A DNA stretch of 64,000 nucleotides from Prosopocoilus inquinatus (Eukaryota; Arthropoda; Insecta; Coleoptera; Lucanidae): positions 70,494,212-70,558,211 of the forward strand of contig CM069870.1 in the NCBI GenBank assembly GCA_036172665.1, written 5' to 3'. Position 1 is the stretch's first letter. The number at the start of each line of letters is the position of its first letter. Shown one piece after another: positions 1 to 64,000 of this stretch. The notes below the pieces were generated by a model that was not told where the DNA came from, ran no database searches, and worked only from the letters and a program-made list of their open reading frames with translations. Both the position numbers and the translations under genes were made by a program.

Positions 1-370
1 AGGAGCAAATCCCGCTTCAGTTTGTCTATCCTACTGCAATGTTAGGTCAAAAAGCGATAGTAAGATGTCGCTATTTTATATGTTCGCCACAATTAACGTC
101 AAAGTTACGTTATCTACATGACGTGATGCGGCTTGACGTACAAAGCGATTAAGACGTCGCTTGGGGGGGCGAAACACGTTACTTCATCGTCATTATCACG
201 TCATTATGTCGTTTATTTACGTCACAATTAACGTCAAAGTTACGTTACCTACATGACGTGATACAGCTTGACGTGTAAAGTGATTAATACGTGGCTCAGA
301 CGTCTTTTGGATGTTAAAATGACGACATGACGGCTTTATAACGCCCTTTTCACGTCACTATGCTAGCTGG
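1..370. repeat. TGACGT-rich direct repeats
   Basis: Two direct copies of a ~74-bp unit lie at about 88-161 and 223-296, 135 bp apart and differing at only a few positions. The block is dense in TGACGT/ACGTCA. After the first unit the sequence runs into CGCTTGGG, whose reverse complement begins CCCAAGCG and resembles the CCCAAGC termini of the element at 18.0-22.2 kb, which also has many TGACG motifs. It may be the end of a related element cut by the window edge. No coding capacity is visible. Confidence 0.5.
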
Positions 371-763
371 GTAGGCCACTGCCAAAAAATGTTTTATTAT
401 TTAAAAAGAAGCATATAGATAAGGTACCCAAAGTACCGAAAGTCCGCTAAGCAGAAAATTACATTCTTTTGATTATTTCTTTTAACATTTACATTTTAAA
501 TTAGACGCAACTTTCCATTTCAAATCGGAATTAAATGACGTGTTGCTGTCGTACCGTGACAAAATACCAAACCGATTAGGACCAATGCCTGAAACCGGGA
601 CAATCCGGATTAAACCGGGACACGTGGTAAGCCTAACTATATTCAACCCAAGCGAAAAATTAAAAAAGAAATTAAAATTAAATGAACAAAATCAAATCAA
701 GGTCAACCTAAGCAAATTCAATTGTTTAACTTCTTCGCCGCGCTGTACCTTAAAGGAATCACA
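371..763. other. AT-rich sequence, nothing recognised
   Basis: This stretch is AT-rich with short repeated words and one exact TCAAGGTCA at 697-705, the reverse of the TGACCTTGA core found in later arrays. A possible 107-codon reading frame covers part of it, but it overlaps the repeat that follows and has no recognisable motif, so I do not call a gene. Confidence 0.5.
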
Positions 764-1265
764 TCTCGTCGTGACAATATTAAAGATGCCCATACACGTA
801 CGGAATTGCCAAAAGCATGAAATGCAGAGAGAAAAGGCCCCCTTATTCTTACCCACTGATTAAAGTCGTGTAGTCGTTCATCACATTTTTTAGGCAGATC
901 ACTGTTTTATTAACTTCCCCCCCCCCTCACCCCTTCATACAACCAGCTACACCAAAGGGCAAAACATGTAACTGTCTGCAGACAGAGAAAAACAATCAGC
1001 GTGCGTGAAAGCTTAATAAATATAAACTCTAAACCACATTTCGCCGCGACAATATTAATGATGTCCATACACGCACGGAATTGCCAGTTTCAGGAAATTT
1101 CGTTGTTTCAAAAAGGACTGACTGCAGCAGGAAATTTAAAATTATCACTACACGAAAAAAGAAGAAACACGTACAAGACATTCTGAGGTTAACCGAGTCT
1201 GAGCAAATCACGTTTCGCCGTGACAATATTAAAGATGCCCATACACGTAGCGGTAGTGAATTGCC
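764..1265 (+). repeat. Three-copy ~50-bp dispersed repeat
   Basis: Three direct copies of a ~48-54 bp unit occur at 764-810, 1038-1085 and 1212-1265. Each has the core GACAATATTAAAGATGCCC or a near variant, followed by ATACACG and GAATTGCC. The third copy has a 6-bp insertion before GAATTGCC. The spacing is irregular (274 and 174 bp), so this is a degenerate local amplification and not a regular satellite. Confidence 0.7.
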
Positions 1266-1439
1266 AACTCTCAGGATGTTACTTCATAGAAAGAATGTGA
1301 TGATGTAAGTGCATCATATTGTAGGGATGTATGGGATGTTAGGTTAGACAGTCGAGTGGTATGTACACTTCAATTGTTTTTGTAGACAGGCTTTTATCTT
1401 TTTTCTTCTTTTTTTTTTTGAAACAACATCGAATCAACA

Positions 1440-1760
1440 GATCTATTACGAAGCGTCTCGTCTGTAAAAATGACGAAGCAAATATGCCGGTGGTATTTTA
1501 TTCGAATCAAATGAGGCGAGCGCGGCGACTTGATGATGATTCCGTCTCGTTCGCTATCGCGGCGCTGCGGTCGCTCCGTCGTTCTTGCAACAAGACGCGC
1601 TCCAGATTGCACTTGTTTGCGCGTCTGGCGGCGGATGCGGACGTTCGTTTTTGCAATTAATCAAAGCCAGAACCGCGGCGCCGACCTCGTACATCTCGCA
1701 TATTAAGCCGCATTAATCAGCCAATTAGACGTTTAATCGATGCCGTACGGCTCGTTTTTT
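1440..1760. other. GC-rich island with homeodomain-type words
   Basis: The composition rises clearly above the AT-rich background, with many CpG dinucleotides and several TAATTA/ATTAAT-type words (GCAATTAATCAAAGCC, CCAATTAG). There is no reading frame with a convincing start or splice context. This could be a conserved noncoding regulatory element, but that is inference from composition alone. Confidence 0.3.
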
Positions 1761-2090
1761 GCCGTCATTCTTCTTTTTCTTGTGCTCCTCCGACGCGACT
1801 TACGTAACGCGCCTGCATAACGAGCTCCTATTTTTTGCGGTCGATCACTTTTACTTTCGGTTTGGAAAGGTTCGTTTCTTTTTGATGTCGTGGTGTAAAA
1901 GTACCAGTCCCGAACGGAAAACGACAATTCCACCAAAGTTTCTGTTTGCTTTTTTAAGTTCCGCGCCGTAATCGATACTGCTAATGATAACTGAAATGTT
2001 GCGGCACGCTCTCTTCCTTTATCTGTATTATAAAAAAAAAACGAGCAACACAATTTAGGGGGGTACGTACGAAAACTGAACTTTTTCTTG

Positions 2091-2269
2091 CATTTTTGAA
2101 TTCCCGAGCAAATTCTAGCCTGAAATGATGTGTCGCACTATGGGTCTATCTTGATTGGTTCTCGAGTTGTACAATTAAAAACAAATGAAAAAAGTCGAAA
2201 ACCGCTCGCTCTAGACCCATGATGCGACCCATCATTTCAGACTAGAATTCACTCAGGAATTCAAAAATG
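2091..2269. mobile_element. Palindromic MITE, copy 1
   Basis: The left arm (about 2091-2148) and right arm (about 2212-2269) are inverted repeats of ~58 bp around a 63-bp centre. Shared blocks include GAATTCC, TTCTAG, CTGAAATGATG and the inner TATGGGTCTA/TAGACCCAT. It has no coding capacity, as is usual for a foldback-type MITE. No target-site duplication is obvious. Confidence 0.75.
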
Positions 2270-2841
2270 TCATTAAAATATGACTCGGTGTTTCTCGGCA
2301 ACCCGCTATTCAATTGTTTTTTTTTGCGTTGCGAATTATCTGCTGAGTTACCGGGAATCCGGTGAGGGGGGGGGGGACTTCTGAACATTTGTTATAAATT
2401 TATGCCATTCGATTTGTACTGTTTTGTACTTATTATTTCTGTTACAATTGAAAACAAATGAAAAAGAAGAAAATCGAAGAGAGTTCGCACTAGACCTATC
2501 TTGCGACCCTTTAGGTCAGCCAGATTTTACTAAGGGTTTGAAAAATACCGTCAGGGTAGCCTCCATTTAAGTTAGGCAAAAAATTATATTTATTAAAAAA
2601 AAAAACAAAAACAAAAATAAAAGAAATTTCAAATAACAGCATTTTTCGTAGCCTGCCTTGTTTTCTATTCAATCTAGGTGAGAAATTAAAAAATAAAAAA
2701 AAAATAAAGCCAAACAAGCAAGTTTCTGTTTTCTTTTTAAAGTTCCGCGCCGTAATGGATACTGCTAATGATTACTGAAATGTTGCGGCACGCTTTCTTC
2801 CTTTATCTGTATTATATATACGAAAACTGAACTTTTTCTTG

Positions 2842-3020
2842 CATTTTTAAATTCCCGCGCAAATTCTAGCCTGAAATGATGTGTCGCACCATGGGTCTAT
2901 CTTTATTGGTTCTCGAGTTGTACAATTAAAAACAAATGAAAAAAGTCGAAAACCGCTCGCTCTAGACCCATGATGCGACCCATCATTTCAGGCTAGAATT
3001 CACTCAGGAATTCAAAAATG
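2842..3020. mobile_element. Palindromic MITE, copy 2
   Basis: This is nearly identical to the element at 2091-2269 and has the same two arms and centre. Its flanks also match those of copy 1, so it arose by duplication of a larger segment and not by independent insertion. Confidence 0.75.
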
Positions 3021-3299
3021 TCATTAAAAATATGACTTTGACGTACGTATTTATTGACAACTCGATATTCAATTGTTTTTTTTTGCGTTGCGAATTATCT
3101 ACTGAGTTGCCGAGAACCCGACGGAGGGGCGGGGGAGACTTCCGAGCATTTGTTATAAATTTATACCGTAAGGTTCGTACATTTCTGTAGTATCATTGAA
3201 AACAAATGAAACAAATAGTCGAAAACCGCTCGCGCCAGACCCCATGTTGCGATTTTTCACTTCAGGCTGGAATTTACTCAGGATTTCAAAGTAATATTG

Positions 3300-4670
3300 A
3301 AAGAGAAAATTAAGCAAGCGTTAAGTCCAAGACAAACTGTATGGTCAACACAATCTATCTCTATTCAAACCAGGCAAAAAAATTATTCGAATAAAATTTT
3401 AAAAAAGAAACAATAAATGGATTAAAACTGAACAAACAAATTTCAAAATTTCAAGATTTCAAGATCAATCCAACCCGACTGAACTCTGTTCAACCTAGTC
3501 AAAAAAACAGCTGAACCCTGTTCAACGTAGGAAAAAAATTTTAAAAAAATAATAAGTAAATTAAAAATGTAAAAAATTAAAATAAGTAATCAATCAAGTT
3601 CCAAAACAAATTTCAGAATGCACCCAAGCCAAATCAACTAAATTCAACCTAATTCTAATCAACCTAGGCGGAAGATTAAAAATTAAAAAATTAAAAAAAT
3701 AAATAAAAGCAAACAAACATTCAGTCAAAAGATAGAATTCAAGGTCATACCAATCTAACTGACCTCAACTCTAATTTTGTTCAACCCAGGCAAGAAATTA
3801 GAAATTGAAAACGTTAAAGAAAACTAAACATTAAAGTTAACCAATTTATTACAATCAAAACAAGTTGCAAGGTCAACGCAACCCAAAAAACCAACCGAAC
3901 TCAAAGCAAATCTGTTCAATCCAGGCAAAAAAATTAAAAATTTAGGAAGGTAAAAATAAACTAAAAATTAAAGGGCAATTACATTTTTAGGTTGTTTTTT
4001 TTTAATTATTAAATTTGCAAAACGTCAAGTAAGTCAATAAATTACTCTTTTAGCTCGTTTTTAAAAAGCTTTTTATTTGTTTCATATTTTTAGGTTAAGG
4101 TTGAATTCAGTTGGGTTAACATTGAGATTCCTGTCACGTGTTCAAATTTTTAATTTGTTTAAAGTTTTTTTTCTTTAATTTTAATATCTTGCTGCGGTTG
4201 GGCAGAGTTAAATTTGGGCTAGTTTGCTTTACGTTACGAATTTCAATAGGACCGGATGGATAGAAACTCTGTGCTAACTGTCGAAATTGTCGAAATTTTA
4301 TTCGTTCTCATTTTGTTTTTGTTTTTTTTTTTTTGGAAGCTACGATCTCCACTTGTGGACGAACATTCAAAATCTTAAAAAAGCTCAAACATTTTCAATT
4401 TCTTTTTAGTTTCTGTTCCCTTATAGAAAACAGAAGAAAATAGAAAACTAGGTTGAGTTGGATTAACCTTGAAATTCACAGTAGACTTTTTTTATTTTTA
4501 GTTTTTTTTTTCTTTTAATTTTTGTAATTTTGAATAGAATTACAGTTCAGTGTTGGTATGGGTTAACCTTGAAATATGTTTTCGGACATGATGGTTATTT
4601 ATTTACTTTAAATTTATTGTTATTTTTAGTTTTGTCCAATTTTTTCCAAAAAGATTTGGCGTTAATTGAA
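3300..4670. repeat. Degenerate AT-rich repeats with AACC/AGGCAAAAA words
   Basis: The stretch consists of A-rich sequence with recurring words such as CAACCTAGGC, AAAATTAAAAAT and AAGGTCA. One exact TCAAGGTCA lies at 3739-3747. It appears to be the minus-strand version of the TGACCTTGA arrays found at 10.3-12.7 kb. Unit borders are too eroded to place. No gene is visible. Confidence 0.5.
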
Positions 4671-4676
4671 TAAAAC

Positions 4677-4892
4677 TACACTCTATTTTTTATTGATAGG
4701 CGGTAAATCCGAAGTTATAAAATAATGTGGCTCTCCTATCGGTCAATTATTCGTGTCGCTTTTTTATTTTATTAAAATAGCAACTAGTTAGTAACGACTG
4801 GGGTCAATTTTGATACTTTTTGTCGTCTGTTAGTTACGTAATAAATTATAACAAATTTGTAAAATCCGCCTATCAATAAAAAATAGAGTATA
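4677..4892. mobile_element. MITE with ~27-bp inverted ends
   Basis: The left end (TACACTCTATTTTTTATTGA...) and right end are inverted repeats; the right end reads TATACTCTATTTTTTATTGA on the minus strand. Both continue into ATAGGCGG. The element is 216 bp and noncoding. Its right half recurs without the left end at 5870-5996 and 8251-8378, because those copies are carried by the 1.1-kb tandem repeat that starts inside this element. Confidence 0.7.
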
Positions 4893-6448
4893 GGTTCAGT
4901 TAAGCTGGATTGGGTTGGCCTTGAAATTTTGCTTTGGAACTCAATGTTTGTTTTTATTTTTCTTTTAAGTGTCCCTCCTATTCTTTATTCTTTTGCTTAG
5001 GTAAAATAGAACACTAAGGTGAAATGAGTTCACTTGTGTTGCGTTAACCTTCAAATTTATTTTATAAATTCAAACAATCAAAAAATCTTGATTGAAGCTC
5101 AAAAATAAGACCCAAAAAAAGAAATTAGATTAAAAGAAAATTAACTCTAAAAAATCATACCATCCTCGGTATTAAATACAAACGAAGAAAGATCAGATAA
5201 ACTTGATTCAAGATTAAATGAAGATGAAAAAATAAAGGAATTAAAAAAAATGTTAAAACTTAAAAAATAATATGAAAGACGAGTCAAAGCGATCGAACTC
5301 AACCTAGCTCGACCCAACCATAAGTAAGAAATTAAATCGAAAGTTTATTCTCAACACCCTTATGGAAAAAAAATTAAAAAGAAAAAATTAATTCTCATGA
5401 CTCGGAGACAATAAACGACTCAAAAAAGGTTGAATCCCAAATATAAAACTCAAAATGCAAAAGAAAAAACTAAATCGGAATTAAGTCTAACCGAAGAAAC
5501 ACTAGTTAAACTCAACCAAATATTATTATTGTTATTATAACCTTAAAAAAAGAATTAAAAAAAGACTTAAAAATATTATAATAAAAAAAATGCAATTCGC
5601 CGAAAAAACCAATTCTGAAGCTATCAACTTTATCATTTCGCTTCCAAAACGTGCAAACAAACTCCACTGAACTTTAATTTTTGTTTGCTTCTATTATTTT
5701 CCGTTCTTTTTTTTAAATTTTTTACTTGGATTCAATACAATTAGGTAATTTACAAACTTAAGAATTAAAACCTAAAACTAAAAAAAGGAAGTAGGAAATG
5801 AAATATTAATTGAAACTAATTTCAACCCAACTGAACTCAAACTCAATCTAAGAAAGAAATTAAAAATTATAATAAAATAGCAACTAGTTAGTAACGATTT
5901 GGGGTCAACTTTGACACTTTTTGTCGTCTGTTAGTTACGTAATAAATTATACCAATTTGTAAAATCGGCCTATCAATAAAAAAATAAAGTATAGGTTAAG
6001 TTAAGCTGGTTTGGGTTGGCCTTGAAATTTTGCTTTGGAACTTAATGTTTGTTTTTATTTTTCTTTTAAGTGCTCCTTTATTTTATAAATTCAAACAATC
6101 AAAAATCTCGATTGAATCTCAAAAATAAGACCCAAAAAGAGAAATTAGATTTAAAAAAAATTAACTCTAAAAAATCATACCATCCTCGGTATTAAATACA
6201 AACGAAGAAAGATCAGTTAAACTTGATTCAAGGTTAAATGAAGATGAAAAAATAAAGGAATTAAAAAAAAATGTTAAAACTTAAAAAATAATATGAAAGA
6301 CGAGTCAAACCGATCGAACTCAACCTAACTCGACCCATCCACAAGTAAGAAATTAAATCGAAAGTTTATTCTCAAAACCCTTATGGAAAAAAAATTAAAA
6401 AGAAAAAATTAATTCTCATGACTCGGAGACAATAAACGACTCAAAAGG

Positions 6449-7806
6449 TTGAACTCATTTTACAAAAAAATGTTTCAAGTGAAAGTTACTTGGAATCACG
6501 TGGAGCACAGTTTAAAATTAGTTTGGTGTATACAGAGTGTTCCGTTTGGCCTGGGCGTCAGGTCACCTCGTTATTTTAAATGGAACACCCTGTATATTAT
6601 TACATTTTCGGATTCCGGACTGAATTTTAATGTGACTTTATGTACCACACATGGGGTCTAATCTGAACCATTTTCGCGGTATTCAATTTTTTTTAGAAAA
6701 TCGTCGCTGTTGCAGTACATCAAACAAATGCATTATTTTTTAAACTTTATTTGATCTTGAGTCCAGTTTAATTAGTCTTTCTTCGTTTGGATTTAATACG
6801 AAGGCATGATTTTTTAAAGATCTAAGATCTATTTTTTTGCTTTTTGAATTTTTTTCTTTGAGTTCTACATTTGGGCTTTAAGATTTTTTGAGTGTTTCAA
6901 TATTGAGATTAAAGTTTTCCCCCGTTTTTTTTTGTCGCATTGGTATTTTGAGTAATAATTTTCGTTTTAATTTGCTTTAACATTTTTTAAATTCTTTATT
7001 TTTTTATCTTCATTTGACCTTCAGTCCAGTTTAATTTATTGGTCTTTCTTCGTTTGGATTTAATACCAAGTAAAGTATGATTTTTCAAAGTTTTAATTTT
7101 TTGTGCTTTTAATTTAATTCTTTGTCTTTTGCATCCTGTATTTGAACTTCAAGATTTTTTGATTGTTTGAATTTTGAGATTAAATTTTGTGTTTTTATGG
7201 TCGCATTTGGATTATGAGTATCAACTTTCAGTCAATTAAATCTCATGCCTCAAAAATTCAAAGACGTTGAGTTTTTGAGTCGCGAGATTAATTTTTTTCT
7301 TTTCAGTGTTTTTTTTTTTGCCTTAGAGATTTTCAGCATTAATTTTCGATTTAATTTCTTACTTATGGTTGGGTCGAGTTAGGTTGAACTCGAACACCTT
7401 CACTCGAATTCATATTATTTCTTCCGTTTCAACATTTTTTAAGTCTTCATTTTTTGATCTTCATTTGACCTTGAGCCGAATTTAATAATTGGTCTTTCTT
7501 CGTTTGGATTTAATAGCAAGAAAGGCATGATTTTTTAAAGTTTTAATTTTTATCGCTTTGAAATTTAATTTTTTGTTTTTCAGTTTTATATTTGGACTTC
7601 AATCAAGATTTTTTGAATTTTGAGATTAAATTTTTTCCTTAAAATTTTTTTTTGTCGCATGTTTGGATTTTGAATATCAATTTTCGTTCGAATTGTTTCC
7701 GGCCGAGTCATATTGAGTTCGAACACTTCTCGCCTCTTTATTTTTTTTAATCTTTATATACAGGCGGTTTCACTTAGGGCGACTTTCCGGTTCATATCTC
7801 CCCAGT
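6449..7806. mobile_element. Insertion splitting the tandem repeat; permuted relative of 9.4-10.2 kb
   Basis: The insert lies between two copies of GTTGAA in the repeat unit, consistent with a 5-6 bp target duplication. Its first ~290 bp (to about 6740) match the reverse complement of 9420-9700. Its last ~570 bp (7230-7806) match the reverse complement of about 9700-10220. In the 9.4-kb copy these blocks are joined in the opposite order, at the point where the insert has its outer ends. The interior holds three copies of a ~250-450 bp AT-rich unit around 6748, 7012 and 7462. Confidence 0.65.
6531..6594. mobile_element. 64-bp mini-MITE nested in the insert
   Basis: It begins TACAGAGTGTTCC and ends GGAACACCCTGTA, giving 13-bp inverted ends with one mismatch. 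It is flanked by TA dinucleotides. The same 64-bp unit lies in reverse orientation at 9558-9621, because its host element is inverted there. The flanking TA is typical of Tc1/mariner-related MITEs. Confidence 0.6.
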
Positions 7807-8739
7807 TGAATCCCAAATAATAAAACTCAAAATGCAAAAGAAAAAACTAAATCCGAATTAAATCCAACCGAAGAAACACTAGTTAAACTCAACCAAATAT
7901 TATTATTATTATTATTATAACCTTAAAAAAAGAATTAAAAAAGTCTTAAAAATATTATAATAAAAAAAATTGCAATTCGCCGAAAAAACCGATTCTGATG
8001 CTAACAACTTTATCATTTCGCTTCCAAAACGTGCAAACAAACTCCACTGGGCCCTAATTTTTGTTTGCTTCCATCATTTTTCCGTTTTTTTTTTCTTCCA
8101 AATTTTTAACATGGATTCAATACAATTAGGTAATTTACAAACTTAAGAATTAAAACCTAAAACTAAAAAAGGAAGTAGGAATTAAATATTAATTGAAACT
8201 AATTTCAACCGAACTGAACTCAAACTCAATCTAACAAAAAAATTAAAAATTATAATAAAATAGCAACTAGTTAGTAACGATTTGGGGTGAATTTTGACAC
8301 TTCTTGTCGTCTGTTAGTTATGTAATAAATTATACCAATTTGTAAAATCGGCCTGTCAATAAAAAAATAAAGTATAGGTTAAGTTAAGCTGGATTTGGTT
8401 GGCCTTGAAATTTTGCTTTGGAACTTAATGTTTGTTTTTATTATTCTTTTAAGTGTCCCTCCTATTTTTTATCTTTTTGCTTAGGTCAAATAGAACACTA
8501 AAGTGAACTGAGTTCACTTGTGTTAACGTTAACCTGCAAATTTATTTTGGACTTACTTAACTCTTTTATTTTTAGTTTTTTTTTTCTTAATTTTTATAAA
8601 CTATTGTTATTATTGTTTTATGATCCTTCTTCCCCATACGGACAGATCGATTACTCCTGTCTTCTTGTTTACCATCAAACAAGTTATCAAACATACAAGC
8701 ACGTCCTGTATCGATTACGATCGCTTTAATTTTATTTTC

Positions 8740-9190
8740 CGTTGATTGATGTTTTATTGCCTTTTAATTGTCGGTTGGTGTAATTGATGGGTCGATTGCT
8801 CAACTCGACGGGGCGGCACGAATCGAAAAAAAAAAGAAATCCGGGCTGAGCTGCGTCGAAATCTCTTAAATAAGCAGGAACCCGTTAATTTGTCGGCGCA
8901 TTGTGCGCCCGTCTCGTTAAGTGCATTAGTTTGGAAGTGCTAAGTCCAACCAAGTCTTTGTGTGTATGTACAGCGACCGCGTTCTACTTGCTCTACTTAT
9001 TATTTGGAAGGGTAAATAAACTTGCGACATAGCAGCCTGGCTTAAAGAGAAAAAGCGAACGCGTGTTTATTTAACTTACAATTATTTTCTTTTATCGGCC
9101 GTTTCGGTTTTAAAAGAAGAAGCGTTGCGTCTTGGTCGCTGCGGTGCTTCTTTGTTTAAGTTGCCTAACGCAATGACATTGTGGACTGTC
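8740..9190. other. GC-rich island
   Basis: This is a CpG-containing stretch of higher GC between AT-rich arrays. It contains GTTAATTTGTCGGCGCATTG and similar non-repetitive sequence. I see no reading frame, splice pattern or RNA structure that would support a gene. It may be a conserved noncoding element. Confidence 0.3.
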
Positions 9191-9199
9191 AAAAAAAAT

Positions 9200-9748
9200 G
9201 AAGTTTGCAGGTTGATTCTTGAAAAGGCCAAAAAATAGAAACTGACGAAAGAGTAGGACGTGGAAATTTCAAAATAAGTACATTTTCAAGTTTATGAATT
9301 CTTTTGTAAGAATTTATGTAACTTGGAATTTTCCTGGACGGTGTAACTGAAAAGACATTTTAAGATGAAACTTTCGCCAAAAACCGCAAGTCTCTAACGT
9401 CATTTGTTCGGAAGATATTTGCATTTGTTTGAAGTACTGCAACAGCGACGATTTTCTAAAAAAAATTGAATAACGCGAAAACGGTTCAGATTAGACCCCA
9501 TGTGTGGTACACAAAGTCACCTTAAAATTCAGTCCGGAATCCGAAAATGTAATAATATACAGGGTATTCCATTTAAAATAACGAGGTGACCTAACGCCCA
9601 GGCCAAACGGAACACTCTGTATACACCAAACTAATTTTAAACTGTGCTCCACATGATTCCAAGTAACTTTCACTTGAAACATTTTTTTGTGAAATGAGTA
9701 ACTGGAGAGATATGAACTGGAAAGCCGTCTTAAGTGGAACACCCTGTA
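9200..9748 (-). mobile_element. TACAGGGTGTTCC-type DNA element
   Basis: On the minus strand the element starts at 9748 with TACAGGGTGTTCCACTTAAG and continues through CCAGTTCATATCTCTCCAG. The sequence shared with 6449-6740 runs to about 9420, and unique element-like sequence continues to about 9200. The other terminus is not clear. The 64-bp mini-MITE is nested at 9558-9621. Short reading frames here have no recognisable transposase motif. TACAGGG ends recur across the window, so this is a successful family. Confidence 0.6.
9558..9621. mobile_element. 64-bp mini-MITE, second copy
   Basis: It begins TACAGGGTATTCC and ends GGAACACTCTGTA. It is the reverse-complement counterpart of 6531-6594 and has the same length. 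It was presumably present before its host element was duplicated. Confidence 0.6.
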
Positions 9749-10250
9749 TATAAAGATTAATAAAAAAATACAGAGACGAGAAATGTTCGAACTCAATATG
9801 ACTCGGCCGGAAACAATTCGAACGAAAATTGATACTCAAAATCCAAACACGCGATAAAAAAAAAATTTAAAGGAAAAAATTTAATCTCAAAATTCAAAAA
9901 ATCTTGATTGAAGTCCAAATGTAAAACTCAAAAACAAAAAATTAAAATTCAAAGCGATAAAAATTAAAACTTTAAAAAATCTTGGCTTCTTTGCTATTAA
10001 ATCCAAACGAAGAAAGACCAATTATTAAATTCGGCCCAAGGTCAAATGAAGATCAAAAAATAAATACTTAAAAAATGTAAGTCAAGTGAAAGTATTTGAA
10101 CTTTGAACTACCCTAACTCGACCCAACCATAAGTAAGAAATCAAATCTAAAATTGATACTCAAAACCTGTAAGGCAAAAAAAAACTGAAAAGAAAAAATT
10201 AAATCTCACGACTCAAAAAATGTTCAATGTTTTAGAATTTTTCTTTACTT
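9749..10250. repeat. AT-rich block inverted relative to 7230-7755
   Basis: Reverse-complement similarity with 7230-7755 covers GGCCGGAAACAATTCGAACG and the AAGAAAGACCAATTATTAAA region, with similar spacing. Together with 9200-9748 it forms one segment that recurs, permuted, at 6449-7806. No gene is visible. Confidence 0.6.
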
Positions 10251-10259
10251 CCATTTTTT

Positions 10260-12720
10260 TTTAAATTTTTTACTTGGATTCGATAAAATTAGGTTTAGTT
10301 TAGTTGGGTTGACTTGACCTTCAAACTTGTTTTGAGTTTCCTGTTTGATTAGTTTTATTTTTTAATTCTTAACTTTCTTATTAATTTTTACATTTTAATA
10401 TTTTTACTTGACTTGATATCTATCAATTTTATTAATTTTAAATTTTAATTAAAATAATCTAGTTACTTATTTTTTTGTCGTTGTTTTGCTTTTGTATATA
10501 AATAAACTAATAATAAACAAAACAGTGTTGAGATTAGTTGTAATTGTTAGGTTAGTGTTTTTGAAATTAATTGCTCGGTTTTGCTTTTAATTTTCATTTA
10601 CTCCTACTTTTCAGTTTGCCGCCTAATTTTTAATTTTTGACTTGGGCCGCTTGGTTAAGTTGCAGGTTGGCCTTGAAATTGGCTGGGCTTAATTTTAACA
10701 GATTTTGAATTTTTAACTTTTCGTGGTGTTTTTTTTTTAAATTTTATTGTTTCAGTGGCGTCCACCCTGACGTGGGTTGGGACTAATTTTAAATTAAAAG
10801 AAAATTCCAAGTTTTATTTTTTTTATCATTATTTCTTGTTTGGGTTGACCTTGAAATTGGTTGGGTGTAATTTTAATTCATTTAATTAATTAAGTATCTA
10901 AGTAATTTAAGAGTAATTTAAGTGTCCAGCAGGGTAAGGCATTCTTTCTTTTTATTTTTTTCTTCTTCACTGCAAATGACTACAAAGTCTAGCGGATTCA
11001 ACTCAGCCCGGGAAGATGGCCGACCTTGAGATTGGTCGGACTTAATTTCTTTTTAATTTCTTCATTTTTTACTTCTGTCTTTTTTGTTTTTCAATACTCT
11101 ACGCGTGTTTAGTTTGAAGTTTAGCCTTTTTAGTTCTTTTTACATTTAATTTTTAACGATATTTGATTTTTAATTTATTTTTAGTTTCATTTTTCTACAT
11201 TTCTTTCTAGTTTCTTTTTTAAGTATTTAATTTTCTTGCTTCGGTTGTGTTAACTTTGAGGTGGCTTTAATTCTTTTGGTCGGAATTTATTTTATTTTAA
11301 TTTTATTTTCTTTCTTTGAGTAGAGTCTGACTGAATTCAGCTGGGTTGGGCTTAATTTTAACAAATTTTTAATTCCTCTTTATTTTCATTTTTTTAATTT
11401 TTAATTATTTTGCTCAGGTTGAGTTGACCTTGAATGAGGCGGGACTTGATTTTTGTTGAATTTATCTTTTCTACTAACCAGAAGAAATTTATTTTTCTCG
11501 AGTTGGGTTGACCTTGACACAAATTTCATTGATTTTTAAAAAAATTCCAATTTCAGTTTCTTTCAATTTTAATTTCTAGAATAGATTTGGATGACCTTGA
11601 TCTAATTTTCTTTGATTTAACACGAAAATTCCGGTTTCAATTTCTTTTATTTTTTATTTCTACTTGGGTTGAGATAACCTTGACCTAATTTTCATTTAAT
11701 TTTAAAAGAGTTTCCTGTTCTAGTTCCTTTCACTTTTAACCTCGACATAAATTTGATTGATTTAAAAAAAAATCCAATTTAATTTTTTCTTTTAATGTCT
11801 ACTTGGGTTGAAACGACCTTGACCTAATTTTTATTTTAATTAATTACTTCACAAAAAAAACCTGTTTTAGTTCCCTTCACATAACCTTGACATAAATTTT
11901 ATTAATTTTTAGAAAAATTCCTATTTCAGTTCTTTCATTCTTAATTTTTACTCGGGTTGGGATGACCTTGACTTAATTGTAATTTTAATTAATTAATTAA
12001 TCAATTAATTCCTTTCACTTTTAACCTTGACATAAATTTTATTAATTTTTAGAAAAATTCCTATTTCAGTTCTTTCATTCTTAATTTTTACTCGGGTTGG
12101 GATGACCCTGACCTAATTTTAATTTTAATTAATTAATTAATCAATTAATTCCTTTCACTTTTAACCTTGACATAAATTACATTAATTTCTAGAAAAATTC
12201 TAATTTCAGTTCCTTTTATTTTTAATTTCTACTTGGGTTGCGATGACCTTGACCTAGTTTTCATTGGTTAAAAAAACCGGTTTTTATTTTTATTTTTTAA
12301 TTTCTATCCGGGTTGAGATGACCTTGACCTAATTTTCACTAATTTTTAAAGAAACGTACCGTTTTAGTTTCTTTCGCTTTTAATGGTTTTTTTTTGCTTT
12401 TGAGTTTGATTTCAACTGATTTTAAATTTTTTAGTTTCTTGATTTAGTTGGATTAACCTTGACCTAATTTACGTTGACTTTCTTTGATGCTTGGGTTGGC
12501 TTGAACTTGACCTAGCTTTCACCGATAAAAAAAGAAACCAGTTTTAATTTCTTTATAATTTTTAATAATTTCTCGCTCGGTTCCGGCTAACATTGATATT
12601 GCTCGATTTTAATTTCAATTTATTTTTAAATTCTTTTAAATTTTTTACCGTTCGACTTGACCTCGAGAGAAGAGCCGAACTTAATTTTTATTGAGTTTAA
12701 TTTAATCCGGAGGGTTGAGG
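10260..12720 (+). repeat. Degenerate tandem array with TGACCTTGA cores
   Basis: The array consists of T-rich units of roughly 60-180 bp, each with a conserved GGGTTGR-TGACCTTGA-type core followed by AATTTTNATT. Exact TGACCTTGA occurs at 10846, 11425, 11509, 11592, 11963, 12244 and 12319, all on the plus strand. One-mismatch forms (TAACCTTGA, CGACCTTGA, TGACCCTGA) are more numerous. There is no coding capacity. Confidence 0.75.
11882..12160 (+). repeat. Recent ~139-bp tandem duplication inside the array
   Basis: The unit 11882-12020 is repeated almost without change at 12021-12160. Both copies contain CTATTTCAGTTCTTTCATTC, CTCGGGTTGGGATGACC and a run of (TAAT)-type repeats. The low divergence contrasts with the eroded neighbouring units and shows that the array expanded recently here. 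Confidence 0.8.
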
Positions 12721-12962
12721 CGGGGCGGCGCTCTATTTTCATTTCATTATCTTATTTTTAATTAATTCTCTTGTTCTTGTTTCATTCTCTTATTTATATT
12801 TTATTCTCTTATTTCTATTTCATTCTCTTCTCCACTGCATTTATTACAACGTAACAGCGGATTTTTTAACAAGTTTCATTCACACTCAACCACCGGTACT
12901 TCAGTCGATCGTCGCATTCTATTTAAAAACTTCATATTCTTCCCCAAAATCACAAATGTGTA

Positions 12963-13383
12963 TACAGGGTGTTTCATGATCCATCGGCAAAACTGTAGGG
13001 AGCGATAATGGAATTAAAAGAGACAGTAAATAAGTCCTCTGGAATTTTCATCTTAAACGCTTACTTTTCGTGTAACTCCAACGGTTGGGAACTGCTGATA
13101 TCTGTCATTAATAAGCATGCGGCCATAAAAAACAAAGAATCACACCACCGAAGGAGTTTACCTAGAGTTGCAGAGGCAATGCCAGTGGTGACAGTAAATG
13201 TTTCAAGAATCACCGCCGGTATTTGCTTTTCACACGTGGCCAGCAGTTCCCAACCGTTCGGGTTACGTTCGCCAGCACGAAAAGTAATCGTCCGAGACGA
13301 AAACGCCAGAGGACTTTTTCGCTTGTTTTTAATTCCTTTATCGCCTCCTAAAATTTCATGGGTGAATCGTGAAACACCCTGTA
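12963..13383. mobile_element. 421-bp palindromic MITE with TACAGGGTGTTTC ends
   Basis: The termini TACAGGGTGTTTC and GAAACACCCTGTA are exact inverted repeats. The similarity continues inward for ~60 bp (GCGATAA, GGAATTAAAA). The inner parts are also inverted repeats around ACGGTTGGGAACTGCTG and CAGCAGTTCCCAACCGTT, so nearly the whole element is a palindrome. It is flanked by TA on both sides, as expected for Tc1/mariner-type insertion. The 148- and 110-codon frames that cross it on opposite strands result from the palindrome and are not genes. Confidence 0.85.
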
Positions 13384-13479
13384 TATTATTCATTTATAAA
13401 ATAAGCGCCGAAACGTCCGCACCTTTAATTAACAACCCCGCGCATCCTAATTAAACACGTTTTTTACGACACCTGCATT

Positions 13480-14010
13480 CGGAAAATTATATTATTAAAT
13501 CCGATGCGCCACGCATTAATTAGCTCAGCAGCGCAGTGCATACCTCCTCACTCCCGCTCTCCCTCCCCCGCCGCCGCCCACACGTTCCAGCCGTAAATAA
13601 ACCCGGCAACATAAATTAATTAAAACTATCTTTTCTTCGCTGCGTCGTCGTTTCGGTGAGAGAGAGAGAAAGCTAGAAGCAAGCGCACATTAAGGGAATT
13701 TATGCGGCGCTTTAATCGATGTTGCAGGACTTCCGCTGAAACCGGAAGTGCCGCGTTTCTTTGAGGAAGACCGAAATAAATCACTTCTGCGAGGTGTTGT
13801 ATGTACATGTGTTTCGTTCGGCCCTTTTTGCTCTTGCAGCGGTTAAGCTCGGCGCGCGCGAATAAGCGCCGCGCCGCGGCGGCGGACGTAAAGAGGATTA
13901 ATTAAAATTATTATCTTTTGCTTTTCGCTTTTCGGGAAGATTTATGCGGCACGTTAATTGACGTCGTTGCTCTGGGACTTGCGTTAGAAGCAGAAGAGAG
14001 GCGCTAAGAT
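13480..14010. other. GC-rich island
   Basis: The stretch is CpG-rich (GCCGCCGCCCAC, GGCGCGCGCGAATAAGCGCC) with AATTAATTAA words and a short GA run at 13656-13669. Two related segments (ATTTATGCGGCRC followed by GACTTCC) occur at about 13698 and 13940, so it is not single-copy throughout. No gene is visible. Confidence 0.3.
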
Positions 14011-14480
14011 TATTTGTTTGGCTAGCTCAGTGAAGAAGGCCGGGGTCGAAAAAAAAAAGAAAAGGCGCCATGCCAGGGTGAACAGGGCGCCAGCTGATCG
14101 AGCAGTATAAAGAGTCGTTCCCGAAACATTTTACAGCTCGCCAGGTGCTTAAAACAACAAAAATGCGTTCAAGGTGGTGATAATTAAACAAAAACAAAAC
14201 AAAACTGAACAAAAACAAAACAAAATAGAACAAAAACAAAATAGATCACAATAATAATAATTGCTCTGGGACTTCCATTAAAACAGGAAGTGAGGAACTA
14301 AGTTTGTTCGCCTAGCTCAGTGAAGAAGGTCGGGTTTGAAAAAAAAAAAAGAAAAGGCGCCATGCCGGGGTGAACAAGGATCCAGCTAATCGAGCAGTAT
14401 AAAGGGTCGTTCTCAAAACACTTTAGATTTGCAGGAGTTATGACGACGGACGCGACAGCTCGCCAGGAAGTTAAAACATT
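13968..14480 (+). repeat. Tandem pair of ~290-bp units with TAGCTCAGTGAAGAAGG
   Basis: Unit 1 begins near 13968 and unit 2 at 14262; both start TGCTCTGGGACTT. Each carries TAGCTCAGTGAAGAAGG (14022 and 14313), a homopolymer A run, AAAAGGCGCCATGCC and AGCTCGCCAGG. A diverged third relative lies at 39718-39840. TAGCTCAGT resembles an RNA polymerase III A-box, but no correctly spaced B-box follows, so SINE identity is only a possibility. Confidence 0.55.
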
Positions 14481-15890
14481 CAAAAAATTAAAGCTCAAGA
14501 TTCAAAAGATCTAAAACTCAACTCGATTAAACGAGCGCTACTTAAACCTTTAACTGGAAAACAAAACAACCCAAGGAAAACTCGGGTCAAGACACAAGAC
14601 ATTAGAAACTCAAAAGGAACTCAAAAAAAATTGAAACTCAACTGAAATTTGAGTCCAGCCCAACTCAACTTGACACAATTTAAGCAGCTTAAAATGTAAA
14701 GAATTCTCAAACCTTTTAAAAATACTCTCTTGGAATTAATTAAGTCCAACTCAACTCAATTCAGCTTATTTCGATTCAACCTAAGAAAAAAAATTAAAAA
14801 TAATTAAAACTCAATTAGAATTCCGTAAGCGAACACAAGTCAACTACTTAAATCTAACCTGACGCACAAAAAAGATACAAAACATTAAAAGCTCAACAGC
14901 AACTCGATAAAATTGAAGCTCAATTGAAATTTAAGTCCAGTCCAACTCAACTCGGCACAATGTAAGCAAACAGTTTAAGATGTAAATAATTCAAAGCTTT
15001 GAAAATACTCTCTTGGAATTAGTTAAGTCCAACTCAAGTCAACTCAGCTTATTTCGATCCAACCTAAGAAAAACATTTAAAAATAATAAAAACTCAATTC
15101 AAATCCCGCAAGTGAATCCAAGTCATCTACTTAAACTTAAATTCGACACGCAAGAAAATTAAAAGGAACTCAAAAAATCCAAACGCAACCGAAATTGAAT
15201 TCGACTCAATTTCTCTCAACACGACACAACCTAAGCAGAAAAGCGTAAGATTTGAAAAACAAAACGAAAACCATTTTTAGAAATTAATACAAATTAAAAA
15301 ATTGAAACTCAATTACTTTTGTTTTTAATTCTTTTGTCTTAAGTTTTGCCTGGATCGGGTCATGTTAGGTTATTTAGTTGACTTGGGTTGGACACGTCAA
15401 CTGAAGCTAAGTCGACCCAAAGTCAAAAAAAAAAAAATCAAAAAAATTGCTACGACTCAAGAAATTAAAATTCACGAAACGCCAAAAAAAAAAATTCAAA
15501 ACAAGAAGGTCAAAGTGCAAAATTAAAAAAAGAAAAAACACGAAGCTCTTAAGATATTCTAATGGAATTAAATGCGACCCAAGTCTGCGCAGCTCAATTC
15601 GATCCAATCTAAGAAAATAATCAAAAAATTAAAACTCAGGATTCAAGAGAAAACTCAAAAGGAGAGATCTAAAACTGAGTTCAATTAAGCAAGCGAACCC
15701 AAGTCAATTAAACCTTTAACTGCAAGAAAAACCAACCCCCCCCCCCCCCCCGCCCCCAGAGAAAACTCAGGTCAAGACACGTGAAATGAAAAACTCAAAA
15801 GGATCTCAAACTCAAATTAAATGTCAATTGAAATTTAAGTCCGACCCAACACAACCTCTTGCCCGTGTGCACGACTGTCACTTAAAACTT
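14481..15890. repeat. AACTCAA-rich array, ~285-330 bp period
   Basis: The units share ACTCTCTTGGAATTARTTAAG, GTCCAACTCAA, CAGCTTATTTCGAT and CAACCTAAGAAAAA. The clearest pair is about 14660-14810 and 14945-15080; later units are decayed and some sequence near 15300-15400 is reversed. A run of 16 C lies at 15736-15751. No gene is visible. Confidence 0.65.
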
Positions 15891-15891
15891 T

Positions 15892-15964
15892 AAGTCCCAC
15901 TTAAATGGTTAAGTGACACTTTTCCAATAACCGAAAGTGTCACTTAACCACTTAAATACGACTT
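15892..15964. repeat. Short inverted repeat
   Basis: Arms of ~32 bp (TTAAGTGACACTTT and the reverse complement AAAGTGTCACTTAA, plus CCACTTAAA) flank a ~9-bp loop. It is probably the core of a palindromic MITE. Its outer limits are unclear. Confidence 0.55.
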
Positions 15965-16489
15965 AAGTAACGTATCCTTTCATAATTTGTTTTACTAATC
16001 ATTATAGTGCTTCCTTGTCTAACCCAAGTCAGCTGATCCTAACACGACCCGACGACCCGATCCAAGAATTAGAAACTCAAAAGCAGTTGAGTTTTAATTG
16101 TTTTCATGTGATTTTTTAATTTTCTTATGCTCGTTTGCAGCATCAAGTAAAAATATTTAAATTTATTTTATGTTAAATTTTGTCATGATTTTTTTAAGCT
16201 AGGATAACGTGTATAATATGCAGGTCGTCACTTGAGTTGGTTAAACCTATTAACATATTTTCTTTGTTGAATCTACCTTATTTCGCTTGTAAATTTTACA
16301 TCAGAAAAATTTAGATGGATCAAATACATTTCGAATCATTTTGGAACACGTGCATTCTCATCATGACCATCACCAATCAAATCAATTCCTTCAACGCTAA
16401 TGTCCTTAATTTCGACATTTCTAATATTTGGAATATTCTCGTAATTGAGGTAATTGTAAAATCGCCTTGAGGACAGGCCAGCCACGTCT

Positions 16490-16730
16490 TAAGAAAAACT
16501 AACACAATTTAAACTGTCATTTAAATGAACTGATGCATAGTATGTAAGTTAAAGCTATTGCTTAAGCAATTCCTTTCAAAAATAAATGCTTGTGCGTTTT
16601 TAAATGAGATCGTCTTATGTAAGCAAAGACTTCGAGCAATTGCTTAAGTCTTTCTTAAAATCTGTCTATGAAACGACAAGTCATTGCTTAAGAATTTCTT
16701 AAGTTTAAGAACTGACTATGAATACCGGGC
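16490..16730. mobile_element. MITE remnant with repeated TTGCTTAAG
   Basis: The right end reads TGACTATGAATACCGGGC, i.e. GCCCGGTATTCATAGTCA on the minus strand, a typical MITE-like terminus. TTGCTTAAG occurs at least four times inside. The matching left terminus is not found, so the copy is truncated or rearranged. Confidence 0.45.
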
Positions 16731-16739
16731 TAAAAGAAC

Positions 16740-17494
16740 CAATGCATTTAAACAAACTTATCGATGATTCAAATAAAATCCGCCAGATGGCACTTCTGGT
16801 AACACTGGTAACAATGCGCTACTTGATACGCTGCATGTTAAAAAAATGTATTAATTTACGATTTTAATTTGTGCCGTGTAAGATATTGAATGATAATCAT
16901 AAGAACCACATATCTTGCAAAATTCCAAGGATCAGCAACAATTTGGACTCAACAGATGGCGCTGAATCTAACTTATATTCATGCTTGTATTACATATATA
17001 AAATCAATTATTCTCACTTTTATGTGATTCATTAACTATTATTAAATGTTGCTTATTATGGTCTAATCGGTGTGTGCAATACGGGCGTAGCACTTTTTGA
17101 TATTTTCAACGAGAATAGTCGCTTTCCAATTACGAATTTCAAGCACCTGAGATGATCTGAACCGATCTGATCCGAACTATACTTCCGAGATTTCAATGGG
17201 AGTGCTGCATAAGTCAGATAAGCGTGATATATGCGTACTCATAGATACAGGTGGCTTGAGGGGACGGGGGAAAGTAAAAAGGATCACTTCAAGTGCGTTG
17301 CGTACCCTGCAATTGGAACATGTTGGATCAGTTCGGAGGTGTTTCGAGTACTCATTTTGGTAATTGGAAAGCGGCCAATATATCGAGTCAAAACACATCT
17401 GACATTGACATTTGTAAGTTGAAGTTTGTTTTTTGTGACAACGCTAACACAGCCAACGTAATAAGTCGTCAAAAACTAAAAAGAATACTAATAA
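16740..17494. other. Low-repeat sequence, no gene recognised
   Basis: This is among the less repetitive stretches of the window. It has one AGATGGCGC at 16954-16962. Partly inverted words (CTTTCCAATTAC near 17121 and GTAATTGGAAAG near 17359) suggest an eroded foldback. Overlapping reading frames of 60-75 codons occur on both strands between 17177 and 17520, but none shows a motif or consistent splice sites. Confidence 0.35.
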
Positions 17495-17622
17495 GGGCCA
17501 TTTGCACCACTTTCAGTTAAAATTTAAGGTCCACTTAACTCCATAGAAACGTTTGTTACAATAATTATTTCCATGGAGTTAAGTGGAGCTTAAATTTTAA
17601 CTGAAAGTGGTGCAAATGGCCC
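17495..17622. mobile_element. 128-bp near-perfect palindromic MITE
   Basis: Arms of ~50 bp differ at one position (AAGG versus AAGC) around a ~26-bp centre. The terminus is GGGCCATTTGCACCACTTTC. Flanks are TAA on the left and TCA on the right, which could be a decayed 3-bp target duplication as in PIF/Harbinger MITEs. The low divergence suggests a young insertion. Confidence 0.8.
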
Positions 17623-17657
17623 TCAGTGTATATTTTCTAGAAGCGCATCTCTATATA

Positions 17658-17808
17658 CAGTCGCTATTTGATTTTGAAAAATATCGGCTCATATGTATAA
17701 CCAGACAGATAAGGCAAAAGTAGAAAATGGATTTATCCTGTAAAAAATTAACTTGTCTGTCATCCGTTAAGTTACAGTTCATAATTACAGCCGCCCAGCA
17801 AAATTTTT
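17658..17808. mobile_element. MITE fragment related to 28640-28850
   Basis: The right part (ATAATTACAGCCGCCCAGCA) matches the end of the element at 28640-28850, and the centre shares GAAAAATATYGGCTCAT. The left inverted arm is missing here, so the copy is truncated. Confidence 0.6.
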
Positions 17809-18011
17809 AGTTATGTTAACTCTACGGGCGGGTTTCACAAAGCTTTGTTTAAGCGTTGATTAACTAATCAACCGTTAAGTTTAATCAGTGTTAACAATTT
17901 GATGCTATTTCACAAAACAAAAAAACTATTATGTTAATCTCTGATTAACTAATTAGAGTTTACGTTTGGCAACATCGAAAAATTGCCACTTTCACACCGC
18001 TTTAAAGTAAT
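17809..18011. repeat. MITE-like fragment with GGGTTTCACAAAGC
   Basis: The sequence GGGTTTCACAAAGC followed by GTTAATC/GATTAAC words and TATTTCACAAAAC resembles the end of another MITE. No closing terminus is seen. Confidence 0.3.
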
Positions 18012-19113
18012 CCCAAGCAGCAAGGTGTCGTCTTTTTCACGTCAAAAATTGGTCATCATTTACGTCGAATGACCAATATCAGTGACGCATTAAAGACGTA
18101 AAAATGACGGGCAAATGTCACAGCCCGGCGACGTCGTTTTTGTACGTCAAATAGTCGTGTATTTCTGACGTCATTTTTAATTGTATTATCTATGACGCAT
18201 AAGTAACCAAGAAACTAAATCATATTTTAATTTTTATTCAAATATCTGTACATATGTATACATATACCTACGAACAATAAATAAATAATATTTTTAATAA
18301 ATTCATACATATATAAACAACATAAAAAGCTATTACTAAACAGTTTGGTTCTACTCTATAGTGAAATAAAAAAATTGAATTAAGTGCCCAAGTCCTATCA
18401 CAAGGACCGTCAAAATATTAATATAACAGATTATGAAATATGAGTTACCAATACCCACCTTCTTTACACAGTTTGCTAATAACTAAAACAATAAATACCT
18501 AAAGCCAGTACACGTACAAGTAGAATATACTTTAGTTAGCTAATACATAATAAATTAACGCTCAAAAACAAATCGCACTAAACTTAAACACCATGAGCAC
18601 TACGATTCCCAAGCAGCAAGCAATCGTTTTTATCACGTCATTATTTGGTCAAAATTGGTTAAGGACGGCGAATGACCAGTTTTAAACGTCATTTTTTCGT
18701 AAAAATGTTGGTTAATATTTGACGTTTATCAATCACGTGAATAGAACGTCACTTTAATAACATAAATTTGATACTAATTTTAAAAGTTTCGTTTCGATAA
18801 TAAATTTAGTTATAGATTTGACAAGATATTAGATTTTGTAGGAAAGTATAAATTATAAACATGATTTATTAATTTATTAGTACCATTTTAATACATAAGA
18901 AGTTTACTAGACTTCTATTACGGGGTATGCAACGCATGCGCCGACACTCGATATTGGAACATTGTTCTTGTGTATCGCAGTCTTAGTGCCCGTGGTGCTT
19001 AAGTTTAGTGCGATTTGTTTTTGAGCGTTAATTTATTATGTATTAGCTAACTAAAGTATATTCTACTTGTACATGTACTGGCTTTAGGTATTTATTGTTT
19101 TAGTTATTAGCAA

Positions 19114-21225
19114 ACTAACAAAAGTCTCAGAATAATGTGCATTGCGCCATTAAAAAGTTGTATTAATTCAGCACAACTTTCATTTTAGACTTATTATCGT
19201 ATCACCGTTAATAACGGTGGAGAAAATAGTTGAATTATTTACTTTAAAAAATATCATAACTTCTATAGTCTTTATCAGAAATTAACGAACTTCGGCTCGT
19301 TTGAAAATACTATAATATTGTAAAATAGTTACAGGGCGTTATTTGTAAAAGTAAAAGATCTTCCCAGTTTCCCTAAAAAATTAAATGGAAAGGCGTGCTT
19401 CTCTTACAGTGATTACAAAGCGTCCAATCAGGAGAAGATTTTGGAAGAAGCTCGAAATTGAAAACTTTTTTTGTTCTCGAGTTATTATCAAATGAGTTTC
19501 TAACTGATTATAAAAGCGGATCTAAAAGTTCAAACAAATGCTATCGAGTAATAATTTTCATTTTGCGATAAATAGAAAGACATTCATCTGTTTAAATACA
19601 AATAATTGTTTTTGGGAACATAATATTCAAATAAAAGATCCAGACAGCAAACAAACATTTGAGGACAAATTTTGAGGAAACTTTTTAAAATAAAAATCTT
19701 AAAAATAGAAGTTCAATTGTCTGTTGCGTTTCGAATAACCGTCATAACCGCTTTTTTCTTAATTATTATTTTTTATGTTTAGAAGAAGAAGAAAATTGTA
19801 GTCAACTTTTTTCGTTCTCGAGTTATTACCAAATGAGTCTTTTAACTGAAGATAAAGACGAATCTAAAAGCTCAAACAAATGCTATCGAAAAATACTTTT
19901 TTATTTTGAGGTAAATAGAAAGACGTTAATCTGTTTAAGTGCATGTAGTTGTTTTTGAGAGCCTAATATTTAAATAAGAGAACAATACAGCAAACACATA
20001 AATGAGAAAAACACAGGCAATAAATAAAAGTAATGAACAATAAATAGTATGTTAAATGACGGAAAGCACTTTGAACATTTATAAAATACTTGTAATCAAC
20101 AATAATTGAAGGTCTACACCTAAAATATTTTCAAAATATTATCGATCTTTCATTTCGAAATAGCCATTTACTATCCGTATCAATATTAATCTCTACACAA
20201 CTCCAATTGGGCAATAAAAAAAGCGGCATAGTGAAACTTTGTTGATCACAGTGCAAGTTTGTGACTTATTAAATGAACAACCTGTACCTGCATTTAAAAA
20301 TAATTTTAAATTACGTGGGACGAAAACCTACACAACTTTCGCTAAGATATTTTCATAATAAAATGAATTTAAAGAGGCATTTACGGTTTTCTCCAGAGGT
20401 TTGGGAAACCCTGTACAATCGCGAGCAATAAATTTTAGTCGTCAATGTCAATCGAAACGTCAATTTTAGAATTATAGAAACTAATAAAAAAATCAAGTAA
20501 GTAAAGAACCTATCTTTTACCGAAAAAGAGTCGAAAATAAACTAATATTTTTATACATTACTCCCGGAATTCAAAATTAACACATTAGTCTCCTTATTTT
20601 TGATAAATTACAAGTGGTCCACCAATCTTTGACAATCCATGGCGACCAAAATTTATTGATCGCGATTGCTGCTTTTTAAAATATCGGTTTTATAAAAGCA
20701 TAGAAACAGAGATTACTAAAACCTTTCAAAAATTTTTAATATTTAAGAGATTAACGGTCAGAATTATGTAGCCTTTAAATCTAGTCGTGTTTAGAAGAAT
20801 ATAACATTTTATACAGGTTTAACAAAATGCCTGGCAAATTCGAATTGACTCTTTAAATGAAATTTAAATGCATGTCTGTCAGAATGTGATTGATCTGATA
20901 CAGGCCTATTGCCAGAAAATCACAATCTGAACACGATTTAAATTTTTAAAGCCTGACTAAAATGTTAACGACATCGGTTGTAAATAATTGCGTTTTATTA
21001 ACGAAATTAATTAATCTGAAAAAGAATACAAATTCGTAAGTTTTTATTCCTTAAATATCGCAAATTTTCTTAAAATTTTTGTTTCTGAAGCAAAATTTTT
21101 AAAATTCCTTTTCCCTCAATAACTTGATAAACACTGAAATAAAAAAAAATTTAGCGTTCTACGCGCTGATACCGCTAGGCTACAAATCTCCATACATTCG
21201 GTATGTCTAGGGGATGACAAATAAA
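19114..21225. repeat. 2.1-kb centre of the inner element, with an internal diverged repeat
   Basis: The segment is AT-rich and has no frame above ~60 codons. A ~165-bp block near 19460-19620 (GTTCTCGAGTTATTA, CAAACAAATGCTATCGA, AATAGAAAGAC) recurs near 19800-19960. A TACAGGG-type terminus is seen at 20409-20415 on the minus strand. The segment may be an insertion, or the original centre lost from the outer copy by recombination between the flanking 130-bp repeats. Confidence 0.5.
21159..21215 (-). repeat. Truncated tRNA-like (SINE-like) head
   Basis: On the minus strand the sequence reads TAGCCTAGCGGTATCAGCGC, which fits a polymerase III A-box in a D-arm-like context, and ends in a T-rich tract. 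No B-box follows, so this is not a tRNA gene. It may be a fragment of a tRNA-derived SINE. Confidence is low because the stretch is short. Confidence 0.3.
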
Positions 21226-22239
21226 AGTGCCCGTGGTGCTTAAGTTTAGTGCGATTTGTTTTTGAGCGTTAATTTATTATGTATTAGCTAACTAAAGTAT
21301 ATTCTACTTGTACGTGTACTGGCTTTAGGTATTTATTGTTTTAGTTATTAGCAAACTGTGTAAAGAAGGTGGGTTTTGGTAACTCATATTTCATAAGCTG
21401 TTATATTAATAATTTAACGGTCCTTGTGGCAGGACTTGGGCACTTAATTCAATTGTTTTATTTCACCGTAGAGTAGAATCAAACTGTTTAGTAATAGCTT
21501 TTTATGTTATTTTTATTTGGAATTTTAAAAAATATGTATGAATTTTTTTAAAATATTATTTATTTATTGTTCGTAGGTATATGTATACATATGTACAGAT
21601 ATTTGAATAAAAATTAAAATATGATTTAGTTTCTTGGTTACTTATGCGTCATAGATAATACAATTAAAAATGACCTCAGAAATACACGACTATTTGACAT
21701 ACAAAAACGACGTCGCCGGGCTGTGATATTTGCCCGTCATTTTTACGTCTTTAATACGTCACTGACATTGGTCATTCGACGTAAACGGTGACCAATTTTT
21801 GACGTGAAAAAGACAACACCTTGCTGCTTGGGCTACGATACACAAGAACGACGTTCCATTATCGAGTGTCGGCGCATGCGTTGCATACCCCGTAATAGAA
21901 GTCTAGTAGATTTCTTATGTATTAAAATGGTATTAATAAATTAATAAATCATGTTTATAATTTATACTTTCCTACAAAATCTAATGTCTTGTCAAATCTA
22001 TAACTAAATTTATTATCGAAACGAAACTTTTAAAATTAGTGTCAAGTTTATGTTATTAAAGTGACGTTATATTCACGTGATTTATAAACGTCAAATTTTA
22101 AACAAAATTTTTACGAAAAACTGACGTTTAACACTGGTCATTCGACGTCCTTGACCAATTTTGACCAAATAATGACGTGATAAAAACGACTGCTTGCTGC
22201 TTGGGATCTGTCCGGTATGGCGTCAGACGTGCAGTCAGG

Positions 22240-22395
22240 TAGTGTGAGGTTAGAAACTCAAAATAAATAAATACATCATGAATTTTTCTCCGTTACAAAA
22301 ATACACTGCGTATATGGTAATCGTAATCTTTTTTTCTCTTCGTTCTACTTCCATAGGCTTCAAGGAAGAAATACAGATCGTTGAGACACCCTGTA
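22240..22395 (-). mobile_element. TACAGGGTG-family end
   Basis: A single terminus (GAGACACCCTGTA, ending 22395) reads TACAGGGTGTCTC on the minus strand. No matching inverted end is seen upstream. It is a truncated or diverged member of the family that includes 12963-13383. Confidence 0.4.
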
Positions 22396-22489
22396 CTAAT
22401 GGCGCACGCCGCACGAGAGCACAAAAATTAAGTTTTTTGAAGATTGCCGACGTGAAGACGTCCAACCTAACCATCCTTTTTTCTGCTGC

Positions 22490-23380
22490 ATGCTGGCAGG
22501 AAATGGCTCTCTTCGCGTTGCCCTCGACGGAATTCGAAAACGAAGAAAAAAAAGAAAGAAAAGAACTGGATCTGGCATCCTGGCGATAAGGAAGCGAGAA
22601 TTAACCGTGCGCGCTCGGACGAATAAAAACGCGGACAGGACGGCGCAATTATGAGATAAATGATTAAAGGCCGCACACGCTGCGGCGATAATTAACAAGG
22701 AAGGCGGGCGCAAAGACATTTCTTCTAATTTAAAAGGAAGCGTTCGCGGTGTAATTAAGGCCGGGCGCGCATCACATACTTCGATCGGGCCGGGCCGAGC
22801 CGAAACAATGCGCGGTGGCGTTGTTTGTAGTATCGACGCCCCCGCGACGTTATTTCAGCGGCGGCGACTCCAATTGAAATTCCCCGCATACTTGCACAGA
22901 GCGCCGATCTTCGGCTTATTAAGTAAGTACACGAACTTCCTCTGCTAATTCCCCCCACCCCCCACCCTCACCCCCAATAAAACCCAAATTAAACTCTGCT
23001 AAAATCGAGGAGGAAGAATAAACGCCGCCGCGCGTTTCGATCGGACGGGGTCGGTCGGTCAATTGGTTAATCACAATCACGTCGATGCGTCGTCGATACT
23101 CCCCCCTCCCCACCGCCCGCGCTTTTTTTCGGTCGTGTTTTGTTTGCTCGACCGGAATACTCGACGCTCTCGATACATTATGATATTTGCTTTGTCGGAG
23201 TCGATTTTGTTTGCTCTCGCGCTCGTCGCATTAACCCAAAGGCAACGGCACTTGGTACGCTCCGTTTCCAGGCAACCGCCGCCTATCGGAACGTTTATTT
23301 CATTAGGCGGCGGCGGCGACGGTCGGCAGTTGTTTTCGCACGTGGAAGAAGCAGAGGGGGATCCCCCTTACCCAGTACAG
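22490..23380. other. GC-rich, CpG-rich island
   Basis: This is the longest GC-rich stretch in the window, with GCG-rich sequence and a (GGC)n-like tract near 23304-23325. Reading frames of 60-130 codons occur on both strands and follow from the high GC, with no recognisable domain. It contains TAATTA-type words and a GTTTCCAGGCAAC word near 23268. It could be a promoter or conserved noncoding element; no transcription start can be assigned. Confidence 0.35.
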
Positions 23381-23383
23381 ACC

Positions 23384-24702
23384 GACGTCCGAGCTTCTCT
23401 CTGCGTTTCAATTGGAAGAATGGAGGCAGAGAGCTGAAGACAACATGTAGGGTCCCCTTAAGCTCGACGACTTCGCAATTAATTAACCTCTCAAAGGTCG
23501 ACTCACACGTATCGTTCCACGAGCACGAACGTCCCTGACGTCCCATCATAGGAACACGTACACGGACATTTTTGGCGAAATAATCATCATTAAGAATGAA
23601 TATTGTTTAATTAACTTAAAATAGGCCTTCTCCTACCTTCCTCACTTCCAGTACGTCGAACAGACTTAAACTCAAAGCCTAAATTTAAAGCCGGTAAGGA
23701 AAGATGACAATCTATTAAGCGAATAAGCAAACATACCCGTCCATAACAACGGAGTCAGGCTGAGACAATTTGGGAGAATTCCCGTCCACCAGGGCACCCA
23801 AGTAACAACCGACAAAATTCCCTTCTCGTTCAACGCAGGAAGCTGTCACGAGGTCCTGCCGCTACCAACAGAACTGTCTTGGCCCCATGGGTCGGTGACA
23901 GACAGCCTGGGAGGGCCGCAGCCCACTGTGCCCTTGAGGACGTCACAACGACGACGTGACAGCATGCTGCACGCACGCCATGCCCAAAATTAAGTTAGAG
24001 AAGGGTTTGGGCGAATCGGAGCCAACGTGACATCAACAAAAGCCAACTGTGTAAAAGATGACGGCAAGGAGAACCAGCCAAGTGTGAACGTAATTTATCT
24101 TTCCTTCGAAATAACAAGTGGAGAGAAAAGTAAATCGCAGAAATCATGTAACCCGAGACGTCACCGACCCGCGTTTCATGACCGATGTCAGCGTTCAGAA
24201 TATAAACATTCAATTTAATTCCCACGAAAAGTTCAGGAGACGCAGCTGCGGCCGCTTGCGAAAGAGTGCTATAAATAGAAACCCCGGGCCAATAAACATT
24301 TAATTTAAGGCAGTTATAATGCCAATATAACAAAAATAATAATTTTAATAATAATAATAATAATAATACTAAATTTTGTTGCAAATCGTTTTTGATTGCA
24401 GTGAAAACCTCGAGCAGCCTCTGTACAGCTGTTTCAGCCCTATTTGAGGCTTCATCAGCAGAGGCGTAGCTCGAAAGTTAAAAAGCGATCGTAGGATGTC
24501 GCAGTTTAAACTTAAACTATTCATTAATAATAATAATAAGTCTTTATTTGTGTGATTGCAACAAAATTAGGAGGAAACAACATGAGGTCATCGCAGCAGG
24601 AGCATTCCGAGGTGTACAAAAACCAGTACGCGAATTGCACCACAAAATTAGATCGAATCCTGGGACGCAATTGCATTACATAACACATAGTGTATGTAGA
24701 TG
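23384..24702 (+). repeat. Dispersed repeat R, longest unit
   Basis: The unit starts with a ~220-bp block (GAGCTTCTCTCTGCG to AAGAATGAATATTG) that recurs at 24703-24912. Its middle part near 24190-24310 (GCAGCTGCGG, CTTGCGAAAG) recurs at 27700-27850. Its end near 24590-24690 (GCGAATTGCACCACAAAATT) recurs at 27895-27975 and, inverted, near 28110-28190 and 28945-28990. The (AAT)n tract at 24330-24368 lies inside. I find no transposase or reverse transcriptase signature. Confidence 0.65.
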
Positions 24703-24912
24703 GACGCCCGAGCTTCTCTCTGCGTTTTAATTGCAAGAATGGAGCAGAGAACTGAAGTCAATATGTAAGGTCCCCTTAAACTGGACAACTTCGCAATTAA
24801 TTAACCTCTGGAAGGTTGACTCACATGTATCGTTTCACGAGCAGGAACGTCCCAGAACGTAGGAACGTACCTGAAAATTTTTGGCGAAATAACTATGATT
24901 AAGAATGAGTAT
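24703..24912 (+). repeat. Repeat R, start of a second unit
   Basis: This block matches 23384-23605 along its length, with small indels, in the same orientation. The two copies therefore bound a 1.1-kb segment either as tandem units or as LTR-like direct repeats. The ends do not show clear TG...CA, so an LTR element is not supported. Confidence 0.65.
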
Positions 24913-25059
24913 CATTTCGCGAAGGTTCGAATATTCAGTACGCAGAGTAGCAACCTCGTAAAAAATTAAGTTACGATTAAATTATACTTTAACGTATTTA
25001 AAACGTGTATTACAAGGTCAGCATCTCGAGTAGCAGAGACTGAATTTCCTGGAATTTTG

Positions 25060-26690
25060 CACGCGGAGCGCGTCCGCAAACAAAGAATGAGATATAGCTG
25101 ACGAAAGCTGCAATATTACCCCTAATTATGCACTCAATTAAGGATATTTTTTGCAATGGCAAATGTAACATCTGATATTCTCCACTTGCGTAACAATCGG
25201 GAAGGGAGAAGTGTTTAAGTAGAGCGGGAGCTATTTTTTAACAAAGGCTTTTTTTAATGTACTGATATTCACCTTTTTCTTAAAAATAACAACTTTTTTC
25301 TATTTAGCACCATAATTTCATCCGTATTTGATTATTTTGTTATATTGAATTATTTTTGGTTGATTGTACGCGCACGTCCGCAGACAAATGAGATCGAGCA
25401 TACGAAAGCAGCAATATTACCCCTAATTATGCACTCAATTAAGGATATTTTTTGCAATAGCAAATGCAGCATCCGATATTCCCCACTTACGTAACAATTG
25501 GGAAGGGAAAAGTGCTGCAGTAGAGCGGGAGCTATTTTCTAACAAAGGCTTTTCTATGTACTGAATATTCGCCTTTCTTTCCAAACCATCTTTTTCTTCT
25601 ATTTTACACCATAATTTCGTTAATATTTATTTATTGTAATCTTGAATCATTTTCCGCGGCAGAAGAATGAGATCGAGCGCACGAAAACTCCAATATTGCC
25701 CGTAATTATGCACTTAACTAAGGATTTTCTCGCATAGTAGATGCAACAGCCGACATTCCCCACATGAGTAACAATCGAGAAGGGAGAAGTGCTTAAGTAG
25801 AGCGGGAGCATACAAGAAGTCAATCTTCCGTGTCCCTCGAGTGAGGCCTCTTGACCTAGTTCCGTCGCGTTCCTCTCTTTTTTCTATTTTATTTCAATTC
25901 TTTTTCAATCAGTGACTTGCGAATAAAGATGCAACTCTTCGCGGTGTGTTTTTTAAATAATCAATTTAATCGCAACCGAATTTCATTAATTTAAATTTTT
26001 ACATTCTGCGTTCAAGGAAGTTTCCAGTCGGTGTTGGTGAATTGAAAGAAAAATTCATTCTTACGCATGAAGAAAAGATATTTTTTATCAGAAGCTTTTT
26101 TTGTTACGTACTGAATACTCGCTTTTCTCTCCAAAACATTTTTTTTCCCTATTGAGCACCGTAATCTCCTTGGTATTTATTTATTTTATTATCTTGAATT
26201 ATTTTTGGTCGACTGTAAAACCAAGCGGCGCGCGTTCGCAGCAGAAGAATGAGAATCGAGCGCACGAAAGCTCCAATATAACCCCTAATTATGCACTCAA
26301 TTGAGGATTTTTCCTGCATAGCAAGTGCAACATCCGATATTCTCCGCTAGCGTAACAATCGAGAAGGGAAAAGTGCTTAAGTAAAGCGGGAGTGTACAAG
26401 AAGTCGACCTTCCAGGTCATTCGACGGAAGCCTCTCGATTTGCACATGACATGACAATTTGCGTTCATATCTGTTTTTAGTTACCAAGTTTGTTATATTT
26501 GTCAATCGTTCGTTCCAATAAAAATATATTATTTTTATTATTATTTAGTTCCAGCTGCGTTCCTTATTTTTTAAATTTTATTTTAATTTTCTTTTTCAAT
26601 CAGTCAATTTCCTCAGTTTGTAATTAACTTCGCGAATGAAGATACAGCTCTTCGTGACGGCGTGTGACTGAGGCACAAGTTCATTTCAAA
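25060..26690 (+). repeat. ~300-bp satellite, four units
   Basis: The units begin at about 25060, 25366, 25655 and 26230. Each carries AATATTACCCCTAATTATGC or a close form, then ACTCAATTAAGGATTTT, then GTAACAATCGRGAAGGG, then AAGTGCTTAAGTAGAGCGGG. Units 1 and 2 are ~300 bp; units 3 and 4 are longer because of an inserted block (GCGTTCC... TTTTTCAATCAGT). A higher-order arrangement is likely. No gene is visible. Confidence 0.85.
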
Positions 26691-26884
26691 ATAAATCCTG
26701 AACGTGTCGATTTTGTCGTTGCTTCTTACGTGATTCCTTCTCGTGCCTTCCATTCAGAGATAACGTTTCAAAGCAGCGCCATCTGTGAACCTTGAATTAA
26801 ACCATTGTTAAAAAGAAAAAAACGCAAATCTCACCCCGATCGCACTTGTGAAATAATAATAAAAAGTCCTAAGTGGCCTTTTTT

Positions 26885-26965
26885 GAAATGAACGTGATAT
26901 TTCATCATTTCTTGATAACATTCATCTGCATTCATCGCCATCTGGCGAGCTCTACGTGAACTACT
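26885..26965 (-). repeat. Dispersed ~80-bp repeat containing CGCCAGATGGCG
   Basis: The reverse complement matches 29980-30060: both read CTCGCCAGATGGCGA and continue into GTTATCA and AAAATCACGTT or similar words. The shared palindromic CGCCAGATGGCG contains the AGATGGCG motif discussed at 46.2 kb. Confidence 0.6.
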
Positions 26966-27107
26966 CTCAGTTCTGGAATGAAAATTACCAGCATAATTTC
27001 AGCAAAAAATTGAATCTTATTTTATTTAAATAAAATTAGTTTTAGCGCAATCTCCGGACGTGCGCTATTAATTCTTTTGTTTTTCTCCTCCGACACGGTT
27101 TTATCAA

Positions 27108-27580
27108 TACAGGGTGATTCGTAATAAGTGTTCGGCTCGTTAGGACGTGTTCAGTAAAGTCGTCAAGTACGAAATTACAAAAAGTAAGTTGTAAAAACTT
27201 AATCGGAGACATTTCGAAAATCAACGTCCTCTTTTGAGTCCCAAATGAAAAAATCGGTGGAGGGGGGAATGACTGACTGTTTACATATTTTAAAAACAGT
27301 GTCACTGTGCCAACAAAAAGAAACTGTGTCACTATGCTAACAAAAACGAATGTAACGTAGGTAGTTGATGTGACCGACCTACTTGATTCGCCCTTTAGTC
27401 GCTTGATTGATGAATGACTCACTTACGCCACCGGGCAAACGCTATTTTGATATTTCTTTTTGTTTTCTAGTAGCCAAAACGGAATCGTGAAGCTCCTCAA
27501 CCATGTTAAAGGAGTCTTCATGAACTAAACTTTCACTTTAATTCGATTAATTAGCTTCGTTTGATGCCGATCGATGCACC
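27108..27580 (+). mobile_element. TACAGGGTGATTC-family element, partial
   Basis: The left end TACAGGGTGATTC followed by AATAAGTGTTCGG matches, inverted, the end at 62673 (ACACTTACTCTGAATCACCCTGTA). Further in, 27445-27580 matches 62030-62165 in the same orientation (CCTCAAC, GGAGTCTTCA, TTCACTTTAATTCGATTAAT). A 126-codon minus-strand frame crosses the element but has no known domain. Confidence 0.5.
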
Positions 27581-27779
27581 GAATGAATATTGTTTAATTG
27601 ACTTAAAATTGCAAAAGAATATTTGCATACACCTTGAACCACTGCAGTCCTTATTCGATCTTTCTAACACAAAAACTGAAATGTCATCGCCGAGTTTTAT
27701 AACCGGTCTCGACATATACAATAAACACTCAATTTATTTCCCTCGAAAGGCTCGGGAGGCGCAGCTGCGGACGCTTGCG

Positions 27780-28260
27780 AAAGATTTTGCAATCTATGCT
27801 AAAAGTAGAAACTCAAGGGGTCGATAAAAGTTTAACTTAAGGCGATCATAATGTCGACTCGGAGAAAATCGTACGTCGATTTATTGTCGGAGCGTTCTGA
27901 GGTGTACAGAAAACAGTCTTGCGAATTGCACCACAAAATTAGATCGAAGCGTAGGACGAAATCTGTATTAACTAACAAATTTTAATTTGTTAGTTTATTT
28001 GTCTTGTTTATTTTAATGACGCACACACTTGTATAAAAAATTTTTACTATTATAATTACTTTTTGTTGCCGTCGAAAGATGGGTTAATAAATAAAAATAA
28101 TCAAAACATAACACATAGTCGATCTAATTTTGTGGTGCAATTCGCAGTACTGTTTTTTGTACACATCAGAACGCTCCGGTTATGCACATCACTTTACGAT
28201 TTTTGCTACGTCGGCATTTCAATTGCCTTAAGTTAAACTTTTATCGGCCTGGAGTTTCTA
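27780..28260. repeat. Large inverted repeat made of R-repeat ends
   Basis: The left arm (about 27800-27975) and the right arm (about 28103-28260) are inverted copies of repeat R. They share AGTTTAACTTAAGGC, GCGAATTGCACCACAAAATT and AGAACGCTCCG or their complements. A small palindrome with arms AACTAACAAA/TTTGTTAGTT sits at 27967-27992. An 88-codon frame starting near 27561 crosses R sequence and is not considered a gene. Confidence 0.65.
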
Positions 28261-28639
28261 TCTGAGTTATTTTTATAACACATATTGTGTTACCGTCGCC
28301 GCCATAAACACTAGGTGTATTCTTTTTACCGCAAAACTCAGAGTAACTCAGCGTCATTCAGTAACCTTTGTAAGTTTTTTTTACATGCTCGTTGGTGTGA
28401 TTTTGTGAGCTTCCTGCGAATCAATGAAATAGAGATTTAGGTTAGAATGCATCTGTATGTAATGGCCGAATGACTCGTTTGACATTTGCGCGATGTCAGT
28501 GGGATTAACTGTTTTTTTTTAGGAACGTTTTAACTCAGCAAAACTCGCCTCATTTCTGATATTTTCTGATCTGAGTCGAAAGTAAAACGAACACACCTAT
28601 TGTGACACTCTATTTGACATAAATTTAATCATGTTAAGT

Positions 28640-28850
28640 ATTTTGCTGGGTGGCTGTAATTATGAAATGACACTTACGGATGACAGAATAATTAATAAAA
28701 GTCAGTCATTATATCATTTTGAAAAATATTGGCTCATGTTAGCCACATAAATAAGGAAAAAATGGAAAATGAATTATTTATTGTCAAAACAGTAATTTGT
28801 TTGTCATTCCTAAATGACAGTTCATAAATACAGATGCCCAGCAAAAGTTT
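28640..28850. mobile_element. ~210-bp MITE with TTTTGCTGGG ends
   Basis: Inverted ends of ~50 bp begin TTTTGCTGGG and continue through CTGTAATTATGAA. The right arm is the diverged reverse complement. The centre shares GAAAAATATTGGCTCATG with the truncated copy at 17658-17808. It has no coding capacity. Confidence 0.7.
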
Positions 28851-28944
28851 TTGGTATTGCTGAATTTATGACAAGAAAATTGTCCATTTTCTTTTTTGTC
28901 GGCGAGTATATCGTCTCTGTAATTTTTATAAAACATATTGCGTC

Positions 28945-30060
28945 CTACGATTCGATCTAATATTGTGGTGCAATTCGCACACTGTCTGTCTTCATGACGA
29001 AGACTATCTCAGCGTAATAGAAGCAAGCGAGAAATTCCGCTGCTAGACGTTCAAACGCACCACACCCCTCTCGTCGGGTACTTGCATTACACCATAGAAA
29101 TCAATTACAATACAAAACTCATTATACAGGGTGACTTTTCGAAAGCGGTTTTTCAAACCGTAACAAATTTTCAATCATCTATCGCCTTAGAAGCGACGCC
29201 TAGAAGAGAGATGGCTTGTTCGGATTTTGCTACAAAATATCGTCTCGAATTTTTTGACGCTCCCATAAATCTCACTCTTTAAAATTAAAAAAGTAATGAT
29301 TTGTAGAGTGTCGGCGTCCAACTTTGTAAGCTTGCGCGATAACAGCTTCGGTGATAAACAGCGGGCGGATTTGGAATCCGTTCAGATTTAATTTGCAAGA
29401 AGAAAATAGTCGCTTGGAACTCTTCCAAGTGTACCAACCTGCATTTTGTAACGCGGAGTTTCGAATGTTTTAAAATTCCTTAAATTCTTCACGACGGCGA
29501 TGTTTTTGCTCTCTCCGCTTATTATTTCTCAACAGTTCATTTTTATGCTATTCATGCGACAGTAAAGTTTTATAACAAGGATTATAATGTGTGTGTACCA
29601 ACTGTACAGAGTGACCAAATTCAAGACGTACCTAACCTACGCAATTTATACTCAAAAATTTATAAAAGTTTTAATTAAAAATTCAAAGCTTAAAATGTTT
29701 CGGAAACATTAAACGGTACGTACTTAGAAAATATTATTCGTCTCATAAATCTGTTGGAAACATTACATGCTGGTATTTTGAAAATTTTCTTCGTCTCACG
29801 AAGATGTTAACAGCTCGAAAATTGATTGGAAACATTAAGGAGACAAGCAACAGCTGCAAAATCTGTTGGGAACATTAATAGGTACGTACTTAGAAAATTT
29901 CCTCTGACTTACAAAAACGTCAACAGATCAAAAATTTAAGTGAAATTATGCTGGTCAATTAAATCGCCCGAACTACAAAGGATAATTCACATAGAACTCG
30001 CCAGATGGCGACGATTGCAGTTATCAGAACGTTATTAGAAAAACGATGAAAAATCACGTT
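28945..30060. other. Mixed fragments, no gene
   Basis: It holds an inverted R fragment (28945-28990), a lone TACAGGGTGACTTTTC terminus at 29125, a local ~100-bp repeat with GGAAACATTA words (29700-29930), and an R-independent repeat with AGATGGCG at 30003-30010. A 66-codon frame at 29082-29282 overlaps the MITE end and is not supported as coding. Confidence 0.45.
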
Positions 30061-33000
30061 TATTAAAAATTTTTCTTTCATGCGTTTCGATTTTTATTTA
30101 TTTTTTTTAATCTTTACGTTCAATTTTTCTTGCAGTTTTTAATATTTTAACTTATGTTAGTTCAGGTTAGGTTGATGTCAGCCGGCTTAGAATGATCTTG
30201 AGATTTGTTGAGCTTAACTTTAATCTACAAATTTTACTTTTACATTTTTTTTTTAATTTTTAAATCTTTTAAGTATCTTTTTTTTAATTTTTTACTTGTG
30301 TAAAATGGGGAACGCAATAACATAATAAATTGTGTGAGTTCAGTTGACCTTGAGATTTATTGAGGGTTATTTCGTGTATAAATTTTAGATTATTCAGATT
30401 TAATTTTTTTACTATTTCTTAATTGTATTTCGATTTTTAAATTTTTTTATTTTTATTGTTTTGCTTGGGAATAAAATCCAGTTCAGTTGTTGGGTTGAGT
30501 TTGGTTGATCTTGATATTGGTCGCATTAATCATTTCTTATTTTCTTTGCATTTTTTACTTTTAATTTTTTTGCTTCAATTGAATACAAAGGTAGGGGTCC
30601 GTTGAATGAGACTTAGATGTGTTGAATTTGATTGATGTTGTTTATTGATTTCTTTTTGAAGCTATTTTCTGAAATTTAATAGTAAAAAAATGCGCCGAGT
30701 CTACGTTTTCAAATCTGTCGATCTTCTTTTGTTTTTATTTTATCGTTTTCATAGTTTTTGTTTCCAAACGGTTTTGTTTCTAAGCCGAATCTCGCGTTTT
30801 ACTTCGAAATCTCGCGCATTTTTTGAATTCATTTCGTTTTTCTAATTGATTTTTTTCTTCTTCTACGTTATCCTCTAATTAATTCCGCATTTGTCGATCC
30901 TTTCTTGTTTGTTCTTTCATGCGCTTCGATTTTTAATTTTTTTTTTTTAATCTTTACGCTCAGTTTTTCTTGCAGTTTTTAATATTTTAACTTGTGCTAG
31001 ATCAGGTTAGGTTGATGTCAGCCGGCTTAGAATGATCTTGAGATTTGTTGCGCTTAACTTTAATCTATCTCTAAATCTTACTTTTAGTATTTTTTTTTTT
31101 CATTTTTAAATCTTTTAAGTATCTCTTTTTAATTTTTTACTTGTGTAGAATGGAGAATGCAATAACATATAATAAATTGGGTGAGTTCAGTTGACCTTGA
31201 GGTTTCTTGAGGGTATGTAAATTTTAGATTATTTAGATTTAATTTTTTTTACTATTTTTTTAATTGAATTTTGATTTTTAATATTTTTTATTTTTATTTT
31301 TACTTGGGAATAGAATCGGGTTCAGTTTTTGGGTTGAGTTTGGTTGACCTTGTTATTGGTATATTAATTCGGAATTTGTCGATCCTCTTTTGTTTCTTCT
31401 TTCATGCGTTTCGATTTTTATTTTTTTTTTAATCTTTACTTTACGTTCAATTTTTCTTGTAGTTTTTAATATTTTAACTTGTGTTAGATCAGGTTAGGTT
31501 GATGTCAGCCGGCTTGAGATTCGTTGAGCTCAACTTTAATCTCTAAATTTTTACTTTTACTATATTTTTTTACTTTTAAATCTTTTAAGTATTTTTTTTT
31601 TTTCGATTTTTTACTTGTGTAGAATGGAGAATGCAATAACTTTTAATAAATTGAGTGAGTTCAGTTGACCTTGAGGTTTATTGGGGGTATGTAAATTTTA
31701 GATTATTTAGATTTAATTTTTTTTCACTATTTTTTTAATTGAATTTTGATTTATAATATTTTTTATTTTTATTTTTGCATGGGACTAGAATCGAGTTCAG
31801 TATTTGGGTTGAGTTTGGTTGACCTTGTTATTGGTCGCATTAATCATTTCTTATTTTCTTTGCATTTTTTACTTTTAATTTTTTGCTTCGATTGAATACA
31901 AAAGTAGGGGTCACTTGAGTGGGATTTTGAGATTTGTTGAATTTGATTTTAACAATATTTCTTTTTCATTCTTTCGTGTTTATTTATACTCTTTTCTAAA
32001 CTGTTTTCTGAAATTTAATTTTCATTAAAAAGAACGTCGAGTCTTGTGTTTTTGAATCAATTTCAGAATCTGTCGATCTTCTTTTGTTTTTACTTTGTTG
32101 TTTTTATAGATTTTTGCTCCAATCGGTTTTGTTCTTAAGCGCTGAATCTTGCAATTTACTTCGAAATCTCGCGCATTTCTTGGGTTCATTTCGTTTTTCT
32201 AATTGTTTTTTTTTTCTTCTTCTACGGTATCTTCTAATTAATTCGGAATTTGTCGATCCTCTTTTGTTTCTTCTTTCATGCGTTTCGATTTTTAATTTTT
32301 TTTTTAATCTTCACGTTCAATTTTTCTTGCGTTTTTAACTTGTGTCAGATCAGGTTAGGTTGATGTCAGCCGGCTTAGACTGATCTTGAGATTTGTTGAG
32401 TTTAAGTTTAATCTCAAAATTTTATTTTTAGTATTTTTTTTTGCTTTTAAATCTTTTAAGTATTTTCTTTTCAATTTTTACTTGTGTAGAATGGAGAATG
32501 CAATAACATATAATAAATTGGGTGAGTTCAGTTGACCTTGAGATTTATTGAGGGTGTATAAATTTTAGATTACTCAGATTTAATTTTTTTAATTCTATTT
32601 TGATTTTTAATATTTTTTATTTTAATTTTTGCATGGGAATAGAATCGAGTTCAGTTGTTGGGTTGAGTTTGGTTGACCTTGATATTGGTCGCATTAATCA
32701 TTTCTTATTTTCTTTACATTTTTTACTTTTAATTTTTCGCTTCGATTGAAAGCAACGGTAGAGGTCAGTTGAGTGAGTGTGACTTCGAGATTTGTTAAGT
32801 TTTATTTTAACAATATTTTTTACTTTTAATTCTTTTACTATTTCTCTATCCTATCTTAATTTTTTTTTCTTAAGTTGAATGGAGCTAGGTTGGGTTTACG
32901 TCGGGTGGGCGTTGACATTTTTTTTTATTTATTATATTATATTTAATCTTGCCGATCGTCTTTACATCACATTTTCTCCGCTGATTAAAATTTTTCAACT

Positions 33001-35400
33001 TCTGCCGATTTTTTAGAATCTCAAATCTAGCGATCTTTTTCTGCTTTTGTTTAACATTTCTCTTCGTTTCCGTCCAATTTTTTTGTTTTTGTTTTATCGT
33101 TTCTTTTACCGATTATTTTCAACTCGACTTTTTCGCGTCAATTTCTTTGTTTTCAAATTTAAATCGTCTCGCATTTTTAATCGAGTCCGTCGATCTTCTT
33201 TTGTTAGTACCGCTTTTTTCAATTTTGTTGATTTTTTCCAAACTACTGTTTTTAGAATTCCTGTATCTCTGTCGATCATCGTTTGTTCTTGTGCATTATT
33301 TTTTTTTTCTTTTCCAGTCGTGTTTTCAGTTTTCGACGATTTTCTCAAATTTTTAGTTAATTCTTTTGTTTTGATTTTTTCTTGTTTATTTATTTTCTTT
33401 TCCAAACTATTTTCTGAAATTTAATTTTCATTAAAAAGCGCGTCGAGTCTTATGTTTTTGAATAAATTTTCAAACCTGCCGATCTTCTCTTGTTTTTATT
33501 TGACAGTTTTCATAGTTTTTGTTTCCAAACTGTTTTGTTTTTAAGAGGAATCTCACGTTTTGCTTCGAAACCTCGCGCATTTCTTGAGTTCATTTCGTTT
33601 TTCTAATTCTTTCTTTCTTCTTCTATGTTATCTTCTAATTAATTCGGCATTTGTCGATCCTCTTTTGTTTCTTCTTTCATACATTTCGATTTTTATTTTA
33701 TTTTTTAAATGTTTACGTTCAATTTTTCTTGTAGTTTTTAATATTCTAATTTGTGTTAAATCAGGTTAAGTTGATGTCAGTCGGCTTAGACTGATCTTGA
33801 GATTTGTTGAGCTTAACTTTAATCTATCTCTAAATCTTACTTTTACTATTTTTTTTAATTTTTAAATCTTTTAAGTATCTTTTTTTTTTAATTTTTTACT
33901 TAAGTAGAATGGAGAATGCAATAACATATAATAAATTGGGTGAGTTCAGTTGACCTTGAGATTTATCGAGGGTGTATAAATTTTAGATTATTCAGATTTA
34001 ATTTTTTTTTCTATTTTTTTTAATTGTATTTTGATTTTTAACATTTTTTATTTTTATTGTTTTGCCTGGGAATAGAATCGAGTTCAGTTGTTGGGTTGAG
34101 TTTGGTTGACCTTGATATTGGTCGCATTAATCATTTCTTATTTTCTTTGCATTTTTTACTTTTAATTTTTTTGCTTCGATTGAATAAAAAGTTAGAGGTC
34201 AGTTGAGTGAGACTTTGAGATTTGTTGAGTTTGACTTTAACAATATTTTTTACTTTTTAAATTTTAATTCTTTTACTCTTTCTTAATTTTTTACTTAGGT
34301 TGGGTTTACGTTGGGTGGGCGTTGACATTTTCTTTTTATTTATTATATTATCTTTAATCTTGCCATTTTTTTGTTTTTGTTTTATCGTTTCTTTTACCGA
34401 TTATTTTCAACTCGACTTTTTCGCGTCAATTTCATTTTGTTTTCAAATTTAAATCGTCTCGCATTTTTACTCGAACCTGTCGATCTTCTTTTGTTCGTAC
34501 CGGTTTTTTCAATTTTGTTGATTTTTTCCAAACTACTGTTTTTAGAATTCCTGTATTTCTGTCGATCATCGTTTGTTCTTGTGCATTTTTTTTTCTTTTT
34601 CAGTCGTGTTTTCAGCTTTCGACGATTTTTTCAAATTTTTAGTTAATTCTTTTGTTTTGATTTTTTCGTGTTTATTTATTTTCTTTTCCAGAAAAATTTT
34701 CTGAAATTCAATTTTGATTAAAAAGCGTGTCGAGTCTTGAGTTTCTGAATCAATTTTCGAATCTCTCGACAGAGTAAAAACAAAAGAAGATCGACTTCTT
34801 TTGTTTTTACTCTGTCGTCTTTTTAGATTTTTGCTCCAATCGGTTTTGTTTTTAAGCTGAATTTCGCATTTTACTTCGAAACCTCCTGCACTTTTTGCGT
34901 TCATTTCAGTTTTTTTTTTGTTTTAATTTGTTAACTTTTCTTCTACATCATCTTCTAATTAATTCGTAATTTGTTGATCCTCTTTTGTTTTCATTTCTTC
35001 CTCTTTATAGATTTCTTCTTCAAGCTACTTTCTGAAATTTAATAATAAAAATAAATTTAATAATAAAAAAACACGTCGGGTCTTGCGTTTTTAAATCGAT
35101 TTTCAAATCTGTCGACCTTCTTTTGTTTTTTTTATTTTATCGTTTTCATAGTTTTTGTTTCCAAACGGTTTTGTTTCTAAGCCGAATCTCGCGTTTTACT
35201 TTGATTTTTTGAGTTCATTTCGTTTTTCTAATTGTTTTTTTTTCTTCTACGTTATCTTCTATTTAATTCGGAATTTGTGGATCCTCTTTTGTTTTTACTT
35301 GATTTCATTTCTAATTAATTCGTCTCCAAGCGAATATCGCTGTTTTTTTTGTTTTGTTTGGTTATATCCGACAATTTGTTTTTCCAAATACCATACCGCC
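30060..35400 (+). repeat. T-rich higher-order repeat array, ~1.36-1.40 kb period
   Basis: Landmark words recur at steady distances. TTTCATGCGYTTCGATTTTT occurs near 30077, 30915, 31402, 32277 and 33678 (last copy changed); GTCGATCTTCTTTTGT near 30717, 32074, 33477 and 35109; GTTCAGTTGACCTTGAG near 30340, 31187, 31661, 32528 and 33946. The distances 30915-32277-33678 give about 1.36-1.40 kb. Exact TGACCTTGA occurs at 30345, 31192, 31666, 32533, 32674, 33951 and 34107. Frames of up to 125 codons are low-complexity Phe/Leu-rich by-products. Confidence 0.85.
34767..34817. repeat. Perfect 23-bp hairpin inside the T-rich array
   Basis: Left arm 34767-34789 and right arm 34795-34817 are exact inverted repeats (CGACAGAGTAAAAAC inwards) with a 5-nt ATCGA loop. 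The right arm belongs to the normal array unit; the left arm is an inverted extra copy, so the hairpin arose by a local inverted duplication. Confidence 0.85.
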
Positions 35401-35409
35401 TTTTAATTA

Positions 35410-36030
35410 ATATAATAACGTTTATGTAAAACACGTACCCATCTTTTACGATTTTTACGTCATTTGTTTTTATTATCTTCTTCGTTTATCCTTATGAGAA
35501 CGTAAAATCAACGTGCGAGAGAGATAGCTGAAGGCAGGGAGGCAAAAAGATCAATGTGCGAGAGAACGGTAGGTCAGTAGTGTTTACGCCTTGAGCATGA
35601 CATAACATATAACCGGCATATTAAAGTATTTCTTACGTTCGTGTGCCCATACCGATTCGTGCGCTGTCATATTACCTTATATTATCCTGTATAATTTTTT
35701 ACTTTTAAGTTTTTGCTTAAATTGAATACGATTAGGTAGAGTTTAGTTGAGTTAGATTGATTTTGAGATTTGTTGAGTCTGATTTTAACATTCTTTTATT
35801 TTTAATTTTTTTTGCTTGCTTACCGCCTTTCGGCTGCCCTGGCGCTGAACTTTCTTGTAAAAAGTGTCAATAAAACGGATCATTCTCTTTTTGTTCTCTT
35901 TCTTCTCTGTTTGTTTTTTTTTTGTTTTTGGATCAAATTCAACTTTGTTATTGTAACTTGTAATTTTCCGCGATTTCATTATTGACCTTTCATCATGCCA
36001 GCCAGCATTTGCGATCGTTTCATTCGAATG
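35410..36030. other. AT-rich spacer, nothing recognised
   Basis: The first part (35470-35690) is less repetitive, with GCGAGAG/GAGAGA words. The second part returns to T-rich repeat relics (TTGATTTTGAGATTTGTTGAG). No gene is visible. Confidence 0.4.
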
Positions 36031-36039
36031 AATCTCTTT

Positions 36040-36300
36040 GTGTGCAGTCGACGCCGCTCTCGATTTCGTTGATCGCCGATAATTCGCAATTTAAAATTGG
36101 TGGGTGGGCGGGTGCTTTCCGATTGCGTTCGAGTTTTCTCCTCCGTCCGTTCGGAATTGAAACCTGAAAGCGGCCGACGCCGGCGGCGGCGCGTCTGTTT
36201 GTTCTACAACAAATCGGCGGGCGCGCGAGACAAAAGCGCCGATGATTACAATGCGAACGGCGGAACTCCCCGACAAAGTAAATATTGAAGATATTAAATC
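36040..36300. other. GC-rich island
   Basis: The stretch is CpG-rich with GGCCGACGCCGGCGGCGGCG and no frame that continues into a recognisable protein on either strand. Candidate conserved noncoding sequence by composition only. Confidence 0.3.
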
Positions 36301-36497
36301 GTTTTACGGCCTGTGCTCGTTTTCAGCCCACTTCGATTAAAAAAAAAAAGTTTCGTTGGTCGATCGCGGAAGCACGCAGGCCCCCCCGATCAATTCCCGT
36401 CGAAAACCGCCCCTTTTTATGACTACTTATTAAACCAAAACCTTCATTTTACACGAAAAAAAAAATTATTTGTAAATGGTACATTTGCTGTTAAATC

Positions 36498-37025
36498 GTC
36501 GATGGTCCGCGATGTACGCCGCCCTCTTGTAATGCGGTCCAAACTTCATCGCAGGTAAGTTAGCAATGCTTCGCTTCATAAGCACTTTACTGACGGGTAT
36601 TTATTTAAATTTTTTGTACCAATATTTTAAGCAGAAGTTAAGTTTCAGTCAGGTTTAGATTATGACATTTACGCTTAGTGAGTATAATGCCAATCACATT
36701 CTGAATGCCAAATTTAAGTGTCAATTAGAATATGTGTGACATTTTGTTGAACTTGCCCAAAATGTCATATTCTAAACACAACTTAAATTTAAGCTTTGCT
36801 TAAAACATTATTGGTGCAACCGGCCGTTAAAGTAAGCTTTTAAAGAATGCACCAAGTCTTAATTAATTCAGTTTGAATTATCTGACGATCTGATGATTTA
36901 AATCGAAATTTTTAGTTTCGTGTCGACGGTCTGCGATGTACGCATTGCTCATGTAATGGGGTCCAAAAATTAAGACAGGTGAGCTGGTGTTGCTTCACAG
37001 GTAAGCACTTCACCAGGACTATAAC
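36498..37025 (+). repeat. Two copies of a ~100-bp repeat with a splice-donor-like word
   Basis: Copies begin at 36498 and 36922 with GTCGAYGGTCYGCGATGTAC. They share TTGTAATGCGGTCC or ATGTAATGGGGTCC and reach CAGGTAAGTTAGC or CAGGTGAGCTGG about 60 bp later. A third copy lies inverted at 40760-40872, where the word is CAGGCTAG. The CAG/GTRAG part fits a splice donor, but the copies look like a dispersed repeat and have no shared reading frame. Confidence 0.6.
36614..36825. mobile_element. Diverged MITE with TTGYACCAATA ends
   Basis: The left end (TTGTACCAATATTTTAAGCA) and right end (TTGCACCAATAATGTTTTAA on the minus strand) are inverted repeats of ~65 bp with moderate divergence. Inner words TATGACATTT also pair. 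The TTGCACCA start resembles the 17495-17622 element, so both may belong to one broad family. Confidence 0.6.
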
Positions 37026-37249
37026 TTCCGTTGCTGCTCAATTATTTTCACTTGTCTGCCCGAGCTACAATAAAAAAGTTGAATTTGATACTTTTCTGGT
37101 AGGTAAAAAAAAAAAAAACAGGAGAAGCAAAAAGAACACAAGGAGACAATGGGTGGGTACGTTTTATTGACATTTTTTATAAAAAGAGTTCAACGCCATC
37201 TGTTGACGGTCTGCGATAATACTCATAGAGCGCCAGAAATTTTTAGATT

Positions 37250-38430
37250 AATTTGTTTTTTTATTTTGAAATTTTTAGTAAATAATTTCTTTTTTTAGTA
37301 AGTTTAAAATTTTTTTTTAGTTTTAAATTCATCATTTTTGTTTTGCTTCCACCCTCCAAATTATGTATCTCAAAATATTCAGTTTTTTTATTTATTCTAT
37401 TTTCAACTTCTGAAATTAAATACATTCGCGTTTTGTTAAAAATTAAAATCGACTGTCATTTGTTTTGTCCCCTAAAATTTACGGCTTTTATATTTTGATT
37501 TTTTTCTCGATTTTTTAAAATTGGGAAATACCAGTCGGTCATTTTTGTTCTGCTCCCTGTCTTCAAAATTTTCGTTTCATTAAAAAAAAAAGTTTAATTT
37601 AAAAATTTAATTGATTGCGTTTTGTTAAAAATTAAAAACGACAGTCTTTTGTTTTGGCCCCCTAAAATTTACGACTTTTATATTTTGGGTATTTTCTTTA
37701 CTTTTTTTAAATCGGAGAAAACCGGTCATTTTTGCTCTGTCCCCCGTCCTCAAAATTGTCATAATTTATCTATCTAAAAATTTTCAATTCATTGTTACTT
37801 TGTGCTGTTCCCCCCTTGATTTCCGTACTTTTTCCCGTTCTTAACTGTTTAGTTTGGAATTTGATGAGAGAGTTTCCTAAGTTTAAAAATTAAAAGCTAC
37901 TCTCTTTTTTCTCAATTTTAAAAAAAAATTTTATAAAAAAACATATTGTGGTTAGGAGTCAAAATCTTTTTTGTACTCTCCCCGCTCGAATAAAGTTTCT
38001 GAAATTTTCATTTTACAATCTTTTAATTTTTTGCGAGTTGTAAAATGGTTGCAAAAGATTTTATTCAAGTCGTCTTTTGTTTTGCCTTTCGCCCCCTACA
38101 ATTTCAGTGTTTTGTGTTTTCACATTGAAGAATTCTGTTTAAAATTTCTCGCGATTTTTCTAACCTGAAATTTTTCTAATTTTTCAGTTTCTAAACTAAA
38201 ACTCCGTTGATTTTTTTTTGTTTGTCCCATAAAATATTCGACTAATTTAACCAAGTCGTTTTCTATCGTGCCCCTAAAATTTCCGCGTTTTTTCTTTTAT
38301 AACCTAAAAACTTCTGTTTAAAATTTTCTTTTGCTTTTTCTAACTTCAAATTTTCTAACTTTTGAGTTTCAACCGCAAAATCCTCAAACTGACGCAGAGC
38401 GACACCGTCGTTTTCTTCGCTCGATAAATA
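37250..38430 (-). repeat. ~180-bp repeat array, minus orientation
   Basis: Read on the minus strand, units contain GGGGGCCAAAACAAAAGAC, TTTTAATTTTTAACAAAACGC, and a GARCAGAACAAAAATGACCG segment. The same units appear on the plus strand at 41.0-43.1, 46.85-47.8 and 50.3-51.4 kb. This array is therefore an inverted counterpart of the arrays to its right. No gene is visible. Confidence 0.75.
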
Positions 38431-38439
38431 AATAAGTTA

Positions 38440-39700
38440 AATTAGAAAAAACAAAAGATAATCGACAAGATTATTTATTTACTTGAAGGCGAATGAAAAA
38501 TCTCAAACTCTGATTTTTGGAAAACAAAAATTAGCGGAACAAAAATCAAGGCAAACGATTTTTAAAGAGAAACAAAACGCCGGTTTCTGAAAGAAAAATA
38601 CAAAAAAAGGAACGACAACAAAAAAAAACAACCGATTTCTGAAGAAACAAAAAAAATATCGGACAAAACAGAAGCAATGTTTCTAAAGGAAAAAAGGTGG
38701 ACAAAGTCAAGGAAAGAAACTTAAAAAACAAAACAAATGATTATCCAAAAGTGCTTAAAGAAAATCGACGATAAATAAATAAGTTAAATTAGAAAAACAA
38801 GATTATTTATTTAAACTCGAATAATAAAACTGGAAAATTATTCATTTACTTTACGATTTGGGAAAAACAAAAGAAGAATCTAAAAAAATCTCTTAGCTTC
38901 AAGAAATTCAGCTGAAAACAAATTAATTTCATTTCTGAAAAAAAAAAACAAGGAAAACAAATGGCTATCCCAGAATTATTGGAATTAAAACAAAAAAAAG
39001 AATTAAGAAAAAAATAAAGAAAGCCAGGAAAGAAAACGAAAACAAGTGACTGTCGTGAAGTTTTAAAGCGACGGTGTTTTGAAAAATAAACACCCAAAAG
39101 GTGCAATTCTACCATCAAATGGAGGGGGGGGGGCGAAGGAGCGGACAGATGGAAGTCAGGTTAAAAAAAATAACGAAAGCACGAAAACAAAAGACGAAAA
39201 ACAAGTGACGATCGTCAAGTGTGTGTAATCCAAAAAAACTAAAACAAATCTGTCTCTTAGATTTCGAAGTGTGACTCGCCAAGGAATCGCAGCCAAGGTC
39301 AGGGTACGGCACTGGCGGTTACGTTGAGCGTTTCAGGGCCGCATCTAATAAAATTTCGCCCTTTTGGCTGTTGGTAATTAAAAAAGGAATTTAAATTGTA
39401 TTGAAAGCAAAGGCGTCGTCGCTCCTTTTTCTTTTTCAAGAAATTACAAATAAATTGTTTCTTTTTTTGTGCGGTGCCATCTCCGAGCTTAACGTTAAAA
39501 TAAAGCTCTCTTGCTGCTTTTCTTTTTGATGAGAAGTCGTTTTTAAAATGTCAATTTCATTTCAGAAAGCTTAAATTGCGACATCTCTGATCTGATCACA
39601 AAACTTCGTTTGCTGTTCGATTATTATTATATTATTTTTCAAACTGAAAACAAAAGTTACGTTTAAGCTACGTGACAAGTTTGCGCTGTTTTGCATTAGC
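38440..39700. other. A-rich then mixed sequence, no gene recognised
   Basis: 38440-39100 is A-rich with AAACAAAA words and a repeated AATAAATAAGTTAAATTAGA (near 38423 and 38771). 39100-39700 is more mixed and has a G run at 39124-39132. Frames of 60-90 codons are low-complexity. Nothing can be assigned. Confidence 0.4.
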
Positions 39701-39717
39701 TGTTGCCCCCCTCCCCC

Positions 39718-39840
39718 TCCAGGTAGCTCAGTGCAGAAGAGGGTGGTTCAAAGGTGTTTAAAACAAGCGCCAGGGTGAACGAATTCCCAGCTACGAGACA
39801 GTGTTCCCAACGCGACTCGAACTCGCAATAGTTTTAGGCA
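39718..39840 (+). repeat. Third copy of the TAGCTCAGT repeat
   Basis: It contains GTAGCTCAGTGCAGAAG and CGCCAGGGTGAACGAATTCC AGCTA-type sequence matching 14022-14100 and 14313-14400 with more divergence. The end has GCGACTCGAACTCGC, whose reverse complement resembles a tRNA T-arm, but a matching A-box at the right distance is not seen. Confidence 0.45.
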
Positions 39841-39989
39841 ATATAACCAGAACATGATATTAGGGGGGTGAAAAAGAGTCTTGGCTGGGAAACGTTGTAT
39901 AAAAATGTGATTTTTTTTTCTTTTCTTTTTTGAGACACGAAACTCGACCCCAAAACGATTAACTTCACCGCTGATTACAATACATAAGC

Positions 39990-40370
39990 GATTTTAAAGT
40001 GGAAGAGTGGAGGAAGGGGGGAGAAGAAGAAAAAAACGCACGGCGACTTAAAATTGCCAGATCGTCGTCGTTTCACGGCCGTAAATTCTCCGGCGGAAAT
40101 TTCGAGAAAATCCGCCGCCAGGTCAAAGCGGCAAAGATTCGCATTTATGATAACGAGCGTCGTAAAAGAAAGCTCGTCTCGCCCCCGAACAAATCTGCGG
40201 AATGCGTGCGTTTTACGTCCCTAGGACCTGAAAACAAATGTTGTTAGCTCGTCGTGCTCCTCCACCTCTTCTCTTCGGCCGTAAAACGAGCGGCGCATAA
40301 ATAGATCGGCCGGGGGCGTAATTTTTCAATTTTATCGGCCGATTTCGGAACGACATGCAGGCGGAACGCA
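39990..40370. other. GC-rich island
   Basis: The stretch is CpG-rich (GGCCGGGGGCGTAA, ATTTTATCGGCCGATTTCGG) and lies just upstream of the exon-like segment at 40439. An 82-codon frame at 39999-40247 has a basic composition without recognisable motif. It could be regulatory sequence or part of the same gene's intron. Confidence 0.3.
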
Positions 40371-40438
40371 TTTTGAAATATTAAAATTATTTTTGTGCGA
40401 TGTGTTCTTCTATTACACAAATGAATTATTATTATTAG

Positions 40439-40640
40439 TATTGTGGCGAGCCACTCAGCACTACGTCACACTGAAGGCGTCAAGAAGTCGGATCGTTATG
40501 CGTCATTGGCCGTCACGCCACCATCGAACAACCTCGAATTTTCCAGCGTTGGAATGAACGAGAAGGCAGCAAAGGATTTCAAATCGGCCGGGGTGGACTC
40601 AGCAGTTAGTCGAATTCTAAATAGCGATCGTCGAAGTTAG
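40439..40640 (+). CDS. Possible terminal coding exon, unknown product (partial)
   Basis: I do not recognise the product. An open frame begins right after a TATTATTATTAG splice-acceptor-like site at 40438 and ends at TAG 40638-40640, giving ~66 residues. The C-terminus is polar and includes NEKAAKDFKSAG and ends LNSDRRS. GC at third codon positions is near 56% by eye, well above the AT-rich surroundings, which supports coding. Several AATAAA words follow within 60 bp (near 40652, 40668 and 40689), compatible with a polyadenylation signal. There is no ATG at the start, so it would be a last exon. No upstream exon in the correct phase is found in the window. Confidence 0.35.
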
Positions 40641-40759
40641 ATTTAGTGTGTAAATAAATTGTTACAAATAAATTTGATTGTAAGCATTAATAAATTACGG
40701 TTAAGTTTGCTACTGAGTGTTTTATTCGTTTAAATAAATAAATTTAAAACCTAGAAACG

Positions 40760-40872
40760 TAACAGTATGAATCGCAGCAGAAGTAATATTTACAGTAAAG
40801 TGTAATGCTAACTAGCCTGCAATGATTTTCAGGTTCCATTACAAGACAGGGTGTACATCGCAGACCATCGAC
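40760..40872 (-). repeat. Third copy of the GTCGATGGTCTGCGATGTAC repeat
   Basis: On the minus strand it begins at 40872 with GTCGATGGTCTGCGATGTAC, followed by TCTTGTAATGG and CATTGCAGGCTAGTTAGCAT. It is the inverted counterpart of 36498-36600. Confidence 0.6.
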
Positions 40873-40999
40873 ATTTAAATTTCACAGCATTCACGCGTTT
40901 ATTTATTGATTAGTTAAAATTATTAGTACGACGATGCGACGGTATTGCACTGCAAGCGAAGTTTCTTATTTAATTAGGGATAGTTTACATGAATAATTA

Positions 41000-43100
41000 A
41001 TCGCAACAGAAGTTAACGGTCGTAATTTCTAGGGGGAAAAACAAAAGGCAGTCGCTTTTAATTTTTAACAAGAAGCAATCAATTTAATTTTTGAAAGTAC
41101 AAAGTTTTTTTAATCTCGAACCGGACAGAAACATGAAGGGAACGTTTCGCTATAGATTTATAGCTTCGTCAGGAGTGCTATAAATCTATAGCGAAACGTT
41201 GAGTGTTTTCCCTTCATATTTCTGTCCGGTCCGAGATTAAAAAAACTTTGTACTTACAATTTTCATCGGACAAGAACCAACTTCAATTAATTTTTGAACT
41301 TGAACTCGAAGAATTTTGAGAGTGATGAAAATCTTGAAGGCGGGGGATTCCTCGATTTTTTATTTGACAGTCACTTTTAATTTTTTATATTTAGAAAATT
41401 AGTGCAAATTCCAAAACTAAACAATTTAAGAACGGGGAAAAAGTATGACAATTATAACAGGAACATCACAATTGATTGGAATTTTTAAAAATTGAGCAAA
41501 TTGCAGTGTTTGAGGTCGATAACTCGAAGATTTTGTAAGGGGGGCGGGGGACAGGAAAGGTTTCGCTTTATTTTTAAATTTAAAAAATTACAAAACTCGA
41601 TACTAAAATTTTCAGGATAGAAAAACCAAAAAATTCAAAAATTTGCGGAAAAAAATATGAACATTACGCCGGGAGGGGGTAGACATTTCGGTAACGTCAA
41701 AAATTGCAAAGTCCAAGATAAAAATGTCAAAAACTGCACGTAAAAAAAAAAACAAAACACAATCAATTTAATTTCTGATCTTAAAAAATTAAAAATGAGA
41801 TGAATAAATTATGAACATTGAAGGGGAGGGGGGACTGATTTTCCTTGCTTAATTAAAATTAGGAAAATATAAAAGGAGTAAATTATAAGGGGCGAAACAA
41901 AAGACGATCGCGCTTTTAATTTTTTAACGAAACGCAATCGATTTAATTTGAATTTAAAAATTTTAAAAATGTAGGGAAAATTTTGAGAGGTATAAATTAC
42001 GAAAATTTTGAAGTCCGGGGGAGTAAAACTAAGACGACCGACTTGATTTTAAATTCAAATTGTAAAAGCCGCCATTTCTAGCGGGGCAAAACAAAATACA
42101 ATCGCTTTTAATTTTTAACAAAACGCCATGAGTTTAATTTTCGAAGTTGAAATTTTTTTTCTTTAAATTAACAGAAAATCTTGAGATAGATAAATCAAGA
42201 AAATTTTGAGGGCGGGGGCAAAACAAAAATCAAGATTTTTAAAACTGAAAAAAAAATCAAAATGGATTTAGGTTTAGATTTAAAGAATGATAAAAAATAT
42301 TACGGTCTGGGAGGGGGTAGATATTTCGATAATGTCAAGAAATTGCGAAATCGAAAACAAAAAGGTCAAAAACTGCAGGTAAGAAAACAAAACACATTCA
42401 ATTTAATTTTTTGAATTAAAAAGAAAAATTAAAAAATAAATAAATTGAATATTTTGAGAAAGACAAATTGTGAAAATTTTGATGGGGCTATTTAAAGAAA
42501 ATATATAAAAGTCATAAATTCTAGGCGGCAAAACAAAAGACGATCGCTTTTAATTTTTAAGGAAACGCAGTAGATTTAATTTGAACTGAAAAATTTCAAA
42601 AAAATGAAACCCAAAATTTTGATATGCGGGGGAGCAAAACAAAAACGATTCAAAGTATGAAAGTGGTAAATTCTAGGGGGCAAAACAAAAGACAGTCGCT
42701 TTTAATTTTTGAACTTCAGAAAGTAGGCAAATTCTCGAAGCTAAAAATTTCCGGAAAATTATGGGAGGTGAATTATAGAATTATAGAATTACAATAATTG
42801 CCAATTTAAAAGTTGTAAAAATTTTAGTAAGGTGCAAAATTCTGGAGGAGGGGAAGAGGGGCGTCGAGAAACACTTTTTTTTAAACTTACAAAAAAGGCA
42901 AGTAAAATTCTAAACTGAAAATTTCAGAGCAGGAAACCAATGAAGGGGGCGACAGAAAATATGTCAGCGTTCAAACTTACTAAAAAAAAAAAATCTAGAT
43001 TACAAATTTCAGAATACGAAAACAAATTAACCTAAAAATTTCCGGACAGAAGTGGAAATAAATGAGTTGGGGGCACATCTAAAATCAGCAAGTGTGATTT
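41000..43100 (+). repeat. ~180-bp repeat array, plus orientation
   Basis: Units contain TTCTAGGGGGCAAAACAAAA, GACGATCGCTTTTAATTTTT, AACAAAACGCAATC and GAAAATTTTGAGG...GGGGG. Clear starts lie near 41030, 41888, 42079, 42518 and 42670. The copies are diverged and differ in length. No gene is visible. Confidence 0.75.
41097..41253. repeat. 157-bp inverted repeat with TTCGTCAGGAG loop
   Basis: Arms start GTACAAAGTTTTTTTAATCT and meet at CTATAGATTTATAG/CTATAAATCTATAG around a CTTCGTCAGGAGTG loop. The arms match apart from a few substitutions and an ~8-bp gap. It is probably a foldback MITE inserted in the ~180-bp array. Confidence 0.8.
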
Positions 43101-43306
43101 TATTTAATTTTAAATCGAGACGATTTCATTTTGGATTTTTGCGCTCTGCAACACAAAATTATTTTCATCCATACAGCCCTGTACAATCCCAGATATTAAA
43201 TTCCGATAGAATTTATTTAAATCGCTAGATGAAGGGTGGGTCGAAGTTCAAAATCGAAACGAAATATAGGCGGAATTGGTAGCACTGAAGATGAAATCGT
43301 CCCCAC

Positions 43307-43364
43307 CTTCGTTTTGCCAACTTACAGTCTGCGACCTTCGTTTTGCCAACTCACACTATGCGAA
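43307..43364 (+). repeat. 29-bp tandem duplication
   Basis: Two adjacent copies begin ACCTTCGTTTTGCCAACT and end TGCG, differing at a few inner positions. An AGATGGCG on the minus strand follows at 43381-43388. Confidence 0.75.
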
Positions 43365-43479
43365 ATTTTTGAGTTTTTAACGCCATCTAACAAATTCTGC
43401 GTGAACTAAGAAAAACCGCTGTAATTTGAAATGAAATTAAAATCTGAAGTTTAAAATAAAAGAAACGTACACATTTAAA

Positions 43480-44040
43480 GAATATTACTAAACGTCGCGT
43501 CGTAATGCGTTTGCTCTCCCTCCCCTAGTTTCATCGATTACTTCTTCTGCAACTTCCAACCCTTCGCCTTGAATATTCGAGTTTTCCCCCCTAGCCGCCC
43601 CTCATAATAATTTACGACCATCGCGACCTTAACTTACGCAATCGAACGGCACAAATATAATAACCTCGAAGTCACTCACACACGCGCACGTTTACATTTC
43701 CGTCCTCCTGCATTGTGAATAATAATAATAATAATAAGAAGAAGAAGAGGTTAGTTCTTCGGATCCAAAAGCAACCAGGAAATATTCCGCCCACGGTCGC
43801 CCGCGAGCGTACACCCCACGGTTTCGGCCGTCCTATCTCCGACATCATCGGCGCTCTAATTACATTTTAATGCGGCCGACCTGAGCGTGCCTCCTGTGAA
43901 TTTTCCTATCGGGTTAACGACACTGATAACGTCCGAGGATATTTAAATCCGGGTTTCTATTTTCGTTCTTTATTGTTTTCTCGATAAACTTTGCCGGAGC
44001 CGGGTAGGGGTAGGTAGGTAGGTAATTGGGTCAGACGATG
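43480..44040. other. GC-rich island
   Basis: A higher-GC, non-repetitive stretch with TCGCGACC, CCGGAGCCGG and AATTACATTTTAATGCGGCC. It contains (AAT)n/(AAG)n at about 43716-43748 and a (GGTA)n run near 44008-44024. No coding frame is recognised. Confidence 0.3.
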
Positions 44041-44153
44041 AAGAAAAGTTCCAATTATTTGTACCAATCGCCGACCGAAACTTGTCTCGTTGTGAATATT
44101 GGATTTTTTTTTTTTTTGGGGGGGGGGGGATAATTCGAATTAATTTCCCAAAT

Positions 44154-44163
44154 CAGTGGCGTA
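44154..44163 (+). other. CAGTGGCGTA word, possible hAT-type terminus
   Basis: CAGTGGCGTAGCTAG starts at 44154. Similar CAGAGGCGTA words lie at 24459 and 59446. Such sequences are common at ends of hAT-like elements, but no paired inverted end is found for any of them here. Confidence 0.25.
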
Positions 44164-44648
44164 GCTAGAAGTCAAGCCGCCGCACGTTTTCGTGCCAAAA
44201 AACTATAACTTCAAAAAAAATTGCTTCATGAAATTGAGATTTGGCACAAATGACAAGACTTGTACGAAAAATAGAATTAAGGAGAAAACGTACTATAAAG
44301 TTGATGTACACGGCGTTGTATTCGTTTCATTAGATTTGATTAGATTTCTTAGATTTCACTTTTACGTAATTTAAATAAAAATGTAAACAAAAAAAGGAGC
44401 AAAGAAATATAATTCTGATAATTTCAATTATAATTATCACGGAAAACCGATAATAATTAATTTTAAAATAAATCAGATTCTTTTCCTCTGAAATAATTTT
44501 TTACCTGTATCATAGTTTTAGTTTTGGAGAGATATCATTATCATTCATAAATCATCAATAAAAGATTCTATTAATTGAATACGAATTATTATTCCTTAGA
44601 TTAGCAATTTTATACATAAAAATTAGTTTTACTTTTAGAACAAAACAA

Positions 44649-44733
44649 TACAGGGAATTTTAATCCGAACTTTTGTTCTTTATGGGAGGCAGAAGGGTAC
44701 GTCACTATTTGTCTTTTTTCCAACACCCTGTAT
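44649..44733. mobile_element. Short TACAGGG-ended element
   Basis: TACAGGG at 44649 and CCCTGTA ending 44733 face each other over 85 bp, but inner arms do not pair well. It may be a deleted member of the TACAGGGTG family. Confidence 0.35.
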
Positions 44734-44739
44734 ATATGG

Positions 44740-46140
44740 AATTCTAAAAACATTTTTCCTTTTTTCTTTTTTCCTTCCTTTAAATTATTGAAGTTTGAGG
44801 TATAGTTCAAAACGTTCATTAAAAAAAAAAAAAACAAAATAAATTGCAAAATACGGCATTCGATTTAAGAAGTATAATGTGAGGATGAATTAAATCATAA
44901 ATTTATTACCTCTATAATTTATTTGTTTGCGAATTTGTTTAAAATGGAAACTAGAACATCAATAAAAAGGATGCTTGTATCATTACGCGCGTTGGTAAAG
45001 AGAACGTCAATGAAACTTATTTAAATAAGTTTTAACTGAAAAGACAAATTTGGAAAATTTGAAAACGATTAAATAAGCATTCTTCTTCATCTTCATGTGA
45101 AAAGTTTTCAACAACATATTTTTGTAATTGGGAAATTTGTTTTTCCACTTTCAGCAAATACAGTAGATTAACAACCATTTTTAATTTTTAGTTCATGTAT
45201 TTTGAGAATAATATTTATTAATTAATATTATTTAACAACTTTTTCAATGAAATGATAGTTCACAAGTACTAAACAAACTGCCAAACTGTTTTTGATATTT
45301 GCGAAAAATGTTTGTACAACATGGCCAGGCCATCTCAATTTGAAGTGTAATTAAAATGTCCTAAATTTGAGCAACTTAAATACATCATAACAAGAAAAGG
45401 TGCAGCTAAATTTTAAGTGAAATAGTTCTTAGACATTTATTCTTTATGTGAACATAAAATTTAAGGTGCCGGCAAAAGCCGATAATAACCTAAAGTCTAC
45501 ATATTTATTGATCTGCATGCAAAAAAGAACCCTCAATGGAAAGGCTCGTACTTAAAAACAGAATGAAATAAATTTCGACTTACCACTCCTATAATCTACT
45601 ATAAGTAAAGTATTTTTAAAAAGAACTATTAAATTTGTCAAAGTTATTCACGCAGATGATATTTTAAAGGTAACAAAAACAGGTTAAAAAATGTCATTTA
45701 ATACCTTGGCATGTTACATCTTTTTAAAGGGCTAAAAATCATAGAAAACAAATTCGTGTTGGGTTAAATTATATATTTTTTTAAATAAATTGGAATATTA
45801 AGTATGCGACTACAAATGTTATGTTAACAAATTATACAATTCATGAAAAGTACTTTTGGCACGATTTATCTCCTAATGTCAAAATCAAAATTTAACCATT
45901 TCGTTAAAACTTTGAAAAAAAAAACTACTTGGATTATCCTATTTCTATCCTAAGTGACAGGAGTTGTCAATAATTTTAGGTTAGAAAATTTCCTGGATAC
46001 ATCAGTGCTAAGCAAGGTGCGTTTCAATTGTGCCCCAAACACTTCTCTCTCTCTCTAAGCAATTCGTTTTCAGCTGTTTACTTCTTGCGTTCTAATATTC
46101 CCGTTCATTCAACTTCATTCGAAATCGCTTCTTGTAATAT
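44740..46140. other. AT-rich sequence, nothing recognised
   Basis: Long AT-rich stretch with few repeated words and no frame above 60 codons. It is one of the least repetitive AT-rich parts of the window. No RNA gene or splice pattern is seen. Confidence 0.4.
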
Positions 46141-46700
46141 TATTTCTCGAATATATTGAGTTAGGACCCGTGGTAACAGATGGCGCCACAATTGCTGATA
46201 AATTTTTTCGCGTTGCGTTTAAATCTTATCCAATCGAAGTTTTCAGTTGCTTCTTTGTAATTATTTCGGCGCAAATGAGGGGGACAAAGTTACGACTCGT
46301 GACTACAGATGGCGCGACATACGTCTATTGTTCATAAGAGAAGATCCCGACAACTAGCGAAAGTAACCCTTCAACTGTTCCTCAAACGCTTTTTTTTTCT
46401 CGAAGAAAAAAAAAGTTGTTTTCGACTGTTTTGAAAAACTGCTTCCCGGAAAATAAACGGAACAAAATTAATTAAGATTGTATACAGATCAAGAGATGGC
46501 GCTGCTTTTATTTGAAACTTCCCGTTTCTGTTCAACTTTATTTATTCTATATTAATATAAATTTCTTTTCGCGATGTTATTTCTTGAGTTGTTCTTAGCG
46601 TTTTTCAACAATTGCTTCCCCCACAAATAAAGAGAACGAAGTTACCATCCATGGTAACAGATGGCGCCACAAATGGTGGTAATAAATTCATTCGCCTTGC
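46140..46700 (+). promoter_or_regulatory. Cluster of four AGATGGCGC motifs in a degenerate tandem repeat
   Basis: AGATGGCGC occurs at 46178-46186, 46307-46315, 46494-46502 and 46659-46667, all on the plus strand, 129-187 bp apart. Two copies share a longer context, GGTAACAGATGGCGCCACAA. Around each lies related sequence (AATAAAGRGAACGAAGTTAC, then CGCGTTGCGYTTAAAT). AGATGGCGC resembles the core of the Drosophila CTCF insulator motif (AGRTGGCGC). Further copies in the window are at 16954, 26776 (minus), 48026, and AGATGGCG at 26936 (minus), 30003, 37194 (minus) and 43381 (minus). Function is inference. Confidence 0.4.
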
Positions 46701-46849
46701 GCTTAAATTTTATTAATTAATTAGAAGTTGTTTTTCGAGAACGTTGTTTTTGAACATTCGTACCACCAATGTTTTCACTCTTTTTTTTTTTTTTTAATCG
46801 TTTCCCGGAGAATTACAAACGTAAGGCGCGGGGTTTGCAAAACAAAAAT

Positions 46850-47440
46850 GATCAACTGCTTTTCCCCGATTTTAAAAAATCGAGAAAAAAGTCAAAATCC
46901 GTAAATTCGAGGGGGCAAAACAAAAAACAGTCGGTTTTAATTTTCTCTTAACTTCAAAAATTAAATTAGACAAGCTCTAAAAATTAAAGATTTCCGGAGA
47001 AGAAAAAGCACCAAAATTATGGGAGGGGAAGAACAAAAATTACGATAATGAATTTAAATTTTTCTTTAATTTTGGTAAAATTCTGGTGGAGAGGAAGAGG
47101 CGACGAGAAACATTTTTAAACTTACTAAAAAAAAAAATTCTAAACTAAAAATTTGAGAATAGGCGAAAGAAACTAATCTAAAAACTTCTAAACGGATCGC
47201 TTTTAATTTTTAAATTTAGGAAACTATCTCAAATTCCAACAAATTGAACAGTTTAAGGACGGGAAAAAGTACGAAAACTAAGGGGGACAGAACAAAGTAA
47301 CAAAAAAAAACTGAAAATTTTGAGATAGAAAAATTATGAAAGTTTTGAGGACGGAGGACAGAGCAGAAACGACTGACCGATTTTCCCGATTTTTAAAAAT
47401 TGAGAAAAAGAGGAGATTCTACAGGGCAATGCAAAATACG
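46850..47440 (+). repeat. ~180-bp repeat array, plus orientation
   Basis: Units repeat the words GAGGGGGCAAAACAAAAAAC, GGTTTTAATTTT and GAGGACGGAGGACAGAGCAG. The reverse complement of the last word matches 37.54-37.58 kb. No gene is visible. Confidence 0.7.
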
Positions 47441-47812
47441 ATCGGGTTTAATTTTTGGTCGTCAGAAATCAGCAAACGTCAAACTAAAAATTTAAGAACG
47501 AAAAAAATACGAAATTTATGGGGCACGGCACAAAGTAACAGTTGACTGAAATTTTTAAAAATTGCATATCGCACAGTTTGAGGTATCGTAAGATCGTAAA
47601 ATATTTGAAGGGAGGGGCCCCTAATTTAAAAACTTAAAACCTATAAAATTCGGAGCTAAACACTTCAAATTAAAAAAAAAACAACACTGCAAAAATTTGT
47701 GGATAAAAAAAAAGTACGAACATTATGACCGGGAGGGGGGATAGATATCTTGAAAATGTCAAAAAATGCAAAATCCAAGACAATAAGGTAGTACTTTTTT
47801 ATCCATTTTAAA
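47440..47812 (+). repeat. Direct duplication, copy 1 (pair 50455-50816)
   Basis: About 365 bp match 50455-50816 in the same orientation at roughly 95% identity by eye. Shared words include GGGGCACGGCACAAAGTA, GGGAGGGGCCCCTAATTT and GACCGGGAGGGGGG. The pair is much more alike than neighbouring ~180-bp units, so it is a recent segmental copy 3 kb apart. Confidence 0.85.
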
Positions 47813-48530
47813 GCAGGTTAAACACTGCACGGCTTCGACGTTGCGATACAAAATTAATAGGGGGCGTTGGTTGTTGGCTCGAAAGCTTTAAGATAACCTA
47901 AAGCTTGGATGATCATCATTAACAATAAAGTAATTCACGATAACTGCATTACGTTTAATTCATTGTGTTGATTGCGTTGAAGTTTACACCTCCTCGAATT
48001 ATAGAGTTACTAAAAATGCACCCGTAGATGGCGCTGGTGACGATTTCAACAAACAGGAAAAGACAAAAAAAAATCACCCGCCGCAAACTAGAGTCAGCTT
48101 GAACTTTTAACTTTCAAGGGAACTTTGAAAAGAAAAACGGCATTTCAAATCAAATTTTTTCTTGAAGTATCTTAACCAATTTTAACTATTTTGAGGCAAG
48201 TCAAACACTACAAGACTCTAATTTGTAGTCCTTCGAAAATATCAGGTACTTAAGAGTGATGTTCTTTTTTTATTAAAAAAAAAGTAATAACAATCCAATT
48301 TTCTCATTGCACAACCGCACTCTTTGACTACTCTTTGCCCAAGCAATACCAGGAATCTGAAATGGCTGACTGGGGCGCGAACCACGCACGAAATCAGCCA
48401 ATCGTAAATTTCTCATTATCCCAATTTTGTAGCCCAAACTCTAAGAAGTGGACGAACGAGAACGGAAACCAACGATGTGAACACAAGAACATGGGCGCGC
48501 GCGTGAGAAAAAACAAAACACGACTGAATG
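47813..48530. other. Mixed sequence, no gene
   Basis: It holds an AGATGGCGC at 48026-48034 and, at about 48304-48420, a diverged relative of the sequence at 49741-49940 (CAACCGCACTC, GAAATCAGCCAATC). No gene is recognised. Confidence 0.4.
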
Positions 48531-49480
48531 TTCTTTGAGAGAGTGCGAGACACAAGAGAGAGAGAGAGAAAAAAAACAGAAAATAGAAGTGGAAAAAAAT
48601 AGATAGAAGAAAAGAAAGAGACAATCCGTTTATTGCAACTTGAAAAATAAAATCGATAAGAAACAAAAGAACATTTGACGGAATACAAGAGGAAAAGGTT
48701 AACATACAACAACGAAAGAAAGATAATTCTCTTGCGGAGTGTGAGAAAAGAAAAAATATACAAAACAGAAACAAAAAAGAAATAAAAGAAACAAACAAAA
48801 CTGTCAATTGTAGGATGAAACATAAAGATTCGGAATAATAGAAAAAAAAATACAAACGGCTGAACTAGAAAGAAAACGAGAAGATTTTTTTTTAATTTTT
48901 ACTTGAATTGAATAGAGAAAGTTAGATTGTTTAGTTGGGTTGCGGTTAATTTTAATTTAATTTTTATTTTTTTAAATTTTTCTTTAGTTTCACTTTTGGA
49001 TTGTGTTAACTCTCTGGTGAGAGAGAGAGGTCTGATTTTAAATAATTTTAAAATTTTTTGGTTATAATTTTTTCCTGTGTGCTTTTGGGTTCACCTCGAC
49101 TTGATCTGGACTTAATTTTTATTGCATTATTTTTTTTTTAAACGACGAACAGAGATGTTTTGCTTGGGTTGAGTTGACGTTGAGGTTTGTTGCGCCTAAT
49201 TCCCATTGTTTTTTTAAACTTTTTTTTAGAATTTAGATTGAGTTTAGTTAAATTAAAAATCAATTAAAAGAACCCCCAAAAACGTAATTAATTATTCATT
49301 TCTTTTTCAAATTTTTCGTTTTATTTTATTTTTTTACTTGGGTTGTGTCAACCTTAAGGAAAAAAAAGGAAACAAAAAACTGTCAATTGGAGGATGAAAA
49401 ACAAAGATTCGGAATAATAAATTAAAAAATACAAAATGCTAAAGATGCTGAACTAGAAAAAAAAAAGATTTTTCCCGTAA
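48530..49480 (+). repeat. Purine-rich tract and ~105-bp direct duplication
   Basis: 48535-48900 is strongly purine-rich on the plus strand, with (GA)n at 48554-48568. The ~105-bp segment from 48787 (ACTGTCAATTGTAGGATGAA, AAGATTCGGAATAATA, GCTGAACTAGAAA) recurs from about 49370. Between them lies T-rich sequence with GGGTTGAGTTGACGTTGAGG, related to the TGACCTTGA arrays. The 153- and 135-codon minus-strand frames are low-complexity Phe/Ser-rich by-products. Confidence 0.6.
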
Positions 49481-49697
49481 ATTCTGCTATGAAAACAAAA
49501 TAAGAAACGATGGCAATTCACAAAAACCAAAGAATAAGATAAACGCAATCGATGACTAACCGAATAGGTGACAATAAAAGTCCGAGGGAAAGTAAAAGAA
49601 CGAGATATTAGCGCTGACTGAATTTAATACATTGCACAATTGCATTTTACTTGTGTATAATAGTATAACTTTCACAGGTATCCTAAGCTCACACGGA

Positions 49698-49855
49698 CAA
49701 ACAACTCACCAAACTTAGATTATCAAGACGAAAGAAACCACAACCGCACTCCTTGACTGTTTGTCCAAGTAACGCGGGAGTTACTTGGACAAACAGTCAA
49801 GGAGTGCGGTTGTGGTTTCTTTCGTCTTGATAATCTAAGTTTGGTGAGTTGTTTG
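49698..49855. repeat. Perfect palindrome, 76-bp arms, 6-bp loop
   Basis: Left arm 49698-49773 and right arm 49780-49855 are exact reverse complements, separated by GCGGGA. Arms start CAAACAACTCACC and end TCCAAGTAAC. A single-arm, diverged relative lies at about 48304-48420. Perfect identity implies a very recent inverted duplication, ongoing correction between arms, or an assembly artefact. Confidence 0.95.
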
Positions 49856-50299
49856 TTTGTTTGTCAAGGAATGGCTGTAATGGTTGCCTGTAGCGCGAAA
49901 ACGTTCGTACCACGTATGAAATCTGCCAATCATAGATTAGAAAAATATTCTCGGGATGAATGCGCATATCTGCGAGTTAAGAACGTGCAATGCAGAAATA
50001 ATAAAGAGGCTTCATGAAATAGAGAACGTGATCTAACAAAGGAGAAAGTAACGTCGTTGCAAAATCAACAGTAACTGACCATTATTAACAATCTCACAAA
50101 GACTGCATACTTAGGTCGCACTATTAACAATTTCAATTTCAATTAGAAAATAGAATAAAAAAAAAGCAAACAAATGAAAGTTTGATTCGATTTCGAATAA
50201 GTTTCCCAGCCAGAAACGGTCGATTCTTTTTATTCACTTTTGAACTTCTTTTTTATTCGCATTTGAATTTCTTTTTAATTCACTACGTCGAGTCTTTTG

Positions 50300-51400
50300 A
50301 TTTTTGATTCGTCCGATGACCATAAGACGAAACAAAACAAACAACCGAAGAGCGACTTATGTGCGACGGAAAGCAAAAAATCGCCGTCAAATTTTTACAA
50401 TTACTGATTTTTTAAAATTGATAAAAAAGGAGATTCTAGAGAGAGCAAAACAAAAGACGATCGCGTTTAATTTTTGGTCTTCGGAAATTAACAAATGTGA
50501 AACTAAAAATTTAAGAACGAAAAAAAAATACGAAAATTATGGGGCACGGCACAAAGTAGCAGTTGACTGAAATTTTTAAAAATTGCACATCGCACTGTTT
50601 GAGATATCGTAAGATCGTAAAATTTTTGAAGGGAGGGGCCCCTAATTTTCAAACTTAAAAACTTATAAAATTCGGAACTAAACACTTCAAATTAAAAGAA
50701 AAAACAACACTGCAAAAATTTGTGGACAAAAAAAAAGTACGAACATTATGACCGGGAGGGGGGGATAGATATCTTGAAAATGTCAAAAAATGCAAAATCC
50801 AAGACAATAAGGTAGGTAAGAAAACAAAGCACGATCAATTTATTTTTTGAATAAAAAAAATAAATAAAAGAATAAATAACTTGAACATTTTGAGAAAGAG
50901 AAATTGTGAAAATTTTGAAGGAGGGGGCGGGACAAAACAAATATGGCTAACTCTCCACATTAAAAAAAAATACATAAAAGTCGTAAATTCTAGGGAGCAA
51001 AACAAAAGACGGTCGCCTGTAATTTTTAACAAAACACGATTTAATTTTTGAACTTAGGTTTTTTTTTTTAATGAAATTAAACATTTTGAGAGGTATAAAT
51101 TCAGAAAATTTTGAGGTGCGGGGGAGCAAAACAAAAATGACAGTTTTAGCCGAATTTAAGAAAAAAATGATAAGAAAAAGACTCAATATGTAAAAATCGC
51201 AAATTCCAGGAGGTAAAAGAAAAGGCAGTTGCTTTTAATTTTTAACAAAAAGCAATCAAACAAATTATGAACATTTAGGGGGGCGGCGGGCTAAAACAAA
51301 AATGATTGATTTTCCTTATTTAAAAAAAATATATAAAAGTCTTAAATTCTAGGGGGCAAAACAAAAGAGAGTCAAATTTTTACAATTACAGTTAAATTTC
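50300..51400 (+). repeat. ~180-bp repeat array, with duplication copy 2
   Basis: It contains the 50455-50816 counterpart of 47440-47812, then further units with TTCTAGGGAGCAAAACAAAA (50989), TTCCAGGAGGTAAAAG (51203) and TTCTAGGGGGCAAAAC (51344). Reading frames up to 88 codons follow from the A-rich repeat and are not genes. Confidence 0.75.
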
Positions 51401-51579
51401 TTATACACGACTTACTTAATTATAAGCGGGCCCCGAAAAATAAAATAATCTTTACACAGATTAGTAATACTCCATAATTATTTGTGCATAAATACGTAAT
51501 GAATAGGCATTTAATTATGTACATAGTTGAATTAAGTATTATAAATGATAAAACAAAAAAAAATCATGAATGAAGGCTG

Positions 51580-52150
51580 TATCTGAAATTCCTCCGAAAT
51601 ATCAAGGCGCAATTAAAACGTTCTTATCTCGAGAAAAATTCAGAACGCGGGCGTAATTAAAGAATGAGGGGTTCCGCACACCAAAGCGGCACGGCGGAAA
51701 CTAAGGAGGGAGGCCGCATTTCAACGCGAACGTGTCTAGCATCGCGCGTCCTTCCCGTTCCGGTCGGGCCGTCCCGACCGGCGTCGGTGTGCGGACCCCT
51801 TAATCGGTTAATGGCGGGAACGCGACTGCATCAATCGCGGAGGAGGCGAACAATTCGGTGAATCGAGGCGAATGAATGAATGGATTTTTCTACTACTACG
51901 TTCGTACAGAGAGGAGCGCGAGGCACCATAAACAAAGACGCGTATTTATTTTAGATAGCGTCGTAAATATTAAACGCGGGAGTGCGGCCGATAAACGCCG
52001 AATTTTAAGACCTCCTACCGTGCGGCTAATACCCCGTGCCTGCCCCCCACCCCCCTCCCGCCACCGTTCGCGAGCAAATAACTTTCGCCTGTTTTATTTT
52101 ACCATCACATTTTATATTTTCAGTTTCACTCGAACACGTCCGATTTCAAA
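51580..52150. other. GC-rich island
   Basis: CpG-rich, non-repetitive stretch (CCCGTTCCGGTCGGGCCGTC, CGGTTAATGGCGGGAACGCG) with C-rich tract near 52042-52062. Frames of 65-92 codons have no recognisable domain. Candidate conserved noncoding or promoter sequence. Confidence 0.35.
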
Positions 52151-52204
52151 TTGAAACAAACTAGAACGCAGGATTTTAATCGGGTACCGGTAATTATACA
52201 TATA

Positions 52205-53030
52205 TACAGGGTGACTTTATATAGGGTGCTAAATTTTGTACCATTTTATTTTTTTTTATTTCATTTTTTTAATTTTTAATTCCTTTGATTGTTAATTTTT
52301 ACTTAGCTTATTGAATAGAGTTGAGAACTAGAAGCGAGCCCAGATTTTTGAAATTTGTTCTGGAGCTGGTCCGGACTTGATGTTTACTGAATTAAATTTT
52401 TTAACTGACCAACAGGAAAAATGTTTTGCTTGGGTTGAGCTCGAGGTGTGTTCGACCTAATTTTTATTGATTTTTAATATTTACTCGGATTGAACAAAGT
52501 TGAGAAATTCGATTTGGACTTGGACCGCGTACGTTTAGTTTTCTCCTTCGATATTATTTGCTCAATTGTTTGTCTGTTTGTTTTATTATAATTTTAATTT
52601 TTTACTTGACTTGAATAGAGAAAGTTAGATTGAGTGTTTAGTAGGACTGCAGTTAATTTTAATTTTACTTTTTTAATTTTTTTTTAAATTTTTTACTTTA
52701 TTTTTTACTTTTTGGTTGTGTTAACTCTCTCTGGTGGGAGAGGGGGGTCTAATTTTCATTGTTTTTTAAATATTTTGGTTTTAATTTTTTTTCTGGCTTT
52801 AACTCGAGTCGATCCGGACTTCATTTTTATTGAATTATTTTTTTTTAACCGACGAACAGAAAAGATGTTTTGCTTGGGTTGGGTTGACCTTGAAGTTCCT
52901 TGTAACTAATTCTCACTGTTTTTTTTTAAAAACCTTTCTACAGTTAGATTGAGTAAAAATCAATTAAAATAACCCCAAAATTTTAATTGATTTTTATTTT
53001 TATTTTAGTTTTTTTTTTTAATTGATTTAA
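52205..53030 (+). repeat. TACAGGGTGACT end followed by TGACCTTGA-type repeats
   Basis: A lone TACAGGGTGACTTTATA terminus at 52205 is followed by T-rich units with TTTGCTTGGGTTGRGTTGACC. One exact TGACCTTGA lies at 52885-52893. Words GTTAACTCTCT and TTTTTACTTG also occur at 48.9-49.3 kb, so these are related arrays. No gene is visible. Confidence 0.6.
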
Positions 53031-53039
53031 ACAAAATCT

Positions 53040-54745
53040 TAAAATGGTCACAAAATCATACAAAAAAATTTAAATTGACGAGGGTTTTAAAATTAGTTAA
53101 AATTTAAATAATTTAAACAAAATCCTAAAATGGACACAAAATAAAACAAAGAAAATTAAGCGAGATCCCGCGTTTTTTAATTAAAATTCAAAATTAAAGA
53201 ATTTTTTTAAAAATCTAGAATGAGTACAAAATCAAACGAAAAGTTTAAATTGACAAAATCGCGCGTTTCTACATTAAAATGAATAATTGAAGAATTTAAA
53301 AAATCTAAATTGGCACAAAATCAAACAAAAAAATTAAATCTCTCGTCAATTTTTGTTTTGAAGAATTAAAAAAAAACACCTAAAATGGAGACATTTTAAA
53401 AGAATTAAATAAAATTGACGAGACTGCGCGCTTTAAAATTAAAATTCAAAATTAAAGAATTTAAAAAAAAAATCTAAAATGGGCACAAAATCAAACAAAA
53501 AAAAAATAAACTTGACGAGACAGAGCATTAAAAAAAAATTAATTAAAATTTAAAGAATAAAGAATTTAAACAAAAACCTTAAATGGGTACAAAATAAAAC
53601 AGAACAATTTCAATTGATCAGACCGGGCGTTTTTTAAATAAAATTCAAAATTAAACATTTAAGAAAAATCTAAAATTGGCAGAAAATCAAACAAAAACAA
53701 ATTAAAATTGATGAGACCGAGAGATTTAAAATTAAAATTAGAAACTAAAGAATTCAAAAATATCCTAAAATGGACACAAAATAAAAAAAAATTATTTAAA
53801 ATTGAGAAAACGCGTTGTTGAAATAAAAGTCAAAATTAAAGAATTTTATAAAGGATCTAAAATGGGCACATCAAACAAAACAAGAAAAAATGACGAGAAC
53901 GAGCGTTTTAAAATTAATTAAAATTCAAGGGATTTAAAGAAAATCCTAAAATATATAAAAAATAAAAGAAAAGAATTTAGATTTAAAAGATTTTTTTTAA
54001 TCTAAAATGGGCACAGAATCAAACAAAAAATTAAAATTGACGAGACCAAGCGTTTTAAAGTTATTGAAATTTAAAGGATTTAAACAAATTAAAATTTAAA
54101 GAGTTTAAACAAAATCCTAAAATGGGCAGAAAGTCAGAGAAAATAATTAAATTTGACAAGGCCACGTATTTTTGAATTGAAATTAAAAATTAAAGATTTT
54201 TTTTTGAAATATAAGATGGGCACAAAATCAAACAAAAAAAAAATAAATTGACAAGACCGCACGTTTTTTAAATTAAAATTAAAAATTAAAGAATTTTTTT
54301 AAAAATCTAAAACTGTTTAACTGGCACAAAGTAAAAAAAAATTAAGTTGACAAGACTGCGCATTTTTTAAATTAAAATTAAAAAATTAAAGATTTTTTTA
54401 ATCTAAAGCTGTTTAACTGGCACAGAATAAAAAAAAATTAAATTGACAAGACCGCGCGTTTTTAAATTAAAATTAAAAATTAAAGAATTTTTTTTTAATG
54501 TCTCAAATTGGCATAAAGTCAAATAAAGAAAAATTAAAATTGATGAAACCGCGAGTTTTAAAATTAAAATTAAAAATTAAAGAATTTAAAAAAATCCTAA
54601 AATTGCCATAAAATTTTAAGTAAATGATTTAAAACTGGCGAGATTCCGTGTTTTAAAATTAAAATTCTAAATTAAAGAATTTAAAAAGAATCTAAAATGG
54701 GCACAAAATCAAAGAAAAGAATTTAAAATTGACGAGACCGCCACT
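53040..54745 (+). repeat. ~95-100-bp satellite, about 17 units
   Basis: Each unit has TCTAAAATGGGCACAAAATC, AAACAAAAAAATTAAATTG, ACGAGACCGCGCGTTTT and AAATTAAAATTAAAAATTAA in that order, with substitutions. ACGAGACCGCG-like cores lie at about 53076, 53159, 53250, 53412, 53513, 53619, 53708, 53891, 54040, 54160, 54249, 54348, 54446, 54541, 54638 and 54730. Divergence between units is moderate. The CpG-containing core is conserved more than the A-rich linker. Confidence 0.9.
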
Positions 54746-54949
54746 TAATTCATTACAATGCAATATTTTAGACAAGTTTAAACATCGTTTTTTAAATTAA
54801 TATTTCCAGATGATATTTAAGGGTACAGGATTCAAGCAGACCAGACAGATAATTTCCATTTTCGCCCAGATAAATTTTAACGACTCATTTAGCGCGGAAA
54901 ATCGCTCAGCTTCCTCTCTCTTCCTAATTTTTTTTTTTTTTCAATGAAA

Positions 54950-55560
54950 ATGTTCAAAAGATGAATAGGACGCGAAACCCATAAATAAACCGGAAAGCGC
55001 TTCCATGAAATTTAAAACGCCGTTTAAAAATAACCCCCTTCTCCCCCCTCCACCCCGGCAACTCCGTCCGCTGTCTATACTTAACTTCACCTAATTGCCT
55101 ATTTCATATTCATAAAATAAATTAATGCCCCCGGCCTACTTGCCTGCCTTTTTTTTAGCGGCCCGACGTTTTGACCTCATCCTCATCACATCAAAATAGA
55201 ACCTTTAGTGGGTAATATAAGTCGAAATAAATTAATGGAAAAACGAATCTTTTTGAAAACTTAATTAATACAGGGCGAGCTAAAAAAAAAAAAGAAAGAA
55301 AATTGGCGATGAGCCACGCGAAAATAACCGATAACGAAGCGCTTGCGGTTTAATGAATTAATTCAAGACGGACGTCTCGACATTCCATTTGATAATTATA
55401 GTTAAAAGGATGCGCACTCGGTTGCTCATTTTACATTCATGGATTAAATTAATCGGTAATTGTGGCCGGCCTACTATTCTTCTTCTTCTTCTTCATTCTT
55501 GATTCTCTGACCTCATCGCTTTGAAATGTGCTGTTGCAGAAAGACATTTATGGCACATGC
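54950..55560. other. GC-richer, low-repeat segment
   Basis: Contains TTAATGCCCCCGGCC, AACGAAGCGCTTGCGG and TTAATTAAT words, plus (TTC)n at 55477-55493 and a single TACAGGGCGAGC terminus at 55269. No gene is recognised. Candidate conserved noncoding sequence. Confidence 0.3.
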
Positions 55561-55822
55561 CCGTCGCATATATCAAAGAATGTATCTTGCTTTGATTACA
55601 AAAGGAATTCCTGGACTGTATTTCACAAATCGTAAGAGCGCAGAACTAGTTTATATTTTTTTATGAATGAATTAATTAGATTCCTCTTTCCTTGTTTATC
55701 GCACTGCGTATTGCTAATAGTTTCGCTCTATCAATAGAAAGTGATTTAAATTTCGCGCTCTGTTCTACTTCTACAGAGGTTCCCCTTTCGAAAACGGTGT
55801 AGAACTAGCTGGGTACAAATAA
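55561..55822. other. Spacer, nothing recognised
   Basis: AT-rich, low-repeat sequence without reading frames of note, leading to the MITE at 55823. Confidence 0.4.
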
Positions 55823-56002
55823 GGGGGTCATTCTAATCGGATCTGTCACTTAGCAACGACGATACTTCCTTAGCAACGTGGTAAGAAGCTGTATCTTCGG
55901 CAAGGTTCGGTAGTAGCAGGACGCAACGTTATGCACTTCGGCAATGCTCGGTAGTAGAAACGTAGCATGTTGCAACTTACAACTCCGATTAGAATGACTC
56001 CC
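55823..56002. mobile_element. 180-bp MITE with 3-bp TAA duplication (PIF/Harbinger-like)
   Basis: The ends GGGGGTCATTCTAATCGGA and TCCGATTAGAATGACTCCC are inverted repeats with one mismatch over 19 bp. TAA flanks both sides (55820-55822 and 56003-56005). A 3-bp TWA duplication and G-rich terminus fit PIF/Harbinger MITEs. Inside, GGTAGTAG/GGTTCGGTAGTAG is directly repeated. It is noncoding. Confidence 0.85.
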
Positions 56003-56099
56003 TAATACAGTAATCGCAAAAAAGTGAGCGTCGAACCATCTTGAATCATCGAATCAACTATAACCGTCTATAAAAAATAAGTTGCGACACTATTAATTT

Positions 56100-57000
56100 A
56101 TGTTGATCTAAAAAAAGAATACGAAATAATACAGCATAAGAAAAAAAAAAGACAAAAACAAGAAACACAATCGAATTTAGAACGCAATTTAATTAAAGTG
56201 ACCGTTGAAAGGGAAAAGAAAAAAAAAAGGAAAAGGATAATACGAAAAGCAAAACAAACACAAGAGAAAAGGAAAAAATAATAGGTATAGAAAAAAAAAC
56301 TGAGAAGAGAGAGCTCACGAAACAAAACACAAACGAACAGATTCTGCGTACTTATAAAAAAATTAAAACAAAAAGCAACGCAATTTAAAAGTTAGATTAG
56401 ATTAAAAGCTTAAAAGCACGAAAATGACGACAAGATGTACGAGAAAGCAAAGCAAACGAATTAATAGAATTTAAAAAAAATACGACGTAATACAACATGT
56501 ATAAAAAAAACGACAAGAACAAAAGGCAAACGCAATTGAATTTTAAACGACCGAACAGCTTTAAAAGAAATCACGAGAACGACGAGAAAGCAAAAAAAAA
56601 AAAATTAAAAAAATATGAAACAATACGATATGATAAAAACAAATGACGATCGATTGTACCGCGCGATTCCGCAAGTTAATAAATTTAATTTAAAAAAACG
56701 AAAAAAGCGGACGAACAATTTTTTGAAGTAATAAAAAAAAGTAAAAAAGACGACAAACTAATCTACCACCCAATTTAATTAACAGATTAACTATTAAAAA
56801 AAAATGACGAGAAATTAAATAAAATTTTTAAAAATACGACGTAATACAATTTAAAAATATGATAAAAACAAAAGAAAATCGATTTTGCAGCACGATACCC
56901 CTGCTCAATAACTCAAAAATAAAGTAAATAAATGCAAAAAAATAGGCGAGGATTCCGTTTGAAAAAAAAAAAAAAAAAAAACGCCAACTAATCGTCCAGT
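56100..57000. repeat. A-rich degenerate repeats
   Basis: Plus-strand A-rich sequence with recurring words AATACGA, ACGACAAGAAC, AAAGCAAA and TACGACGTAATACAA. The period is about 120-160 bp but the units are badly eroded. A 75-codon minus-strand frame is low-complexity. No gene is visible. Confidence 0.5.
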
Positions 57001-57029
57001 TTTTGACAGACGACGTACAAAATTAAAAT

Positions 57030-58470
57030 TAAAAATCCTAAAATGGACACACAAAAAATCTAAAATGGACGAAAAATCAAAAAAAACAAAAATTTAATTT
57101 ACCAGACCGCTGACTTGATTATTATCTTGATTTTTATCGAATTAAATTTTTTAACCGACCGACAGAGAACACGTTTTGTTTTGTAGTTTTGTATGGTTTC
57201 GGTTGACCTTGATGTGTATTTCTTCTAATTCTAATTGACTTTTTTAAACTTCTTTCAGTTTAATATCTTTTACTGTTAATGTTTTCTTGCATAGGTTGGG
57301 TTGACCTTGAACTGTGCTTCGTTGATTTTTAAATAATTTTACTTGAATAATTCGATAATTTTTAAACAATTTTACTCGAACCGTGCTTTGTTAATTTTTA
57401 AGCAATTTGATAATTTCTTTTGATAACTAAATTAAAAATTTAGGAATTTAAACAATCCTGCACGAAATCAAACAAAAAAAAATTAAATTACAAGACCGCG
57501 CGTTTCAAAATTAAATTTTTTAAAGAAATCTAAAATGGACAGAAAAATTAAATTGACAAGATTGCGCGTCTTCAGATTAAAACTAAAAATTAAAGAATTA
57601 AAAAAAAATTTAAAATTGGCACAAAATCAAACAAAACAAAAATTCTCGTCAATTCTTGCTTTAAAATTAAAATTAAAAATTAATGAATTAAAAAAATCTA
57701 AAATGGGCACAAAATTAAAAAATGATTTAAAATTGTCGAGACCGCGCGTTTTACAATTAAAAATCAAAATTAAAGAATTAAGAAAAATCTAAAATGGGCA
57801 CAAAGTCAAACAAAAAAAATTAAATTGGAGATACCTCGGGTTTTGAAATTGAAATTAAAAATTAAAAAAAATAAAAATCTACAATGGGCGCATAATCAAA
57901 CAAAATTTAAAATCGACGAGACCGCGCGTATTGAAACTAAAATTAAAATTAAAGAATTTTTAAAAATATTCTTGAAATGAGCACAAAATCAAACAAAAGA
58001 ATTGACGAGACCGAGGGTTTTAAAATTAACATTAAAAATTAAAGAATTAAAAAATCTAAAATGGCCAAAAAATCAACAAAAATATGTATTTAAAACTGGC
58101 GAGACTGAGCGTTTTAAAATTAAAAAATTTAAAAAAATCTAAAGTGGGTACAAAATAAAACAAATAAAATTGGCGAAACCGCGCGTTTTAAAATTAAAAT
58201 TAAAAATTAAAGAACATTTCAAAAAAAATAAAATGAGCACAAAGTAATGCAAATAATAATAATAATAATAATGATATGTCAGTTAAATAATTGAAATTAT
58301 AATTAAATTTAAAAATTTAAGACTGACGAGATTGCGCGTCTTAAAATTAAAAATTAAAGAATTAAAAAATCTAAAATGGGTACAAAATCAAACAAAAAAT
58401 TTATAATTGATAAGACGCGCGTTTTGAAATTAAAATAAAAAATTTAAAATTGACGAGACGTATTAATATA
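57030..58470 (+). repeat. ~95-100-bp satellite, second array, about 12 units
   Basis: The same monomer as 53040-54745, with ACGAGACCGCGCG-like cores at about 57106, 57490, 57556, 57735, 57828, 57914, 58004, 58098, 58172, 58327, 58410 and 58452. T-rich TGACCTTGA units (exact at 57204 and 57302) interrupt it at 57120-57420. An (AAT)n tract lies at 58255-58271. The 85-codon frame at 57535-57792 is satellite translation, not a gene. Confidence 0.85.
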
Positions 58471-58479
58471 CTATATAAA

Positions 58480-59445
58480 ATCATTTTTGATTATAATATA
58501 ATTTACTATCCTGAAATTTTAATTTAGAGTTCTATTTACTTATTTTTAGTAAGAATGTTCTACGTATCGTATTTTCTTGCATCAAATTACAATTAATTAT
58601 AACTGCAATTAAAAAAAGGGAAAAAAAATAATTCGTTGTCTTTATGTTGTTTATGTATGTTTATGTCTTTATTTCAAAGCAGTTTTGCAATCGTTAATTC
58701 CTAACGGCCTGAAAACGTCAAATGCAAAAAAAGACAAAAAATTGCAAACAAAAATAAAAATTTAAAATAAAATGAAACAGTAACAAGATATTAAAATAAT
58801 GATAATAAATTAAATAAAGAGATAAAAATAATTCTAAATATTATTGCATTCGTCGCCCGTCGATATGTGCGTGCAATTTTACTTCAAGATTCTGGAAACA
58901 CAAAAGTCGTTTTTTGAATCCGTTTCTGTTTTTGCCAACGACGAACACGCGATTAACTTCCTCCCCCTCCTTCGATAAATAATTAATCGAAATTGTTCCA
59001 TGCCCAAATTTTATAAAAATCTCTCGATAGTAACTGGAATCAGAGCGCTAGAGAATAGAGATGTTATCCGACAGAAAAATATTGCTGTGCGTTAAGCAAC
59101 TGAGATTAAATCAAAAAACAGATTTTTAATTTAGTTTAAACGATTTTCGTCTCAAATCCAGAATTCGTAACAATATTAAACCGATGCTACAGGGTCCTTC
59201 GACTTCTCTGACTAGGCCACTGAATGTAAAGTCACCTTTTGCCTTTAAACCTAGTCGTCCAGTGTGGTGGCCTCAACATTCATTTTAATTCGCCTCTGAA
59301 TTAATTATTATTATAATTGCAACACATTTACGCAACGTGTTTACTAATAAGCTCAAGAACGGCGAGAAAATCTTTGTTTTATCAGAACACTTCAAGGAAT
59401 AAAAATGCTTAAAATATGTATGTGAATGCAATAATTAAAAACAAG
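58480..59445. other. AT-rich sequence, nothing recognised
   Basis: Includes a (TTTATGT)n-like stretch near 58633-58670 and low-repeat sequence afterwards. No frame above 60 codons and no RNA gene is seen. A CAGAGGCGTACCCAAGC word, possible hAT-type end, follows at 59446, just outside the Transib. Confidence 0.4.
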
Positions 59446-59477
59446 CAGAGGCGTACCCAAGCAACGTCGCCGGGCCG

Positions 59478-59508
59478 CACAGTGGAGCCGAGATGGAAAA
59501 AAAAAAAA
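59478..59508 (+). promoter_or_regulatory. Left Transib end, 12-bp-spacer signal-like
   Basis: Heptamer CACAGTG (59478-59484) is followed by the 12-bp spacer GAGCCGAGATGG (59485-59496) and a run of 12 A (59497-59508). The layout resembles a 12-spacer recombination signal with an A-rich nonamer. The A run makes the nonamer register flexible. Confidence 0.65.
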
Positions 59509-60094
59509 CATTTTACAAGATGGTTAATTTGTTGATCTAACTGACTTCTCTTACATTATTTTAGCCGTAGAATCTGGCTGTGATAATGGTTTTGTGGTAA
59601 CAATTTGTTTTCATCTAATATAAGGGCTTAAATCCCATTCATTGAGTCGCTAACCTTAAAAGGAGTAATGTTCTCTAATTCCGCCAGCTTCATGGATTAT
59701 TTTTAAAAATTACTCCATTATATATTTGGTTAGTACAGACTAACAGCTTTATCTAAAAAATATAATTACTCTTTAAAGAAGCTTAGACGTAACAATTAAG
59801 CCGAAATTAGGATTTCTGGGCGTAATACGAATTTTCAGTAAGCGTACAAAAAAGCTTCACTTTCCTACAGTTTGTAATATTTTTTTTCTGAAAGCTATAA
59901 TATTGGACTAACTACCCTAAAAATTTCATAGCCGCAATCAACCGCATGCGATATATATTAATTGAAAACGAAGTTGAGTAGAGATGCGGAAAACAGCGTC
60001 AGTAGTTTGTATAAACATGATTTGTTGAATCAAGGAGGCTAACAGAGCTCCTTACTGTCAGTTTGTAATAAATAGAAACGTTCCGCACATTAAA

Positions 60095-61899
60095 ATGATT
60101 ATACCTTATAGTGAGTTGTGTGAGTTCATTTTCCAAGGTGAAATTACGTTGGAAAATTATTTGCAGGAGAAGTATTCAGAACTAAATGACAATGAAATCG
60201 GCCGTATCTGTGCGGAAATAAGTAAACGGTTCCTACCCAATTTTAATAAAAGATTGAAGGCGGTGTGTCACAATAAAACTAATTTTAAGAAGAAATACAA
60301 AGAATGGTTGGACGGCAAATTTACTTTTGACTCAAGCAAATTATTTACAGTGAAGTGGTTCTAAAGCAAAAAAATATAAAGTAAATGACTTTAAAGCCTC
60401 ACACTCTCAGGTTCTTATTGATGTTGCTGCTTCATCGTCGTTTGAAAATCAAAAGCAATTGTCTTTCGAACCCGATGTTGCTTTGGGATTAATTGTTCAG
60501 GCTAAATTATCTAAACACCAATACGAATTAATTAGAAAAGCAACCACTGATCTTGGCTGCGAAATATTCCCAAGTTACAAAAAAGTTTAGGAATCGAAAA
60601 AACGTTGCTGAGGTTCAAATATCTGAAACATCTGTCACAGTTCCGTTGCAATGTTTGCTTGACCATACAGCGAAAAGGATTGTGGACGACTCTAAACCCA
60701 TTCAAGCTGAAACTTTAGATGAAAGTATTTTTGTTTTGCACTCGAAATGGGGATGTGACGGGGCATCAGGTCAAAGTGAATTTAAACTAAAATTTTCAGG
60801 AGATGCTCCGAGTATATCTGATGCCCATTTGTTCATGACATCTATCGTACCATTGAAACTGACATCAGAAAGCAATGAAAAGGTTATCTTATGGGAAAAT
60901 CCGCGCCCTTCGTCGACAAATTATTGTAGAGCTTTGCAGTTCCTGTACAGAACCGAGACCCCTGACCTAATAAGATACGAGAAGCATCGTGTGGAGAAAG
61001 AAATACAGAATCTTGGCTGGACAACGATCACATTAGGAACATCGACAATCAACGTAAAGCACGCTTTATATTTTACAATGATCGATGGAAAAGTTGCTCA
61101 AGTTGTCACTGATACCAACTCAGCAAGCAATTGTATTGTATGCAAAGCAAAGCCCTCCCAAATGAATGACCTTTCTAAACTGGATGAAAAATCATCGAAT
61201 GAAGGTGCACTACTGTTAGGTATGTCACCTTTACATGCCCGTACACGTTTCATGGAATACATTCTGAAATTAAGTTACAATCTCTACTTCAAATCTTGGA
61301 GGTCTTCAAAGGACACCCGTGCATTCAAAAACGAAAAAAAGGAACAAGTTCAAAAAGATTTCAAGGAGAAATTGGGTTTGAAAGTTGATATGGTGAAGCA
61401 AGGCTCAGATACGACCAATGACGGCAACACGTCACGTCGATTTTTTAAAAACCCGAGCATTGTAGCTGAAATTACTGGTATTGACATTACGTTAATTCAA
61501 AAGCTGGGCACAATATTAGAAGTGATTGACAGTCAATTTACTATCGATATTGACAAATTCAAATTTTACACACAGGAGACTGCTAAATTAGCTATAACTT
61601 TGTATACATGGTATAGTCTTCCAGCTACTGTCCATAAAATTTTATTTCATGGGGCAGAGATATTAGAAACAGCAGCTCTCCCAGTTGGAATTTTGTCAGA
61701 GGAGGCACAAGAATGTAGGAACAAAGATTATAGATACTTCCGAACATACCATACCCGGAAGTCTTCCCGATGGAATACGAACTGTGACATTTTTAATATG
61801 ATCATGATATCATCGGACCCAGTCATCACTTCTTTACGACCACAGTCAAAGAAGAAGAATCTTCCTATCAGCGAAGAAGCCAGGGAATTAATGTTGTAG
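60095..61899 (+). pseudogene. Transib transposase, RAG1-related, frameshifted
   Basis: Three reading segments form one transposase. Segment 1 (60095-60361) opens with ATG and has 89 residues; it leaves frame near 60350-60362. Segment 2 continues one frame over (from about 60354) to a TAG at 60588-60590. A second shift near 60591-60620 leads into segment 3, open to the stop at 61897-61899. Numbering from 60553, segment 3 keeps D69 (CDGASGQSEFK), D178 (TMIDGK) and E387 (AQECRNK), matching the DDE acids of RAG1 (mouse D600, D708, E962); the first spacing is 109 versus 108. It also keeps CxxC (C194, C197) and H361/H366 (HKILFH), like the RAG1 zinc ligands. The enzyme would cut at the heptamer ends. 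Frame breaks make this copy inactive unless another copy supplies transposase. Confidence 0.93.
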
Positions 61900-62029
61900 G
61901 AGTCTTATCTAAAAATTAGCTTTCTTCTTTAAAAAATATTTTAGTTCTTCTTTGCCAAGTATTCTACCACCCAAGAGCATTCAAAAGTTCTGCGTGAATG
62001 TCAGCGTAATCACGAAATCCGGGCACTGA

Positions 62030-62673
62030 TTTGCAATATTTTGATTTTTTTTTTTTTTGCTTCAGCAAAAACGCAATTCCTCAACTGTGTTAATGGAGTC
62101 TTCACAATCTGATTTTTTTTATTTGTGACGTTTAATGATTCGCTTCACTTTAATTCGATTAATTATCTCGCACATGAAGCATTGCAAATTCGTAAAACAT
62201 ATGTTCATTAAAAAAAAAATCCGAATGGGCAGCGGTTGGCATTAAGACCAAATCGTTCAATTCTTCGTGGACAATAATCTTAAAATGCCGGAATTTCACT
62301 AATTTTTTGTGAATTGATACGTACGCAGAGACAAACACGATTCCACTAACAAAATTATTATTGTATCCCTGCTCAGATAATAAAAAAATCATTGTTCATT
62401 GTTCGCATTATGGAATCTTTACTCCGAAGAGTCGTAAACAAGTCGTTTTACGGTTTCAGTTTAAGGTTAAACGTTCGTGTTTTGTGTTTTTTCTTTCGAA
62501 AGTCTATTGCTGTTGTGATTATTCCAGTGACCACCAACAAGTTTAAATGCGAATTTTTAATCCATTCGATCTCAAAAACTGCAGACATAACTATGTCTAT
62601 AGTTATTTGGTTTGTTTTTTGAAGGGCTATCTGTGTTTAACGGGTCGGACACTTACTCTGAATCACCCTGTAT
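62030..62673 (-). mobile_element. TACAGGGTGATTC-family insertion in the Transib 3' part
   Basis: On the minus strand the right end at 62673 begins TACAGGGTGATTCAGAGTAA, like 27108. A block at 62030-62165 matches 27445-27580. Its left limit is not resolved; sequence between 61900 and 62030 may be Transib 3' sequence. The 60-77 codon frames here have no recognisable domain. Confidence 0.5.
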
Positions 62674-63008
62674 AAATTCATGTACGTAGTCACTTTCATA
62701 CCTTAAAATTTTATAAATAACTTTCCATGCTATTTTCATTATTTTTTTTTTACATATTCTTCGAGAATTAAAAGAAAGTAGGCAAAATCTGAAAGCACTG
62801 CCGTTTCCAGCGCAGCGTTAAATTCCCTTAAAAATAAATGACCCCTTTAAAAAATCGAAGAGTAAATTTTCAAAAATTTCGTCCAAATTTAGGCAGTCCC
62901 ATAAATTTTTTGAAACTTTGAGAAAGTCAAAAATTGTTATTTATTATCTTTTTAAAGTTTCCCGAGTTTCACGTCGATTGGACAAAAATTCTGGAAATAA
63001 GAGGTTTT

Positions 63009-63039
63009 TTCCATAAATCCGACATTTGGCCCCACTGTG
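63009..63039 (-). promoter_or_regulatory. Right Transib end, ~22-bp-spacer signal-like
   Basis: On the minus strand, heptamer CACAGTG (63039-63033) is followed by 22 bp, then AAAAAACCT. The closest register to the recombination-signal nonamer ACAAAAACC is one base earlier (GAAAAAACC, 7/9). The first 12 bp after the heptamer match the left end apart from a few substitutions; the right end carries ~10 bp more before the A block. Confidence 0.65.
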
Positions 63040-63179
63040 CGCCGCGCCGCGCCGCCCCGTCTTGGTTTATTTTTAATAAACATTAAAATAGCAATAGTTA
63101 GTAGTAGTAGGTTATCGCCGGCTTTACAACAAATAAAAAAACAACACGCGCGCTGCATTTAATAATATAATCTGAGAGG

Positions 63180-63800
63180 GATTACTTTATCACCGTTGAT
63201 TCTTTTTTCGATGACCCAATTCATGTTTGGCTTCTTCTGATAAGGCGACGGCGGCGGCGGCAGCGAATGCGAACGCGAACGAGTACACTCCGGCGCCGGA
63301 AAAAGCAGCGGCGTGCTTTCGCCGAAACTGATAAGGGTCATCGTAAAAACGCACACTCGCCAACCATAATAATAATGAGTCGTTGACGAGCCGCCGAGTT
63401 TTCGAATTTGAGTGCCTTTTTTTGTGACGCAAGGCAAGGCTTTTGACCTTTCGTTTCGTGGTTTCGTTTTGGGGGGCGGCGCACACACACACTTATTTGG
63501 TCGCACGCACGCATGTGTGTGTGCGTGCCGACGTGCGTTGTTCGGAACGAGCGACATCTACGGAAAACGAAACGTACGTGCCGCATACAGAAAGGACGAA
63601 ACAAAAGCACGAATTGCGATGGGTTCGCCTGTGATGGAATCGCCCGACATTCCTTTCCCCTTACTCTCTAACAATAGCGCGCAAATTGGATTGTTCTTAT
63701 GGGGCGTCGTTAAAAGTACTCGCGCGCACGTGCTCGAGGACCTAAATCAGCGTCCTCTACGAGCCAAAAGTTAAGTTAATTAGCACTTGCCTTGTGTGAC
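63180..63800. other. GC-rich island
   Basis: Contains GGCGACGGCGGCGGCGGCAG, GAACGCGAACGAG and a (CA)n tract at 63481-63492. Frames up to 132 codons occur on both strands but have biased composition and no recognisable motif. The 120-codon plus frame (63412-63774) would be the only candidate; I do not call it. Possible promoter or conserved noncoding sequence. Confidence 0.35.
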
Positions 63801-64000
63801 TTTGTTAACTTCGAGTGCTAACCGAAAGAGGGCGGTCTTTTAACTAGAAAAATCCATCCAGAAGCTAAAGCAAAATCAAAATATAAAAATACGTTTTGTT
63901 TTGTTTTTAATGTGCGTTAAAACATTTAGTTTGGCGTGTGAGTAACAGATAGCGCTTCAAATCTCGCTGATTTCTATGATTATTATATCAAAAGGTTCAA
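63801..64000. other. Window end, nothing recognised
   Basis: Mixed sequence with one AGATAGCGC variant of the AGATGGCGC motif at 63946-63954. No gene is visible. Confidence 0.4.

Follow-up and report, generated by a model that had tools for sequence, protein, structure and literature searches.

A probable inactivated Transib transposon whose two ends hold an A-rich block at unequal distances from the heptamer

We find that the window, by which we mean the whole 64-kb stretch of DNA analysed here, carries an element that is most probably a Transib DNA transposon akin to HzTransib of Helicoverpa zea, now inactivated and lightly decayed, with ends that are unequal as in some known Transibs (Table 1). 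As asymmetric ends have already been published and the transposase is homologous to that of HzTransib, we take it to be, most likely, an ordinary element, now dead, of a known family. It has traits of the Transib superfamily, namely a DDE transposase resembling the RAG1 core, inverted ends starting with a CAC heptamer, and a single gene without a RAG2-like partner, the last as judged by an open-frame search that a gene of many short exons would escape.

Table 1. Features of the Transib-family element and its surroundings, in window coordinates.
Feature	Position	Strand	Remarks
Transib-family element	59478..63039		3,562 bp; heptamers at 59478 (+) and 63039 (-)
Left flank GGCCG, candidate target-site duplicate	59473..59477	.	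4/5 bases the same as in right CGCCG
Left heptamer CACAGTG	59478..59484	+
Left spacer GAGCCGAGATGG	59485..59496	+	12 bp, to first A of run
Left A12 run, then C	59497..59508	+
Transposase, N-terminal piece	60029..60364	+	111 codons between stops; homologous part about 60089–60343
Transposase, second piece	60354..60590	+	78 codons, different frame, ends at a stop
Transposase, catalytic part	60532..61899	+	455-codon open frame; homology from 60613
3′ non-coding stretch with pieces of another dispersed repeat, ATACAGGGTGATTC end	62037..62673	.	probably nested
Right block AAAAAACC	63003..63010	-	bases 30-37 from the right end, counted from 63039
Right spacer GGGCCAAATGTCGGATTTATGG	63011..63032	-	22 bp
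Right heptamer CACAGTG	63033..63039	-
Right flank CGCCG, candidate target-site duplicate	63040..63044	.

A sequence-only reading had taken the element for a Transib, and the transposase, the tree and the CACAGTG ends all agree with it. The HzTransib chain 6pqn_A matches residues 24–439 of the 455-aa frame (E 1.2e-100), that is, the two transposases are homologous over nearly the whole catalytic part. The RAG1L of structure 6b40, which we take to be the amphioxus protein, gives a weak match to the same frame (E 0.00042), and the Pfam RAG1 model scores 20.2 bits on the transposase, under its 25-bit cut-off. The HzTransib triad of Asp, Asp and Glu is retained in the 455-aa frame as D76, D185 and E394, which were placed by hand from the 6pqn_A alignment and the residue numbers quoted in passages of PMC6941560. 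A total of 552 protein relatives were found; the best among the 120 listed, P0001, is 65% identical, and the best with a named source among these 120 is P0004, from the bug Nesidiocoris tenuis (61%). In a tree of the window protein and the first 60 of the 120 listed relatives (of 552), the window protein joins P0001 and then P0004, with support of 99/94 and 99/95. PF26100, a precomputed domain of the relatives P0014 and P0021, was not recovered in the Pfam scan (E up to 0.01). This placement suggests, without proving it, a hemipteran host, but frequent transfer of Transibs from host to host is possible (PMC9435367). Protein-based scans of viral and genome contig collections returned pattern matches only, none of which encodes a relative, and scans of the viral contig collection with the end patterns returned no match.

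Two in-frame stops, both in the second piece, disrupt the gene, as do frame changes and one missing segment. Between the first and second pieces about 22 residues of the relative P0001 are absent, including GRP, a motif that lies within the first 160 residues in 74 of 94 long relatives and that PMC9435367 counts as conserved in the nonamer-binding domain. With its transposase gene broken and lacking the GRP segment, this copy probably has no activity of its own. Apart from the transposase pieces, the longest open frame within the element measures 90 codons, so that, unlike the V(D)J system, the element holds no RAG2-sized frame, and a transposon of the RAG1–RAG2 type was rejected for lack of a second large frame. 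Seven smaller frames of at least 60 codons matched no Pfam family at E values up to 1, a search that would likewise pass over a gene of many short exons. Rfam gave no match in the window at gathering scores.

Decay of the copy appears light. The catalytic part has no stop in 428 homologous codons, for which the chance is 5% at 0.05 neutral substitutions per site. None of 41 columns invariant in 94 relatives is lost in the window copy, a weak test given that no relative loses more than 1 of 42, with a median of 0. On the other hand, the branch of the window copy in the tree is long (0.65 vs 0.33 for P0001), a possible sign that decay has gone further than the number of stops implies. Since the catalytic part is little decayed, the base sequence of the ends is probably near its state at insertion. 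The length of a homopolymer changes faster than base sequence, and this argument therefore excludes the length of the A run.

The ends themselves we regard as genuine. Read inwards from 59478 on the + strand, the left end runs CACAGTG, the 12-bp GAGCCGAGATGG, A12 and C; read inwards from 63039 on the - strand, the right end runs CACAGTG, the 22-bp GGGCCAAATGTCGGATTTATGG and AAAAAACC. The earlier reading had reported an exact heptamer at each end, 12 bp between heptamer and A12 on the left, about 22 bp on the right, and a shared GGRGCC after the heptamer, all of which we find as described, and 11 of the outer 12 bases are the same at the two ends. CACAGTG alone occurs 5 times in the window against 1.92 expected, and at least 5 times in 4 of 100 shuffles. 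With A6 placed 11–13 bp beyond it the heptamer occurs once (shuffle mean 0.01; one in 1 of 100 shuffles), and with A6 at 21–24 bp it also occurs once (shuffle mean 0.05; 5 of 100 shuffles); these sole matches in the window are the two ends of the Transib element. As such combinations are rare in shuffles, we take the ends to be real, and chance heptamers were rejected on the ground that heptamer and A6 at both ends are commoner than in shuffles. No second copy of the ends is present in the 64-kb window, where CACAGTGGRGCC with at most 2 mismatches finds both ends and otherwise a single reverse match that overlaps the left one; the left junction (59473–59484) is GGCCGCACAGTG, whose reverse complement CACTGTGCGGCC matches the element end with 2 mismatches.

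How unequal the ends are depends on how the A-rich block is measured. If one counts up to the first A, the spacer is 12 bp long on the left and 22 bp on the right. Fitted to the nonamer ACAAAAACC, the left end is best at 16–17 bp (7/9) and scores 6/9 at 12–15, and the right end is best at 21 (7/9), with 6/9 at 20 and 22 and 5/9 at 23. Because of the length of the A12 run the left spacer cannot be fixed, any nonamer start between 12 and about 17 bp being compatible with it. The sequence-only reading had described the right end as the left end with about 10 extra bp: the shared ATGGAAAAAA does lie at bases 16–25 on the left and 26–35 on the right, an exact 10-bp shift, but measured by the edge from A to C the runs end at bases 31 and 35, only 4 bases apart. 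Its further description of the ends as a 12/23 arrangement is partly supported: it agrees with the literal distances of 12 and 22 and with the inequality as such, and is weakened by the nonamer, which fits best at 16–17 and 21.

The A run is preceded by ATGG at both ends. The four bases before the run are shared by 282 of 20000 pairs of A6-bearing segments, and any exact 10-mer is common to bases 13–40 in 93 of 20000 random pairs; the ATGGAAAAAA 10-mer itself occurs 4 times in the window against 1.91 expected. When bases 13–60 are aligned locally, scores at least as high as that of the two ends are obtained from 119 of 3000 random pairs and from 1118 of 3000 A6-matched pairs. Between bases 41 and 240 the ends show no similarity above chance, 248 of 1000 random pairs scoring as high. 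The ATGG and A run with its exact 10-bp shift is better than expected for loosely placed blocks, and the shared ATGG favors the measure of spacing to the first A (12 and 22). We consider an asymmetry of the ends plausible, although it is not established from one copy.

One alternative is that the A12 on the left arose by expansion in this copy alone, or is low-complexity sequence there by chance, the ancestral A block lying elsewhere and the ends being symmetric as in most Transibs. Runs of A or T of at least 12 are frequent, with 16 in the 64-kb window including the left A12 and one other inside the Transib element, and A6 is met in a plausible stretch at 8% of positions. Most Transib families, HzTransib included, are symmetric according to passages of PMC8289069, and the right end would fit the spacers of 20–22 bp that are given for symmetric Transibs in PMC8355894, as far as its excerpts go. 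However, the left sequence is not A-rich where a symmetric block would be expected at 22–23 bp (2/9 at 22, 4/9 at 23), and the ATGG before the run on both ends also speaks against a run private to the left. We hold this alternative to be possible but rather unlikely; it is a sub-case of the reading we favor, namely a dead Transib with unequal ends of a known kind, so that the likelihoods of the two overlap.

Alternatively, the element could belong to a true 12/23-type family, whose transposase would require the A block 12 bp from the heptamer on the left and 22–23 bp on the right, one helical turn apart. The literal distances, the displacement of the shared block by 10 bp and the light decay of the copy point this way, as do nonamer matches of 6/9 at 12 ± 1 on the left and at 23 ± 1 on the right, each of which is reached at 6.6% of all window positions. 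So do the published precedents, since Transibs with asymmetric spacers of 12 or 23 ± 1 bp are listed, after Kapitonov and Jurka 2005, in passages of PMC8355894, among them Transib5 of Drosophila melanogaster and Transib2 and N1–N3 of Anopheles gambiae, which are described with 12/23-type asymmetric ends such as have been claimed for the window element. ProtoRAG, furthermore, prefers an unlike pair of its own ends (PMC8289069, in the passages cited above), in view of which it is not far-fetched that elements of this sort should have a preference in pairing. Against such a family stand the best nonamer registers, the frequency with which A6-bearing pairs show as much inner similarity, the single copy, and the missing GRP, though this last point concerns the copy and not its family. 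Two blocks within 1 bp of 12 and 23, in either order, would arise by chance in about 6% of cases, a rough hand estimate in which block starts are equally likely over about 18 positions. Invertebrate RAG-like enzymes are moreover predicted to be rather insensitive to asymmetry, a statement that an excerpt of PMC7204232 makes of RAGL and not of Transib. On balance we find a true 12/23-type family unlikely, and nothing in these data shows a 12/23 pairing rule.

We return to the reading that we favor, that of one more dead element in a known family. According to PMC9435367, asymmetric ends are found in every Subgroup I Transib, whereas Subgroup II, to which most of the Transibs known before belong, includes symmetric as well as asymmetric ends; from its likeness to HzTransib we infer that the window element would fall into Subgroup II. 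HzTransib is also close in size, with 3518 bp and a 5-bp duplication in the part of PMC1852546 that we cite, against 3562 bp here. Compared by published description only, the ends of HzTransib differ in having long inverted repeats (the same part of PMC1852546) and in being symmetric with little or no similarity to the nonamer (excerpts of PMC8289069), whereas the window copy is broken and past their outer 12 bp its ends share only ATGGAAAAAA. The V(D)J signals, 12-RSS and 23-RSS, have a heptamer identical to that found here (CACAGTG, the consensus as quoted in PMC8289069), and the window element resembles them further in carrying an A-rich block farther in at literal distances of 12 and 22; it departs from them in a nonamer fit of 6–7 of 9 that is best at other spacings. 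Autonomous Transibs are often present in few copies per genome, according to an excerpt of PMC4411706. Among titles and the opening lines of abstracts we found nothing on this element, which has no name to search by.

In the mechanism that we propose, an intact RAG1-like DDE transposase would have bound both inverted ends and nicked at the heptamer border, after which hairpins would form on the flanks and the element would be pasted into a GC-rich 5-bp target. The outer 12 bp common to both ends would carry the cleavage site, and the A-rich block would lie further in, at a distance from the heptamer that in this copy is not the same for both ends. Cleavage at the heptamer with formation of hairpins, and GC-rich targets, are described in the literature on HzTransib and RAG (PMC6941560, in part), from which we infer the corresponding steps here. 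The unequal ends would be of a kind already known in some Transibs, their spacing having been set either loosely by the family or partly by the A run of this copy.

Whether unequal ends came before RAG2 bears on how the 12/23 rule arose. The sequence-only reading had attached a significance of this kind to a 12/23-like asymmetry in an insect copy; an asymmetry is indeed seen in this copy, but the phenomenon is not new, having been published already (PMC9435367 and the excerpts of PMC8355894). As published Transibs are already asymmetric, this copy adds at most one example, near the Nesidiocoris tenuis sequence. A 10-bp offset conserved over many copies would matter more, because a related transposase with solved structures, that of HzTransib (PDB 6pqn and others), is available for testing. 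We may speculate, while thinking it quite improbable, that in some Transib family akin to HzTransib the ATGGAAAAAA block is held at a constant offset of one turn (12 on the left, 22 on the right); this would be a precursor of the 12/23 arrangement that is free of RAG2, helically phased and served best by unlike ends.

The flanks GGCCG and CGCCG are identical in 4 of 5 bases and both are GC-rich, within GC-rich stretches of a window that has 33% GC. GC-biased 5-bp duplications have been reported for Transib and RAG in passages of PMC8289069 and PMC7204232, and the flanks fit a duplication of this type as a candidate, though an imperfect one. Among 5-mer pairs drawn from the two 25-bp flanks, 6.3% match in at least 4 of 5 bases, as GGCCG and CGCCG do.

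As pieces of a second repeat are found inside the Transib element at 62037–62673, another element has probably inserted into its 3′ non-coding part. A dispersed repeat with ends like ATACAGGGTGATTC has 18 sites between window positions 6530 and 62673 at up to 3 mismatches (3.19 expected; 0 of 100 shuffles with as many), and some of the sites with 3 mismatches may be chance. The stretches 27107–27556 and 62037–62673 share repeat pieces that are 74–96% identical in a rearranged order, and two ATACAGGGTGATTC sites that face each other, at 12962 and 13384, have the look of a short element with inverted repeats.
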